The position numbers and the translations under genes were made by a program. From Pelagibacteraceae bacterium (GTDB taxonomy: Bacteria; Pseudomonadota; Alphaproteobacteria; Pelagibacterales; Pelagibacteraceae), in NCBI GenBank assembly GCA_008638125.1, contig VTPM01000002.1, positions 1-60,642 on the forward strand: 60,642 nucleotides of DNA, read 5' to 3'. The notes under the pieces were generated by a model. The model was given only the letters and a program-made list of their open reading frames with translations, had not been told where the DNA came from and searched no databases. Shown piece after piece: positions 1 to 60,642 of the stretch (position 1 is its first letter; every line of letters starts with the position of its first letter).

Positions 1-148
1 CAGGTTTTGATATTTTACTTTCGCATAACTTTCTTAGCTTTTGAGCTTCCTTCATGCTTTTGGCATACTTTAAAGGAACGGGTGCTAAAATTTTATTGTG
101 CAAAAATGCTTTTACAAGCTTGTTAGCTAATAAATTTATAGAATTCAT
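1..148 (-). CDS. N-terminal fragment of a possible 2-keto-4-pentenoate hydratase (MhpD)-like protein, runs off window
   Basis: Reverse strand open from ATG at 148: MNSINLLANKLVKAFLHNKILAPVPLKYAKSMKEAQKLRKLCESKISKP; pattern resembles hydratase N-termini, short fragment. Confidence 0.45.
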   Translation of the reverse strand, partial: MNSINLLANKLVKAFLHNKILAPVPLKYAKSMKEAQKLRKLCESKISKP

Positions 149-173
149 AAACACATAAACATTACATTTTTAT

Positions 174-201
174 TTGACTAAATGATACGTTATGTTATAA
201 C
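174..201 (+). promoter_or_regulatory. Putative sigma70 promoter of the Fur/Zur-family gene (TTGACT-16-TATAAC)
   Basis: TTGACT at 174-179, TATAAC at 196-201; predicted start point at or next to the ATG at 208. Confidence 0.5.
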
Positions 202-206
202 ATAAC
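189..206. promoter_or_regulatory. 18-bp perfect palindrome GTTATGTTATAACATAAC, candidate Zur operator
   Basis: Exact inverted repeat, 1 nt before the start codon of a Fur-family gene and covering its putative -10; resembles proteobacterial Zur boxes (ATGTTATA/TATAACAT core). Confidence 0.75.
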
Positions 207-207
207 A

Positions 208-597
208 ATGAGTGATAACAATACGCTTGTGTTAAATAGCCTTAAATCAAGTCCAAATGGTTTAACGGCATACCAAATATTAAATCTTCTACAAAAAACT
301 AAGCCTATTAAACCAATGACAATTTATAGATCTCTAGAAAATCTTACAAAGAAAGGTTTGATACACAAAACTAACAAAAATAAAACCTTTCATCTCTGTG
401 AGGCAAGCCATAATTGTAATATTTCAGAAGCTCATGAACATAATTCTGTTTTTGTAGTTTGTGATAAATGTGGACTAACAGAGGAATTAAAAACTAATCT
501 GTTTTCTACCACAATCAAAAAAATTAAATCAAAGAAAAAATTTGATTTAAAAAAATTTAAATTAGAAATAACAACAATTTGTAAGGACTGTGATTAA
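208..597 (+). CDS. zur: Fur-family metalloregulator, probably Zur
   Basis: Winged-helix pattern (TAYQILNLL..PMTIYRSLENL..GLIHK) plus His-rich segment and CDKCG...CKDC zinc-site cysteines. Confidence 0.8.
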   Translation: MSDNNTLVLNSLKSSPNGLTAYQILNLLQKTKPIKPMTIYRSLENLTKKGLIHKTNKNKTFHLCEASHNCNISEAHEHNSVFVVCDKCGLTEELKTNLFSTTIKKIKSKKKFDLKKFKLEITTICKDCD

Positions 598-974
598 TGG
601 AACATTTGATTGAAAATATAAGTTGGTTACAAGAAAATGATTACTTAAGAGGATTTGTTTTTGGATTAGTTCATACAATTATACCTTTAATAGGATTTTA
701 TTCAGGTTGGAGCGTTAATAGATTATTAAAAATTGCAAGCAATGGTTACATTGCTGGGATATTTGGTATCGTCTTAGCACATGTTGTAGCCGACTTTATT
801 GCTGCAAGTTTAGATCCTCATTTAAAATCTGCAGCTATTGGTATCGTCTTAGGTGGATTAATACCACTAACTTTAGTTCCAATTTTTGACAAATATATTG
901 TTAAAAGTAAACACCACATTGTTGTTGGTGATCATGACGATTTAAAAAAAGATTTAGAAGAACATCATCATTAA
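597..974 (+). CDS. Small hydrophobic membrane protein with His/Asp-rich C-terminal tail, function unknown
   Basis: 125 aa, about three hydrophobic segments, tail HHIVVGDHDDLKKDLEEHHH; start overlaps regulator stop (TAATG). Confidence 0.8.
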   Translation: MEHLIENISWLQENDYLRGFVFGLVHTIIPLIGFYSGWSVNRLLKIASNGYIAGIFGIVLAHVVADFIAASLDPHLKSAAIGIVLGGLIPLTLVPIFDKYIVKSKHHIVVGDHDDLKKDLEEHHH

Positions 975-1027
975 TTCATTTTTTTTAGACTTATTAAAAA
1001 AAAGTGTTATTATAACTTACTCATTTC

Positions 1028-2440
1028 ATGGAAAAAAAAGCTAAAATCATTGCTACTCTAGGTCCAGCTATTCATTCGGAAAATAAATTAAAAGCCATAG
1101 TTAATGCTGGGGTTGATGCGTTCAGAATTAATTTTAGCCATAATATTTCTGGAATTTCAAAAATTGTCACAAGAATTAGAAAAATAGAAAAAATTTTAAA
1201 AAAAAGGATAGCTGTTATTGCTGATCTTCAAGGCGTTAAGTTAAGAATAGGAAAAATTGATGCTGATGAAATAAGCATAAAACATAATCAAAAATTTATT
1301 TTTGATAGTAATAAAAAAATAGGTAATCAAAATCGAGTTTGCTTCCCCTATCCAATTATTCTTAAAAAATTAAAACCAGGAAATAAAATCTTAATTGATG
1401 ATGGAAAATTTGTTTTTAAAGTTGTTAAAAAAATTAAAAATGGTGTTGTGACAACTTGTTTAAGCCAAAACTGTAAAATTCGAAGCAATAAAAGTATTCA
1501 TTTACAAAACTTTTATATGCCTTTTAATAATCTAACTCAAAAAGATAAAAACGATATTAAAACTGCAAAAAAACTTGGTTGTAATTGGATTGCTCTTTCT
1601 TACATTCAAAATGCAAAATTAATAGGTGAAGCCCGAAAATTAATTAATAAAGACATGGGCATTATTTGTAAAATTGAAAACAAAACTGCTTTAAAAAATA
1701 TAAATGAAATTATTAATGCTTCTGATGCCATTATGATTGCTCGAGGGGACCTTGCAATTGATGTGGGTCATAGTGACGTTCCACAAATTCAATTAGATTT
1801 AATTAAAAAATGCTCAAAATTATCAAAACCAGTAATCGTGGCTACACAAATGCTAGAGAGCATGATTGAGAATGCTACACCAACAAGGGCAGAGATAAAT
1901 GATATAGCCACAGCAATATTTCAAGGAGCTGATGTTGTCATGTTGTCAGCAGAAACTGCAATTGGAAAATATCCAATAGAAACGGTTAGGGTTATGGCTA
2001 AGACTGTTATTTCAACTGAGAAATATAAAAAACAACATATTCAAGATTTTAAAAATAAAGTTGATGTTAAAGAAGATCCAAGAAAATCTATAGTCCTTTC
2101 GGTTAAAGACTTAGCTTATAATCCAATGGTTAAAGCAATCATTGCATTTTCAAATTCTGGTAGTACAGCAAAATTAGTTTCAACAATGAGACCTTCAGTT
2201 AAGATATTAACAATTTCACCGAACATCAATACTTGTAGATTAACTAGTCTTCTTTGGGGCGTTCACTCTATAAACAGTCGTGATGCTCATGGCTGGAAAG
2301 ATATGATGAATATTTCTAAGCAAATAATTAAAAGAGATAAATCTATTAAGAAAAATGATTATGTAATCATTACTGCAGGATTGCCATTTGGTCATGCCAA
2401 AATGACTAATATGATCAGGCTTTATAAAGTTGGAACTTAA
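1028..2440 (+). CDS. pyk: Pyruvate kinase
   Basis: MEKKAKIIATLGPA, IMIARGDLAIDVG, VIVATQMLESMI and ADVVMLSAETAIGKYP motifs. Confidence 0.95.
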   Translation: MEKKAKIIATLGPAIHSENKLKAIVNAGVDAFRINFSHNISGISKIVTRIRKIEKILKKRIAVIADLQGVKLRIGKIDADEISIKHNQKFIFDSNKKIGNQNRVCFPYPIILKKLKPGNKILIDDGKFVFKVVKKIKNGVVTTCLSQNCKIRSNKSIHLQNFYMPFNNLTQKDKNDIKTAKKLGCNWIALSYIQNAKLIGEARKLINKDMGIICKIENKTALKNINEIINASDAIMIARGDLAIDVGHSDVPQIQLDLIKKCSKLSKPVIVATQMLESMIENATPTRAEINDIATAIFQGADVVMLSAETAIGKYPIETVRVMAKTVISTEKYKKQHIQDFKNKVDVKEDPRKSIVLSVKDLAYNPMVKAIIAFSNSGSTAKLVSTMRPSVKILTISPNINTCRLTSLLWGVHSINSRDAHGWKDMMNISKQIIKRDKSIKKNDYVIITAGLPFGHAKMTNMIRLYKVGT

Positions 2441-3444
2441 ATTAATTTTGCTATTTGAATAGCTGTTTCACACATACGATTAGAAAAACCCCACTCATTA
2501 TCGTACCAAGATAAAACTCTACTAAATTTATTTTTGATTACTTGTGTTTGGGTAACATCAAAAATTGAACTATGTGGATTATGATTAAAATCTTTTGAAA
2601 CTAAAGGTTTATCATTAATACCAAGAATGCCTTTTAACTCATTACTTTTCGAAGCTGCTATCATTGCATTATTAATGTCATCAGCACTAACTTCTTTAGA
2701 AGTTACAACCGTAAAATCAATTAAAGATACATTTGGTGTTGGAACTCTTATTGCTGTTCCATCTAATTTACCTTTAAGACTTGGTAATACTAAACTCATA
2801 GCTTTTGCAGCTCCTGTTGAAGTTGGTATCATTGAATCGCCTGAAGCCCTTGCTCTTCTTAAATCTTTATGAAGTGTGTCTAATAATTTTTGGTCACCTG
2901 TGTAACTATGAATTGTCGTCATATAACCATATTCAATACCGAAATTCTTTTCTAGAACCATCGCAACTGGAGCTAGACAATTTGTTGTACAAGATCCGTT
3001 TGAAATAACATTGTGCTCTTTTTTTAATTCAGAGCTATTAACGCCTTGTACAATTGTAAAATCTACATCTTTACCTGGAGCTGAAATAATTACTTTCTTT
3101 GCACCTGCTTTAATATGTTTTTCACCTGTAGCTTTATCTAAAAACAAACCTGTGCATTCTAAAACTACGTCTGCACCCACTTTACCCCAAGGTAAATTAG
3201 CTGGGTCTCTTTCTGCAAAAACTTTTATGTCTTGATTTAAAATCTTAAAACCATCTTTAGAAGTTTCAACATCATAAGGAAGTGTTCCGTGAGTACTGTC
3301 ATATTTTACTAAATGAGCGTTAGCTTCAATTGAACCTAAATCATTTATCGCTACAACTTGAATTTTATCTTTATAATTTTCTAAGAGAGCTCTTAAAATT
3401 AATCTGCCAATTCTTCCAAAACCGTTTATTCCAACTTTAATCAT
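2437..3444 (-). CDS. gap: Glyceraldehyde-3-phosphate dehydrogenase
   Basis: INGFGRIGR, SNGSCTTNCLAP active site, WYDNEWGFSNRM. Confidence 0.96.
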   Translation of the reverse strand: MIKVGINGFGRIGRLILRALLENYKDKIQVVAINDLGSIEANAHLVKYDSTHGTLPYDVETSKDGFKILNQDIKVFAERDPANLPWGKVGADVVLECTGLFLDKATGEKHIKAGAKKVIISAPGKDVDFTIVQGVNSSELKKEHNVISNGSCTTNCLAPVAMVLEKNFGIEYGYMTTIHSYTGDQKLLDTLHKDLRRARASGDSMIPTSTGAAKAMSLVLPSLKGKLDGTAIRVPTPNVSLIDFTVVTSKEVSADDINNAMIAASKSNELKGILGINDKPLVSKDFNHNPHSSIFDVTQTQVIKNKFSRVLSWYDNEWGFSNRMCETAIQIAKLI

Positions 3445-3449
3445 AATTT

Positions 3450-3806
3450 CTATACGTATCTAAAGACTATTATAGCATAAATCAGCGATATTACTGTCGC
3501 AATCCACAAAATCATATCTGTTAATCCTAACCATGCTAAGTGAATAAATGCACTTCCAAGTAAAGAAACAAAAAGCCTATCTCCTCTTGTTGTATCTAAA
3601 CCTAAAATTCCTCTACGAGGCGTACCACCAGGAACTTTTTTTTCCCAAATATACATTCCTGTAATACACAAAGCGATAAAAATAAAGAAACTTGCTGTCT
3701 GCCAAGTCCAAGCCATCCAGGTAATAAAGTCAAAATCAAAAAAACCTTTTTCTTGTGCTTGACCAACTTTATCCCATGAGGCTGCTTGTAAATTTGTAAA
3801 TATCAT
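3450..3806 (-). CDS. glpU: Small membrane protein of glycerol ABC transporter operon (DUF2160 / GlpU-like)
   Basis: DFITWMAWTWQTASFFIFIAL and TPRRGILGLDTTRGDRLFVSLLGSAF; position after two permeases. Confidence 0.75.
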   Translation of the reverse strand: MIFTNLQAASWDKVGQAQEKGFFDFDFITWMAWTWQTASFFIFIALCITGMYIWEKKVPGGTPRRGILGLDTTRGDRLFVSLLGSAFIHLAWLGLTDMILWIATVISLIYAIIVFRYV

Positions 3807-4603
3807 ACTCTTCCCATCGCAAATCCTTTAGCAATATAATTTCTCACAAAGTAAATAACAAAAGCTCCAGGAATAATCGTCAAAGTTCCAGCGGCAGCTA
3901 ATAAACCTAGTTCATATCCTGAGGTACTAGCCGTTCTTGTCATTGTAGCAGCAATAGGTTTTGCAACTGTGGCTGTAAGTGTTTTTGCTAATAATAATTC
4001 TACCCATGAAAACATGAAACAGAAAAACATTGTAATACCTATTCCTGCAGCAATAGTTGGAATAAATATCTTAAAGAAAAATCTCCAGAAGGAGTATCCG
4101 TCAACATAAGCTGTTTCGTCTAACTCCTTTGGCACAGAAGACATAAACCCTTCTAAGATCCATACCGCTAAAGGAATATTAAATAAACAGTGTGATAAGG
4201 CTACAGCTATGTGGGTATCAAATAAATTTACCGATGAATAAAATTGAAAAAATGGCAAAGCAAAAACGGCTGGAGGTGCCATTCGGTTAGTAAGCAACCA
4301 GAAAAATAAATGCTTATCACCTAAAAATTTATATCTAGAAAATGCATAAGCTGCAGGTAAAGCTGCTGCAACTGAAATCACAGTGTTAATAACAACATAA
4401 GTGATTGAGTTTACGTAACCCATATACCAAGTGCTATCAGTAAATATTTTAATATAATTCTCTAATGTAAATTTCTGAGGCCATAAAGAATAAGTATTAA
4501 TAATCTCAGTCGTTGTTTTAAATGACATATTGATTAACCAATAAATCGGTAGCATCAAAAACAAAATATAAATTGTTGGAACTAACCACTTAAATTTTTT
4601 CAT
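3803..4603 (-). CDS. glpQ: Carbohydrate-type ABC transporter permease (GlpQ-like, glycerol)
   Basis: MalG-type EAA loop DETAYVDGYSFWRFFFKIFIP; operon context. Confidence 0.8.
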   Translation of the reverse strand: MKKFKWLVPTIYILFLMLPIYWLINMSFKTTTEIINTYSLWPQKFTLENYIKIFTDSTWYMGYVNSITYVVINTVISVAAALPAAYAFSRYKFLGDKHLFFWLLTNRMAPPAVFALPFFQFYSSVNLFDTHIAVALSHCLFNIPLAVWILEGFMSSVPKELDETAYVDGYSFWRFFFKIFIPTIAAGIGITMFFCFMFSWVELLLAKTLTATVAKPIAATMTRTASTSGYELGLLAAAGTLTIIPGAFVIYFVRNYIAKGFAMGRV

Positions 4604-5466
4604 GACTTAACCTCATTTTTCATCATTAAACTATAAAACACCCAACAAACTAAAAGCACGATGAAGAAATAAATTAAAGACATCGCAGCCGCTGGTCCTA
4701 AATCAAATTGACCCAAAGCCATTTTTACTAAATCGATAGATAAGAAAGCTGTAGCATTTCCAGGTCCACCTCCTGTTAAAACAAAAGGCTCTGTATAAAT
4801 CATGAAACTATCCATAAACCTTAATAGAATTGCTAAAGTTAAAACCTTTTTCATCTTAGGAAGTTCAATATATCTAAAAATATCCCACCTGCTTGCACCA
4901 TCAATCTCAGCTGCTTGATAATAAGCTGGCTGTATAGAATTTAATCCAGCATAAGACAACAGCACTACAAGAGATGTCCAATGCCAAACATCCATTAATA
5001 TCGTTGTAAACCAGGCGTCTCCACTTTGCTGAGTAAAGTTAAAGTCAAAACCAAGACTATTTAGTGTGTGACCTAAAAATCCAATGTCAGGTAGAGCAAA
5101 AATATTCCACATTGCACCTACTACGTTCCAAGGAATTAAAAGTGGCATCGACATTAAAATTAGACACGTTGGTACACCCCAGCCTTTTTTAGGCATTGTA
5201 AGAGCAATTCCTATACCTAGAGGAATTTGAATTAATAAAATGATAAATGTAAATGTAAATTGTCTACCCAAGGCGGCATGAAAACGATCGGATTGAAGAA
5301 TTTGTTTAAACCATCGAGTTCCTTCCCAGGCAAAAACATTGCTTCCAAAGGTTTCTTGAAAAGCATAGTTAACTACTGTCATTAATGGAACCACGGCGTT
5401 AAACGCCACCAATACAAAAACAGGTATGACAAATAACCAAGCTTTTTGATTTACAGTTTTATTCAT
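4600..5466 (-). CDS. glpP: Carbohydrate-type ABC transporter permease (GlpP-like, glycerol)
   Basis: MalF-type EAA loop QAAEIDGASRWDIFRYIELPKM; operon context. Confidence 0.8.
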   Translation of the reverse strand: MNKTVNQKAWLFVIPVFVLVAFNAVVPLMTVVNYAFQETFGSNVFAWEGTRWFKQILQSDRFHAALGRQFTFTFIILLIQIPLGIGIALTMPKKGWGVPTCLILMSMPLLIPWNVVGAMWNIFALPDIGFLGHTLNSLGFDFNFTQQSGDAWFTTILMDVWHWTSLVVLLSYAGLNSIQPAYYQAAEIDGASRWDIFRYIELPKMKKVLTLAILLRFMDSFMIYTEPFVLTGGGPGNATAFLSIDLVKMALGQFDLGPAAAMSLIYFFIVLLVCWVFYSLMMKNEVKS

Positions 5467-6530
5467 TATTCAATTATCCAATCATCGCCATAAGCGTATG
5501 TATATTTTTGATTAAAAGTTATAAATGCACTTCCACTTGGAATTTCATCTTGAGCGTTAGATAGAATTTTTATTTTTCCAGCTTCAGATACAGCATCTAC
5601 GATCTTGTGTCTTCCAGTGTTACTAACTTTAGAAACTTTAACTGGAATACCTTCCTTAGAAAAATTAATAAACTCTGGTCTTATACCTACCTGCATTTTT
5701 TTAAAATTAGTTTTTTTAATACTAGAATTACTAGGAACTCTTTGACCTGATAAAGTTATCTCACCATTAACAATTTTACACGGTAATAAGTTCATTCCTG
5801 GAGACCCAATAAAATGACCTACGAAAGTGTGTTTGGGTTTTTCAAATAATTCAATTGGAGTACCTGTTTGTACAATCTGTCCTTCATGCATTACAACGAC
5901 TTGATCAGCAAATGTTAAAGCTTCGGTTTGATCATGAGTCACATAGATCATAGTTCTTTTAATTTTTTGGTGTAATTCTTTTAACTTAGATCTTAAAACC
6001 CATTTAAGATGAGGATCAATAACTGTAAGAGGTTCATCAAACATAATTACATTTACATCAGATCTAACTAAGCCTCGCCCTAAAGAAATTTTTTGTTTTC
6101 CATCAGCGGTTAGGCCTGAGGCTCTATTTCTTAAGGTTGGAGTTAATTCCAACATCTCTCCAATTTCTTTTACTTTTGCATCAATTTCATTCTCAGATAA
6201 ACCCCTATTCCTTAATGGAAAAGCTAAATTGTCATAAACACTCATAGTGTCGTAAATTACTGGAAATTGAAAAATCTGAGCAATGTCTCTTTGAACAGGG
6301 CTTAAATTTGTTACATCTTTATCATCAAACAAAATTTGTCCTTTTGTAGGTACTAGTAATCCTGAAATAATATTTAAAAGAGTTGTCTTTCCACAACCGG
6401 AAGGACCAAGTAATGCATAAGCTCCGCCATCCTTCCAATCAATATTAACATCTGTAATTACAAAATCAGAATCCTTTTGGGGATTGTTTAAATAACTATG
6501 ACTTAAATTTTTTAATGTTACTTTAGCCAT
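5466..6530 (-). CDS. glpT: ABC transporter ATPase with degenerate signature motif (GlpT-like)
   Basis: Walker A GPSGCGKTT, Walker B VIMFDEP, H-loop YVTHDQTEAL; signature is GLTADGKQ instead of LSGGQ. Confidence 0.85.
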   Translation of the reverse strand: MAKVTLKNLSHSYLNNPQKDSDFVITDVNIDWKDGGAYALLGPSGCGKTTLLNIISGLLVPTKGQILFDDKDVTNLSPVQRDIAQIFQFPVIYDTMSVYDNLAFPLRNRGLSENEIDAKVKEIGEMLELTPTLRNRASGLTADGKQKISLGRGLVRSDVNVIMFDEPLTVIDPHLKWVLRSKLKELHQKIKRTMIYVTHDQTEALTFADQVVVMHEGQIVQTGTPIELFEKPKHTFVGHFIGSPGMNLLPCKIVNGEITLSGQRVPSNSSIKKTNFKKMQVGIRPEFINFSKEGIPVKVSKVSNTGRHKIVDAVSEAGKIKILSNAQDEIPSGSAFITFNQKYTYAYGDDWIIE

Positions 6531-7587
6531 TACTTACCAATCTGTTATTTTGATCAAAGAATAAACACTCATCTACATTCATGTAAAGTTTCATCTCTTC
6601 ACCAATATTAATTTTATGTGAACCGCTTGATAATGAAACCCAGTTTGATTGACCATATTTAAAGTGTATTAAACTTTCTGAACCACTTAATTCCGAAATC
6701 ATTACTTTGCCTTTAATTTCTACGGAGTTGGTAGAAGTTTTTTCTACCGTCACATTGTGTGGACGAATTCCAATTGTATAATTCCCATCCTTAATTTTTT
6801 TATTGGTCTTCCAAGTAGTATTTGCTTCTAACAGTGAACATGAGTCACCACTTTTGTTTACTTTAGCAATATTCATTGGAGGATCACTAAATACCTCTGC
6901 GGAGGTTAAGTTTTCTGGATTGTTATACACATCAAGTGTTTTTCCATATTGAATTATTTTACCTTCTAAAATCGTTGCAGTATTCCCACCTATCATCAAA
7001 GCATCTGATGGTTCTGTTGTTGCATAAACAACAATGCACTCCCTATTTTCAAATAATTTTGGTAATTCCTCTCTTAATTCTTCTCGAAGTTTAAAATCTA
7101 GGTTTGCAAGAGGTTCGTCTAATAAAATTAAGTCTGAGTCTTTAATCAATGCTCTTGCTAGAGCAGTTCTTTGCTGTTGTCCGCCAGATAACTCATTTGG
7201 TTTTTTGTCTAACATTGGAGAAAGTTTTAATAACTCTGCAACCTTACCAACTCTTTCTTTTATTTCATTAGCATCAACACCTGTTATTTTTAATGGTGAG
7301 GCAATATTTTCGTAAACTGTATAATTAGGGTAATTAATGAATTGTTGGTAAACCATTGAAACATTTCTTTTTTGAACTTTGACGCCAGTAACATTTTGAT
7401 CATTAAACCAAATCTCACCAGCAGTAGGTTTGTCTAGCCCAGCCATGATTTGCATCAAAGTTGTTTTTCCAGCTAGTGTTGAACCAAGTAAAACGTTAAT
7501 TGTATTTTTCTCGAGCTTAAGATTGGTAGGATAGATAAATGTTTCCAAACCTACTTTTTTTTCAATATTTTTTAGCTCTAGACTCAT
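6523..7587 (-). CDS. glpS: ABC transporter ATPase (GlpS-like), H-loop His missing
   Basis: Walker A GSTLAGKTT, signature LSGGQQQR, Walker B LILLDEP; H-loop region YATTEPSDAL. Confidence 0.85.
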   Translation of the reverse strand: MSLELKNIEKKVGLETFIYPTNLKLEKNTINVLLGSTLAGKTTLMQIMAGLDKPTAGEIWFNDQNVTGVKVQKRNVSMVYQQFINYPNYTVYENIASPLKITGVDANEIKERVGKVAELLKLSPMLDKKPNELSGGQQQRTALARALIKDSDLILLDEPLANLDFKLREELREELPKLFENRECIVVYATTEPSDALMIGGNTATILEGKIIQYGKTLDVYNNPENLTSAEVFSDPPMNIAKVNKSGDSCSLLEANTTWKTNKKIKDGNYTIGIRPHNVTVEKTSTNSVEIKGKVMISELSGSESLIHFKYGQSNWVSLSSGSHKINIGEEMKLYMNVDECLFFDQNNRLVSNG

Positions 7588-7610
7588 AATAATAAAGATT
7601 GTTTTAAAAA

Positions 7611-7634
7611 AAGGGGGCAGATAAATGCCCCCTT
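7611..7634 (-). terminator. Rho-independent terminator/attenuator between binding-protein gene and ATPase genes
   Basis: 9-bp stem AAGGGGGCA/TGCCCCCTT, 6-nt loop, followed on the minus strand by T-rich run; sole GC-rich hairpin in an AT-rich gap. Confidence 0.85.
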
Positions 7635-7659
7635 AATTATAACTTTAGATTAACCTAAA

Positions 7660-9375
7660 TTAGTTCCAAGCTTTTTCGAATGGAACAGTTTTTCCTTTAG
7701 GCTTTTCGTCAACTTTAGCTTTTGGTGATCCAGCTTGATTTAACCAATAAGATGCTTCTCTTGGTTTGTTCAATCTTGGTCCACATCCACCGTACGCGTT
7801 GTTAGCTTTATCAGCTGCTTCCATACGTGACATTACTAAGTCCATCTCTTCTGCAAGACGATCCATAGCTTGTTGTGGTGTAAATGCACCAGAGTTAACG
7901 TCACCGATTTGTTGCCACCAGATTTGTGCAAGTTTCGGATAATCCGGAACGTTGATACCTGTTGGCGACCATAGTACTCGGTTTTTAGATCTGTAGAATT
8001 CTACAAGTCCACCTAGTTCAGGAATTCTCTTAGTGAAAGACTCGTGGTTAATATCACTATCTCTAATGATTGTTAAACCAACGTGACTTTTCTTAAGAGA
8101 TACAGTTTTTGAAACTGTAAACTGAGCGTATAACCATGCAGCTTTTCTTCTGTCAACTGGAGTAGACTTGAATAAAGTCCATGATCCAGCATCTTGATAT
8201 CCAAGTTTCATGCCTTCTTCCCAGTATGGTCCTTTTGGTGATGGACCCATTCTCCATAACGGCATACCGTTAGCATCTACTACTTTATTGTTAGGATTTT
8301 TTCCAACTAATGAAGCTGTAAACGCTGTGTACCAGAATATTTGCTGAGCTACGTTACCTGAAGATAACGAAGGTAAAGACTGATAGAAGTCCATAGCTGC
8401 AGCTCCTGGAGGAGCGTATTTTCTTAACCATTCATCCCATTTTGCAATAGCATAAACAGCAGCTGGACCGTTAGCAGCACCACCTCTTGTTACAGAAGCT
8501 CCAACAGGGTTACAAGAACCTTTTTCCATTCTTATTCCCCATTCGTCTACTGGTACTCCGTTTGGTATTCCAGGACTTCCTGCTCCAGCCATTGATAACC
8601 ACGCGTCAGTCATTCTCCAACCTAAGTCAGGAGCTCTTTTACCGTAGTCCATGTGACCGTATACTCTAACACCGTCAATTTCTTTTACATCGTTTGTAAA
8701 GAACTCAGCGATATCTTCGTAAGCAGACCAGTTAACTGGTACACCTAAATCGTATCCGTATTTTGCTTTAAATTTGTCTTGTATATCTTTCTTATCAAAC
8801 CAATCTTTTCTAAACCAATAAAGGTTAGCAAATTGTTGGTCTGGAAGTTGATATAATTTACCATCTGGACCTGTCGTGAAAGAAATTCCAATGAAATCTT
8901 TCAAGTCTAATGTTGGTAAAGTAACATCTTTACCTTCACCAGCCATCCAGTCAGTTAAATTAACTGCTGATTGCATACGTGCGTGTGTACCAATCAAGTC
9001 AGAGTCGTTAATGTATGCATCGTAAATGCTTACGTTAGTTTGCATTTGTGTTTGCACAGCCATTACCACATCACCTTCACCAAGCAATTGATGCTGGACT
9101 TTAATTCCAGTTATATCTTCAAATGCTTTAGTTAAGACTTTCGACTCATATTCATGAGTAGGAATAGTTTCAGATAATACTTTGATAGACATTCCTTTGA
9201 ATGGCTTCGCAGCATTTTGGAACCATTTTAATTCAGCAATTCTATCTTTTTCAGAAAGAGTTGATAAACTAAATTCTCCTTTTGCGTAGTCTGTTACTGC
9301 ATCAGCAAAAACTGATGTAATAACTAATGAAGAAGTAACAGCAACAGCTACTAGAGATCGTATAGTTTTAAACAT
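7660..9375 (-). CDS. glpV: ABC transporter substrate-binding protein (GlpV-like, predicted glycerol)
   Basis: 571 aa, N-terminal signal sequence, extracellular-solute-binding pattern, next to GlpSTPQU and glpK. Confidence 0.8.
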   Translation of the reverse strand: MFKTIRSLVAVAVTSSLVITSVFADAVTDYAKGEFSLSTLSEKDRIAELKWFQNAAKPFKGMSIKVLSETIPTHEYESKVLTKAFEDITGIKVQHQLLGEGDVVMAVQTQMQTNVSIYDAYINDSDLIGTHARMQSAVNLTDWMAGEGKDVTLPTLDLKDFIGISFTTGPDGKLYQLPDQQFANLYWFRKDWFDKKDIQDKFKAKYGYDLGVPVNWSAYEDIAEFFTNDVKEIDGVRVYGHMDYGKRAPDLGWRMTDAWLSMAGAGSPGIPNGVPVDEWGIRMEKGSCNPVGASVTRGGAANGPAAVYAIAKWDEWLRKYAPPGAAAMDFYQSLPSLSSGNVAQQIFWYTAFTASLVGKNPNNKVVDANGMPLWRMGPSPKGPYWEEGMKLGYQDAGSWTLFKSTPVDRRKAAWLYAQFTVSKTVSLKKSHVGLTIIRDSDINHESFTKRIPELGGLVEFYRSKNRVLWSPTGINVPDYPKLAQIWWQQIGDVNSGAFTPQQAMDRLAEEMDLVMSRMEAADKANNAYGGCGPRLNKPREASYWLNQAGSPKAKVDEKPKGKTVPFEKAWN

Positions 9376-9442
9376 ATTTTCCCCTCGTTTATTTGTTGTT
9401 GTTTACTTTTTTAGTTTTGTCTTTATGACTTACTTGGCGGGA

Positions 9443-9471
9443 AACTTAATGTCCAAGATGGTTTTTGTCAA
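9443..9471 (-). promoter_or_regulatory. Candidate sigma70 promoter for the binding-protein gene
   Basis: Minus-strand TTGACA at 9471-9466, weak -10 (TAAGTT) 17 nt downstream; strong SD GAGGGG ahead of the ATG. Confidence 0.4.
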
Positions 9472-9512
9472 ACTATAATGGGGGGGGTAAATTCTAACAG
9501 TTGTTTCAACTC

Positions 9513-11009
9513 TTAGTTGTTTTTACTTAAGGTTCTGCTTATTGCTACAGACCATTCTTTCAAAAGTAGTTTTCTTTTTTTGGTAGCAATTTTTGGCGTA
9601 AAGTTTTTATCTAAGTGCCAATTCTTTGAAATATCTTTTAAGGATTTATAAACTCCAATTTGAAGGCCAGCCATAAATGCTGCTCCAAGTGCTGTGGTTT
9701 CTTGAACCTTTGGTCTTAAAACTTTGGTGTTTATGATGTCAGATAAAAATTGTGAAAACCAATTATTCATAACCATTCCACCATCAACTTTAACTAACCT
9801 TGGTTTAAGTCCGTCATGTTGCATAGCATCAAAAAGATCGTAAGTTTGGTAAGCAACAGACTCAATTGTAGCTCTGATAATTTCCTTCGGACTTGTATCT
9901 CTAGTTAAACCACACAGAACGCCTCTTGCATTTGCGTCCCAATAAGGAGCACCAAGACCTGTAAAAGCTGGAACAAGATAAATTCCCTTGTTATCTTTCA
10001 ATGATTGAACAATTTTTTCTGTCTCAGATGCCTTTTTAAAAAAATGCATTCTATCTCTTAGCCACTGAACCCCTGCGCCAGCTATAAAAATAGATCCCTC
10101 CATCGCATAAGTCGTTTTCCCTTTTATCCTATAAGCTATTGTCGTTAATAATCTATTTTTTGAATAAATAATTTTACTACCTGTGTTTAGTAATACGAAA
10201 GCTCCAGTCCCGTATGTACTTTTTAATGATCCAGGCTCAAAACAACACTGTCCTATTGTTGCAGATTGTTGGTCACCAACAACTCCAGTTATTGATATAG
10301 GTTTTCCTGTTATTGAAGGATGGGTATGTCCATAATCATCAGCACAGTCTTTAACCATTGGAAGAATGTGTTTTTCTATTTTTAAAAGTTTTAAAATATT
10401 ATCATCCCACTGATTATTTGTAATATTATAAATCATTGTTCTACTAGCATTAGTAGCATCGGTTGCGTGAACTTTTCCTCTAGTTAATCGCCAAATCAAA
10501 AAGCTATCAATTGTTCCAAATAGAAGTTGTTTCTTTTTCATCAACTTCTTAGCAAGAGGAACATTGTCTAATACCCATTTAATTTTTGTTCCTGAAAAAT
10601 ATGAGTCAATCAAAAGACCTGTTCTATTGAAGATTAAAGTTTCTTTATTTTGTTTTCTTAGTTTTTTACAAAATTCTTCTTGTCTTCGGTCTTGCCAAAC
10701 AATTGCATTGTAAACAGCTTTTCCAGTTTTTTTATCCCAAAGAATTGTTGTTTCCCTTTGGTTGGTAATTCCAATTGTTAAGATTTTTCCTTTTAAAGCT
10801 TTGGATTTTTTTATTACATCTAATAAAGTTTTTTTCGTAGTTGACCATATTTCCTCAGGATCGTGTTCTACCCATCCACTTTTTGGGAAATATTGCGTGA
10901 ATTCTTTTTGTGATGAAAAAATTGGCTGGCCTTTAAGATTGAATAGAATTGCTCTGCTTGATGTTGTTCCTTGGTCTATTGAGATAATAAAATTTTTATC
11001 TTTTTTCAT
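9513..11009 (-). CDS. glpK: Glycerol kinase
   Basis: ISIDQGTTSSRAILF, NAIVWQDRRQ, GVVGDQQSATIGQ, KVDGGMVMNNW. Confidence 0.96.
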   Translation of the reverse strand: MKKDKNFIISIDQGTTSSRAILFNLKGQPIFSSQKEFTQYFPKSGWVEHDPEEIWSTTKKTLLDVIKKSKALKGKILTIGITNQRETTILWDKKTGKAVYNAIVWQDRRQEEFCKKLRKQNKETLIFNRTGLLIDSYFSGTKIKWVLDNVPLAKKLMKKKQLLFGTIDSFLIWRLTRGKVHATDATNASRTMIYNITNNQWDDNILKLLKIEKHILPMVKDCADDYGHTHPSITGKPISITGVVGDQQSATIGQCCFEPGSLKSTYGTGAFVLLNTGSKIIYSKNRLLTTIAYRIKGKTTYAMEGSIFIAGAGVQWLRDRMHFFKKASETEKIVQSLKDNKGIYLVPAFTGLGAPYWDANARGVLCGLTRDTSPKEIIRATIESVAYQTYDLFDAMQHDGLKPRLVKVDGGMVMNNWFSQFLSDIINTKVLRPKVQETTALGAAFMAGLQIGVYKSLKDISKNWHLDKNFTPKIATKKRKLLLKEWSVAISRTLSKNN

Positions 11010-11011
11010 TC

Positions 11012-12058
11012 TTAATTAAAATATTGCCAATCAAACTCTAATTTTTTATCTTCAATTATAGCGTTAATCATACCTAGCATTAAAGGTAATTTTTTTTTAT
11101 CAAAATCCTCATTAACTTTCTTACCTATTTCAATAGCAAGATCGGCGCCTTCAACAGTAACTTTTTCCATTTTAGATTTTTTAGCCTCTGAAAAAGTCAT
11201 TCCTTCACCTATATATGATCCCATTTTACTATTTCTACCACCACCAGAACTCACATATAAATCACCAAGACCAGCTAATCCTTTAACTGTTTCTTTTTTA
11301 CCTTTTAAATGTTCTACAAAAATTTCCATTTCCTGAACTGATTGTTTTATTAATGCAGAGGCAGTATTTAAATAATTCTTTTCTCTAATTTCATTAGATG
11401 CATTTTTACTGCAAAGCCCTTTAGCAGCTCCAACGGCCATAGAAAAAATATTTTTAACTGCCGCACAAACTTCAACTCCATGTAAATCATCAGAAAAAGA
11501 TGTGTGGTAATAATTTGTATTAAGCATCGAGGCAATTTTTTTAGCAGTTGAAACATCTTTATTCGCGATAACTACACTACTATGGACTCTATTAGCTAGT
11601 CCGGTAGCCAAACATGGCCCACCAACTGCTGAAATATTAATTTCTTTGATGCCCTTAGAAGACAAAAGTCGTTCAAGCTTATCAACTAAAAGTTCATAAT
11701 TATTTTGATAAATACTAAGGCCTTTTGTTAGCATTAAAATATCAGGTAATTTTTTATTATTATAAATTCTAAAAAGTTGATCGGCTACCCACTCTATGCC
11801 TTTCGAGCTAATACCTAAAACGATTAGGTCTACATTACTTTTAAAAATAGCATCAAATTGATCAAACTTTAGAATATTAATACCTTGAGGTATCTCTGTG
11901 TTTAATCCAGGATGAAGTCTATTATTCTTATTAAGCTGATCAATAAAATCATTCTCTAAATGAGTGCCAACGATATTTATATCGTGATTATTATCTAAAC
12001 AAGGAAAAGCAAAAGCTGTTCCCATTGCACCTGCACCTATAATCACAATTTTAGACAT
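11012..12058 (-). CDS. gpsA: NAD(P)-dependent glycerol-3-phosphate dehydrogenase (GpsA family)
   Basis: VIIGAGAMGTAFAFP Rossmann motif, GVEVCAAVKNIFSMAVGAAKGL, KGLAGLGDLYVSS. Confidence 0.88.
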   Translation of the reverse strand: MSKIVIIGAGAMGTAFAFPCLDNNHDINIVGTHLENDFIDQLNKNNRLHPGLNTEIPQGINILKFDQFDAIFKSNVDLIVLGISSKGIEWVADQLFRIYNNKKLPDILMLTKGLSIYQNNYELLVDKLERLLSSKGIKEINISAVGGPCLATGLANRVHSSVVIANKDVSTAKKIASMLNTNYYHTSFSDDLHGVEVCAAVKNIFSMAVGAAKGLCSKNASNEIREKNYLNTASALIKQSVQEMEIFVEHLKGKKETVKGLAGLGDLYVSSGGGRNSKMGSYIGEGMTFSEAKKSKMEKVTVEGADLAIEIGKKVNEDFDKKKLPLMLGMINAIIEDKKLEFDWQYFN

Positions 12059-12061
12059 AAG

Positions 12062-13480
12062 TTAATTTTTGGTAATTATTTTTTTGATAATTATAAAAAA
12101 TGATATTAACTCAATTTTTCCCAAAATCATAAATAAAATCATAAATGATTTTGATGTTGTTAATAAATCAGAAAATGAAATTTCACTTAATCCAAAAAGA
12201 TTCGAATTAACTGTATTGGTAATAGTTAAAATTGATAGTTTAAAAGAATTTTCAAAATCAAGTCCTCCGGCTGTCAGAATGCTAGATAGAATAAAAATAC
12301 TAATAAAAAAACAGATAAATAACAAAAATGAGGAATTTAAATTATTGTTATCAATCTTATATTCCGTTTTTAAAATACTTTGATTAATGATTATATTTGG
12401 AGTCACCAATCTAAAAATTTCTAACATTGAAGATTTAAGTAAAATATAAATTCTAATCAATTTAATACCTGAAGAATTTGAAATAACTGAACCACCTAAA
12501 ATAGTAAGAAAAATAAAAAATAAATAAAAGTTTTTTGGTGGAGAATAAGATGTTATGCCTGAATTACTTAAGCTGCTTACAACTGAAATTAATGAATTGA
12601 TAAAATTTATATTTCCTATTGATATAAATACAACTAAGCTAAAAAATAAAATAACAAATAGAATCAAAATATCTTCATAGTGTTTTTTTAAAGTATTTAA
12701 ATTTGAAAATAGACTATAAAAAAAATAAAGATTTAAAATAGAAAGTAATAAACCAATTAATAAAATTATTTTTTGTGAAGAATTTCTTATGATGCTTGAA
12801 AGTTCATTAGTTGGTAAAAATCCACCTGTAGAACTAATTGTCATAGCTAAATTAAACCCGTTAAACAGTCTTACACCAGAAAAGGTAAATAAAATAAAAA
12901 TTAAGGCAGTTAAAAATAGATAAAGAAAAAAAACTTTAGTTACTATTATTTTTGTGTCTTTATAGAGATTTGTTGCTTTATCGGGATTATATACAAGATG
13001 CGTTAATTTAAATTCATTTCTAAAATTAGAAAAAATAAGAATTAAAAAAATTAGAAAATATAAACCTCCTATCCATTGTGATGATGATCTCCATATAATT
13101 AATGTTGGGTCTAAAAGCTTAATATTAGTAAATATTGAAAAACCTGTTGCTGTAAGGCCTGATGTGGCTTCAAAAAAAGAATCTATAAATGTTATTTGAT
13201 AGTAACTTAAGTAATAAGGAACAGAGATTAAGAGAGAAATTAAAAAATATGTTAATAATATTAAAATTAACTGCTCACCAAAATTTATATTTTTTTCAGC
13301 ATTCTTGCTAAAAAAATATAAAATTACAGATAAAAATAAAGATAAGCCAAGAGTAATTAAATAAGAATTTAAATTTAAATAATGATCGAAGTAAGAAGAA
13401 TATAAAATGTTAAAGAAAGATAAAAAAACAATAGGATAACAGGATAAACTTAAATAATAGGAAATGCCTTTAAGATTCAT
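12062..13480 (-). CDS. trkH: TrkH/KtrB-family potassium uptake protein
   Basis: P-loop motifs GLTATGFS, STGGF, SNSGI; followed by TrkA upstream in the same directon. Confidence 0.85.
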   Translation of the reverse strand: MNLKGISYYLSLSCYPIVFLSFFNILYSSYFDHYLNLNSYLITLGLSLFLSVILYFFSKNAEKNINFGEQLILILLTYFLISLLISVPYYLSYYQITFIDSFFEATSGLTATGFSIFTNIKLLDPTLIIWRSSSQWIGGLYFLIFLILIFSNFRNEFKLTHLVYNPDKATNLYKDTKIIVTKVFFLYLFLTALIFILFTFSGVRLFNGFNLAMTISSTGGFLPTNELSSIIRNSSQKIILLIGLLLSILNLYFFYSLFSNLNTLKKHYEDILILFVILFFSLVVFISIGNINFINSLISVVSSLSNSGITSYSPPKNFYLFFIFLTILGGSVISNSSGIKLIRIYILLKSSMLEIFRLVTPNIIINQSILKTEYKIDNNNLNSSFLLFICFFISIFILSSILTAGGLDFENSFKLSILTITNTVNSNLFGLSEISFSDLLTTSKSFMILFMILGKIELISFFIIIKKIITKN

Positions 13481-13482
13481 TT

Positions 13483-14856
13483 CTATATAGAACTTAATCT
13501 AAATATGCTTTCAACTTCTTGGATTAATTCTCTTTTTGCTAAGAAAACTACTAAATCATCTTTTTCAAATATAAAGTCTGTTTTAGGAATAATTACTTTT
13601 TTATCTCTTAAAATTGCACCAATTCTAATATGTTCTGGCAAATTAGAATTTTTAATAGATTTATTTAATAACTCTGATTTTTCTAAAATTTCAGCCTCGA
13701 TAAACTCATATTCACCATCTAGCACCGAGTAAACTGTTTCTATTGTGCCTTTGTGAACATGTTCCATAATTCTTGAAACTGTTGTCATTCGAGGATCTAC
13801 CAGATCATCTATGTTTAATGATTTTTGTAATAGACTGTAATTAGACTTATTTACAATGGCAATAGTTCGTTTGGCAGGACTATATTTTTCAGCTAGCACG
13901 CAAACCATAATGTTATCTTCATCGTCATTCGTTAAGGCTAAGATTGTTTCTGCTTCTTCTATATTCGCTTCTTTTAAAATTTCTTCATCTAATGCATCGC
14001 CACAAATTACAATTGACGAAGATAATTCTGAGGCAATTAGCTCTGCTCGATCCTTATTTTTTTCAATAATCTTAACTCTTGCTCCTTCAAAATTTTTCTC
14101 TAACAATCTAGCTAGGTTCAATCCTATGTTTCCACCGCCAACAATAACAATTTTATTAGCAACTTTTTCTTCATGTCCAAAGGCTTTTAAAATTTGATTT
14201 AATTGCTCAGTGCTTACAACAACATAAGCTTTATCGCCTTCTAATAATTGATCTTTCTTTTTAAAGAAAACAAATTTATTTTTTCTTACCGCTCCAAGAA
14301 TATTTGCTTTAAAATCTGGGAACTTTTCTGTTAAATTTTTTAATGGCATATTCATTATTGGACAATTTTTTCCAACAGCAATTTCTAAAACTTTAATTTT
14401 ATCTCCAGCGAATGGTACGTTGTCTAGTGCCCCTGGGGCTTCTAATTTTCTAAAAAGTGACTTTGCTACTTCTGCTTCTGGAGAAATTATTACATCAATA
14501 GGCAAATTAGATTTATTATAAAGTTTACTCCATTTACCATCTAAAAATTCTCTAGATCTTATTCTTGCAATTTTTTTTCCAACATTAAATAAACTGTGGG
14601 CAAGCTGACAAATGATCATATTCGTTTCGTCGTTTCTGGTCACAGCAATAATCATATCTGCATTTTCTGCTCCTGCATTTTCAAGTACGTTTGGAAATGT
14701 AGCTCTACCCACAATTCCTTTTACATCTTGAGTTTCATTAATGCGTTTAATGTCTTCAGAAGATTGATCAATCACTGTTACTGAATGACCTTGTGCTGAT
14801 AATTGTTTGCTAATTGAGAAGCCGACTTTGCCAGCTCCACATATGATTATATTCAT
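13483..14856 (-). CDS. trkA: Trk system potassium uptake protein TrkA
   Basis: Two RCK-N Rossmann domains (IIICGAGKVGFSISKQL, IVIVGGGNIGLNLARLL) and two RCK-C regions. Confidence 0.93.
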   Translation of the reverse strand: MNIIICGAGKVGFSISKQLSAQGHSVTVIDQSSEDIKRINETQDVKGIVGRATFPNVLENAGAENADMIIAVTRNDETNMIICQLAHSLFNVGKKIARIRSREFLDGKWSKLYNKSNLPIDVIISPEAEVAKSLFRKLEAPGALDNVPFAGDKIKVLEIAVGKNCPIMNMPLKNLTEKFPDFKANILGAVRKNKFVFFKKKDQLLEGDKAYVVVSTEQLNQILKAFGHEEKVANKIVIVGGGNIGLNLARLLEKNFEGARVKIIEKNKDRAELIASELSSSIVICGDALDEEILKEANIEEAETILALTNDDEDNIMVCVLAEKYSPAKRTIAIVNKSNYSLLQKSLNIDDLVDPRMTTVSRIMEHVHKGTIETVYSVLDGEYEFIEAEILEKSELLNKSIKNSNLPEHIRIGAILRDKKVIIPKTDFIFEKDDLVVFLAKRELIQEVESIFRLSSI

Positions 14857-14858
14857 TT

Positions 14859-16220
14859 TTAATTAAGACCTTTTATACCTAAAGCTTTTAGTTTTCTATG
14901 AAGAGCTGATCTTTCCATTCCAATAAAATCAGCAGTTTTTGAGACATTGCCATTATTTTTCTTCAATTGATTGATTAAGTAGTTTGTTTCAAATTTTTCC
15001 CTAGCTTCTTTTAGAGGAACAGACAGGGTATTGTTCATTGTTTCATTATTTATACTTGGATTCTCCGATAAGATTTCAGTTAAAATTTTATTTGTATCCT
15101 TTTTATCTTCATTTAATGACAATATTGTAACTCTTTCAATTAAATTTCTAAGTTCTCTAATATTTCCTGGCCAATTATAACTATATAGTAAATCATTGTT
15201 TGCATCTATTTCGGCCTCAGGTACTCCATTAATTTCGGCAACTTTTTTCTTAAAATAGTTAATTAGCAAAGGTATATCTTCAGTTCTAGATTGTAATGAT
15301 GGTAGATTGATCGGAACTACATTTATTCTATGATATAAATCTTCTCTAAATTTTTTTTCATCAACTAAATTCTTTAAATCTTTAGATGTTGAAGAAATAA
15401 TTCTAATATTTGCATAAACATCTTTTGTTCCATTAACTCTTTTAAATTTTTGATCAATTAAAACTCTTAGAATATTGGATTGAATTTCTAAAGGTATTTC
15501 CGAAATTTCATCGAATAGTAAAGTTCCGTTATTTGCTTTTTCCAAAATACCAAAATTTATAGCACCGTTGTCTAATTCTTCTCCAAAAAGTTGTTTCTCA
15601 TAATTTTTCTCTTTTAGTAAAGCGGCATTAAAAACAATAAAAGGATTTTTAGCTCTCCCAGAACTTTTATGTATTTTTCTTGCAACTAACTCCTTGCCAG
15701 TTCCTGTTGGACCTGAAATTAATATTCTACTCTCAGCAGAAGCTAATTTTTCTATTATCTTTTTTATTTTAATTATTTCTTGGCTTTGTCCTATTAAATC
15801 AAAGGAATGAAATAATTTATTTTCAAAATTAATTTTTTCATTCTTAATTTTAAATACTTCATCCGCACGTTTTACATAATTCAATAACTTTTCAGTTGAA
15901 AAGGGTTTTTCTACAAATTCATATGCACCTAAACGTACAGCCTCTACAGCCACTTGAACTGTTGCATGACCAGAGATCATTATTACAGGTAAATCTTTAT
16001 TTTTATTCATTAAAACTTTTAATAAATCGATACCGTCTTTGTCTCCTTTGTCTAATTTAATATCTACAATGGCTAAATCTGGAAGTTTAGTATTTATTTC
16101 AGTTAAAGCTTGATCATAATTAGCTGCTGACCTAACTGTGTAGCCATTATCGGATAAAATATTACAGATTAAAAAACGTATATCTGCGTTGTCATCAATA
16201 ACTAAAATTTCAGTTTTCAT
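14859..16220 (-). CDS. ntrX: NtrX-type response regulator (REC-AAA+-Fis HTH)
   Basis: REC domain, Walker A GPTGTGKELVARKIH, C-terminal KTADFIGMERSALHRKLKALGI; GAFTGA loop absent. Confidence 0.92.
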   Translation of the reverse strand: MKTEILVIDDNADIRFLICNILSDNGYTVRSAANYDQALTEINTKLPDLAIVDIKLDKGDKDGIDLLKVLMNKNKDLPVIMISGHATVQVAVEAVRLGAYEFVEKPFSTEKLLNYVKRADEVFKIKNEKINFENKLFHSFDLIGQSQEIIKIKKIIEKLASAESRILISGPTGTGKELVARKIHKSSGRAKNPFIVFNAALLKEKNYEKQLFGEELDNGAINFGILEKANNGTLLFDEISEIPLEIQSNILRVLIDQKFKRVNGTKDVYANIRIISSTSKDLKNLVDEKKFREDLYHRINVVPINLPSLQSRTEDIPLLINYFKKKVAEINGVPEAEIDANNDLLYSYNWPGNIRELRNLIERVTILSLNEDKKDTNKILTEILSENPSINNETMNNTLSVPLKEAREKFETNYLINQLKKNNGNVSKTADFIGMERSALHRKLKALGIKGLN

Positions 16221-16222
16221 TG

Positions 16223-17989
16223 TTATAATACAGGAAATAAAATTTGAACTTTGGCACCAGTTTTTAAGCTTGTTATTGTCATCTCGCCTTTGTGTTCATT
16301 TATAATTTTATTAACTATTGGTAGACCTAATCCTGTCCCATTTTTTTTTGTTGTAAAATATGGAGTCATTATTTTAGAAGTATCTTTAATACCAATTCCA
16401 TTATCGACTATAGAGATATCTATATAGTCATTATCACCTTCTATTTCTATATCAATTTTGCCTTTAAAATTCTTATCTTTTTCTTTCCTTTCTTTAATGG
16501 AGTCCTCTGAATTTTTTATCAAATTTATAAAAACTCTATAAAGTTGTTCTTCATCATATTTAAAATGAACAATCTTTTTATAGCTTTTAAAATTAATTTT
16601 ATTATCAGTTGAAAGTTTGTAAAAATCTATTGATCGTTCAACTACATCCACTAAATTCATTTCCTTAAATATTGGAGTAGGCATTCTTGCAAAACTCGAA
16701 AATTCATTAACAAGACTTTCAATATCTTTAATTTGCCTATTTATTGTTGACAAATAATTTTTAAATTCATCTTGCCCTTCTGATATTCTTTTAGAGAATT
16801 TATCTTTAAGTCTATCAATAGATAACTGGATAGGAGTCAATGGATTCTTAATTTCATGAGCTAGTTTTCTAGCAACACTCTCCCAAGCAGAATATCGCTC
16901 GGAAACTAATAGTTTTTCTTGTTGTTTTTTTAATCTGTCTATCATGCTATTAAAATTTTGATTTAATTTAATAAATTCTTTGTCTGTTTCAATTTCAGGA
17001 ACTTTTGTATCTAGAATACCTTTGCTGATGTCTTCAGAGGCACCTATTAAATTAATAATAGGTTTAGTTAATCTATCTGCGAATGCGATTGCTATAATAG
17101 TTGATAAGAAAAGTAATAGACCCACAACTAAAATATAGATAATCGCAAAAGTAATTTTGATGCCAGTTTGTTTGTTTTCAATTGAATAATAAAAATTTAC
17201 TGCTTGTTCAGTCTCATTTAGATAATTAATTATTTCTGGGTCGACATTTCTAGAAATATACAGATAGGTATCAATAAGAGTACTAAGTTTTATCATCGCT
17301 GATGTTTTCTCTTCCACTCCATTAATAATTTGCACAGTTACTCCTTCTAAAGCTTTATTAAATTCATCCTCTGTTGGAATTAAAAATTCATTAACACTCT
17401 CTGAATCTGAAAAAATTATGTTTCCAGAACTATCAATTAAAAAAATGTCATCTACTCTTCTTAATAATTTTTCAGATCGGGCGATATTTTTAAATCGATT
17501 TGGATCAGAATAAAATAAAGGAGATGCTCTATTAAGCCCTACGCTCATCAAAAAAACATCTGACTCTAACGTTTTATTGTTTTGATCAGAATAACTTTTT
17601 GCCACGTCATAAGAATTGTTAACGGCTTTTGTTATTTGAGAATTAAAGAAATTTTCCAGACCATAATTAAAAATAAATAATGAAAACAAGGCTATAAGAA
17701 AAGATGGGATAAAAGTAAAAAGAGTAAAAAAAGAAATATATTTTAAACTTGTTCCTGATCCTAATTTTTTGCTTTTATGCTCAAAATATATATTTGAACT
17801 TTTTTTAAAAATTATAATAAAAAATAAAATTAGTAAAACTACATCAATTAGAAGTAATATTTGTAAATTATCATCGGAAAAACTTAGTAGTTTTGGATTG
17901 ATAAAAGCCAGAAAAGTGAGAATACACAAAAATATGCTTACTAATGATAGGCCTATGACCGTTTTAAAATTTTTTAATTTTTTTAACAT
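16223..17989 (-). CDS. ntrY: NtrY-type sensor histidine kinase
   Basis: Transmembrane/periplasmic N-terminus, HAMP, HisKA KLAHEIKNPLTPIQLS, HATPase GLGLPIVNKIINEH; adjacent to ntrX. Confidence 0.92.
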   Translation of the reverse strand: MLKKLKNFKTVIGLSLVSIFLCILTFLAFINPKLLSFSDDNLQILLLIDVVLLILFFIIIFKKSSNIYFEHKSKKLGSGTSLKYISFFTLFTFIPSFLIALFSLFIFNYGLENFFNSQITKAVNNSYDVAKSYSDQNNKTLESDVFLMSVGLNRASPLFYSDPNRFKNIARSEKLLRRVDDIFLIDSSGNIIFSDSESVNEFLIPTEDEFNKALEGVTVQIINGVEEKTSAMIKLSTLIDTYLYISRNVDPEIINYLNETEQAVNFYYSIENKQTGIKITFAIIYILVVGLLLFLSTIIAIAFADRLTKPIINLIGASEDISKGILDTKVPEIETDKEFIKLNQNFNSMIDRLKKQQEKLLVSERYSAWESVARKLAHEIKNPLTPIQLSIDRLKDKFSKRISEGQDEFKNYLSTINRQIKDIESLVNEFSSFARMPTPIFKEMNLVDVVERSIDFYKLSTDNKINFKSYKKIVHFKYDEEQLYRVFINLIKNSEDSIKERKEKDKNFKGKIDIEIEGDNDYIDISIVDNGIGIKDTSKIMTPYFTTKKNGTGLGLPIVNKIINEHKGEMTITSLKTGAKVQILFPVL

Positions 17990-18035
17990 TTAATAGTAAT
18001 AAGTATTTATATAAATATTATATACTTTGAATACA

Positions 18036-19169
18036 ATGAGACTTTCTTTTATTTTATTAGCTAGTGGAAATAGTAGTCGATTTAAATCTAAAATTCCAAA
18101 GCAATATCATCAAATCGGTGGCAAAACACTTATAGAAATAGCTTTAGCAAAAATTAAACAAATTAAAGAAATTAAAAAAATTGTACTTGTATACAATAAA
18201 AAACATTTAAAACTTTTAAAGCAAATTAGAGTTAAAAATATTTCTAAAATTAAAGGTGGAAAAACAAGAAATCAATCTACGCTAAATGCTTTAAAATATT
18301 TAAATAAAACAAATACAACCCACGTGCTTATTCACGATGCTGCTAGACCAAACTTTTCAATAAAATTAATTAAAAATATTTTAACAAATTTAAAATCAAA
18401 TAAATCTGTAATACCTATTCTTAAAATACAAGACGCTTTAAAAAAAAAAGAAAGATTAAATATAATATCAAATCAAAAAAGAAATGATTTTTTTTTAACT
18501 CAAACACCCCAGTCTTTTGAATTAAATGAAATATATCAACTACATAAAAAATTAAAAAAAAATTATAAGGATGATGACTTTTCATTATTAGAAAATTTAA
18601 AACGTACTAAGTTTATTAATGGAGAAAAAAATAATTTTAAGATTACTGATCAATCTGATTTTGATTTATTAAAAAAAATTTACAAATCGAATTTAAGAAT
18701 TGGAATTGGTTTTGATGTGCATAGACTAGTTGAAAAAAGAAAGCTTTTTTTAGGTGGAATTGTTATCCCTTCAAAATTAGGTACATTAGGACATTCAGAT
18801 GGTGATCCTGTTTTACATGCGATTATTGACTCCCTTTTAGGAGCTTGTTCCTTAGGTGATATTGGAGAAAAATTTTCAGATAAAAGTAAAAAATTTAAAA
18901 ATATTAAATCAAGTATTTTATTGAAAAATGTCTTAAATCAAATGAGATCAGATGAATTTGAAATAAATAATATCGATATCAATATTATTACCCAAACACC
19001 AAAAATTAAAAAATATAAAGAAAAAATTTTAAAAAACATTTCAAATTTATGTTCGTTAAATATTAATAGAATTAATATAAAAGCAAAAACTACAGAAAAA
19101 CTTGGCGTTATTGGAAAAGAAAAAGCGATAGCTGCTGAAGTAATTGTTTCAGTAATTAAATATGTATAA
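18036..19169 (+). CDS. ispDF: Bifunctional IspD/IspF (MEP pathway)
   Basis: N-terminal IspD (LASGNSSRFKSKIPKQY, HDAARPN), C-terminal IspF (GIGFDVHRL, HSDGDPVLHAIIDSLLGA); ORF track begins at an upstream TTG (18027), ATG at 18036 preferred. Confidence 0.94.
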   Translation: MRLSFILLASGNSSRFKSKIPKQYHQIGGKTLIEIALAKIKQIKEIKKIVLVYNKKHLKLLKQIRVKNISKIKGGKTRNQSTLNALKYLNKTNTTHVLIHDAARPNFSIKLIKNILTNLKSNKSVIPILKIQDALKKKERLNIISNQKRNDFFLTQTPQSFELNEIYQLHKKLKKNYKDDDFSLLENLKRTKFINGEKNNFKITDQSDFDLLKKIYKSNLRIGIGFDVHRLVEKRKLFLGGIVIPSKLGTLGHSDGDPVLHAIIDSLLGACSLGDIGEKFSDKSKKFKNIKSSILLKNVLNQMRSDEFEINNIDINIITQTPKIKKYKEKILKNISNLCSLNINRINIKAKTTEKLGVIGKEKAIAAEVIVSVIKYV

Positions 19170-19656
19170 AAAATTTAATTTATTAATTCTTACAATGTTT
19201 GGGTTAGGCAATTCTAGATATGCACCTGGAACTGTTGCATCATTTGTTACATGCTTGATCTATATTGCTTTGTTTAATTACAAAGTTAATATTTTGATAT
19301 TAATAGGTTCAGTTAGTTTAATTTTTTTATATTCAATTTTTATTTTGGATGAATTAAAAAATTCCTTTTCTGAAATAGATGCAAAAGAAATTGTAATTGA
19401 TGAATTTGTAGGTCAGTCAATACCTCTTCTTAGTATCTATAATTTAGTTTTATTCAATAATATAAATAATTTTATTTTATACACGTTCAGTGTGTTTTTT
19501 TTATTTAGGTTATTTGATATTTTTAAACCTTATCCAATAAACATAATTGATAAAAAAATTAAAAATGGATTTGGCGTTATGCTTGATGATGTATTGGCTG
19601 GTATATACTCAGTAATTGTCTTTTTTTTAATTTTTATAGTTTTAAATTATGTTTGA
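19162..19656 (+). CDS. pgpA: Phosphatidylglycerophosphatase A
   Basis: GLGNSRYAPGTVASF, DEFVGQ, RLFDIFKPYPI, DDVLAGIYS. Confidence 0.92.
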   Translation: MYKKFNLLILTMFGLGNSRYAPGTVASFVTCLIYIALFNYKVNILILIGSVSLIFLYSIFILDELKNSFSEIDAKEIVIDEFVGQSIPLLSIYNLVLFNNINNFILYTFSVFFLFRLFDIFKPYPINIIDKKIKNGFGVMLDDVLAGIYSVIVFFLIFIVLNYV

Positions 19657-20116
19657 AATTAAAAATATAATCCAAAGATTGATAAAAAAAAAATTATCAA
19701 TTTCTGTGGCTGAATCTTGTACGGGAGGTATGCTGTCATCTAGCATCACATCTATTAGTGGCGCTTCTAAAATTTTTAACATAGGTTTAGTTACATACTC
19801 AAATCTTGCAAAAATAAAACTCCTAAAAGTTTCTAGCTCTAACATTAAAAGATATGGGGCTGTAAGTGAAAAATGTTGTCTTAAAATGGTTGAGGGATTG
19901 TCAAAACTATCAAAATCAAAAATAAATATTTCTATAACTGGTATTGCTGGACCTAAAGGCGGATCTAAAAATAAGCCGGTAGGACTTGTTTATATTGGTA
20001 TAAAAAAAGGAAAAAAAATTTCTATTAATAAATATCTTTTTAAAAACAAAAATAGAGAAAACATTAGAAAAAATTCAGTCAAAGAAGCCTTGAAACTTAT
20101 TGAAAAATTTATTTAA
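19649..20116 (+). CDS. pncC: CinA C-terminal domain protein (PncC, NMN deamidase)
   Basis: VAESCTGGMLSSSITSISGASKIF, SITGIAGPKGG. Confidence 0.92.
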   Translation: MFEIKNIIQRLIKKKLSISVAESCTGGMLSSSITSISGASKIFNIGLVTYSNLAKIKLLKVSSSNIKRYGAVSEKCCLKMVEGLSKLSKSKINISITGIAGPKGGSKNKPVGLVYIGIKKGKKISINKYLFKNKNRENIRKNSVKEALKLIEKFI

Positions 20117-20552
20117 AAAGCTTTAAAGCTCTTTGTTCAAAAGCATCGGCTATTTTATTCAATCCAAAATTAAAAGATTTTTTCATTATTAAATTAAGAA
20201 GATTATTTTTTAATTCAAATTCAATATTAAACTCAAGTAAAGTACTGTTATTTATTTCCTTAAATTTCCATTCATTTTTTAGATATTTTAAAGGACCATC
20301 TAAATTTGTCACTGATATTAAATCTTTTTTTTTTGAGTATAGAACTAAACTTGAATAGGTTTCATTTAAAAATTTTTTTCCAACTTTTAAATCAGCTTTG
20401 ATTTCAATATTTTCACCTAGATCCTTGCTTTCATGTATTACGCTATCTAAACACCAAGGAACAAATTCTTTATACTTTTCGATATCTAAAATCATATCGA
20501 TTAGATTTTGTTTTTTACAAGCTATGATTCTATTTAATTTGGCTGATGACAT
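20109..20552 (-). CDS. ratA: RatA/COQ10-like START-domain protein
   Basis: [15 protein letters not shown]; neighbours lipA as in many alphaproteobacteria. Confidence 0.85.
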
Positions 20553-21472
20553 TCTAAAGACTTGTCTCTAGCATCTTTTAATATCTTGAAATCACTATCT
20601 GCATGATAAGAGGATCTCGTTAGTGGAGAAGAAGAAACTAGCAAAAATCCTTTTGAAGTTGCTATATTTTTTAATTCTAAAAACTCATCTGGATGAACGT
20701 AGCGATCTAAAGGAAAGTGTTTAGTAGATGGCTGAAGGTATTGTCCAATGGTTAAAAAATCTACATCAGCCATTCTTAAATCATCCATGACTTGAATTAT
20801 TTCATCTTTTTTTTCACCTAATCCAAGCATAATTCCTGATTTAGTAAAAATATTTGGTTTTTTAGCTTTAACAGATTTTAATAATTCTACTGAAGTAAAG
20901 TATCTAGAGCCTGGTCTAACTTTTAAATATAAACTAGGGACAGTTTCAATATTATGATTAAAAACATCAGGACTTGCTTCTAAAACCTTCTCGTAAGAAT
21001 TTCCTTTTTTAAGAAAATCAGGAGTCAATACTTCTACTGTTGTATTTGGATTGTTCTTTTTAACTTCTAAAACTACTTCTTTAAAATGGTTTGCTCCACC
21101 ATCCTCAAGGTCATCTCTATCAACTGAGGTAATGACAACGTGGTTTAATTCTAATTCTTTAACGGCTTTTGAAACTTTAATAGATTCAAATGGATCTAAA
21201 GCTGAAGGTTTTCCTGTTTTAACATCACAAAACGCACATCCCCTTGTGCATGTATCCCCCATAATCATAAAGGTTGCATGTTTTTTACTCCAACACTCAG
21301 TTATGTTTGGACAATTAGCTTCCTGGCAAACAGTATTAAGTTTATTTCTATTTACAACCTCTTTTGTTTTAAAAAAAATTTGACTATTAACCAGTTTAGA
21401 TCTGATCCATTCAGGTTTCTTTTTTAGAGGACTTGGAGAATTCTTTGTTTTTTCTGGGTGTCTTGGTTTCAT
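20534..21472 (-). CDS. lipA: Lipoyl synthase
   Basis: [36 protein letters not shown]. Confidence 0.96.
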
Positions 21473-21768
21473 TATTTAAGCTTAATTAAAACCTCATCTT
21501 TTGTTCCAAACTTAAGCTTAGATCTATACAATGTATCTATGTAATCAATGTCAATTTTATCTGCTAACAATTTATTTTTGTGTTCAATTTCTTCAATTTC
21601 TTTACTTAGTTGAAGATGTTTTGAAGACAGTTTTTCCTCATAATTTTTTTTTTCAAAATAAGAAACTAAACCTCTGTCTCCACCAACTAAATTAATAGCA
21701 ATATACAACGTTAAAAATATTTGAAAAAAAAATAATTTCTTATTTTTTAATATTTCTAAAATTTTCAT
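21472..21768 (-). CDS. ftsB: Septum formation initiator (FtsB/DivIC family)
   Basis: 98 aa, one [22 protein letters not shown] plus coiled coil; adjacent to eno. Confidence 0.8.
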
Positions 21769-21770
21769 GC

Positions 21771-23027
21771 TTAGACTTTAGCAATTTTAGAAGTTTTTCC
21801 AAGCTGTTCTTCTATTCTTAATAACCTATTATATTTAGCCACTCTTTCAGATCTTGCTAGAGAACCAGTTTTAATTTGTGTTGATTGTGTAGCTACTGCC
21901 AAATCAGCTATGAATGTATCTTCTGTGTCTCCAGATCGATGAGAGATAATCGTGCTAAAATTATTTTTCTTAGCTAAATTAATCACGTCTAAGGTTTCAG
22001 TAAGTGTTCCAATTTGATTAACTTTAATTAATATAGAATTAGCTGATTTTTCTTTTATCCCTCTTTTTAATCGTGAAACATTAGTCACAAATAAATCATC
22101 ACCTACTATTTGAACTTTTTTTCCAATCTCCTTAGTGAGCTTTGACCAAGCATTCCAATCATCTTCTGCGAAAGGATCTTCGATAGATTTAATTGGATAT
22201 TTAGAAACAAGATTTTTGTAATACTCTATTCCTTGATCAACTGTTACGTACGTTGCGGAGCTTAGAGAATATTTACCTTGATCATTTATTAATTCATTTC
22301 CTGCAACATCTAAGCAAATACTTATATCTTTGCCCGGTATAAATCTTGATTTTTCAATTGCATCAACAACTAAATCTAAAGCTTCTTCATTTGAATTTAT
22401 TGATGGAGCAAACCCACCTTCATCCCCAACATTAGTTAGAAAATTTTTAGATTGTAATATTTTTTTTAAATTTTGAATAACTACAAAACATTTATGCATA
22501 GCATCCATAAAATTCGTTGCTGAATCTGGTCTGATCATAAACTCCTGGATCTTTAAATCATTATCTGCATGGGCTCCGCCATTGATAATATTCATTAAAG
22601 GCTTTGGTAATAAAAATTGTTTTCCTAAAAATTGATACAATTCTTTATTCTTAGAAATAGCTGCAGCTTTTGCAGTTGCTAGTGAAACAGCTAATATAGC
22701 GTTTGCACCAAGCTTTTTTTTATTTTCTGTTCCATCAAGATCAATTAAAATTTGATCTATTTTTTGTTGATTATTCGGATCTAAATTTTTAATATTTTTA
22801 TTAATTAATTTATTAATATTATTTGCCGCATTTATTACACTTTTACCTAAAAAATTATTTTTATTCCCATCTCTTAATTCATAAGCTTCGAAGGCACCAG
22901 TTGAGGCACCAGAAGGTACTATGGCTGAAGCTTTAACTTTATTGTTTAAAAAAACTTCAGCTTCAACAGTTGGGTTACCCCTGCTATCAAATACTTGCCT
23001 ACCAATTACTTTTAAAATTTTACTCAT
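21771..23027 (-). CDS. eno: Enolase
   Basis: GRQVFDSRGNPTVEAEV, SHRSGDTEDTFIADLAVA. Confidence 0.97.
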   Translation of the reverse strand: MSKILKVIGRQVFDSRGNPTVEAEVFLNNKVKASAIVPSGASTGAFEAYELRDGNKNNFLGKSVINAANNINKLINKNIKNLDPNNQQKIDQILIDLDGTENKKKLGANAILAVSLATAKAAAISKNKELYQFLGKQFLLPKPLMNIINGGAHADNDLKIQEFMIRPDSATNFMDAMHKCFVVIQNLKKILQSKNFLTNVGDEGGFAPSINSNEEALDLVVDAIEKSRFIPGKDISICLDVAGNELINDQGKYSLSSATYVTVDQGIEYYKNLVSKYPIKSIEDPFAEDDWNAWSKLTKEIGKKVQIVGDDLFVTNVSRLKRGIKEKSANSILIKVNQIGTLTETLDVINLAKKNNFSTIISHRSGDTEDTFIADLAVATQSTQIKTGSLARSERVAKYNRLLRIEEQLGKTSKIAKV

Positions 23028-23030
23028 TAA

Positions 23031-23855
23031 TTAATTTTTAATTAATGTATCGATTGAAACTAATTGTTTAAGAAGATTTTTAATTTCGCTTAAAGGAACC
23101 ATATTTGGTCCATCTGAAGGAGCATTGTCTGGGTCTTCATGAGTCTCCATAAAGATTGCTCCTACTCCAACGGCAATTGCTGCTCTAGATAAATATGGAA
23201 CAAATTCTCTTTGACCGCCTGACTTTTCACCCATTCCTCCAGGTTGTTGCACTGAGTGAGTTGCGTCAAATACTATTGGGTACCCATATTTTGCCATAAT
23301 AGGTAATGACCTCATGTCTGACACTAAAGTATTATAACCAAAACTTGCTCCACGTTCAGTTATTAAAATATTTGTGTTTCCTGAGTCTTCTAATTTTTTA
23401 ATTACGTTTGCCATATCCCAGGGCGCTAAAAACTGACCTTTTTTTACATTTACAATTTTTCCTGTCTTAGCTGCGGCAATTAATAAATCTGTTTGTCTAC
23501 ACAAAAAAGCTGGGATTTGAAGAACGTCAACGTGAGGAGCAACAACTGAACATTGTTCTGCTGTATGAACGTCTGTTAAAACCGGTATGCCAACTTCTTT
23601 TCTTATTTTATCAAAAATCGATAAAGACTTTTCTAATCCTAAACCTCTTTTACCTTTCAAACTTGTTCTATTAGCTTTATCAAATGACGTTTTGTAAATT
23701 AAATTAATATTAAGCTCATTCGTAATTTTTTTAAGCTCATTAGAAACTTTTAATGCATGTTCCTCACTTTCAAGTTGGCAAGGACCAGCTATTAAAGTGA
23801 AGGGCTTATTGTTGGCTATTTCAAAATTAGCACATTTAACTTTATTATTTGTCAT
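23031..23855 (-). CDS. kdsA: 3-deoxy-8-phosphooctulonate synthase
   Basis: [22 protein letters not shown]; start set to MTNNK (23855) rather than the longer ORF overlapping pyrG. Confidence 0.93.
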
Positions 23856-25479
23856 TATTAATTTCTGAATTTGTTTTTGCCGCTTTAATAAAAGATGAGA
23901 ATAAAGGATGTGGAGCAAAAGGTCTAGATTTAAATTCAGGATGGAATTGTACACCAATAAACCATGGATGATTTTCTAACTCGATGGTCTCGGGTAAAGA
24001 TCCGTCTGGGGACATGCCTGAGAAAATTAAACCTTTTTTTTCTAATTTTGATTTAAGTTCTTTATTAACTTCATATCTATGTCGGTGTCTTTCTTGAATT
24101 AAAGTCGATTTATAAATTTTACTTATTAGAGTATTTTTTTTTAGTTTTGCTTTATAAGCTCCTAATCTCATTGTACCACCTAAATTTGTTTCTGTTCCTT
24201 TTTGTAATTTTTTTCCTTTAATCCATTCATGCATTAAACCAACAACATGGGTCCCGCCATTTCCAAATTCACTAGACGTTGCCTTTTTAATACCTAACAT
24301 ATTTCTAGCAGACTCGATAATTGCCATTTGCATCCCAAAACAAATTCCAAAAAAAGGTACTTTATATTTTCTAGCATAAGCAATAGCTTCAATTTTTCCT
24401 TCAGTACCTCTGGCACCAAACCCTCCTGGAATTAAAATGGCACTATATTTTTTTAAAATTTTATCTACATTTTTTTTGTTAATCTTTGTTGAGTCTACCC
24501 ACTCAGAATTAACTTCTACATCATTACTTAAACCTCCGTGTATCAAAGCTTCATCTAAAGATTTGTAAGCATCTTTAAGATCGACATATTTTCCAACTAT
24601 ACCAATTGAGATTTTTTCTTTTTTTGAATTAATTTTTTTAACAATGTCTTTCCAAATTTTTAAATTTGCTTTATTTTTTTCTTTTAAGTTAAAAATATCC
24701 AATATTTTTTTATCTAGCTTCTCTTCGCTATATTTAATTGGAACTTCGTAAATCGAACTCACATCAACAGATTGAATAACATGTTCTGGATCTACGTTGC
24801 AAAATAATGATATTTTTCTTTTTTCATCTTTTGGTATTTCCTTTTCAGATCTACAAATAATAATATTAGGTTGAATACCTATGCTTCTTAACTCTTTTAC
24901 TGAATGTTGAGTTGGTTTTGTTTTAAGCTCACCAGAAGCTTCTATATAAGGTACTAAAGTAAGGTGAATAAATAAGCTTTTATTTCTGCCTTCTTCGTTA
25001 GAGAATTGTCTAATTGCTTCTAAAAAAGGCAAGCTTTCAATATCGCCTACAGTTCCTCCAATTTCACAAATAACAAAGTCTTCATTGGTAACTTTGTTAG
25101 AAATAAATTTTTTAATATGATTTGTTACATGTGGAATAATCTGGACGGTGCTCCCTAGATATTCACCTCTTCTTTCTTTTTCAATGATATCTTTATATAT
25201 CTGACCTGTAGTAATATTATCTTCTTTAGCCGCTGGTCTATTAGTGAATCTTTCATAATGGCCTAAATCAAGATCTGTTTCTGCCCCATCATCGGTTACA
25301 AAAACTTCTCCATGCTCAAATGGATTCATTGTACCTGGATCAACGTTTAAATACGGATCTAGTTTTCTAATTCTTACCTTGTACCCACGTAATTGAAGTA
25401 GAGAAGCTAGTGAAGCTGAAGTTAATCCTTTACCTAAAGATGAAACCACGCCGCCAGTTACGAATATATATCGCGCCAT
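23845..25479 (-). CDS. pyrG: CTP synthase
   Basis: [27 protein letters not shown] domain [10 protein letters not shown]. Confidence 0.97.
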
Positions 25480-25518
25480 GGAACAATATTATATCTAGAT
25501 TTATTTTAAAAACAAAGA

Positions 25519-25827
25519 TTATTTTTGATTTTCAGGAATCTGTGGGAGATTTTGATTTTGATTTTTCTCTTGTTCGGTATCTATAACAGATTGCACTTCT
25601 TTTATTTCTTTATGTGAAATCGAGACTAATACTACGCTTATTATTATAAAAAATGTTGCAAGTATTGAAGTTAATTTTGTCAAAAAACTTCCTGCTGTTC
25701 TTGATGTCGTGAAATTATCTTGTGAAACACCTAAGCCTAATGCGCCACCTTCAGATCTTTGCAGTAAAATAACTATTACAAGCATAACAGCTAAAATGAT
25801 ATTTATTGTTATTAAAATACTTTCCAT
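25519..25827 (-). CDS. secG: Preprotein translocase subunit SecG
   Basis: VILLQRSEGGALGLG, two hydrophobic segments. Confidence 0.92.
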   Translation of the reverse strand: MESILITINIILAVMLVIVILLQRSEGGALGLGVSQDNFTTSRTAGSFLTKLTSILATFFIIISVVLVSISHKEIKEVQSVIDTEQEKNQNQNLPQIPENQK

Positions 25828-25832
25828 AAATT

Positions 25833-26591
25833 TTATTTATAGTAATTTTTTATTATATCAATGAAATTTTGATCTGATTTAGAGGCGCCGCCAATTAAAA
25901 AACCATCAATCTCGTTAAGTGAAGAAAATTGACCGATATTTTTGCTGTCTACAGAACCACCATACAAAACAGCTGGAGATTGTTTTGCAAAAATATTTTT
26001 TAAAACTTTTTTAATATATTTGACTGTTTCGTGTAAATCATCAGGCTGAGGAATTTGTCCTGTGCCTATAGACCAAATAGGTTCATAAGCAACAATTATA
26101 TCTTTTGAATTAAATTTCTTATCTAAAACATTCCTTAATTGTTTTTCTAAAACATTAAACGTTTTATTATTTTTTTTATGATCCTTGTTTTCTCCAATAC
26201 AAAAAACGACTTTTAATTTATTGGTTAATGAATTTTCTACTTTGTTCTTAAGCATTTCATCTGTGTCACCTTCTGCCCGATTATCTGAATGACCAACTAT
26301 GACATACTGTGCGTTCACACTTTTAATCATGTAAGGACTGATGGCACCTGTATTAGCTCCAAAATTATCTTTATGGTAACAATTCTGTGCACCTATAATT
26401 ATTTTTTGTTTAGAAAAAGCCTTTGCGTAACTTTGAACCAAAGTATGAGGAGGTGTTATAACCACCTTGTATTTTTTATTTAATTTTTTATCGCTTTTTA
26501 CAAATTTATTAATTTTATTTAAAATAGCTATTGATTTGGGTTCTCCAAACATTTTCCAATTTCCAATAAAATATCTTATGTTGTTTGCCAT
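25833..26591 (-). CDS. tpiA: Triosephosphate isomerase
   Basis: IGNWKMFG, VAYEPIWSIGTG, VLYGGSV. Confidence 0.96.
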   Translation of the reverse strand: MANNIRYFIGNWKMFGEPKSIAILNKINKFVKSDKKLNKKYKVVITPPHTLVQSYAKAFSKQKIIIGAQNCYHKDNFGANTGAISPYMIKSVNAQYVIVGHSDNRAEGDTDEMLKNKVENSLTNKLKVVFCIGENKDHKKNNKTFNVLEKQLRNVLDKKFNSKDIIVAYEPIWSIGTGQIPQPDDLHETVKYIKKVLKNIFAKQSPAVLYGGSVDSKNIGQFSSLNEIDGFLIGGASKSDQNFIDIIKNYYK

Positions 26592-26650
26592 ATTCGATGT
26601 TTTAATTTATAGGTGTGTTAATAATAAAAACGATCTATTAAATTAATTTA

Positions 26651-28102
26651 ATGCTTACATCAATAAAAAAAGCGACATCATCATTTTTTACAAAAGTATT
26701 AATAGGCTTAATTATTTTACCTTTTGTTTTTTGGGGTATGGGAGATGTTTTTAGAACTGGTAATCAAAATGTCTTAGTAAATATTGATGCTGAAAAGATA
26801 GGTGTGCAAAATTTTGTTAATTACCTCTCTCAGCTTAATTTAACTGATGAACAAAGAAAAAACTTATCTAAAACTGATTTATTAGACAGAATATTGTCAG
26901 ATTACATTGGGAAAAAAATTATCGCAATGGAAATAGAAACTGGTGGCGTAAAGCTATCAAATAATTCGCTGAAAGAAATCATAACTTCAGATGAAACATT
27001 TAAAAAGGATAATCAATTTTCAAGAACTGAATATGAGAAATTTTTATTAGAAAATCGAATGAGCCCAACGATGTTTGAGCAAAATATTTCTGAACAGGAA
27101 AAAAAAAGACAGCTTCTAACTTATCTATCAGAAGGAATAAATCTGCCAAATTTTTTAATAAATAAAGAATTTCAAAATGAAAATCAAAACAAGACAATTC
27201 AATATCTTGAATTAGATGATTTGTATAAAAATAAAAAATTTACCGATGAAGAAATCAAAAAAATATATGATGAAAATAAACAATTTCTAGTTAGGGAGTT
27301 TAAAAAAATTAATTTTGTAGAATTGTTACCAAGTAATTTAACAGGCCAACCGGAATATAATGAGGCATATTTTAAAAGAATTGATGAAATAGAAAATGGA
27401 ATTTTAGATGGAAAAAAAGTTAATGATTTTGCTCAAGAATTCAATTTAAGCTTAAAAACCATAAATGAAACTGATCGAAATAAAAAAAATAAATTAGGCC
27501 AAGATATCATAAAGCTTGAAGATGGATTATTTGAGAGAATCTTTAATGTTGAGGCCAATAAAGCATCTCTTATAAATTTAAATAATAAATATTTTTTAAG
27601 TGAAGTAGAAAGCATTAATCAAATAACTCGAGATTTGGAAGATAAAGAAATTAGAGATGCAATAACATCGCAATTAAAAATAAAATATATTGCTGAAAGC
27701 AACATCAAAATAGTTAAACAATTATCAGAAGGTAAATTTAAAAAAGAGCAATTTGATAACTTTGGTAAAGAGAATAACATACCAATTAAAAACACAACTT
27801 TAAAAAATTTAGAAGATGAAACAATATTTAACAAAGATATCATAAGAGAAATTTTTAAAGTTAAAGATAACGAGCTTCAATTGATCACGGATAGCACACT
27901 TACAAAAAACTATATTATATACTCAGTTAAAACTGAGTTTCCTCCGTTTGATGAAAATAATAAAAAATTCACTGAATACGAAACAAAAGCTAAGTTAGGA
28001 TTCTCAAATCAAATCTATGGTACATTTGATGCTGCGGTAAATGAGAGATATGATGTCAAGATTAATGAGAAAGTTTTAACAAGAATAAAAAATACTCTTT
28101 AA
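26651..28102 (+). CDS. ppiD: SurA/PpiD-like periplasmic folding factor, membrane-anchored
   Basis: N-terminal anchor, SurA_N-like region (VNIDAEKIGVQNFVNYLSQL); location upstream of trpE as in alphaproteobacteria. Confidence 0.75.
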   Translation: MLTSIKKATSSFFTKVLIGLIILPFVFWGMGDVFRTGNQNVLVNIDAEKIGVQNFVNYLSQLNLTDEQRKNLSKTDLLDRILSDYIGKKIIAMEIETGGVKLSNNSLKEIITSDETFKKDNQFSRTEYEKFLLENRMSPTMFEQNISEQEKKRQLLTYLSEGINLPNFLINKEFQNENQNKTIQYLELDDLYKNKKFTDEEIKKIYDENKQFLVREFKKINFVELLPSNLTGQPEYNEAYFKRIDEIENGILDGKKVNDFAQEFNLSLKTINETDRNKKNKLGQDIIKLEDGLFERIFNVEANKASLINLNNKYFLSEVESINQITRDLEDKEIRDAITSQLKIKYIAESNIKIVKQLSEGKFKKEQFDNFGKENNIPIKNTTLKNLEDETIFNKDIIREIFKVKDNELQLITDSTLTKNYIIYSVKTEFPPFDENNKKFTEYETKAKLGFSNQIYGTFDAAVNERYDVKINEKVLTRIKNTL

Positions 28103-29559
28103 TGAGACTTAGTGTTGATCTAAACTCTTTCAAATCAAATCACAAAAAGAAGAAAAATCAAATCATTTATAGTGTTAAAAATTGTAAAGACTATACAAAG
28201 GTAGAAAATCTTTTTAATTTTGTTTTAGCTGAAAAAAATAGTTTCATTTTTGAGTCTGTTGAAAAAGGTACAATTAGAAGTCGCTACACTATCATAGGAC
28301 TTAATCCCGATAAAATATGGAATATAAATAAAAATTTAATTATCGAAAACTTTGAGGGAAAAAAAACATCTATTAAAGAAAAGCCATTAATTTTTCTAAA
28401 TAAATTAATTAATAAATTTAATATCAATACTCCAAAAGCTCTGCCAAAAATGTGTACTATGTTAGTAGGCTACTTTTCTTATGATATAATTAGATATATT
28501 GAAAATATACCTGATAATTGTTTTGATGATTTAAATATTCCGGACGTAAGATTAATGCGTCCCAAAAACTTAATCATATACGATAATTTTAAAAAAAAAA
28601 TTTTTTTCATTGAAAACATTTATTCTGAAACAAAAATAAATAATTATTTTGAAAAATATCATTCAATTAAAGAAAATTTTCAAAAGTTTGATGACTATAG
28701 TAATATAAAATTACCAATAAAATTTTCTCATAAACTAAATAATCATAAAATTAAAAGTAATATCTCAAAGAAAAAATTTAAAGATAATGTAATTAAGGCC
28801 AAAAAATATATTTCTAAAGGAGATATTTTTCAGGTCGTTTTAAGCCAAAGGTTTGAACGAAAATTTAACAAAACCCCTATAGAAATATATAATTATTTAA
28901 GAATATCTAACCCTTCTCCATTTATGTTTTATTTTAACTTTGAGGATTTTAAAATTCTTGGAAGTAGCCCTGAAATATTAGTTCGTTTACGAGATCAACA
29001 AGTAACAATAAGGCCAATTGCGGGGACAAGGCCAAGGGGCAAAACTTTTAAACAAGATCAAAAATTTAAGAATGATTTAATGAAAGATAAAAAAGAATTA
29101 GCAGAACATTTAATGTTACTTGATTTAGGCAGAAATGATGTGGGCAAAGTATCAAAAATTAATTCCGTTAAAGTAACTGAAAGATTTAATGTAGAAAAAT
29201 ATTCACACGTTATGCATATTGTTTCTAATGTTGTTGGTAAACATGATCAAAAGAATTCAATTTTTGAAACTTTGTTATCTGGTTTTCCAGCTGGAACTGT
29301 TAGTGGTGCACCTAAAATTAGAGCAATGGAAATAATTGATGAATTAGAGAAAAACAAAAGAAAATTATACGCTGGAGCTGTTGGATATTTTACTTCAAAT
29401 AAGGAGTTTGACACCTGTATTGCACTTAGGACGGCATTAATTAAGGATAACAAATTTTATGTTCAAGCTGGTGCAGGAATTGTTGCCGATAGTGTGCCTG
29501 AAAAAGAATATCAAGAAACGGTGAATAAAGCTAAAGCATTAATGAAAGCGGTGGATTAA
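28102..29559 (+). CDS. trpE: Anthranilate synthase component I
   Basis: IRPIAGTRPRGKT, SGFPAGTVSGAPKIRAMEIIDELE. Confidence 0.96.
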   Translation: MRLSVDLNSFKSNHKKKKNQIIYSVKNCKDYTKVENLFNFVLAEKNSFIFESVEKGTIRSRYTIIGLNPDKIWNINKNLIIENFEGKKTSIKEKPLIFLNKLINKFNINTPKALPKMCTMLVGYFSYDIIRYIENIPDNCFDDLNIPDVRLMRPKNLIIYDNFKKKIFFIENIYSETKINNYFEKYHSIKENFQKFDDYSNIKLPIKFSHKLNNHKIKSNISKKKFKDNVIKAKKYISKGDIFQVVLSQRFERKFNKTPIEIYNYLRISNPSPFMFYFNFEDFKILGSSPEILVRLRDQQVTIRPIAGTRPRGKTFKQDQKFKNDLMKDKKELAEHLMLLDLGRNDVGKVSKINSVKVTERFNVEKYSHVMHIVSNVVGKHDQKNSIFETLLSGFPAGTVSGAPKIRAMEIIDELEKNKRKLYAGAVGYFTSNKEFDTCIALRTALIKDNKFYVQAGAGIVADSVPEKEYQETVNKAKALMKAVD

Positions 29560-30126
29560 ATGAAAATTTTATTAATAGATAATTATGATAGCTTTACCTA
29601 TAATTTATTCCATTATATCTCAAAATTAAGATGTAAAGTTGATGTTATTAGAAATGATAAAATAAATTCTAAAGATATAAAAAGAAAACAGTATAAAAAA
29701 ATTGTAATATCACCAGGTCCAGGAAATCCTTCTCAAGCTGGAAATTGTTTAAAAATTGTTAAAGACTTACATAAAGAAATACCAATTTTAGGTGTGTGCT
29801 TAGGTCACCAAATTATTGGCCAAGTCTTTGGTGGTAGAATTGTAAAAGCTAAAAAACTAATGCATGGGAAAATGAGTAAAATTTATTTCAAAAAAATAGG
29901 ATTGTTTAAAAATTTTAATTTGCCATTTAACGCCACAAGATACCACAGTCTTATAATCGAAAAAAAAACTTTACCTAGCTGTTTGGAGATAACTGCTGAG
30001 ACAAGAAATAAAACAATCATGGGTATAAAACATAAAGAATTTGAGTTACACGGTGTACAATTTCATCCAGAAAGTATTAATACAAAAGTTGGTATGAAAA
30101 TAATTCAAAATTTTATAAAACTTTAA
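29560..30126 (+). CDS. trpG: Anthranilate synthase component II (glutamine amidotransferase)
   Basis: LLIDNYDSFTYN, GVCLGHQIIGQ, VQFHPES. Confidence 0.95.
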   Translation: MKILLIDNYDSFTYNLFHYISKLRCKVDVIRNDKINSKDIKRKQYKKIVISPGPGNPSQAGNCLKIVKDLHKEIPILGVCLGHQIIGQVFGGRIVKAKKLMHGKMSKIYFKKIGLFKNFNLPFNATRYHSLIIEKKTLPSCLEITAETRNKTIMGIKHKEFELHGVQFHPESINTKVGMKIIQNFIKL

Positions 30127-30129
30127 TTA

Positions 30130-31125
30130 ATGTCAAATTTGATTAATAAACTAGAGTCTAAACAAAATCTTTCATTTGATGAAAGTAAAAATCTTTTTAA
30201 TGAGATTATGGAAGGCAAATATAATGAGGATAATATCATTAAAATTTTAGAAGCTCTTTCGGTAAAAGGTGAAACTAAAGATGAGCTTGCTGGAGGTATT
30301 TTTGTTCTAAGAGATAAAGCGACTCATGTTAATTCACCTGATGGAACAATTGATACATGTGGAACTGGTGGAGATGGTCAAAATTCTTTAAATATTTCAA
30401 CAGCTTCGGCGATAGTTCTAGCTAGTTTAGGAATTAAAGTAGCTAAACACGGCAACAAAGCGGTATCCTCTAATTGTGGATCCGCTGATGTATTAGAAGC
30501 TTTAAAAATCAAAATTAATTTAAATGCGCAAGAGGCTGAAAACTCAATTAATAAAGTTCATTTTGCATTTATGTTTGCTCCAAATTATCACCAAGCAATG
30601 AAATATGTGGCAAGTGCTAGAAAAAAAATGGGTAAAAAAACAATATTTAATTTAATTGGGCCATTAAGTAGCCCAGCAAAAGTTAAAAGACAAGTTGTAG
30701 GTGTTTTTGATAAAAAATGGATGATGCCTTTTGCGGAAGCGTTGAAAGAAAACAATGTTAAAAAAGCTTTTATCGTTCACGGGGAAGACGGAATGGATGA
30801 AATTTCCCCTTTTGCAAAATCAAAAATAATCGAGCTTAATGACACTAAGATTAGAGAATTTGAAATAAATCCAGTTGAACTTGGTATCTTAAAAAAAAAT
30901 AAAGAAAACCTAAAAGGAAAAAATGCTGAATTTAATGCAAGTAAAATAATTGATATTTTTAAAGGTGAGGATAATGAATTTTCTGATGCTGTAGCTCTTA
31001 ATTGTGCAGCAGGACTTATTGTTGCTGATAAAGAGAAAAATATAAAAGAAAGTTTTTTAAAAGCAAAACAACATCTCAAGAGTGGAAAAACTTATGAACA
31101 TTTACTTAAAATTCAGGCTATTTAA
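30130..31125 (+). CDS. trpD: Anthranilate phosphoribosyltransferase
   Basis: DTCGTGGDGQNSLNIST, KHGNKAVSSNCGSADVLE. Confidence 0.96.
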   Translation: MSNLINKLESKQNLSFDESKNLFNEIMEGKYNEDNIIKILEALSVKGETKDELAGGIFVLRDKATHVNSPDGTIDTCGTGGDGQNSLNISTASAIVLASLGIKVAKHGNKAVSSNCGSADVLEALKIKINLNAQEAENSINKVHFAFMFAPNYHQAMKYVASARKKMGKKTIFNLIGPLSSPAKVKRQVVGVFDKKWMMPFAEALKENNVKKAFIVHGEDGMDEISPFAKSKIIELNDTKIREFEINPVELGILKKNKENLKGKNAEFNASKIIDIFKGEDNEFSDAVALNCAAGLIVADKEKNIKESFLKAKQHLKSGKTYEHLLKIQAI

Positions 31126-31928
31126 TGGAGAATGTTCTTGAAAAAATTATTAAGCAAAAAAAAGAAGATATAAATAAAATTAAAAAAAATATCTCATCTT
31201 CTGAAATTCAAAAAAATATTAAAAACTTTAATAATTTTTTTGACTTTAAAAATACTATAATTCAACGAGAAAAAAATAATAAAGTCTCTTTAATAGCTGA
31301 GATTAAAAAAGCAAGTCCATCTGCAGGTATTATAGTTGAAAATTTTGATCATAAAAAAATTGCAAATATCTATTCTGATAATGATGCTGCTTGTCTATCT
31401 GTATTAACTGAGGAAAAGTTTTTTTTAGGTAATTTAGAATTTATAAAAGATATAAAAAAAGATATTAAATTACCTATATTAGCTAAAGATTTTTTTATTG
31501 ATCCTTTTCAAATTGCTTACTCTAAAAGTTTTGGTTGTGATTGTATCTTGATTATTTTGTCAGCTCTTTCTGATAGTCAAGCAAAAGAAATTTATGATGA
31601 GGCTATTAAATATAATTTAAGTGTTATTGTTGAAGTTCATGATGAATATGAAGCAGAAAAATCATTAGATTATAAAGAAGCTTTAATTGGAATAAATAAT
31701 AGAGACCTTAAAACATTAAATGTGTCATTAAATAATACTATTAAAATTTCAAAAAAATTAGCTTCTCATAATAATCCTTTGATTTCTGAGAGCGGTATTA
31801 AGACTAAGGAGGATGCTCAATTTATTTATGATAATACCGGTATTAAAAACTTTCTAATCGGTGAATCACTTTTATCGAGCGGCAAAACAAATCAATTAAT
31901 TAAAGAAATACAATCAATTACCCTTTAA
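31125..31928 (+). CDS. trpC: Indole-3-glycerol phosphate synthase
   Basis: AEIKKASPSAGII, LPILAKDFFIDPFQI, IGINNRDLKT. Confidence 0.95.
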   Translation: MENVLEKIIKQKKEDINKIKKNISSSEIQKNIKNFNNFFDFKNTIIQREKNNKVSLIAEIKKASPSAGIIVENFDHKKIANIYSDNDAACLSVLTEEKFFLGNLEFIKDIKKDIKLPILAKDFFIDPFQIAYSKSFGCDCILIILSALSDSQAKEIYDEAIKYNLSVIVEVHDEYEAEKSLDYKEALIGINNRDLKTLNVSLNNTIKISKKLASHNNPLISESGIKTKEDAQFIYDNTGIKNFLIGESLLSSGKTNQLIKEIQSITL

Positions 31929-31961
31929 AATTGCCCCTAATAAGCGGTTGCTAATAAAAGA

Positions 31962-31976
31962 GAACTTTTATAGAAC
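31962..31976 (+). promoter_or_regulatory. Alphaproteobacterial SOS (LexA) box
   Basis: GAAC-ttttata-GAAC = GTTC-N7-GTTC on the opposite strand, exact consensus, 23 nt upstream of lexA. Confidence 0.88.
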
Positions 31977-31999
31977 ATAGATGTACAAGGTTTGTTCTT

Positions 32000-32677
32000 A
32001 TGCTTACAAAAAAACAAAAAAATTTATTACTTTTCATAAATAAGAAGATTAGATCGACGGGCATATCGCCTTCTTACGAAGAAATGAAAGATTCACTCAA
32101 CCTCAAGTCGAAATCTGGAATTCACAGATTAATTTCTGCTTTAGAGGAAAGAGGCTTTGTGAAAAGATTAGCTCATAAAGCTAGAGCGCTTGAGGTTATT
32201 AAGCTACCAGAAAACGCCAGTGCTAATGATATTTTCAATAGTTTTACACCAAGTGTAATTAAAGGTGGGCTAGATAAATCTTCTGATAATAAGTCTAGCG
32301 AAATTTCGATACTTGGAAGTATTGCAGCTGGAACTCCAATAGAAGCTATTCAACAAGAAGTTGACAGAGTAGCTTTACCTGAAAATCTTCAAAATAATGG
32401 AGAACATTATGGTTTAAAAGTTAAAGGAGACTCTATGATTGAGGCAGGTATCAATGATGGGGATACAGTTATAGTTAAAAAAACAAATAATGTAGATAGC
32501 GGACAAATTGCTGTTGTATTAATTGACGATCAAGAAGCAACTTTAAAAAGAATTCGAAAAAAAGGTAATACAATTGCTTTGGAAGCAGCAAATAAAAATT
32601 ACGGAACTAAAATTTATGCTGCTAATAGGATTAAAATTCAAGGCAAGCTAGTCTCTTTATATAGAAACTTTCACTAA
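32000..32677 (+). CDS. lexA: LexA repressor
   Basis: MLTKKQKNLLLFINKKI, cleavage site IAAGTPIEA, GDSMIEAGI Ser and EATLKRI Lys. Confidence 0.96.
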   Translation: MLTKKQKNLLLFINKKIRSTGISPSYEEMKDSLNLKSKSGIHRLISALEERGFVKRLAHKARALEVIKLPENASANDIFNSFTPSVIKGGLDKSSDNKSSEISILGSIAAGTPIEAIQQEVDRVALPENLQNNGEHYGLKVKGDSMIEAGINDGDTVIVKKTNNVDSGQIAVVLIDDQEATLKRIRKKGNTIALEAANKNYGTKIYAANRIKIQGKLVSLYRNFH

Positions 32678-32696
32678 AATAGTCTAATTAGATTAA

Positions 32697-34076
32697 ATGA
32701 GTTTTATTTGTAGGTTTGCGCCCTCTCCTACTGGGCCTCTTCATATTGGTGGTGTTAGAACAGCTTTGTTTAATTGGTTGCTAGCAAGAAAAAATAAAGG
32801 AAAATATTTTCTTAGAATAGAAGATACAGATAAGGAAAGATCTAAAGAGGAGTTTAAAGAACAGATCATTTCATCGCTTCAATGGTTGGGAATTGAACAC
32901 GATGGTGAGCCATATATACAATCTAAAAATATAGAAAAGCATGTATCAGTAGCAAATGAATTAATAACAAAAGGATTTGCATACCCTTGCTATTGCACTG
33001 AGCAAGAACTTGAAGAACAGAAAAGTTTAGCAAAAAAAAGAAATTTACCTTTTGTATATAATAGAAAATGTAGAGATCTAAAGGAAAAAAAAGATAGTCC
33101 AGCAGTAATAAGATTTAAAAGTAAAATATCAGGATCAACTTTGATTAAAGATTTGGTTCAAGGTGAAAGAAATATTTCGAATGCTACTATTGAAGATTTT
33201 GTAATTTTAAGAAAAGACAAAACCCCAACTTATCAATTATCAGCAACTGTTGATGATAATGAAATGAAAGTAACGCACGTCATAAGAGGAGATGATCATA
33301 TGATTAACTCTTTTAAACAAAAACAAATTTATGAAGCAATGGGATGGGGTGTCCCTAATTTTGCCCACATACCTTTAATTCATAGTGACAAAGGAAAAAA
33401 ATTATCAAAGAGAGACAACGCTTCAACAATTGACGACTATGTAAAAATTGGAATTATGGCTGATGCTCTAAGAAATTACCTGTTAAGATTAGGTTGGTCA
33501 TACAAAGATAAGGAAATCTTCACTAAACAAGAAAGTATTGATTTATTTGATCTAAATGGAGTAGGTAAATCACCTTCTAAATTAGATATGAGTAGAATTT
33601 TATCTCTAAATGAAACTTATATTAAAATGATTGATGAAAAAGATTTATTTAACCAATTAAAAGATTATGTCAAAAAATATAAAAAATCTTTTGATGGGTC
33701 TAAAGATGCAATTTTAATTAAAAGTATGAACTTTTTAAAGAACAAAGCAAAAACTCTAGAAGATATCTATAATAATGCTCAATATATCATTCTAGATGAA
33801 ATTAAAATTGGTGATGAAGATAAAAAATTAATCGATGATCTATCAAAATTAATAATTAAAGATTTTATAATTGAGTTTGATAGAATCGAGTTAATTAATA
33901 AAGAAAAAATAGAACCCATAATCAAATCTTTAATTGATAAATATAAAACAAATTTTAAAGGTGTTGGGCAACCACTTAGAATAGGGCTAGTTGGTTCAAG
34001 ATTTGGTCCAGGACTCTATGATGTAATTTTATCTCTTGATAAAAAAGAAGTGATCAAAAGGCTTAGTAGAATATAA
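32697..34076 (+). CDS. gltX: Glutamyl-tRNA synthetase
   Basis: FAPSPTGPLHIGGVRTALFNWL, KLSKRDNA. Confidence 0.95.
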   Translation: MSFICRFAPSPTGPLHIGGVRTALFNWLLARKNKGKYFLRIEDTDKERSKEEFKEQIISSLQWLGIEHDGEPYIQSKNIEKHVSVANELITKGFAYPCYCTEQELEEQKSLAKKRNLPFVYNRKCRDLKEKKDSPAVIRFKSKISGSTLIKDLVQGERNISNATIEDFVILRKDKTPTYQLSATVDDNEMKVTHVIRGDDHMINSFKQKQIYEAMGWGVPNFAHIPLIHSDKGKKLSKRDNASTIDDYVKIGIMADALRNYLLRLGWSYKDKEIFTKQESIDLFDLNGVGKSPSKLDMSRILSLNETYIKMIDEKDLFNQLKDYVKKYKKSFDGSKDAILIKSMNFLKNKAKTLEDIYNNAQYIILDEIKIGDEDKKLIDDLSKLIIKDFIIEFDRIELINKEKIEPIIKSLIDKYKTNFKGVGQPLRIGLVGSRFGPGLYDVILSLDKKEVIKRLSRI

Positions 34077-34098
34077 AAATTTTATAAAATATAAAATA

Positions 34099-35235
34099 TT
34101 ATTTTAATATTATCTTATTAAGTGCCTCACTAGTTTGTTCAGAAGGTGATTTTGAAGTTTTAAATTGATTTAGTATAGTTTGTGTCTTTCGCACCTGCTC
34201 TTCTACTAAAGATGGAGTGTCTAAAAATTTACTAACTTCGTTATAAATATTTTTAGAATTACATTTTGATTGTAACAATTCTGGTATGATTTCTTCTTTA
34301 GCAGCAATATTAATAATGTTTGCATATTTTATTTTAACCAACATTTTTACAATTAAAAAATTTATTAAATTCATTTTGTAAACAATGATTGAAGGAATTT
34401 TTGCATTACAAATTTCAAGAGAAACTGTTCCAGACTTAGCAATTGCAAATATAGATTTTTTGAGTAAATGTCCTTTTAGCTTATCATCACTTACAACTTC
34501 ACAGTTAAGCGTGTTGCTATTTTTAATATATGAATGAATTAAATCTTTGTGAGCTTTTGTTGAATGAAAAACATATGTAATATCATTATATTTTTTTTCC
34601 ATATATTTTATAAAATTAAGAAATATGGGCATTAAAACATTAATTTCTGAAATTCGACTCCCTGCAAATATAGAAAATAATGCCTTATTTTTTCCAACAA
34701 ATTGATTGATATCGATTTTATCTTCTACTCTATTCTCTAATAGAGGATGACCAACAAATTCACAGCTTACATTTTCTTTATCAAAGTAAAGTTTTTCAAA
34801 ATTAAATAGAAGTAAAATATGATCAATAAATTTTTTAATTTTTTTTACTCTACCTTCTCTCCATACCCAAACTTGCGGCGCAACGTAATGAACTGTTTTA
34901 ATGTTTATGTTCTTATTTTTAACTCTTTCTGCTACCCTTAAAGTAAAATCGGGACTATCGACTGTAAAAAGAATATCTGGATTAAATTCTAAGATGGAAT
35001 TAACTGTTTGATTAATTTTTTTATTAATTTTAAATAAATTAAATAATACATTAGTAAATCCTATATAAGTAACTTCTTTTAAATCATATATGGATTTAAT
35101 TCCTAAAGATTTTAAATTTTCTCCTCCAACAGATAGATATTCTATATTAGGATTAATTTTTTTTAAATTATAGATGACTTTTGACGCTAATTTATCACCT
35201 GAGGCTTCTCCAGTTACTATAAATATCTTTTTCAT
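34099..35235 (-). CDS. lpxB: Lipid-A-disaccharide synthase
   Basis: IVTGEASGDKLASKVI, HYVAPQVWVWREGRVKKI. Confidence 0.94.
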   Translation of the reverse strand: MKKIFIVTGEASGDKLASKVIYNLKKINPNIEYLSVGGENLKSLGIKSIYDLKEVTYIGFTNVLFNLFKINKKINQTVNSILEFNPDILFTVDSPDFTLRVAERVKNKNINIKTVHYVAPQVWVWREGRVKKIKKFIDHILLLFNFEKLYFDKENVSCEFVGHPLLENRVEDKIDINQFVGKNKALFSIFAGSRISEINVLMPIFLNFIKYMEKKYNDITYVFHSTKAHKDLIHSYIKNSNTLNCEVVSDDKLKGHLLKKSIFAIAKSGTVSLEICNAKIPSIIVYKMNLINFLIVKMLVKIKYANIINIAAKEEIIPELLQSKCNSKNIYNEVSKFLDTPSLVEEQVRKTQTILNQFKTSKSPSEQTSEALNKIILK

Positions 35236-36026
35236 ATAGAGGCAATAAACATTTTATTTTTATTTGCAAAATTAATTAATTTTTTTTTATCTAAACAAAT
35301 ATTTTTTTTACTTCTCAAAACTATTCCTTTTAACCCTGATTTTTTACATTGAACTAATGTGCTTAAACCAATTGTTGGAAGGTCTACTCTTAAATCTTGT
35401 TTTTTCTTAGGAAATTTTATCAAAAGACCCTTTAGTATTTTGTTTTTTGGCTTAATTTTTTTTAGCATTGATTGAGTTCCATCTTTTGACTCTATAGCTA
35501 AAACTTTATTTTCTCTAATTACTGCACCTTGACTAAAATTATAACTGTTTAATCTATTTAACGTTGAAATTCCTTTTTTAATATCTTTTTTATCATCAAT
35601 ATTTAATTTTATTTTTGTATAAATTTTTTTTGATAAACTTAGTTCTGGGGTGAATGTTAATGAATTTATTGTTTGAATTTTTTCTTTTTTGAAAATATCG
35701 ATTATAACTTTTAAAATTGCAGCATCCCCAATTTTCGAAGCTCTAATAATTTTTGGTATATAGTAAACACCTTTTAGATCTAATTTTAGAGTTTTAAAGT
35801 TTGGTTTCTTGACCTTTCCAGCAAATAAAACTTTTTTACATTTATTTGAGTGTAAAATATTTATTATTTTTCCTATTTGACCAACTGAAATAGATTGAGA
35901 ATATTTATCTTTTTTAAAAATTTTTTTTCTTGTTAAATCAATTATTAAATATCTTTTTCTTAATTTTTTTATTTTTTTTAGTATTTCTTTTGGGAAATTT
36001 GTCTCGCCAAATATTAACCCAATCAT
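35232..36026 (-). CDS. lpxI: UDP-2,3-diacylglucosamine diphosphatase LpxI
   Basis: DUF1009-type protein between lpxB and lpxA; GDAAILKVIIDIF, RVDLPTIGLSTLVQC. Confidence 0.88.
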   Translation of the reverse strand: MIGLIFGETNFPKEILKKIKKLRKRYLIIDLTRKKIFKKDKYSQSISVGQIGKIINILHSNKCKKVLFAGKVKKPNFKTLKLDLKGVYYIPKIIRASKIGDAAILKVIIDIFKKEKIQTINSLTFTPELSLSKKIYTKIKLNIDDKKDIKKGISTLNRLNSYNFSQGAVIRENKVLAIESKDGTQSMLKKIKPKNKILKGLLIKFPKKKQDLRVDLPTIGLSTLVQCKKSGLKGIVLRSKKNICLDKKKLINFANKNKMFIASI

Positions 36027-36027
36027 A

Positions 36028-36816
36028 TTATTCTTTGTTGTCTAATGGTGTGCAAATGGGTCTTTTTTTATCTTTAGATATAAACTCTATTACCTCTTTT
36101 ACTAATTCATTTTCTTGAAATTCATTCCCTATTTTGCTTAAATTTTCATGAAGATTTGTTGAGGAAAAAATAGCTTTATAAGCTTTATCTACTTCCATAA
36201 TTTTTTTATTTTCATAGTTTTTTCTTCTCAAACCAATCAAATTTAATCCTTGAAAATAATTTCTGTTTCCAATTGATAAGCTAAAAGGAGCAACATCTTT
36301 TAATACTCCTGTCATTCCGCCGATCATTGCTAATCTTCCAATTCTTGTAAATTGCTGTACAGCTGAATTTCCACCAATAACAACATTATCCTCAATTGTA
36401 ACATGCCCACCTAGTGGAACGTTGTTAGCAATAATAACATTGTTTCCAACATTGCAATCATGGGCAACATGAGAGCTGATCATAAATAAACAATTATTTC
36501 CTATTATTGTCTTACCTCCACCACCAATGGTGCCAGGATTTATCGTTACATATTCCCTGATAATATTTTTTTCACCTATTACTAAACTATTTGGTTCATT
36601 GTTGTATTTTAAATCTTGAGGAGATGTTCCTATACTTGCAAATGGAAAAATTTTGGTTTCTTTCCCTATTGTTGTATTTCCCTCTACGTGCACATTAGAA
36701 ATTAATTCAATATCATCATGTAATTCAACATAATCTCCTACATAACAAAATGGACCTATTTTAACATTTTTTCCTATTTTTGCTTTTTTTGAAATAACAC
36801 TTGAGCTGTGAATCAT
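36028..36816 (-). CDS. lpxA: UDP-GlcNAc O-acyltransferase
   Basis: Left-handed hexapeptide repeats, HVAHDCNVGNNVIIANNVPLGGHV. Confidence 0.95.
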   Translation of the reverse strand: MIHSSSVISKKAKIGKNVKIGPFCYVGDYVELHDDIELISNVHVEGNTTIGKETKIFPFASIGTSPQDLKYNNEPNSLVIGEKNIIREYVTINPGTIGGGGKTIIGNNCLFMISSHVAHDCNVGNNVIIANNVPLGGHVTIEDNVVIGGNSAVQQFTRIGRLAMIGGMTGVLKDVAPFSLSIGNRNYFQGLNLIGLRRKNYENKKIMEVDKAYKAIFSSTNLHENLSKIGNEFQENELVKEVIEFISKDKKRPICTPLDNKE

Positions 36817-37262
36817 TTTCTATCAACTATAGTTGCCGACCATTCAGCATCAGCCATTCTTTTTCCGTCAACTTTTGCGGTACCTTTGTACTTCCAAACT
36901 CTGCCATGTGATCTGATTGCCTCTATTTCTAAGTGTAATTCACAATCAGGTATAACTGGATTTCTAAATCTCGCTTTATCAACGCCCATTAAGAAAACTA
37001 ATTTATTTTCATATTCTTTAGGATCAATACCGTAAGCAGTTAGAGCTGCAGCTGCCTGACCAAAAGCTTCTACTATTAGAACTCCTGGCATTACAGGTTG
37101 TCCAGGAAAATGTCCTTGCACATAAAAACCATCTTTTTTTACATTCATTATTGCTGTTGCAGATTTTAAATGTACAATCTTTGTGAGCTTATCTATCAAA
37201 AGCATCGGTGCTCTATGTGGCAATAAACTTTCAATTTTTTTTCTATCAATACTATCTGTCAT
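36813..37262 (-). CDS. fabZ: 3-hydroxyacyl-ACP dehydratase FabZ
   Basis: LLPHRAPMLLIDKL, GHFPGQPVMPGVLIVEAFGQ. Confidence 0.96.
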   Translation of the reverse strand: MTDSIDRKKIESLLPHRAPMLLIDKLTKIVHLKSATAIMNVKKDGFYVQGHFPGQPVMPGVLIVEAFGQAAAALTAYGIDPKEYENKLVFLMGVDKARFRNPVIPDCELHLEIEAIRSHGRVWKYKGTAKVDGKRMADAEWSATIVDRK

Positions 37263-38227
37263 TTTTTTGAAGTTTTTAAAAATTCTTTCAGTGGTACCGC
37301 AGGATAGCCCATTACTATACTATTGTCAGGTACATTTTTTACAACACCACTACCACCACCTATTTTAACATTATTACCTATTTTTAAATGGCCTGAAATT
37401 CCTGCCTGACCGCCAATAGAAACATTATTTCCAATAATTGTGCTTCCTGCAAAACCTACTTGACCGGCAATCATGCAATTGTTTCCAATCTTAACATTGT
37501 GGGCTATATGAACCTGATTATCTAAATATGTATTTTGTCCAATTACAGTATCGTCTATTGAACCTCGATCGATTGTACAATTAGAGGCTATTTCTACATT
37601 ATCTCCTATAACAACTTTTCCTATATGGGGAAATTTTAAATTTATTTTATTAGTTGGAATAAAACCAAAACCCTTAAGTCCAATTTTACAACCATCTTGA
37701 ATAACTACTGACTTGCCAATAATAGAATTTTTTAATTTTATAAAAGACCCTAATACACAATTTTCTGAAATTCTAACGTTCTGTTCAATAATAGTGTTTG
37801 AACCAATAATACTGCCTGAACCTATTTTACAATTGCTACCAACCAAAACATTTCGACCAAACTTAACATTGGTAAATTTTGTTTCATCAGCTAATTCTAA
37901 TGTATTATCTGGATAATCAATATCTGCCTTTGAATAAAATTTTTTTGTAGCGCGACATAATTCATATAAAACATTGTTAACCACTATAGGAATTGTACTT
38001 TGCGGTAGATCTTTTTTAAGTTTTTCAGTTGTTAAACAAGCTAAAGCTTTTGTTTTAATTGCAAAATCTCTATAAATAATTGAGTCGTAAAAACTTAAGT
38101 CTTTTTCTGAGGCTTTATCTAATGGTTTAACATCAAATATTTTTTGATTTTTTTTAATCTTACTGTTTTCAAAAATTTGATCAAGAAAGTATGGGCCTTC
38201 ATTTTTAAAGAAGATGTTTTCTTCCAT
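37259..38227 (-). CDS. lpxD: UDP-3-O-acylglucosamine N-acyltransferase
   Basis: Hexapeptide repeats, DNQVHIAHNVKIGNNCMIAGQVGFAGS. Confidence 0.94.
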   Translation of the reverse strand: MEENIFFKNEGPYFLDQIFENSKIKKNQKIFDVKPLDKASEKDLSFYDSIIYRDFAIKTKALACLTTEKLKKDLPQSTIPIVVNNVLYELCRATKKFYSKADIDYPDNTLELADETKFTNVKFGRNVLVGSNCKIGSGSIIGSNTIIEQNVRISENCVLGSFIKLKNSIIGKSVVIQDGCKIGLKGFGFIPTNKINLKFPHIGKVVIGDNVEIASNCTIDRGSIDDTVIGQNTYLDNQVHIAHNVKIGNNCMIAGQVGFAGSTIIGNNVSIGGQAGISGHLKIGNNVKIGGGSGVVKNVPDNSIVMGYPAVPLKEFLKTSKK

Positions 38228-38232
38228 TATAT

Positions 38233-38760
38233 TTAGTCAACTTTTATAGATGTAACTTCTTTATTTAATATATCAATTATTTTATCAGTGATCTCTAGTG
38301 TTGTATCACCTAAAATTATACTTTGTTTGTCTAAAACTATTCTAATTTTGTTCTCTTCCATATATTTTTTTATGATTGGATTAACAGACTTTAATAGGGT
38401 TTGCCGTGCATTATTTCGAGAAGCGGCAATTGAGTTGAGAGATTCTTGTTGTGATTTTTGAATTAATGATACTTTAGATCTTAAATCATTTATTTTTTTT
38501 TGATAATCTTCATTAGATAAAACCTTCTTTTGAGAAATAAGATCACTTTCTTCCTTTCTAATTTTTTCTTCTTCTAATTTGAATTTTTTTGACTCGGATT
38601 CAAATTTATCTTTTAATTTTTTTTGAGCCTCTGAACCAGCTTTGCTTTCATTTAATACTCTTGTGAAATCTATAAAATATGTATTATCAGCAAATGCAAC
38701 ATTTGAACAAAAAATCAAACTTAAAAAAATTATAACTATTTTTTTGAATATAAATCTCAT
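38233..38760 (-). CDS. skp: OmpH/Skp-family periplasmic chaperone
   Basis: Signal peptide, charged coiled coil, IDFTRVLNESKAGSEAQKKL; between bamA and lpxD. Confidence 0.87.
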   Translation of the reverse strand: MRFIFKKIVIIFLSLIFCSNVAFADNTYFIDFTRVLNESKAGSEAQKKLKDKFESESKKFKLEEEKIRKEESDLISQKKVLSNEDYQKKINDLRSKVSLIQKSQQESLNSIAASRNNARQTLLKSVNPIIKKYMEENKIRIVLDKQSIILGDTTLEITDKIIDILNKEVTSIKVD

Positions 38761-38763
38761 AAA

Positions 38764-40992
38764 TTAAAAAGTTGTTCCAAGTCTAAAATTGAAAGACTCT
38801 GTTACATCTGTGCTAGCCTTAGATATATTTTGGGAAAAAATAAAACTCATTGGTCCAACTGGTGATAACCAATTTGTTGTTATGCCCGCACTAGACCTTA
38901 GTTTGCTTGAGTCGTCTATTGTTTTGTCGTAATCTACACCCCATACATTTCCTAAGTCTAAAAATAAGCCAACGTCCGTTTTAGTGCTTTCAGGCAACAA
39001 ATTTGGTAAATTTAGTTCAAAATTTGTAGCTAATGCATAATTACCTCCTACATAATCAAGTCCATCTTTAGGGCCAACTTTCCCAGACTCAAAACCTCTA
39101 AGTCGATTTGTGGAAAGAAATGTTCTTTTGCTTAATCTAACATCTTCATTGCTTAAACCATTAATAGCTGATGTGTAAAATTTAAAAGATCCAATAAAAT
39201 CTTGACCAAATGAATTGTATAAACTTAGCTGGTAAGTATTTCTAATGGCTGAAGCATCAGCAATAATAGGCAAGGATTGGCTGAATGAAGATAAATACCC
39301 CTCAGTTGGTTTATACACCCTATCTCTATTGTCATAGCTAATTCCATAATTAAAACTAAAATCTGTAAATGTTCCTTTTTGTTTTTTTAAAGAATTTGAA
39401 GCTGTGCTATCAACTTTTAGGTCATCATAAGAAAGTGATAAACTTGGTGACAAAAAAACGTCTTTATATTGTTCAAAACTAGTTCCAATTCCGGTACTAA
39501 TAATATTATTTTCAAATCCTGAATCTGGTTTGTCATTTTTCGTATTTTCAATAAAATAATTTATAGAATTACCGGAAAAATTATAATTGGGGTTATTAAC
39601 ATTAATACCTCCTGTAAATGTTTCTGCGGAAACATCTAAACTAGTGTTTATATTAATTCCTTTACCTAACCAATTATTTTCAGAAATATTAAATGCAAAT
39701 GAACCTCCATTTGTTCCAATTCCAGCTCCTGCTGAAATTTCTCCTGTAGGTTTTTCCTCTACAATAATATCAATTATTTTTTGATCTTTAGAAGAACCAT
39801 CAGAAACTTTTGTTCTAACATCACCAAAAATATTTCTACTTTTTAATTTTGCCACTGATTTTTCTAATTTTAAATTGTTCGCAGGGTCGCCTTCATCAAT
39901 TAGCATTTCAGATCTTATTACTGACTCATCCGTAACAGTATTTCCTAATATATTTATTCTTTCGACTAATTCTTTTTTTCCCTCAAATATATTAATGGCT
40001 ATTTCTATATTTTCATTACTGATGGTTTCATTTACATTATGCTCAACAAATTGAAGATCATTATCAACGATTAATTCATCTAAATCATCTAGCAAATTTT
40101 TAACTTTAAATGGCGAATAATATTTACCTACTATGCTTTGATAATTCTTTTCTAATGACGTAAATAACTCTTTGTTTAAAACATCAGAAAGATTAAGAGA
40201 TATCTTGCTCACTTTATATCTATTACCAGCATTAATTGTATAAGTTAAAGTGGTAAAATTTTGATTACTTACTTCAGCGCTATTAGATAAAATTTGAACA
40301 TCATAATAACCAAGTGATTTATAATAATTCTCAAGCAATCTTTTGTCTAAATTTATAGTATTTGAATTTAAAAAAGTATTTTTGGATAAAAATTTCCAAA
40401 ATTTTGCTTCTTCTGAAACAATGATGTCTCTTAATCTTCTTTCTTTTAATTTTTTATCACCAATAAAATTTATTTTTTTAATATCAGTTTTTTTACCCTT
40501 GTCCAAAACGTATATTAGATTAATTCGATTATTACTAAATTTTTCTATTTTTGCTTCTACTTGAGCAAAATTAAAGCCTATTGATGCGTATATTTTTTTT
40601 AATAAATTTACATCCTCGTTTAAACTACTTTCAATAAAACTACCTGATGATTTTAATGAAAGTCTTTCCAAAACAGATTTTTTTACTGTGTTTGATTTTT
40701 CACCCTCTAGTTCTACAGAATTGATTAATGGATATTCTTTGACATAAATTTTAAACGTATCACCTTCAATTGATATTTGAATATCCTCAAAAAAATTTGT
40801 TGAGTATAATTCTTTTAGAGCATTGTTTATTGAGTCTTGGTCATAAGATTTATTTAATTCTATTCCAGAGTACACTTTGATTGTCTCTGCACTTATTCTT
40901 TCGTTACCTTCTACGATAAAATTTTTAATTATTTCTGCTTTTAAATTAAAAGTAATTAAAATAAAAAATATTAAGAAAATGAACTTGGGCAT
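38764..40992 (-). CDS. bamA: Outer membrane assembly factor BamA
   Basis: POTRA repeats, Omp85 barrel incl. STNRLRGFESGKVGP and C-terminal FNFRLGTTF. Confidence 0.95.
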   Translation of the reverse strand: MPKFIFLIFFILITFNLKAEIIKNFIVEGNERISAETIKVYSGIELNKSYDQDSINNALKELYSTNFFEDIQISIEGDTFKIYVKEYPLINSVELEGEKSNTVKKSVLERLSLKSSGSFIESSLNEDVNLLKKIYASIGFNFAQVEAKIEKFSNNRINLIYVLDKGKKTDIKKINFIGDKKLKERRLRDIIVSEEAKFWKFLSKNTFLNSNTINLDKRLLENYYKSLGYYDVQILSNSAEVSNQNFTTLTYTINAGNRYKVSKISLNLSDVLNKELFTSLEKNYQSIVGKYYSPFKVKNLLDDLDELIVDNDLQFVEHNVNETISNENIEIAINIFEGKKELVERINILGNTVTDESVIRSEMLIDEGDPANNLKLEKSVAKLKSRNIFGDVRTKVSDGSSKDQKIIDIIVEEKPTGEISAGAGIGTNGGSFAFNISENNWLGKGININTSLDVSAETFTGGINVNNPNYNFSGNSINYFIENTKNDKPDSGFENNIISTGIGTSFEQYKDVFLSPSLSLSYDDLKVDSTASNSLKKQKGTFTDFSFNYGISYDNRDRVYKPTEGYLSSFSQSLPIIADASAIRNTYQLSLYNSFGQDFIGSFKFYTSAINGLSNEDVRLSKRTFLSTNRLRGFESGKVGPKDGLDYVGGNYALATNFELNLPNLLPESTKTDVGLFLDLGNVWGVDYDKTIDDSSKLRSSAGITTNWLSPVGPMSFIFSQNISKASTDVTESFNFRLGTTF

Positions 40993-42158
40993 TATTGATT
41001 TTCTTTTAAAATTTTGAAAGAAAAAGACCTTGCCAATGCATCTATCTCTTTTATACGACTTAAGGTATTAGATTTCATATTAGAAATTTTAATAAAGTTT
41101 TTATCTTTAATTAATAAATTCAAATATCTTGATATTGCAGTAAAATCAATGTTATTTTTTAAAAATTGATCAACGTATACCTCATTAGCTGCATTAAATA
41201 CTATTAATGAGGACTCTTTTTCATTAATTTTATTTATCATTTCTACTACAGGAAATTTTTTTAAATCTATTTTTTCAAAGTTTAGCTTTGTAGGTTTATT
41301 AAATTCATTGTTATTTTGTTTAAAATTTTTTAAGAAAAAATTATTTGCGTTTAACGCGTTTGATATAGGTATTTTCATATCAGGTTGGTGAAATAAAAAA
41401 ATACTCAATCCATTTTTTAATTTTACAATTGCATGTATAAGTGACTCTGGGTGTATTAAAATTTTATATTGATTAAGTCTTAGTGAAAATAATTTAAAAG
41501 CTTCAGATACCTCTAGAACTTTATTAACCATAGTTGATGAGTCTATTGAAATTTTTTTACCCATTTTCCATTTTGGATGTTTGATTGCATCTGATGGTTT
41601 AATTTTTTTGAATTTATCTTTAGGAAGTTTTAAAAATGGTCCGCCAGAGGCAGTAATATAAACTGTTTCAATTTGATCTGTTTTATAATTTTTGATTATC
41701 TGGCTAATTGAATAATGTTCTGAGTCTATAGATGTCAATTTAACACTATGCTTCTTTGCTTCCCTGCTTAGAAGACTCCAGCCGCAAATAATTGACTCTT
41801 TATTTGCAATTAAAATTTCTTTACTTAACCTAACAAATTCTAATGTAGGTTCAAGTCCAGCTATTCCGGGTATTGCTGAAATTGTATAGTCTATTTTATT
41901 TTTAATTTTTTTTATTGAAGACAAATCATTAAAAATTTTAATTTTTCTATTTTTGATTTTTTTTTTAATCTGCAAATATGTTTTATAATTATTTAAAATA
42001 ACAATCTTAGGATTAAAAACTTTAATTTGATGAATAATTTCTTTTAAATTTTTATTTGCTACAAGTATTTCAATTTTAAATTCTTTATCTTTACTCACAA
42101 CATCAAGTGTTGACTTTCCAATAGATCCCGTTGAACCTAAAATTGCAATTTTTTTCAT
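40992..42158 (-). CDS. dxr: 1-deoxy-D-xylulose-5-phosphate reductoisomerase
   Basis: KKIAILGSTGSIGKSTLDVV, LIANKESIICGW, SIDSEHYSI; start set at MKKIA. Confidence 0.95.
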   Translation of the reverse strand: MKKIAILGSTGSIGKSTLDVVSKDKEFKIEILVANKNLKEIIHQIKVFNPKIVILNNYKTYLQIKKKIKNRKIKIFNDLSSIKKIKNKIDYTISAIPGIAGLEPTLEFVRLSKEILIANKESIICGWSLLSREAKKHSVKLTSIDSEHYSISQIIKNYKTDQIETVYITASGGPFLKLPKDKFKKIKPSDAIKHPKWKMGKKISIDSSTMVNKVLEVSEAFKLFSLRLNQYKILIHPESLIHAIVKLKNGLSIFLFHQPDMKIPISNALNANNFFLKNFKQNNNEFNKPTKLNFEKIDLKKFPVVEMINKINEKESSLIVFNAANEVYVDQFLKNNIDFTAISRYLNLLIKDKNFIKISNMKSNTLSRIKEIDALARSFSFKILKENQ

Positions 42159-42162
42159 TTTA

Positions 42163-42816
42163 TTAATTAAAAACAATATTTGTGAAAATGTAACCAAAAA
42201 TTAATACAAAAATTAATCCATCAATTCGATCTAGGACACCGCCATGACCGGGTAGGAAATTGCTAATATCTTTGATGTTAAGAGCTCTTTTGTAGTAAGA
42301 AACTAATAGATCACCGCACTGACAAATTAATGACATAAACAAAGTAAGTGATAAAAATTTTATACTCATAAAATCTATCAAATTTAAATTTATTAATGTG
42401 TCTTGATAAGAATTTAGAATAGGTAGCGATATAACAGAAAAGACAAATGAGCCGAATGCTCCGGAGTAAGTTTTATTAGGACTTATTTTGGTTAATTTTT
42501 TTCCCTTAAATGTTTTTCCAAAAACATATCCTCCAATATCAGAGAAAAATGTTGTTAAAAAACACCAAACTAAAATAAGAACTGAATTATCATTTTCATT
42601 TCTTAGGAAGTATGCAGAATAAAATGCAGCGAGAACTATAAAGCTACTAACAAGATTAAATATAATATTTTTTGAATTTACAAAAATTTCATAGATACAT
42701 AACGCTAAAAAAAGAAATAAAAATAAAATTAAAATTTCACCAGAAAGATAAAAACAAACAATTAATAGTGGCAATAGAATTATTGATGTAGCAAATCTTT
42801 TTAGAAGTTCGGTCAT
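42163..42816 (-). CDS. cdsA: Phosphatidate cytidylyltransferase
   Basis: Multi-TM, SDIGGYVFGKTFKGKKLTKISPNKTYSG, PGHGGVLDRIDG. Confidence 0.94.
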   Translation of the reverse strand: MTELLKRFATSIILLPLLIVCFYLSGEILILFLFLFLALCIYEIFVNSKNIIFNLVSSFIVLAAFYSAYFLRNENDNSVLILVWCFLTTFFSDIGGYVFGKTFKGKKLTKISPNKTYSGAFGSFVFSVISLPILNSYQDTLINLNLIDFMSIKFLSLTLFMSLICQCGDLLVSYYKRALNIKDISNFLPGHGGVLDRIDGLIFVLIFGYIFTNIVFN

Positions 42817-43484
42817 TAAACTCCACCAAAATTTCGTTTTATAGTTTGAAATTTCTTAATTATATTTATTAAATCTTTATTATTAAAATCAGGCCATAGT
42901 TTTTTTAAAAAAAAGATTTCTGTATATGCTAATTGCCATAATAAAAAATTACTTAATCTATTATAACCTCCTGTTCTAATTAAAATATCTGGAAAAGGAG
43001 ATTTTAAGTTTAGATTATTTTCAAAATTTTTTTGATTTATTTTTCTCAATTTAATCTTTCTAAAAGTATCGATCATCTCATTTTTTGATCCATAATTAAT
43101 TGCTAAATTAACTACAATTTTATTATTATTTTTGGTTCTATTTTCAGTTTTTAAAAATATTTGTCTTATATCATTTGGTAAATTTTTGATTCTGCCAATA
43201 ATATTAATTCTGATACCTTGCTGAGAAAGGTTTGTAATTTCTTTTTCAAAATAAGATTTTACTAAAAAAAAAAGATAATTTATTTCTGTTTTTGGTCTTT
43301 TCCAATTCTCTGATGAAAAAACATAGAAAGTTAATATTGGAATTTTATATTCAATAGAAGCTTGAACAATTTTTTTTACTGTTTCAACACCTTTTAAATG
43401 ACCATAATTTCGATTTTTTTTTTTCCTTAAACCCCATCTTCCATTGCCATCCATGATAAAAGCAATGTGATTTAAAGTGTTCAT
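42816..43484 (-). CDS. uppS: Undecaprenyl diphosphate synthase
   Basis: HIAFIMDGNGRWG, YVFSSENWKRP, DILIRTGGYNRLSNFLLWQLAY. Confidence 0.95.
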   Translation of the reverse strand: MNTLNHIAFIMDGNGRWGLRKKKNRNYGHLKGVETVKKIVQASIEYKIPILTFYVFSSENWKRPKTEINYLFFLVKSYFEKEITNLSQQGIRINIIGRIKNLPNDIRQIFLKTENRTKNNNKIVVNLAINYGSKNEMIDTFRKIKLRKINQKNFENNLNLKSPFPDILIRTGGYNRLSNFLLWQLAYTEIFFLKKLWPDFNNKDLINIIKKFQTIKRNFGGV

Positions 43485-44041
43485 ACTTGAAGGATTTCTT
43501 TTTCTTTTTCTATTAAAATTTTGTCTATATTAGAGATGTGATCGTCTGTTATTTTTTGAATATTTTTTTCAAATAATTTATTTTCATCTTCACTAATTTT
43601 TTTATCTTTAACTAATCTTTTCAACTCATCATTTGCTTCTCGTCTTATATTTCTGACAGATACTTTATTTTTTTCACCAATATTTTTTAATACTTTAATT
43701 AAATCTTTTCTTCTCTCCTCAGTTAAATCAGGTATTCTTATTCTTAAAGTTGTGCCGTCTATTTGTGGGTTAACTCCTAGGTCAGATTTTTGAATAGCTG
43801 AATCTACAGCTTTTACATTTGATTGATCCCAAACTTGAATTGTTATTAATCTTGCTTCTGGAACGTTAATACTAGCTAACTGATTAATTGGCATTAATTG
43901 ACCGTAAACATCAACTTTAATCATGTCTAGCATTGATGAGTTTGCCCTACCTGTTCTTAGAGAGGATATATCTTTTTTAAAAGATTGAATGGTCTTGTCC
44001 ATCTTAGCTGCATAATTTTTTTCATTAAAATTTGCATTCAT
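43481..44041 (-). CDS. frr: Ribosome recycling factor
   Basis: SLRTGRANSSMLDMIKVDVYG, RIRIPDLTEERRKDL. Confidence 0.96.
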   Translation of the reverse strand: MNANFNEKNYAAKMDKTIQSFKKDISSLRTGRANSSMLDMIKVDVYGQLMPINQLASINVPEARLITIQVWDQSNVKAVDSAIQKSDLGVNPQIDGTTLRIRIPDLTEERRKDLIKVLKNIGEKNKVSVRNIRREANDELKRLVKDKKISEDENKLFEKNIQKITDDHISNIDKILIEKEKEILQV

Positions 44042-44049
44042 TTGCTAAA

Positions 44050-44892
44050 CTAAACTCCTTCACCAACTTTATATCTAATATAATCAACTATTTGAATATT
44101 ATTTTCTTTTAGAATATCTGATACTTTTTTCTTTGGATCCATAATCCAGACTTGGTTTATCAATGTATTATCAGAAATAAATTTGTTAATTTTTCCTTTT
44201 GCAATTTTTTCAACCATATCGGCTGGTTTTCCGCTATTTAATAATTCTGCTTTTATAATTTCCATCTCTTTTTCTATAATTGCTTTATCTAATTTTTTCT
44301 CTTCAAGAGCTAAAGGAGACATAGCTGAAATATGCATTGCAACTTTTTTTCCTGTATCATTTTCATCTTTTTTTGAGGTCTTAATCAAAGCTATAATTTT
44401 TCCAATATTTTCTTCTACTGCACCATGAATATAAAATGAATTGTCACCGTTCTTATTGTCAAAAAAAACTGCTCTTCTAATTGTAATCTTTTCACCAATC
44501 TTAGCTATCAAATCAGTTAAATTTGTCTCAACAGCTAAATTGTTTTTCATTAGTGTTTTATTGATTTTTTCTAAATCTGCTTTTACTTTAAAATTAATAT
44601 CTGAAACTTCTTTGCAAAATGAAATAAAATCTTTATTTTTTGCTACAAAATCTGTTTCACTATTTATTTCAATTATTGATACTTCGCCATTTTTTTCTTC
44701 CAAGAGGCATAGACCTTCTGCAGCAGTTCTATTCATTTTATTGGAAGCTTTCGCAATTCCTTTTTTTCTTAAAAGCTCGATAGACTTTTCAATATCACCA
44801 CCTGTTTCATCAATTGCAGCTTTACAATCTTTGAAACCTACTCCAGTAATTTCTCTTAGTTTTTTTACACTTTCAATTAAATCTTTTGACAT
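44050..44892 (-). CDS. tsf: Elongation factor Ts
   Basis: VKKLREITGVGFKDCKAAIDETGGDIEKSIELLRKKG, NSETDFVAKN. Confidence 0.96.
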   Translation of the reverse strand: MSKDLIESVKKLREITGVGFKDCKAAIDETGGDIEKSIELLRKKGIAKASNKMNRTAAEGLCLLEEKNGEVSIIEINSETDFVAKNKDFISFCKEVSDINFKVKADLEKINKTLMKNNLAVETNLTDLIAKIGEKITIRRAVFFDNKNGDNSFYIHGAVEENIGKIIALIKTSKKDENDTGKKVAMHISAMSPLALEEKKLDKAIIEKEMEIIKAELLNSGKPADMVEKIAKGKINKFISDNTLINQVWIMDPKKKVSDILKENNIQIVDYIRYKVGEGV

Positions 44893-44906
44893 GATAACTT
44901 TGATTT

Positions 44907-45686
44907 CTAGTTAGATACTTTTTCTTCTTCTGCTTTTTTTTCTTTTTTTGTATCTACTTTTTTTGGCTTTTCTTTTTCTTCTTTATCTTCTTTTTTTTCA
45001 ATAAACTTTGATGCATTTATAATTGTAGCCTTAAGCAAATCACAATAAAGATTGATTGATCTTCTAGCGTCATCATTGCCCGGGATTGGAAACTCGATAT
45101 TTGAAGGATCAGAGTTTGTATCTAATATAGCAACAATTGGGATATTTAGTTTTCTCGCTTCATTTACAGCTAAAGACTCTATGTTGGTATCTATAATGAA
45201 AATCATTTGCGGTAATTTTTTCATATCAGCAATACCACCTAATGATCTTTGTAATTTTTCTTTTTCTTTACCTAATTTTAAAATTTCTTTTTTAGTAAAA
45301 CCTGTATCTTCTTTAGAAAGCCTGTCTTCAAGCATTTTCATTCTTTTTATGGAATTTTGAATGGTATTCCAATTTGTAAGCATGCCTCCAAGCCATCTGT
45401 AGTTAACATAATATTGATCTGTTTCTTTAGCTAAATTAGTAATCTGTTCTGAAGCTTGTTTCTTTGTGGAAACGATTAATATTTTTCCTCCGCTAGAAAT
45501 GCACTTATAGATTTCTGTAAGTGCATTTTTAAAAAATACTACTGTTTGTGTTAAATCTATTATGTGTATTGAATTTTTTTCACCAAAAATGAATTTTTTC
45601 ATTTTTGGGTTCCATCTCAAAGTTTTATGACCTAGATGTACTCCAGCTTCTAATAATTGTTTTATATTTACTTCAGGTATATTCAT
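44907..45686 (-). CDS. rpsB: 30S ribosomal protein S2
   Basis: LLEAGVHLGHKTLRWNPKM, YRWLGGMLTNW, AILDTNSDP. Confidence 0.97.
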   Translation of the reverse strand: MNIPEVNIKQLLEAGVHLGHKTLRWNPKMKKFIFGEKNSIHIIDLTQTVVFFKNALTEIYKCISSGGKILIVSTKKQASEQITNLAKETDQYYVNYRWLGGMLTNWNTIQNSIKRMKMLEDRLSKEDTGFTKKEILKLGKEKEKLQRSLGGIADMKKLPQMIFIIDTNIESLAVNEARKLNIPIVAILDTNSDPSNIEFPIPGNDDARRSINLYCDLLKATIINASKFIEKKEDKEEKEKPKKVDTKKEKKAEEEKVSN

Positions 45687-45766
45687 ATAGTTTTCCGGTT
45701 AATCCACCACAGCAAACCTCTTTCGAGACCGGTAGGGTTTAACCCCTTAACGCTGTGTGCGAAATT
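45687..45766 (-). ncRNA. Putative structured 5' leader of rpsB (S2 autoregulatory-type)
   Basis: Minus strand: CACAGC/GCTGTG stem, CTC-GAAA-GAG tetraloop hairpin, palindromic GGGTTAAACCC, and TTAACCGG next to the start codon that can pair with GGTTAA or CCGGT upstream. Confidence 0.65.
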
Positions 45767-45772
45767 AGCGAT

Positions 45773-45801
45773 TATTTATATGCAAACCTATAAGAAATCA
45801 A
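45773..45801 (-). promoter_or_regulatory. Candidate sigma70 promoter for rpsB
   Basis: Minus-strand TTGATT (45801-45796), 17-nt spacer, TAAATA (45778-45773). Confidence 0.5.
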
Positions 45802-45805
45802 GCTA

Positions 45806-48800
45806 TTAAAAGCTAATTTTTTGGATGAATTCCTTGCTTTTAATTAAAGTAAATAAATCAAAGTCAAATTTTCTACCTTTTTCTAATTCAAATGAATAAT
45901 TTTTTTCTTTATCTTTTAAAATAATATTTATTTTTGTCTCACCATTATTTTTTAATAAATCCTTTAATTCATTCAATTTCTTTTCATCTTTAACGACTAT
46001 AGAGACATTTTCATAAGTCTTATTAACCAAATCATTTAGATCAACTAATTTTCTTATATTTATTCTCTTTATTGAATTATCAGAGTTATTTTTTTCCTTT
46101 TGAAGTGTCAATATAAAGGAGTTAGATTCTTTTAATTTATCTCTATTTAAAATTAATAATTCAGAAAATAAAAATATTTCAAATTCACTTTTGTTGTCAC
46201 TAAATTTAATTATCGCAAAAGCAGTTCCTTTTGCACTTTTCTTTTCTTGAATAGACATAATTGTTCCAGCTACAAGTGCTTCACTTTTATTAGACTCTGT
46301 AAATTCCTTATAAGACTCTATATCAAGATGCTGAAAAAATTCTTTATACTCATTTAATGGGTGGTCAGACATATAAAAACCTATTGAGTTAAATTCATTA
46401 AACAAAAGTTCTTTTTTGTTCCATTCACCAGTGTTATCAAATTCAAAATTATCTTTGTTTTCATTAGTTAAATCAAAAAGATTTGTTTGACTGCTCATTT
46501 TGTCATCATATTTACTTTTTATTGTTAAAATAATTTTTGGAATAGAATCGAAGATTTTTTTTCTATTTGTCTCCAATTGATCAAAAGCGCCAGCTTTAAC
46601 TAGGCCTTCGAGCTGTAATTTATTTACATCTTTCGGATCAACTCTATTAATAAAATCAGAAAAAGATTTAAATTTTCCATTTTTTTCTCTCTCCGCTACA
46701 ACATTTGATATAGCCTCGTATCCAACACTTTTAATTGCACCTAAACCATAAAGGATTTTATTTTCACCTGCTTTGAAATCTGCGTAGCACGTATTTATAC
46801 ATGGGCGTACTACTTCTACATTTAACCTTTTTAATTCTTCTACATATTCTCTTAATTTACTTGTGCTTGTTAAAGAAGTAGACATTGAAGCTGCAATAAA
46901 TTCTTCCTTATAGTAAGTTTTTAAAAAAGCTGTTTGATAAGCAATTAAAGCATAAGCTACCGCGTGACTCTTATTAAATCCGTAATCAGCAAATGGCTCA
47001 ATTTTTGTAAAAACATAGTTTGCAACATCTTTTTTTATTCCATTCTTTACTGCTCCAGAGATGAATTTTTCTTTTTGTTTTTCTAATTCTGCTCTTTTCT
47101 TTTTTCCCATAGCACGTCGTAAAATATCTGCTTCGCCAGCAGTAAAACCGGCTAATGTTTGAGCTATTTGCATAACTTGTTCTTGGTAAATTATAATTCC
47201 ATATGTTGGTTTAAGGACTTCTTGTAATGTCTCATGAATATAATCAGGCGTTCTCAAACCATTTTTACATTCATTATAGGTTGGGATATTGCTCATAGGG
47301 CCAGGCCTATAAAGAGCAACAAGCGCTACGATATCATTAAATTCTGTTGGCTTCATTTGGCGCAGAGTATCCCTCACCCCAGCGCTTTCTAATTGAAATA
47401 ATCCTGTTGTTTCACCAGAAGTCAAAAGTTTAAAAACATTTTCATCTTTGAGATTTATTTTACTGATATCTAGGTTGATATTTTTTTGAGCTAACATTTT
47501 GACTGTTTTATCAATAACAGTTAATGCAGTTAGACCAAGTATATCAAACTTTACTAGTCCTGCATTTTCAGATGAATGCATATCAAATTGAGTTGAGGGT
47601 AAAATTAAATTAGCAGAGTGATCTTTGTATAACGGAACTTGTTCCGATAGGTTTTCTCCAGCGATAACAACTCCAGCAGCATGAGTAGCCATGTTTCTAT
47701 TTAGTCCTTCAAGTTTTAAAGAAAGCTCAATTAGTTTTTCAACTTTTTTATTATTTTTAATTTCATCTTTAAATCTAGGCTCACGATCAATAGACTCTTG
47801 AAGAGAGAGTGGTCTTGATGGATCGAATGGTATCATTTTACTTATTTTATCAACGTGGCCATAAGGAAGTCCAAGAACACGACCAACATCTCTTAAAGCC
47901 ATTCTCGCCTTAAGTTTTCCAAATGTAATTATGTGAGCTACACCATTGTTATATTTAGTTTTTAGGTATTCAAAAACTAAGTTTCTTTTCTCTTCACAAA
48001 AATCGATATCAAAATCAGGCATCGATATCCTATCTGGATTTAAAAATCTTTCAAAAATTAAATCAAATTCTATTGGATCAATATCAGTAATATCTAGACA
48101 ATATGCTATTAGCGAACCAGCACCCGATCCCCTACCTGGTCCAACTGGAATATTATTTTTTTTTGCCCATTTAATATAATCAGATACAATTAAAAAATAT
48201 CCAGCATAATTCATTGATTTTATAATATTAAATTCATGAATTAATCTATCTTCATATATTTTTCTTAATTCCAAACTATTACTTTTTTCATTTTTTTTTA
48301 TAATAAAATTTTCTAATCGGTTTTTAAGTCCATTCTTTGCCTGAGTAAGCAATTCATCTTCAATGGTTATGTTTTGATCTGTTTGAATTGAGGGAAGTAC
48401 AGGAGAAGATTTTTTTGGTTTAAAATTAAATCTGTATGAAAAATTAAAATTATTCTCCAATGCTTCTGGAATATCCTTGAATAACTCCAGTAAATCATCA
48501 TTTTTTTTGATGTAATGTTGATCGCTAAATTTTTCTCTATTACCATCATCTACGAAATTTTTTTGGCCTATACATACTAAAGCATCGTGAGCTTCATACA
48601 TATCTTGTTTTAGATAATAAATTTCTTGAGTTGCGATTAAAGGAATTTTATATTTTTCAGATAATTGAATTAAATAGTTTTCAAAATTTTCTTCACCAGG
48701 CTCATTATGCCTTTGAATTTCTAAATAAAAATTATTTTTAAATAAATCATTTAGAGCCTTAATGTTTTCCTCTATTTGTTTAAGTTTATTTAATTTGAAC

Positions 48801-49219
48801 AACTTTCCAAATAAATCTCTGTGATTACCACTAAGAAGTATGAGATCTTTATGAATTAGTTTTAAATCATCAAATTTACAATGAGGGTCTGTTTTTTCAT
48901 CAGAGTCTATATAGCTCTTTGATGACAATTTAATTAAATTTTTATAAGCTAAAGAGGTTGTGGCAAATAAAGGTAACTTACCAATTACCTCATCTATGTA
49001 AAAATTTATTTGAGTACCTATAATGGGATGCGTCCCAGATTTACTAATTTTTTCAGAAAATTCTAAAGCGCCACATAAATTAAAACTATCGCAAATACCC
49101 GCTACTTTTATTTTATTATCTTTACAAAATTCTGAAAGTTCATCTAGTTTTATTGCTCCTTCACAGATAGAATATTGAGAATGTATTTTAAAATGGTTAA
49201 AAATTCTGACGTTAGACAT
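45806..49219 (-). CDS. dnaE: DNA polymerase III alpha subunit
   Basis: PHP-like N-terminus, VGPGRGSGAGSLIAYCLDITDIDPI, MPDFDIDFCEEKR, ADYGFNKSHAVAYA. Confidence 0.97.
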   Translation of the reverse strand: MSNVRIFNHFKIHSQYSICEGAIKLDELSEFCKDNKIKVAGICDSFNLCGALEFSEKISKSGTHPIIGTQINFYIDEVIGKLPLFATTSLAYKNLIKLSSKSYIDSDEKTDPHCKFDDLKLIHKDLILLSGNHRDLFGKLFKLNKLKQIEENIKALNDLFKNNFYLEIQRHNEPGEENFENYLIQLSEKYKIPLIATQEIYYLKQDMYEAHDALVCIGQKNFVDDGNREKFSDQHYIKKNDDLLELFKDIPEALENNFNFSYRFNFKPKKSSPVLPSIQTDQNITIEDELLTQAKNGLKNRLENFIIKKNEKSNSLELRKIYEDRLIHEFNIIKSMNYAGYFLIVSDYIKWAKKNNIPVGPGRGSGAGSLIAYCLDITDIDPIEFDLIFERFLNPDRISMPDFDIDFCEEKRNLVFEYLKTKYNNGVAHIITFGKLKARMALRDVGRVLGLPYGHVDKISKMIPFDPSRPLSLQESIDREPRFKDEIKNNKKVEKLIELSLKLEGLNRNMATHAAGVVIAGENLSEQVPLYKDHSANLILPSTQFDMHSSENAGLVKFDILGLTALTVIDKTVKMLAQKNINLDISKINLKDENVFKLLTSGETTGLFQLESAGVRDTLRQMKPTEFNDIVALVALYRPGPMSNIPTYNECKNGLRTPDYIHETLQEVLKPTYGIIIYQEQVMQIAQTLAGFTAGEADILRRAMGKKKRAELEKQKEKFISGAVKNGIKKDVANYVFTKIEPFADYGFNKSHAVAYALIAYQTAFLKTYYKEEFIAASMSTSLTSTSKLREYVEELKRLNVEVVRPCINTCYADFKAGENKILYGLGAIKSVGYEAISNVVAEREKNGKFKSFSDFINRVDPKDVNKLQLEGLVKAGAFDQLETNRKKIFDSIPKIILTIKSKYDDKMSSQTNLFDLTNENKDNFEFDNTGEWNKKELLFNEFNSIGFYMSDHPLNEYKEFFQHLDIESYKEFTESNKSEALVAGTIMSIQEKKSAKGTAFAIIKFSDNKSEFEIFLFSELLILNRDKLKESNSFILTLQKEKNNSDNSIKRINIRKLVDLNDLVNKTYENVSIVVKDEKKLNELKDLLKNNGETKINIILKDKEKNYSFELEKGRKFDFDLFTLIKSKEFIQKISF

Positions 49220-49895
49220 CAGTTCTTTTTATATCACAATTAGAAATACTCAACTTGTAATCTGCTTTGTTAGCAAGTTCTCTATTATGAGTTGCAAAAA
49301 TTATAGTTTTATTTAATTTTTTTAGTTTTAAAAAATATGAAAAAACTTCCTGGGAAGTATTATAATCTAAATTTCCTGTAGGCTCATCTGCTAAAATTAA
49401 GTCTGTACCTGCAATCAAACATCTTGCTATTGCAACTCTTTGTTGTTCTCCTCCTGAAAGTTCATCTGGAAAATGTAAATTTCTATTACTTAAATTAAAT
49501 TCTTTTAAAATTTTTTGAGCATGTTTGATAGCTTTATCTTTTTTTTCATTCTTAATAATTAGCGGTAAAGCAACATTTTCTTCAGCCGTAAAATCGTTTA
49601 ATAAATTATTATTCTGAAAGACTAATGAAATTTTATTTATTCTTAAATAATTCTTATCGTGCTCGGACAAACCACTTAGTTTTTTATCTTGGAAAATAAT
49701 TTCACCTGAATCTGGCACATCTAAAAAGGATATCATATTTAGCAAAGAAGATTTACCTGATCCAGACGGACCTACTAAAGCAATTAATTCACCTTTTTTT
49801 ATACTCAAACTTATATTTGAGAAAATTTTTACTTCACCATTTTTATGCTTATACGATTTATTTACATTAATGATTTCTAGTATGTTTTTATTCAT
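49212..49895 (-). CDS. lolD: Lipoprotein-releasing ABC transporter ATPase
   Basis: GPSGSGKSSLL, LSGGEQQRVAIARCL, ADEPTGNLD; adjacent to LolC/E. Confidence 0.92.
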   Translation of the reverse strand: MNKNILEIINVNKSYKHKNGEVKIFSNISLSIKKGELIALVGPSGSGKSSLLNMISFLDVPDSGEIIFQDKKLSGLSEHDKNYLRINKISLVFQNNNLLNDFTAEENVALPLIIKNEKKDKAIKHAQKILKEFNLSNRNLHFPDELSGGEQQRVAIARCLIAGTDLILADEPTGNLDYNTSQEVFSYFLKLKKLNKTIIFATHNRELANKADYKLSISNCDIKRTDV

Positions 49896-51123
49896 ATTTG
49901 AGGGCTTTAATTGGATCCATTTTTGAAATAGCCATAGCTGGAATTAAGGAAGCTAAGACAGTAGTAATTAATGCAAGAATAAAAATTATCACTATAGAAA
50001 CAGGGTTTATCTCACTTGGCATTCTATCCAAAAAATAAATATCATTTGGAAAAATCTCTACATTAAACACGTATGACAGAAAAATTCTAATTGACTCAAT
50101 ATAGTGGGAAAACAATACACCTAGAATAGTTCCAGCTACAGTTGCTGAAAGCCCTATGACAAAACCTGTTAAAAAAAAAGACTTAATTATTGATTTATTT
50201 GTTAATCCCATAGTTTTTAATATGGCTATTTCTTTTGTTTTATTTTTGATCAAAATTGTAAGACCAGAAATAATATTAAAGGCCGCAACTACAATAATTA
50301 AAGTCAAAATGATAAACATAACGTTTCGTTCAACTTTGAGAGCGCTAAAAAATGATTTATTTAGATCAATCCAGCTATAAACATATAAATTAGTATTAAT
50401 TTTTTGAATATTTTCTTTAAATACATCTGCTTCTAAAGGATTTTCTAGATAAATTTCTAAACTGATATCGTCATTATTCTTATCAAAGAATATTAAGCTG
50501 TCTGATAGCTCTAAAAAGATAATATTTTTATCAAATTCATAAAACCCGCTATTAAAAATTCCTTTAATCTCATAATTTTCTTGTTTAGGCAGATTACCAA
50601 ACGGTGTGTTAACTAATGATGATGACAAAAGATTTATCTTATCACCAACTTTTAGATTTAAATCAAAGGCTAATTCTTTGCCAATTATCAACTCATTACT
50701 TTTAAAATCTTCTTCAGTACCCTCTATTAAAATACTTTTCAAAAAATCTAAATTTTTTTTATTATCAGTATCTATTCCTTTTGCTAAAATACCTTTTGTG
50801 TAATCATTAACCATTACTACGGCTTCACCTGTATATGATTTTCTTACTTCAATTTTTTCAAAAGAATCATTAATTTGATTTATAAAAATATTCTCAATCT
50901 TTGAGGATTCGTATGGTTTAATGATAATGTGCGGATTAAATCCTAAAATTTTATTAGTTAAATCAGTTCTAAAACCATTCATAACTGACATAACAATTAT
51001 CAAAATTGCTACTCCAAGCATTATTCCTATAAATGAAAAAGTGGAAATAACTTTTAAAAAACCCTCTTTTTTTTTAGGTCTTAAATTTCTATAGGCGATT
51101 AGTTTTTCAGCTAATGAGAACAA
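49888..51123 (-). CDS. lolC: Lipoprotein-releasing ABC transporter permease (LolC/E)
   Basis: IAYRNLRPKKKEGFLKVISTFSFIGIMLGVAILIIVMSVMNGFR; FtsX-type C-terminus. Confidence 0.9.
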   Translation of the reverse strand: MFSLAEKLIAYRNLRPKKKEGFLKVISTFSFIGIMLGVAILIIVMSVMNGFRTDLTNKILGFNPHIIIKPYESSKIENIFINQINDSFEKIEVRKSYTGEAVVMVNDYTKGILAKGIDTDNKKNLDFLKSILIEGTEEDFKSNELIIGKELAFDLNLKVGDKINLLSSSLVNTPFGNLPKQENYEIKGIFNSGFYEFDKNIIFLELSDSLIFFDKNNDDISLEIYLENPLEADVFKENIQKINTNLYVYSWIDLNKSFFSALKVERNVMFIILTLIIVVAAFNIISGLTILIKNKTKEIAILKTMGLTNKSIIKSFFLTGFVIGLSATVAGTILGVLFSHYIESIRIFLSYVFNVEIFPNDIYFLDRMPSEINPVSIVIIFILALITTVLASLIPAMAISKMDPIKALKYE

Positions 51124-51124
51124 T

Positions 51125-52438
51125 TTAATTTTTTATTGTATTAATAATTTTATTTAAAGTTTGCATTATGGCGTTATGTCCAATCTCTTTGAATTCTAAA
51201 TTATCCCCTTCAGATTTAGAGCCAATTATAATTTGATATGGTATGCCTAAAAGATCATGTTTTTTGAATTTTGCGGAAATATTTTCATCTACGTCGTCTA
51301 AAAGTACATCTATATTTTCACTTTTTAACTGACGGTATATTTTTAGAGCTTTTTCTAAATTTTCAGTATTATTTTTATTAATACTAGGAATTAGTACAAC
51401 TTCGAAAGGTGATACTGATTTAGGCCATTTCATAATCTCGTTTGTAAACTTAGCTTCAATAATTGCACCAACAAGTCTTGATACACCTATGCCATAAGAA
51501 CCCATTTTAACGGCAACTTTTTTACCATCTGGATGATCAACTAAACAATTAAGTGGTTTGGAATATTTATCTCCAAAGTAAAATATATGCCCAACTTCTA
51601 TACCTTTTGTTAAAATTTGATTTTCTTTTTTAATTTTTTTTTCAAATTCTTCTTTTTTAAATTTTTCATCTGTAACCGCATAATAAGATGAAAAATCATT
51701 TCTCATTTTCTCTAAGGAATTATTATCAAATTTATAGTCCTCTAATTTTATTTTAAAAATATTTTTATCAGCATAGACATTACTTTCTCCTGTTTCGGCT
51801 AAAATAATAAATTCATGGGATAAATCACCCCCAATTGGACCAGTATCTGCCGCCATTGGTATGGCTTCAAGTTCTAGTCTTTTAAACGTATGTAAATATG
51901 AATAAAACATTTTATTGTAAGATTGTTTGGCTTGATCTTCATCTAAATCAAATGAATAAGCATCTTTCATATAAAATTCTCGGCATCGCATAATTCCAAA
52001 TCTAGGTCTAATCTCATCTCTAAATTTCCACTGAATGTGATAAAGCATTTGCGGAAGTGATTTATATGATTTTATACTTGATCTAAAAATTTCAGTTATT
52101 AATTCTTCGTTCGTAGGACCATAAAGCATCTCTCTACCTTGACGATCTTTAATTCTTAACATTTCTTCACCATAGTCGTTGTATCTTCCACTTTCCTTCC
52201 AAATATCTGCAGATTGAATCGTTGGCATCAGCATCTCCTGGGCGCCTATTTTGTTTTGTTCTTCTCTAACAATTTGCTCAATTTTTTTCATGACTTTAAA
52301 ACCTAAAGGTAACCATGAATAAATACCAGCGGCTGATTGTTTAATCATACCTGTTCTTAACATAAGTTGATGAGATTTTATTTTTGCATCAGCAGGCAAA
52401 TCTTTAGTTAATGGTAAGAATAATTTTGATAAAAACAT
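51125..52438 (-). CDS. proS: Prolyl-tRNA synthetase
   Basis: LMLRTGMIKQSAAGIYSWLPLGFKVMKKIE, GPTNEELIT, FRDEIRPRFGIMRCREFYMKDAYSF. Confidence 0.96.
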   Translation of the reverse strand: MFLSKLFLPLTKDLPADAKIKSHQLMLRTGMIKQSAAGIYSWLPLGFKVMKKIEQIVREEQNKIGAQEMLMPTIQSADIWKESGRYNDYGEEMLRIKDRQGREMLYGPTNEELITEIFRSSIKSYKSLPQMLYHIQWKFRDEIRPRFGIMRCREFYMKDAYSFDLDEDQAKQSYNKMFYSYLHTFKRLELEAIPMAADTGPIGGDLSHEFIILAETGESNVYADKNIFKIKLEDYKFDNNSLEKMRNDFSSYYAVTDEKFKKEEFEKKIKKENQILTKGIEVGHIFYFGDKYSKPLNCLVDHPDGKKVAVKMGSYGIGVSRLVGAIIEAKFTNEIMKWPKSVSPFEVVLIPSINKNNTENLEKALKIYRQLKSENIDVLLDDVDENISAKFKKHDLLGIPYQIIIGSKSEGDNLEFKEIGHNAIMQTLNKIINTIKN

Positions 52439-52692
52439 TATTGTAAATAATTCCTTAAATTTAAATAATCGATACTAACCAAATAGTATATTATTATAAA
52501 TATTACTGATGTTATTAAAGTAGTAATTAAGAATTTTTTACCCATCTTTGGGTTTTTTGGTGCGCCAGGATCATTTCCAGTTAATTGTTCTTTAAATTCT
52601 AAATTTTGTGATTTTATTCCTAGGGGTAAAATTGAAAAAAAAACAATCCACCAAATCGAAACGTAAACAATAATAGATCCTGTGAATCCCAT
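52438..52692 (-). CDS. DUF1467-family small membrane protein
   Basis: Two TM segments, WWIVFFSILPLGIKSQ and DPGAPKNPKMGKK; between proS and rnj. Confidence 0.8.
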   Translation of the reverse strand: MGFTGSIIVYVSIWWIVFFSILPLGIKSQNLEFKEQLTGNDPGAPKNPKMGKKFLITTLITSVIFIIIYYLVSIDYLNLRNYLQ

Positions 52693-54353
52693 TAAATTCT
52701 AAATATGTTAATTGTTGTAAAAGGTTTCTTGCCAGTTTTTTCTTTTACAATCCTTCTGCAACTTTGTTTTAAATTTTCTATCAAATTTTGCTCCTGCTTT
52801 TTGCTTTGTAAAGAGAATGTTCTGCAAATATTATCAACTTCGTCTTCCATATCAAAAATAAAAGTTTCAGGAATTTCATCTACCGGTAAACCTCTAAAAG
52901 AAATAATTGGTTTTTTGATTTTTCCGTTGTTATTCACCAATAAAGTAACTTCAAGATACCCATTGAGAGCTAAGTTTTTTCTCTCTTTAATACCGTTTGA
53001 GTCTTCTCTCACTCCTATTGATCCATCTAAATACATTCTTCCTGATGGTGCTTTATCAATAATTTCAGGGTTACTTCCTGGATGCAACCTGACTATGTCC
53101 CCATTTTCCACTTGTAAAGTATGAGGTACCTGCATTTTTTTAGCAAATCTTGCTTGTTCCATCATATGTCTGTGCTCACCGTGAACAGGAATTACAGATC
53201 TAGGTTTTACCCAGCTATACATATCTTTAAGATCATCTCTATTGGGGTGCCCAGATACATGAACAAAGGAATTTTCTTCAGTTATTATTTCAACACCATT
53301 TTTTACAATTTCATTATGCATAGCGTATAATTTTTTTTCATTTCCAGGAATAATTTTAGAAGAAAATATAACTGTATCACCTTTTTCCAGGTAAACATCT
53401 GGGTGAATACCATTTACAATTCTTTTTGTTGCACCCATAGGTTCACCTTGACTGCCAGTACATAAATAAATGATTTTATCTCTAGAAATATTTTTTGCAT
53501 CTCTAGGATCAATTGGTTCAATAAGATTTTGTAAATACCCGCATTGTCTTGCCGCTTTATAAATTCTATGCATTGATCTACCCACAAGAGATATTTGCCT
53601 ATTTGTTTTTTGGGCACAATAAAAAATTGACTCCATTCTAGCGACATTGGACGCAAAAGTGGTTACAATTATTTTTTTCTTTAATCCAGAAATAATGTTA
53701 AGCAAACTGCTTCTTACATCTGACTCGGATCCTGCTCTACCTTCATTGAAAACATTTGTGGAGTCACAAATCATTGCTAAAACATTTTGATTACCAAGTT
53801 CTTTTAATTTTTTCTCATCAACTTTTTCACCGATTAATGGGTTTGGATCACATTTCCAGTCGCCTGTGTGTAGCACAATACCTGAAGGTGTTTTTATACT
53901 TAAACCATTAGGTTCAAGTATGGAATGAGTAAGTGTTATAAACTCAATTTCAAATTCTTCTAATTTTATTTTACCATTAAGCTGAACAATCTGAAGATAA
54001 TGTGTTATATCTATTTTTTTTTCACGAAATTTTTCTTTTATTAAAGCAGCTGTGAATGGTGTTGCATAAATTTTACATTTAAGCTCAGGCCAAATTAAAG
54101 CTACCGAACCAATATGATCTTCATGAGCATGTGTTAATATTATGCCTAAGAGTTCTTTTTTTTTTTCAATTAAAAAACCTGGATCAGGATATATAAGATC
54201 AATACCTGGAATCGAGTCATCAGCAAAGGTAACGCCCATATCCACAGCTATCCATTTATGATTGTCTTCTTTGCCAAAAGCATAGAGATTTAAATTCATA
54301 CCAATCTCTCCCGAACCACCTAGGGGGCAAAATAAAAATTCTTCTTTGCTCAT
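52692..54353 (-). CDS. rnj: Ribonuclease J
   Basis: LGGSGEIGMNLNLY, LTHAHEDHIGSV metallo-beta-lactamase motif, HVSGHPNRDDLKDM. Confidence 0.94.
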   Translation of the reverse strand: MSKEEFLFCPLGGSGEIGMNLNLYAFGKEDNHKWIAVDMGVTFADDSIPGIDLIYPDPGFLIEKKKELLGIILTHAHEDHIGSVALIWPELKCKIYATPFTAALIKEKFREKKIDITHYLQIVQLNGKIKLEEFEIEFITLTHSILEPNGLSIKTPSGIVLHTGDWKCDPNPLIGEKVDEKKLKELGNQNVLAMICDSTNVFNEGRAGSESDVRSSLLNIISGLKKKIIVTTFASNVARMESIFYCAQKTNRQISLVGRSMHRIYKAARQCGYLQNLIEPIDPRDAKNISRDKIIYLCTGSQGEPMGATKRIVNGIHPDVYLEKGDTVIFSSKIIPGNEKKLYAMHNEIVKNGVEIITEENSFVHVSGHPNRDDLKDMYSWVKPRSVIPVHGEHRHMMEQARFAKKMQVPHTLQVENGDIVRLHPGSNPEIIDKAPSGRMYLDGSIGVREDSNGIKERKNLALNGYLEVTLLVNNNGKIKKPIISFRGLPVDEIPETFIFDMEDEVDNICRTFSLQSKKQEQNLIENLKQSCRRIVKEKTGKKPFTTINIFRI

Positions 54354-55108
54354 TTTATTAACTTTTTATGAATATGCATAATTCCTTTTATAGTAATATG
54401 TCTATCGATTGTTGTTTTTTTATCTATAAATTTTGAGAAAATTTTAGCGTAACCACCAGTAAGAATAATTTTAAAATTTGTCTTAAACTTAATTGATAAT
54501 TTTTTTATAATGTTGTTAATAAGACCCTGATAGCCCCATAAAAAACCAGCATTAAGAGCGTCTTTGGTATTTTTTCCATAAACTTTTGCATTACTCTTCA
54601 GCTTAAATATAGGTAATGCAGCTGTAAATTTATTTAGATTGATAATTGATAATTTAAGGCCTGGGGTGATAACGCCACCTTCATAAATACCAGGAGATTT
54701 TACAATATCGAACGTAGTTGCAGTTCCAAAATCAATTATCAAAGAACTTTGTTTAAAACTATAATAAGCACCGATTGCATTTGCAATTCTATCTGAACCA
54801 AGTTGTCTATAATTATCTATATTAATTTTAATCATTTTTTTTAAAGGCAGTTTTTTAATTTCATAACAGTAATACTTCTTATGTTTTATAGCATTACTAA
54901 TTATTTTATAAACATTTGGAACCACACTAGAAAATATTATTTTTTTATTAATTGTTTGTTTTAAAATTGGATCTAAAAATTTAATTACATTATTTTTTTT
55001 TAAAAGTTTTTTAGATTCTATGGAAAATTCTTTTGAAATTTTAAAATTATTATCAATTAAACAAATTTTGGTTAATGTATTGCCGATATCTCCAATAATG
55101 TATTTCAT
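54350..55108 (-). CDS. coaX: Type III pantothenate kinase
   Basis: IGDIGNTLTKICLI, SDRIANAIGAYY, IDFGTATTFDIV. Confidence 0.93.
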   Translation of the reverse strand: MKYIIGDIGNTLTKICLIDNNFKISKEFSIESKKLLKKNNVIKFLDPILKQTINKKIIFSSVVPNVYKIISNAIKHKKYYCYEIKKLPLKKMIKINIDNYRQLGSDRIANAIGAYYSFKQSSLIIDFGTATTFDIVKSPGIYEGGVITPGLKLSIINLNKFTAALPIFKLKSNAKVYGKNTKDALNAGFLWGYQGLINNIIKKLSIKFKTNFKIILTGGYAKIFSKFIDKKTTIDRHITIKGIMHIHKKLIK

Positions 55109-55109
55109 A

Positions 55110-55673
55110 TTAAATATACTTAGTTTTTATTAAGTTATAGTTATTTTGATAAAACTCTTTTAAAAAAATTTCATAAATATTTTTTATCTGACTTACTATA
55201 TGAATGTTATTGATTTGTTTATCCGAATGTAACTTAAGTGAAGTTGAGTGGAAGTTTTTTTCATTAGGATTAACTTTTGAATTAATACCTATGCCAGTAA
55301 CCAAGAACTTTTCATTATTATATTCAATTACTTCTTGCAAAATACCACAAACTTTTTTTCCTTTAATTAATAAATCATTAGGCTTTTTTATTTTAATAGT
55401 ATTTAAAATATAAGGCTGAAGAATTTTTTTTATAATTTTTGCATTAATGATTAAAAAATTATGTATTTTAATCTTTGTAAACTTCACTTTAAAGAATATT
55501 GAAATAAAAATATTTCCTTTTTTAGAAACCCATTTTTTCCCCATTGTTCCTTTTCCTTTGGTTTGATTTTCTGAAAAAATTATCCCAGAGCTATGTTTTC
55601 CTGTTTGTATGAATTTTATAGCTTTATCATTAGTGCTTTTTACACTTTTAAATTTTAATAATTTAAGTTTCAT
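55110..55673 (-). CDS. birA: Biotin--protein ligase (no N-terminal HTH)
   Basis: KSVKSTNDKAIKF, QTKGKGTMGKKWVSKKGNIFISIFF, IKKPNDLLIKGKKVCGIL. Confidence 0.92.
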   Translation of the reverse strand: MKLKLLKFKSVKSTNDKAIKFIQTGKHSSGIIFSENQTKGKGTMGKKWVSKKGNIFISIFFKVKFTKIKIHNFLIINAKIIKKILQPYILNTIKIKKPNDLLIKGKKVCGILQEVIEYNNEKFLVTGIGINSKVNPNEKNFHSTSLKLHSDKQINNIHIVSQIKNIYEIFLKEFYQNNYNLIKTKYI

Positions 55674-57085
55674 TAATTGATTAATAATGTTTCAACTATA
55701 TTGTTTAAAAATGAAGGATAAATAAAGAATGAAATTAAGATTAGACAACTTAATGATAGTGTAAAATAAACTCCAATATTTTTTGTTGAGTCAAATGGTT
55801 TTTTAAGTTCATCAAAGTAAATTATTTTGATTATTCTTAAATAATAAAAAGCAGAAATGACTGTGCTCAATAATCCAATAATTGCTAACACATACATTTT
55901 ACTTTCAACAACTGACATAAAAACATAAAATTTTGCAAAAAATCCAGCTAGTGGAGGAATGCCTGCTAAAGAAAACAAAATAATTAAAAGCGAAATTGAT
56001 AAAAATGGATGTTTACTAGAAATTCCTGAAAGGTCGTCAAGGTTTTCACAGTATTTCCCCTCTTTTTGCATTAAAAAAATACAAGCAAATATTGCAAGGT
56101 TCATTATTACATAAATTGAAATGTAAACTATGCTGCTATTATAACCATTGATTGTTCCTGTTGCGACTCCAGCTAAAGCATAACCTATGTGCCCAATTGA
56201 ACTATATGCTACTAGTCTTTTAATGTTTGTTTGGCCAATAGCGGCTACTGCTCCTAAAATCATAGAAGCTAACGAAATAAAAACTAATATTGGTTGCCAA
56301 TGATCAACTAATTGAGCAAACGGGATTTGCATAAACCTTATGATGACTGCGATACCTGTAATTTTAGGCACTACAGCAAAAAAACTTGTAACAGAAGTTG
56401 GAGAACCTTCGTACACATCTGGTGTCCACATATGAAATGGTACTGCTGAAACCTTGAAAGCTAAACCAACTAAAATAAACACCATTGCAAAAATTGCTCC
56501 GGTATTTTCTAATCCAGCATTTAAATTTATTTGTTCAAAATTTGTTGATCCAGTAAATCCATAAAGTAATGAACAACCGTATAATAATAAACCTGAAGCT
56601 AACGCACTTAAAACAAAATATTTAAGTCCAGACTCATTTGATTTTAAATTATCTCTATCAAGTGCAGCAAGTATATATAAAGATAGTGATTGTAATTCTA
56701 AGCCTAGATAAAATAAAATTAGATCATTAGAACTGATCATTATAAACATACCTAAAATTGATAAAAGTAGAACTAATGAGTATTCAAAATAATTAATATT
56801 TTTTTCTCTAATATAGGCTTGAGTAATAATTAATGTAAATAAAGCACTTATTAAAATTAAGATTTTAAAAAAATTTGTATATGAATTCGAAATATAACTA
56901 TTTGAAAACAAATCAAAAGATTCAGTAAATGTGTTAAAAATTATTAAAATTAGAATGACAATGATTGCATAGATAATTTTTGTTACTAAATTATAACTAT
57001 CCTTAAAAAAAACTCCAATTAACAACGTAACAAAGATTGCTAGAGATAAGAAAATTTCTGGTAATAAAATACTTAGGTTTTCCAT
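55673..57085 (-). CDS. nuoN: NADH-quinone oxidoreductase subunit N
   Basis: Multi-TM, LELQSLSLYILAALDR, AVPFHMWTPDVYEGSPTSVTSFFAVVPK. Confidence 0.96.
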   Translation of the reverse strand: MENLSILLPEIFLSLAIFVTLLIGVFFKDSYNLVTKIIYAIIVILILIIFNTFTESFDLFSNSYISNSYTNFFKILILISALFTLIITQAYIREKNINYFEYSLVLLLSILGMFIMISSNDLILFYLGLELQSLSLYILAALDRDNLKSNESGLKYFVLSALASGLLLYGCSLLYGFTGSTNFEQINLNAGLENTGAIFAMVFILVGLAFKVSAVPFHMWTPDVYEGSPTSVTSFFAVVPKITGIAVIIRFMQIPFAQLVDHWQPILVFISLASMILGAVAAIGQTNIKRLVAYSSIGHIGYALAGVATGTINGYNSSIVYISIYVIMNLAIFACIFLMQKEGKYCENLDDLSGISSKHPFLSISLLIILFSLAGIPPLAGFFAKFYVFMSVVESKMYVLAIIGLLSTVISAFYYLRIIKIIYFDELKKPFDSTKNIGVYFTLSLSCLILISFFIYPSFLNNIVETLLIN

Positions 57086-58576
57086 TTATTTTAATAGGTT
57101 TAAAATTAAACTATTTTGATAATCGCTTATTAAATTATCCACTGAAACATGTATCGTGTCTAATATCAAATTAGGATAAAAACCAAATACTAAAGTTAAT
57201 ATAGCTAAAGAAAATAGAATAACGGTTTCTGAGTAGTTAAGGTCTTTAAGTTCTAGGAGTTCCTTTTTTTCTAATTTTCCAAAAACTACTCTTTTATAAA
57301 GCCAGAGCATATAAGCAGCTCCTAAAATTATCCCTATACTAGCTAAGATTGCTGCTAAGAAACTTTTTTGAAATGTACCAAGTAGAACTAAAATCTCTCC
57401 AATAAATCCGCTGGTGCCGGGCAACCCTAATGAGCCAAGCATAAAAATTGCAAAAACAAATGCGTATTTAGGAAGAATATTTACAATACCTCCATATGAA
57501 TTTATTAGTCTTGAGTGAACCCTGTCATAAAGGACACCGACACATAAAAATAAAGCTGCAGAAATAATACCATGACTTAACATCTGAAAGATACTTCCTT
57601 CAATTCCTTGTTTGGTAAAAGTAAAAATTCCTAAAGTAACAAAACCCATATGTGCGACAGAGGAATATGCAATGAGTTTTTTCATATCTTCTTGCATTAA
57701 TGCGACTAAGGAAGTGTAAATAATTGCGATTATACTTAAAGTGTAAATCAAAGGTATAAAATACTCTGAAGCTATTGGAAACATTCCAATAGAAAATCTT
57801 AAAAAACCGTACCCTGCCATTTTTAATAGAATAGCTGCTAAAATTACAGATCCTGCAGTAGGTGCTTCAACGTGAGCATCAGGTAGCCAGGTATGTACGG
57901 GCCACATAGGCATTTTAACAGCAAAAGAACTAAAAAAAGCTAACCATAACAAATATTGGAACTCCACAGGTATTTTGATTTCATAAATTTGAACAACATC
58001 AGTTGTGCCCGTGATCCAATAGATGGAAATAATAGCTACTAACATCAACACTGATCCTAGAAGTGTAAATAAGAAAAATTTGAAAGCTGCATAAACTCTT
58101 TTAGGTCCACCCCATATTCCAATGATTAAAAACATAGGGATTAAACCAGCTTCAAAAAATAAATAAAAAATTACTAAATCTAATGAACAAAAAACTCCAA
58201 TCATAAATGTTTCAAGAACTAAAATAGCAATTAAAAATTCTTTTAATCTTTTCTTAATACTGCTTATGCAAGAAATAATGCAAATTGGTGTTATGAAAGC
58301 TGTAAGAACTATAAACAAGATTGATATGCCATCAATACCAAATTTAAATCTTATAAACCCATTAATCCAATTTGCTTCTTCTATAAATTGAAAATCCGCA
58401 GTATTTTTATCAAAAGAATACCAAAGAAAGAGTGCAAGAAAGAAATTAACAAAACTCGTAAACAAAGAAACATAAATTGTATTTTTATTTTCAGATTGAT
58501 TGTTATCAAAAATAAAAATAAATATCGCCCCAACTAAAGGAAGAATGGTAATTAATGATAAAATTGGAAAATCCAT
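57086..58576 (-). CDS. nuoM: NADH-quinone oxidoreductase subunit M
   Basis: FFEAGLIPMFLIIGIWGG, MPMWPVHTWLPDAHVEAPTAGSVILAAILLKM. Confidence 0.97.
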   Translation of the reverse strand: MDFPILSLITILPLVGAIFIFIFDNNQSENKNTIYVSLFTSFVNFFLALFLWYSFDKNTADFQFIEEANWINGFIRFKFGIDGISILFIVLTAFITPICIISCISSIKKRLKEFLIAILVLETFMIGVFCSLDLVIFYLFFEAGLIPMFLIIGIWGGPKRVYAAFKFFLFTLLGSVLMLVAIISIYWITGTTDVVQIYEIKIPVEFQYLLWLAFFSSFAVKMPMWPVHTWLPDAHVEAPTAGSVILAAILLKMAGYGFLRFSIGMFPIASEYFIPLIYTLSIIAIIYTSLVALMQEDMKKLIAYSSVAHMGFVTLGIFTFTKQGIEGSIFQMLSHGIISAALFLCVGVLYDRVHSRLINSYGGIVNILPKYAFVFAIFMLGSLGLPGTSGFIGEILVLLGTFQKSFLAAILASIGIILGAAYMLWLYKRVVFGKLEKKELLELKDLNYSETVILFSLAILTLVFGFYPNLILDTIHVSVDNLISDYQNSLILNLLK

Positions 58577-60484
58577 TTAATTAATTATTAAATAAGTTAA
58601 TAAAAAAGATAATCCTAATAACATTATAAAAGCATAGTCATAAAGAAATCCACTTTGAAATTTTACTGCCTTAATTGAAAAAAATTTTATAACTCTAGAA
58701 AAACCATCAGGTCCATATCGATCAATGGTGTTTTGATCACCCTTTTTCCAAAAAAAGAAACCTAATTGCTTTAAGGGTTTAACTATTAAAAATTCATATA
58801 ATTCATCAAAATACCATTTGTTTAATAAAAAATTATATAAAGGTTCATTTGAAAGCTTAACACCATCTAAGATGTTCTTGTTTTTTACATACAAATAATA
58901 AGATATTGGTATAGCAATAGTAACTAAGATTGGTGTAATTAAAAGAAGCCATAAAGGTAGATGTAAATGTTCAGTTTCTTTGAGAAAGAAAATTGAATTA
59001 TTCCAAAAATCTAAATAATTATGTCCAATAAACATTTCTTTGAATAAATAACCAGCAAACAACGCACCTAAAGATAATAAGATTAATGGTGTTAACATTA
59101 TCGCTGGCGACTCATGGGTTTTTTCAATTGGTAGTGATTTGTTATTATACGATCCATGAAAGGTTTTAAAAAACAACCTCCATGAATAAATTGCAGTTAA
59201 AAAGGCAGTAAAAATCCCAACTGACATTGCATAATAACCAATTGAAGAATTTTTAAAAAAGGCAAACTCTATGATTGCGTCTTTAGAATAAAAACCTGAA
59301 AGAAATGGAAAACCAGTTAAAGCAAGAGTTCCAATCAACATTAAAATCCAAGTATAAGGTAGCTTTTTCCAAACGCCACCCATTAACCTTATATCTTGCT
59401 CGTCTTTAAATGCATGGATAACTGAGCCAGAGCCTAGGAATAACAAGGCTTTAAAAAAAGCATGAGTAAACAAATGAAAAATAGCAACATGATAAGCGCC
59501 TACCCCTGCTGCAAAAAACATATAACCTAACTGACTGCATGTAGAATAGGCTATGATTTTTTTTATATCATTTTGTACTAAGGCTACAGAAGCAGCAAAT
59601 AAAGCAGTTATCATTCCTACAATAGCAACTATATTTAATGCAAATTGCGACAATTCAAATAAAGGCGAACATCTTACTACTAAAAAAACTCCTGCTGTCA
59701 CCATTGTAGCAGCATGGATTAAAGCAGAAACTGGCGTAGGTCCCTCCATCGCATCTGGAAGCCAAGTATGAAATAAAAATTGAGCAGATTTACCCATAGC
59801 TCCTATAAAGAGTGTTAAACAAATTAAAGTGATCAAATTTAAATTTATTCCAAGAAAATTTATTTCCTTATCAATTAAACTTTCGGCTTTAAGAAAAACT
59901 TCATCGTAATTTACAGAACCAAAATAGTAAAAAATTAAAAAAATACCAATTGCAAAACCAAAATCTCCCACTCTATTAACTAGAAATGCTTTGATCGCAG
60001 CATTATTTGCAGACTCTTTTTTATACCAAAACCCAATTAATAGATATGAACACAATCCAACTCCCTCCCAACCAAAAAATAATTGAAGAAAGTTATCTGA
60101 AACAACCAACATCAACATTGAAAATGTGAATAATGATAAATAAGACATAAACCTTGGTCTATTTGGATCATGGCTCATGTAACCAATTGAATAAACATGG
60201 ACAAGTGATGATACAAAAGTAACCACTACTAACATTACTGAACTTAATGGATCAATATTGATTGACCAATTGATCTTTAAATTCCCAGAACTAATCCATT
60301 CAAAAATTACATAATTTCCATATGCATCTTGAGTAATGCCGTTATAAAAAATAATTCCTGAAAATAAAGCAGATAGTATTACCAAAACTGTTGGAATAAT
60401 TTCTGACAACTTCTCATTAAAAGACTTTGATACATATCCAAGGATTGATCCAAGTAGCGGAAGTAATATAATTAAATAAGCCAT
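58577..60484 (-). CDS. nuoL: NADH-quinone oxidoreductase subunit L
   Basis: FFGWEGVGLCSYLLIGFW, FLFHTWLPDAMEGPTPVSALIHAATMVTAGVFLV. Confidence 0.97.
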   Translation of the reverse strand: MAYLIILLPLLGSILGYVSKSFNEKLSEIIPTVLVILSALFSGIIFYNGITQDAYGNYVIFEWISSGNLKINWSINIDPLSSVMLVVVTFVSSLVHVYSIGYMSHDPNRPRFMSYLSLFTFSMLMLVVSDNFLQLFFGWEGVGLCSYLLIGFWYKKESANNAAIKAFLVNRVGDFGFAIGIFLIFYYFGSVNYDEVFLKAESLIDKEINFLGINLNLITLICLTLFIGAMGKSAQFLFHTWLPDAMEGPTPVSALIHAATMVTAGVFLVVRCSPLFELSQFALNIVAIVGMITALFAASVALVQNDIKKIIAYSTCSQLGYMFFAAGVGAYHVAIFHLFTHAFFKALLFLGSGSVIHAFKDEQDIRLMGGVWKKLPYTWILMLIGTLALTGFPFLSGFYSKDAIIEFAFFKNSSIGYYAMSVGIFTAFLTAIYSWRLFFKTFHGSYNNKSLPIEKTHESPAIMLTPLILLSLGALFAGYLFKEMFIGHNYLDFWNNSIFFLKETEHLHLPLWLLLITPILVTIAIPISYYLYVKNKNILDGVKLSNEPLYNFLLNKWYFDELYEFLIVKPLKQLGFFFWKKGDQNTIDRYGPDGFSRVIKFFSIKAVKFQSGFLYDYAFIMLLGLSFLLTYLIIN

Positions 60485-60642
60485 TTAGCCTTTCATCTCA
60501 TTTATATCTTGAACATTAATTGAACCTTTTGTCCTATAGTAAGAAACTATAATTGCTAAACCTATAGCTGCTTCAGCAGCGGCAACTGTTAAAATAAAGA
60601 AAGTAAAAACTTGGCCAGCTATATCATTTGCATAAATTGAAA
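60485..60642 (-). CDS. nuoK: NADH-quinone oxidoreductase subunit K, C-terminal part (truncated by window edge)
   Basis: Reverse-strand translation ...[51 protein letters not shown], upstream of nuoL. Confidence 0.95.

Follow-up and report, generated by a model that had tools for sequence, protein, structure and literature searches.

What does a membrane protein of 125 residues do when its gene overlaps that of a zinc-sensing regulator, and could it be a route of zinc uptake in bacteria devoid of ZnuABC? In the accessible part of the SAR11 metal survey by Hogle et al., znuA is found in 50% of 22 genomes, ZIP, NRAMP and FeoAB are absent from all 22, and no zinc importer is named for the genomes without znuA (PMC4771312). 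Zinc acquisition in this half of the 22 genomes is thereby left open (PMC4771312), and the gene pair described here bears on the question. Judged by title and abstract, no paper found on Zur with Pelagibacter describes the second gene of the pair.

The window, i.e., the whole stretch of 60,642 nucleotides that was analysed, lies on a contig (C50) of a Pelagibacteraceae genome of about 1 Mb that is 87.9% complete. Its forward strand begins with zur (208..597), encoding a Fur-family zinc uptake regulator of 129 aa recognised by open reading frame, profile and structure-based alignment, followed by zmpA (597..974), a name coined here for convenience, encoding a three-helix membrane protein of 125 aa. 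The two frames share 1 nt at the junction TAATG, as a reading of this DNA from its letters alone (hereafter the sequence-only reading) had described for a Fur/Zur gene and a hydrophobic protein. The evidence gathered below makes it probable that ZmpA imports zinc across the inner membrane under repression by Zur, or forms the essential core of such an importer, and that it replaces ZnuABC.

The Regulator Is a Divergent Zur

The regulator scores 39.8 bits against the Pfam FUR model (PF01475; cut-off 23.1, E 5.7e-10), which places it within the FUR domain family. Its best NCBIfam model is Zur (PRK11639), at 68 bits and below the cut-off of 167 of a model that represents the longer E. coli-type Zur, and its best match among solved structures is E. 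coli Zur (4mtd, E 1.5e-11). In E. coli Zur the roles of the sensing ligands H77, C88, H96 and E111 are established, and the cysteine of this site separates Zur from Fur. By alignment these residues correspond to H53, C64, H78 and E93 of the present protein, and the structural Cys4 zinc site consists of C85, C88, C125 and C128, so that the two C-x2-C pairs pointed out in the sequence-only reading are C85xxC88 and C125xxC128. The protein thus has the full set of eight metal ligands of a Zur; across 19 homologues they are invariant with the exception of H78, which is at least 90% conserved. On the basis of these ligands and of the predicted operator, the regulator is filed as a divergent Zur.

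A Predicted Operator Overlying the Promoter

Upstream of zur lies a perfect 18-bp palindrome, GTTATGTTATAACATAAC (189..206, forward strand), which is the predicted operator (Zur box) and ends 1 nt ahead of the start codon (ATG at 208). On the same strand, a putative -35 element, TTGACT (174..179), was read from the sequence and a putative -10 element, TATAAC (196..201), was read by eye inside the box; the spacer between them is 16 nt and therefore the box overlies the -10, with the transcript start expected near the ATG at 208. In a scan for the sigma-70 consensus the promoter alone did not rise above chance, as judged against shuffles; the spacing from TTGAC to the box recurs in many related loci. 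In most complete loci only a few nucleotides separate the box from the start of zur. The overlap of box, putative -10 and start codon, here (189-210) as in related loci, is so tight that the zur-zmpA mRNA should be leaderless.

Other Zur-controlled genes of the source genome were sought by a pattern search for the box, and the site at 189-206 is the only one with three mismatches or fewer; of 36 ZmpA genomes, 24 have a single copy of the box. Similar half-sites of the form GTTAT..ATAAC are found in the Zur sites of Caulobacter (PMC4176598) and Vibrio (PMC9817125). The operator at zmpA loci is the gapless palindrome, whereas the usual ZnuABC genomes have TGTTATATTATAACA.

The linkage between zmpA and the regulator, on which the sequence-only reading depended, is kept in most relatives and is therefore not due to chance. 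This long-conserved linkage, together with the overlap of the genes, would also fit a protein that acts on Zur from the membrane and modulates it, as in the "sensor partner" role once suggested for ZmpA. Such a role is disfavoured and appears very improbable, as zmpA also occurs without zur, either under a Zur box of its own or where the genome gave no match to Zur; in particular, four zur-less zmpA genes (L064, L056, L058, L051) have the box at their start or a short way upstream.

Distribution of ZmpA and ZnuABC

ZmpA homologues were retrieved from 46 genome contigs, mostly of SAR11 and otherwise of other marine alphaproteobacteria. At the level of whole genomes, ZmpA occurs in 11 of 289 Alphaproteobacteria, including one marginal match (E 6.6e-4), and in 2 of 399 genomes sampled across the phylum; searches of viral contigs, phages and plasmids did not find it, the two plasmid matches having E values above 0.1.

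ZmpA, Zur and ZnuB were then sought in one set of 247 Pelagibacteraceae genomes, partly incomplete and related to one another, which yielded 37 genomes with ZmpA, 198 with Zur and 170 with ZnuB. ZmpA and ZnuB meet in a single genome (G343), where all that is left of zmpA is a fossil 3' end following znuA. Of the 102 genomes that are near-complete (at least 90% completeness), 15 have ZmpA, 81 have ZnuB, none has both and six have neither, so that another zinc route may exist. Fisher's test gives p values of about 1e-20 for the 247 genomes and 1.6e-13 for the 102, shared ancestry being ignored; at least five genera (g1, g2, g3, g226, g233) each contain genomes of both kinds. ZmpA and ZnuB are mutually exclusive in this set, and the linkage of zmpA to zur, whose co-occurrence across SAR11 the sequence-only reading had proposed to analyse, is conserved in most relatives.

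Searches for other importers agree with this distribution. None of the 36 genomes with an intact ZmpA has ZnuA, which was detected in each of six ZnuB genomes used as controls, and a search for ZIP (PF02535) gave no match above the cut-off in 42 genomes, the eight weak matches being zmpA itself. In the source genome, 87.9% complete, ZnuB and ZnuA genes were not found, which extends to the genome the absence of a znuABC-type transporter remarked on earlier. Nine ZmpA genomes have no Zur match, and all nine are also without ZnuB. The SAR11 strain HIMB058 carries the zur-zmpA pair (L042), and neither ZnuB nor ZnuA was found in G291, which is inferred to be its genome.

Traces of Exchange between the Two Systems

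The fossil in G343 is instructive as to how the two systems relate. The stop codon of znuA is followed by a frame, KSRYHTVVGDHDDLKKDLKKKHR-stop, that corresponds to the ZmpA C-terminus, and then by a GcrA-like gene; the same GcrA-like gene adjoins an intact zmpA in two congeners (G416, G328). Here a single locus has seen one zinc system swapped for the other. A hybrid cassette is present in G326 (locus L126), where a Zur and a box of the ZmpA type stand ahead of znuA; its Zur groups in the ZmpA clade with that of L076 (support 97/97), whereas the other ZnuABC loci examined have a Zur of a different clade and mostly the box TGTTATATTATAACA.

The zur-zmpA pair resembles the Zur-ZnuABC cassette in having a Zur with all metal ligands and a Zur box at the promoter; the two share their genomic role and, in G343, their locus as well. 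The pair differs in that an ABC importer is replaced by a single three-helix protein.

Fold and Conserved Residues of ZmpA

An AlphaFold2 model based on 51 sequences (pLDDT 78.5) shows three long helices and a short tail helix. Helix 1 spans aa 15-44 (639..728, forward strand) and, by alignment, holds the invariant H26 (672-674); helix 2 spans aa 50-72 (744..812, forward) and holds the invariant H62-xxx-D66 (780-794); helix 3 spans aa 77-102 (825..902, forward). The residues invariant in the 51 members are G19, F22, G23, H26, G33, Y35, S39, N41, K45, G50, G54, G57, H62, D66, D73, G82 and G87. In the tail, the alignment identifies the motif GDHDDLKKDL (aa 111-120; 927..956, forward), of which the form GDHx[DE] is present in 48 of the 51 members.

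The sequence-only reading had taken the His/Asp tail, HHIVVGDHDDLKKDLEEHHH, which is confirmed as read, for its main argument. The terminal His cluster (HHH) is rejected as a functional signature, since at least two His among the last five residues are found in 15 of 51 members; what stands of the argument is the conserved GDHxD motif, to which the conserved intramembrane H26 and H62xxxD66 are now added.

Some members have a signal-peptide-like N-terminal stretch followed by a His-rich segment, AEGHSHELPEFLHF. Together with the positive loop R42/K45, this N-terminus argues for a topology with the N-terminus out and the C-terminus in. Tandem zmpA copies occur only in L023, G314 and G351 and would fit with a protein acting as an oligomer. 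The three are Fonsibacter-type genomes (the copies of L023 at 3856-4679), in which a heteromer is possible, and the second copy of L023 has a signal-peptide-like N-terminus.

Relationship to Known Families

Against Pfam and NCBIfam, ZmpA scores below the cut-off of every model, and a fold search of the PDB with the ZmpA model gave no match. In a profile comparison with seven MntP proteins, ZmpA reaches a score of 34 over 48 columns, in which its aa 19-66 correspond to TM2-TM3 of MntP; the highest score from 200 block-shuffles was 23.9, and no more than 22.8 was reached by any of 99 other membrane open reading frames. This points to a distant but real link of ZmpA helices 1-2 with part of the MntP repeat. 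The profile search of the HMM-HMM type that had been suggested for the 125-aa protein leads, distantly, to a metal transporter.

ZmpA was rejected as a member of MntP itself. Its score against PF02659 is 20.7 bits, for a cut-off of 24.4; MntP, a putative manganese efflux pump, has six helices in a 3+3 repeat, whereas ZmpA has three; and the acidic, DAF-type (Asp) motifs of MntP are in TM1 and TM4, whereas the alignment of ZmpA spans TM2-TM3 and the TM1/TM4 motifs are absent from it. A separate MntP-family protein (43.6 bits) is encoded in the source genome (G000, contig C39:2327-2740, locus L148), and therefore zmpA is not the MntP of that genome. That ZmpA is an MntP-like exporter, the nearest profile relative being a putative Mn efflux pump, is nevertheless hardly credible: the acidic motifs are missing, ZmpA is mutually exclusive with an importer, and Zur boxes normally repress uptake genes at plentiful zinc.

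Other candidates were also rejected. Some ZmpA members give weak Pfam matches to ZIP TM1-3 (best E 3.5e-5), but all are below the cut-off and the hhalign score against ZIP (PF02535) is inside the shuffled null; ZIP zinc transporters share the function proposed for ZmpA, which lacks their HNxPEG-type motif. Profile scores against MerC are inside the null. The fold of PsaL (photosystem I) gave the top Foldseek matches with a first model (E 0.42), disappeared with a deeper model, and is also rejected by a profile comparison scoring inside the shuffle null.

Genes Adjoining zmpA in Other Genomes

In several genomes zmpA sits among genes of zinc uptake. In L037, zur and zmpA are followed by zrgA, an ABC ATPase, a MacB/FtsX-type permease and DUF3299, with MerC next door, and the genes after zmpA are zrgA-zrgC-zrgB-zrgE. 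ABC systems of the MacB/FtsX-type class are not expected to import ions by themselves, which raises the question of whether ZmpA is the translocator in L037 too. In terms of the ZrgABCDE zinc uptake system of Vibrio (PMC9817125), zmpA here lies in a zrgABCE operon after zur; ZmpA is distinct from ZrgA, ZrgB, ZrgC and ZrgE, and Pfam gives it no match to DUF2607, the family of ZrgD. In the marine alphaproteobacterial loci L037, L039, L040 and L046 a divergent zur is immediately 5' of zmpA.

COG0523-type GTPases flank zmpA in L056 and L058, where the Zur box is present. A comparable case is ZrpW of Caulobacter (CC0320), an uncharacterised Zur-repressed putative transporter with six transmembrane helices that is probably co-transcribed with a COG0523 gene (PMC4176598). 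Compared by description only, ZrpW is likewise a Zur-repressed orphan membrane protein beside a COG0523 GTPase, but has six helices where ZmpA has three. Moreover, zmpA lies between a TonB receptor and MerC in L035 and directly after an apparent His-rich TonB receptor in L054. A gene for a cation diffusion facilitator (CDF) exporter adjoins zur-zmpA in L059 and L129 (G341).

These neighbourhoods are not universal. No box or zinc gene is visible near zmpA in L002, L006, L033, L036, L043 and L063, among others, and beyond Pelagibacteraceae both zur and a recognisable box are missing from the surroundings of many members, which counts against the importer reading. In L063, L066, L067, L070 and L082 zmpA is found without zur or a recognisable box, in genomes also without znuB, and its regulation there reads as lost or different.

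The presence of zmpA beside zrgABCE or COG0523 genes lends some weight to the view that ZmpA is a required accessory, i.e., a membrane zinc-binding protein or chaperone passing zinc to an unrecognised transporter, and not the translocator; the small size of the protein, its conserved GDHxD tail and its N-terminal His-rich variants would suit such a task. Even so, this seems unlikely, given that no partner transporter is linked to zmpA in SAR11 genomes without ZnuA, ZnuB and ZIP, and that the most conserved residues sit within the helices.

As Zur regulons may include zinc-sparing genes, ZmpA might instead carry a different metal (Mn, Co or Fe) with which the cell spares or replaces zinc when it is scarce, as the distant profile link to MntP could also suggest. 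This is quite improbable in view of the replacement of ZnuABC, under Zur control and in the very same place, of the zinc-uptake genes that adjoin zmpA elsewhere, and of the separate MntP that the source genome retains. Zinc is most likely the metal handled by the zur-zmpA pair.

A Proposed Model for Zinc Uptake by ZmpA

The importer reading is favoured because of the exclusion with ZnuB, the absence of ZnuA and ZIP, the scar in G343 and the hybrid in G326; the conserved Zur box, the zinc neighbourhoods and the nine Zur-less genomes without ZnuB; and the profile similarity to MntP with the invariant H26, H62, D66 and D73. The sequence-only reading had proposed a new metal-homeostasis pair, possibly including a small metal permease, and both proposals gain much support from the fact that ZmpA and ZnuABC exclude each other, from the conservation of the Zur box and from the zinc genes that adjoin zmpA.

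According to the proposed mechanism, zur and zmpA would form a minimal cassette for zinc uptake: when zinc is sufficient Zn-Zur would occupy the predicted box and block transcription; when zinc is low, Zur would leave the box and zur-zmpA would be transcribed, probably as a leaderless mRNA. ZmpA would then let zinc through the inner membrane, with its N-terminus in the periplasm and, on the cytoplasmic side, the GDHxD tail and the R/K loop that joins helix 1 to helix 2. At least two copies may assemble, such that H26 and H62-xxx-D66 would form an intramembrane metal path and the GDHxD tail would accept the ion. The identity of Zur, the predicted operator over the putative -10, the gene overlap and the replacement of ZnuABC are the parts of this mechanism read from the sequences; that ZmpA itself would move zinc is its weakest step.

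Several points weigh against the importer reading. With 125 aa and three helices, ZmpA would be a very small transporter and an oligomer would be needed. Its nearest characterised relative, MntP, is an exporter whose TM1/TM4 Asp motifs are absent from ZmpA, which could be a mere accessory where zrgABCE is present. The fold has no PDB match, the genomes are partly incomplete and related, and the six near-complete genomes with neither system hint at a further route for zinc. Taking these points together with the evidence above, a Zur-controlled role of ZmpA in zinc acquisition in the wider sense is very likely, and the fuller proposal of a new importer family, consisting of an oligomeric, three-helix unit of 125 residues that replaces ZnuABC in part of SAR11, is about evenly poised between true and false.

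Collectively, these data present ZmpA as a candidate for a new family of zinc importers, set within a type of regulation that is already known. If this is true, ZmpA would be a very small addition, without a Pfam or NCBIfam model, to the short list of zinc transporters, and with its three helices it would rank with the smallest metal importers known. The organisms that carry it would then be miscounted in surveys for which znuABC or ZIP is the mark of zinc uptake. In many SAR11 bacteria ZmpA appears to hold the place of ZnuABC beside Zur, making it a strong candidate for a new zinc uptake protein.
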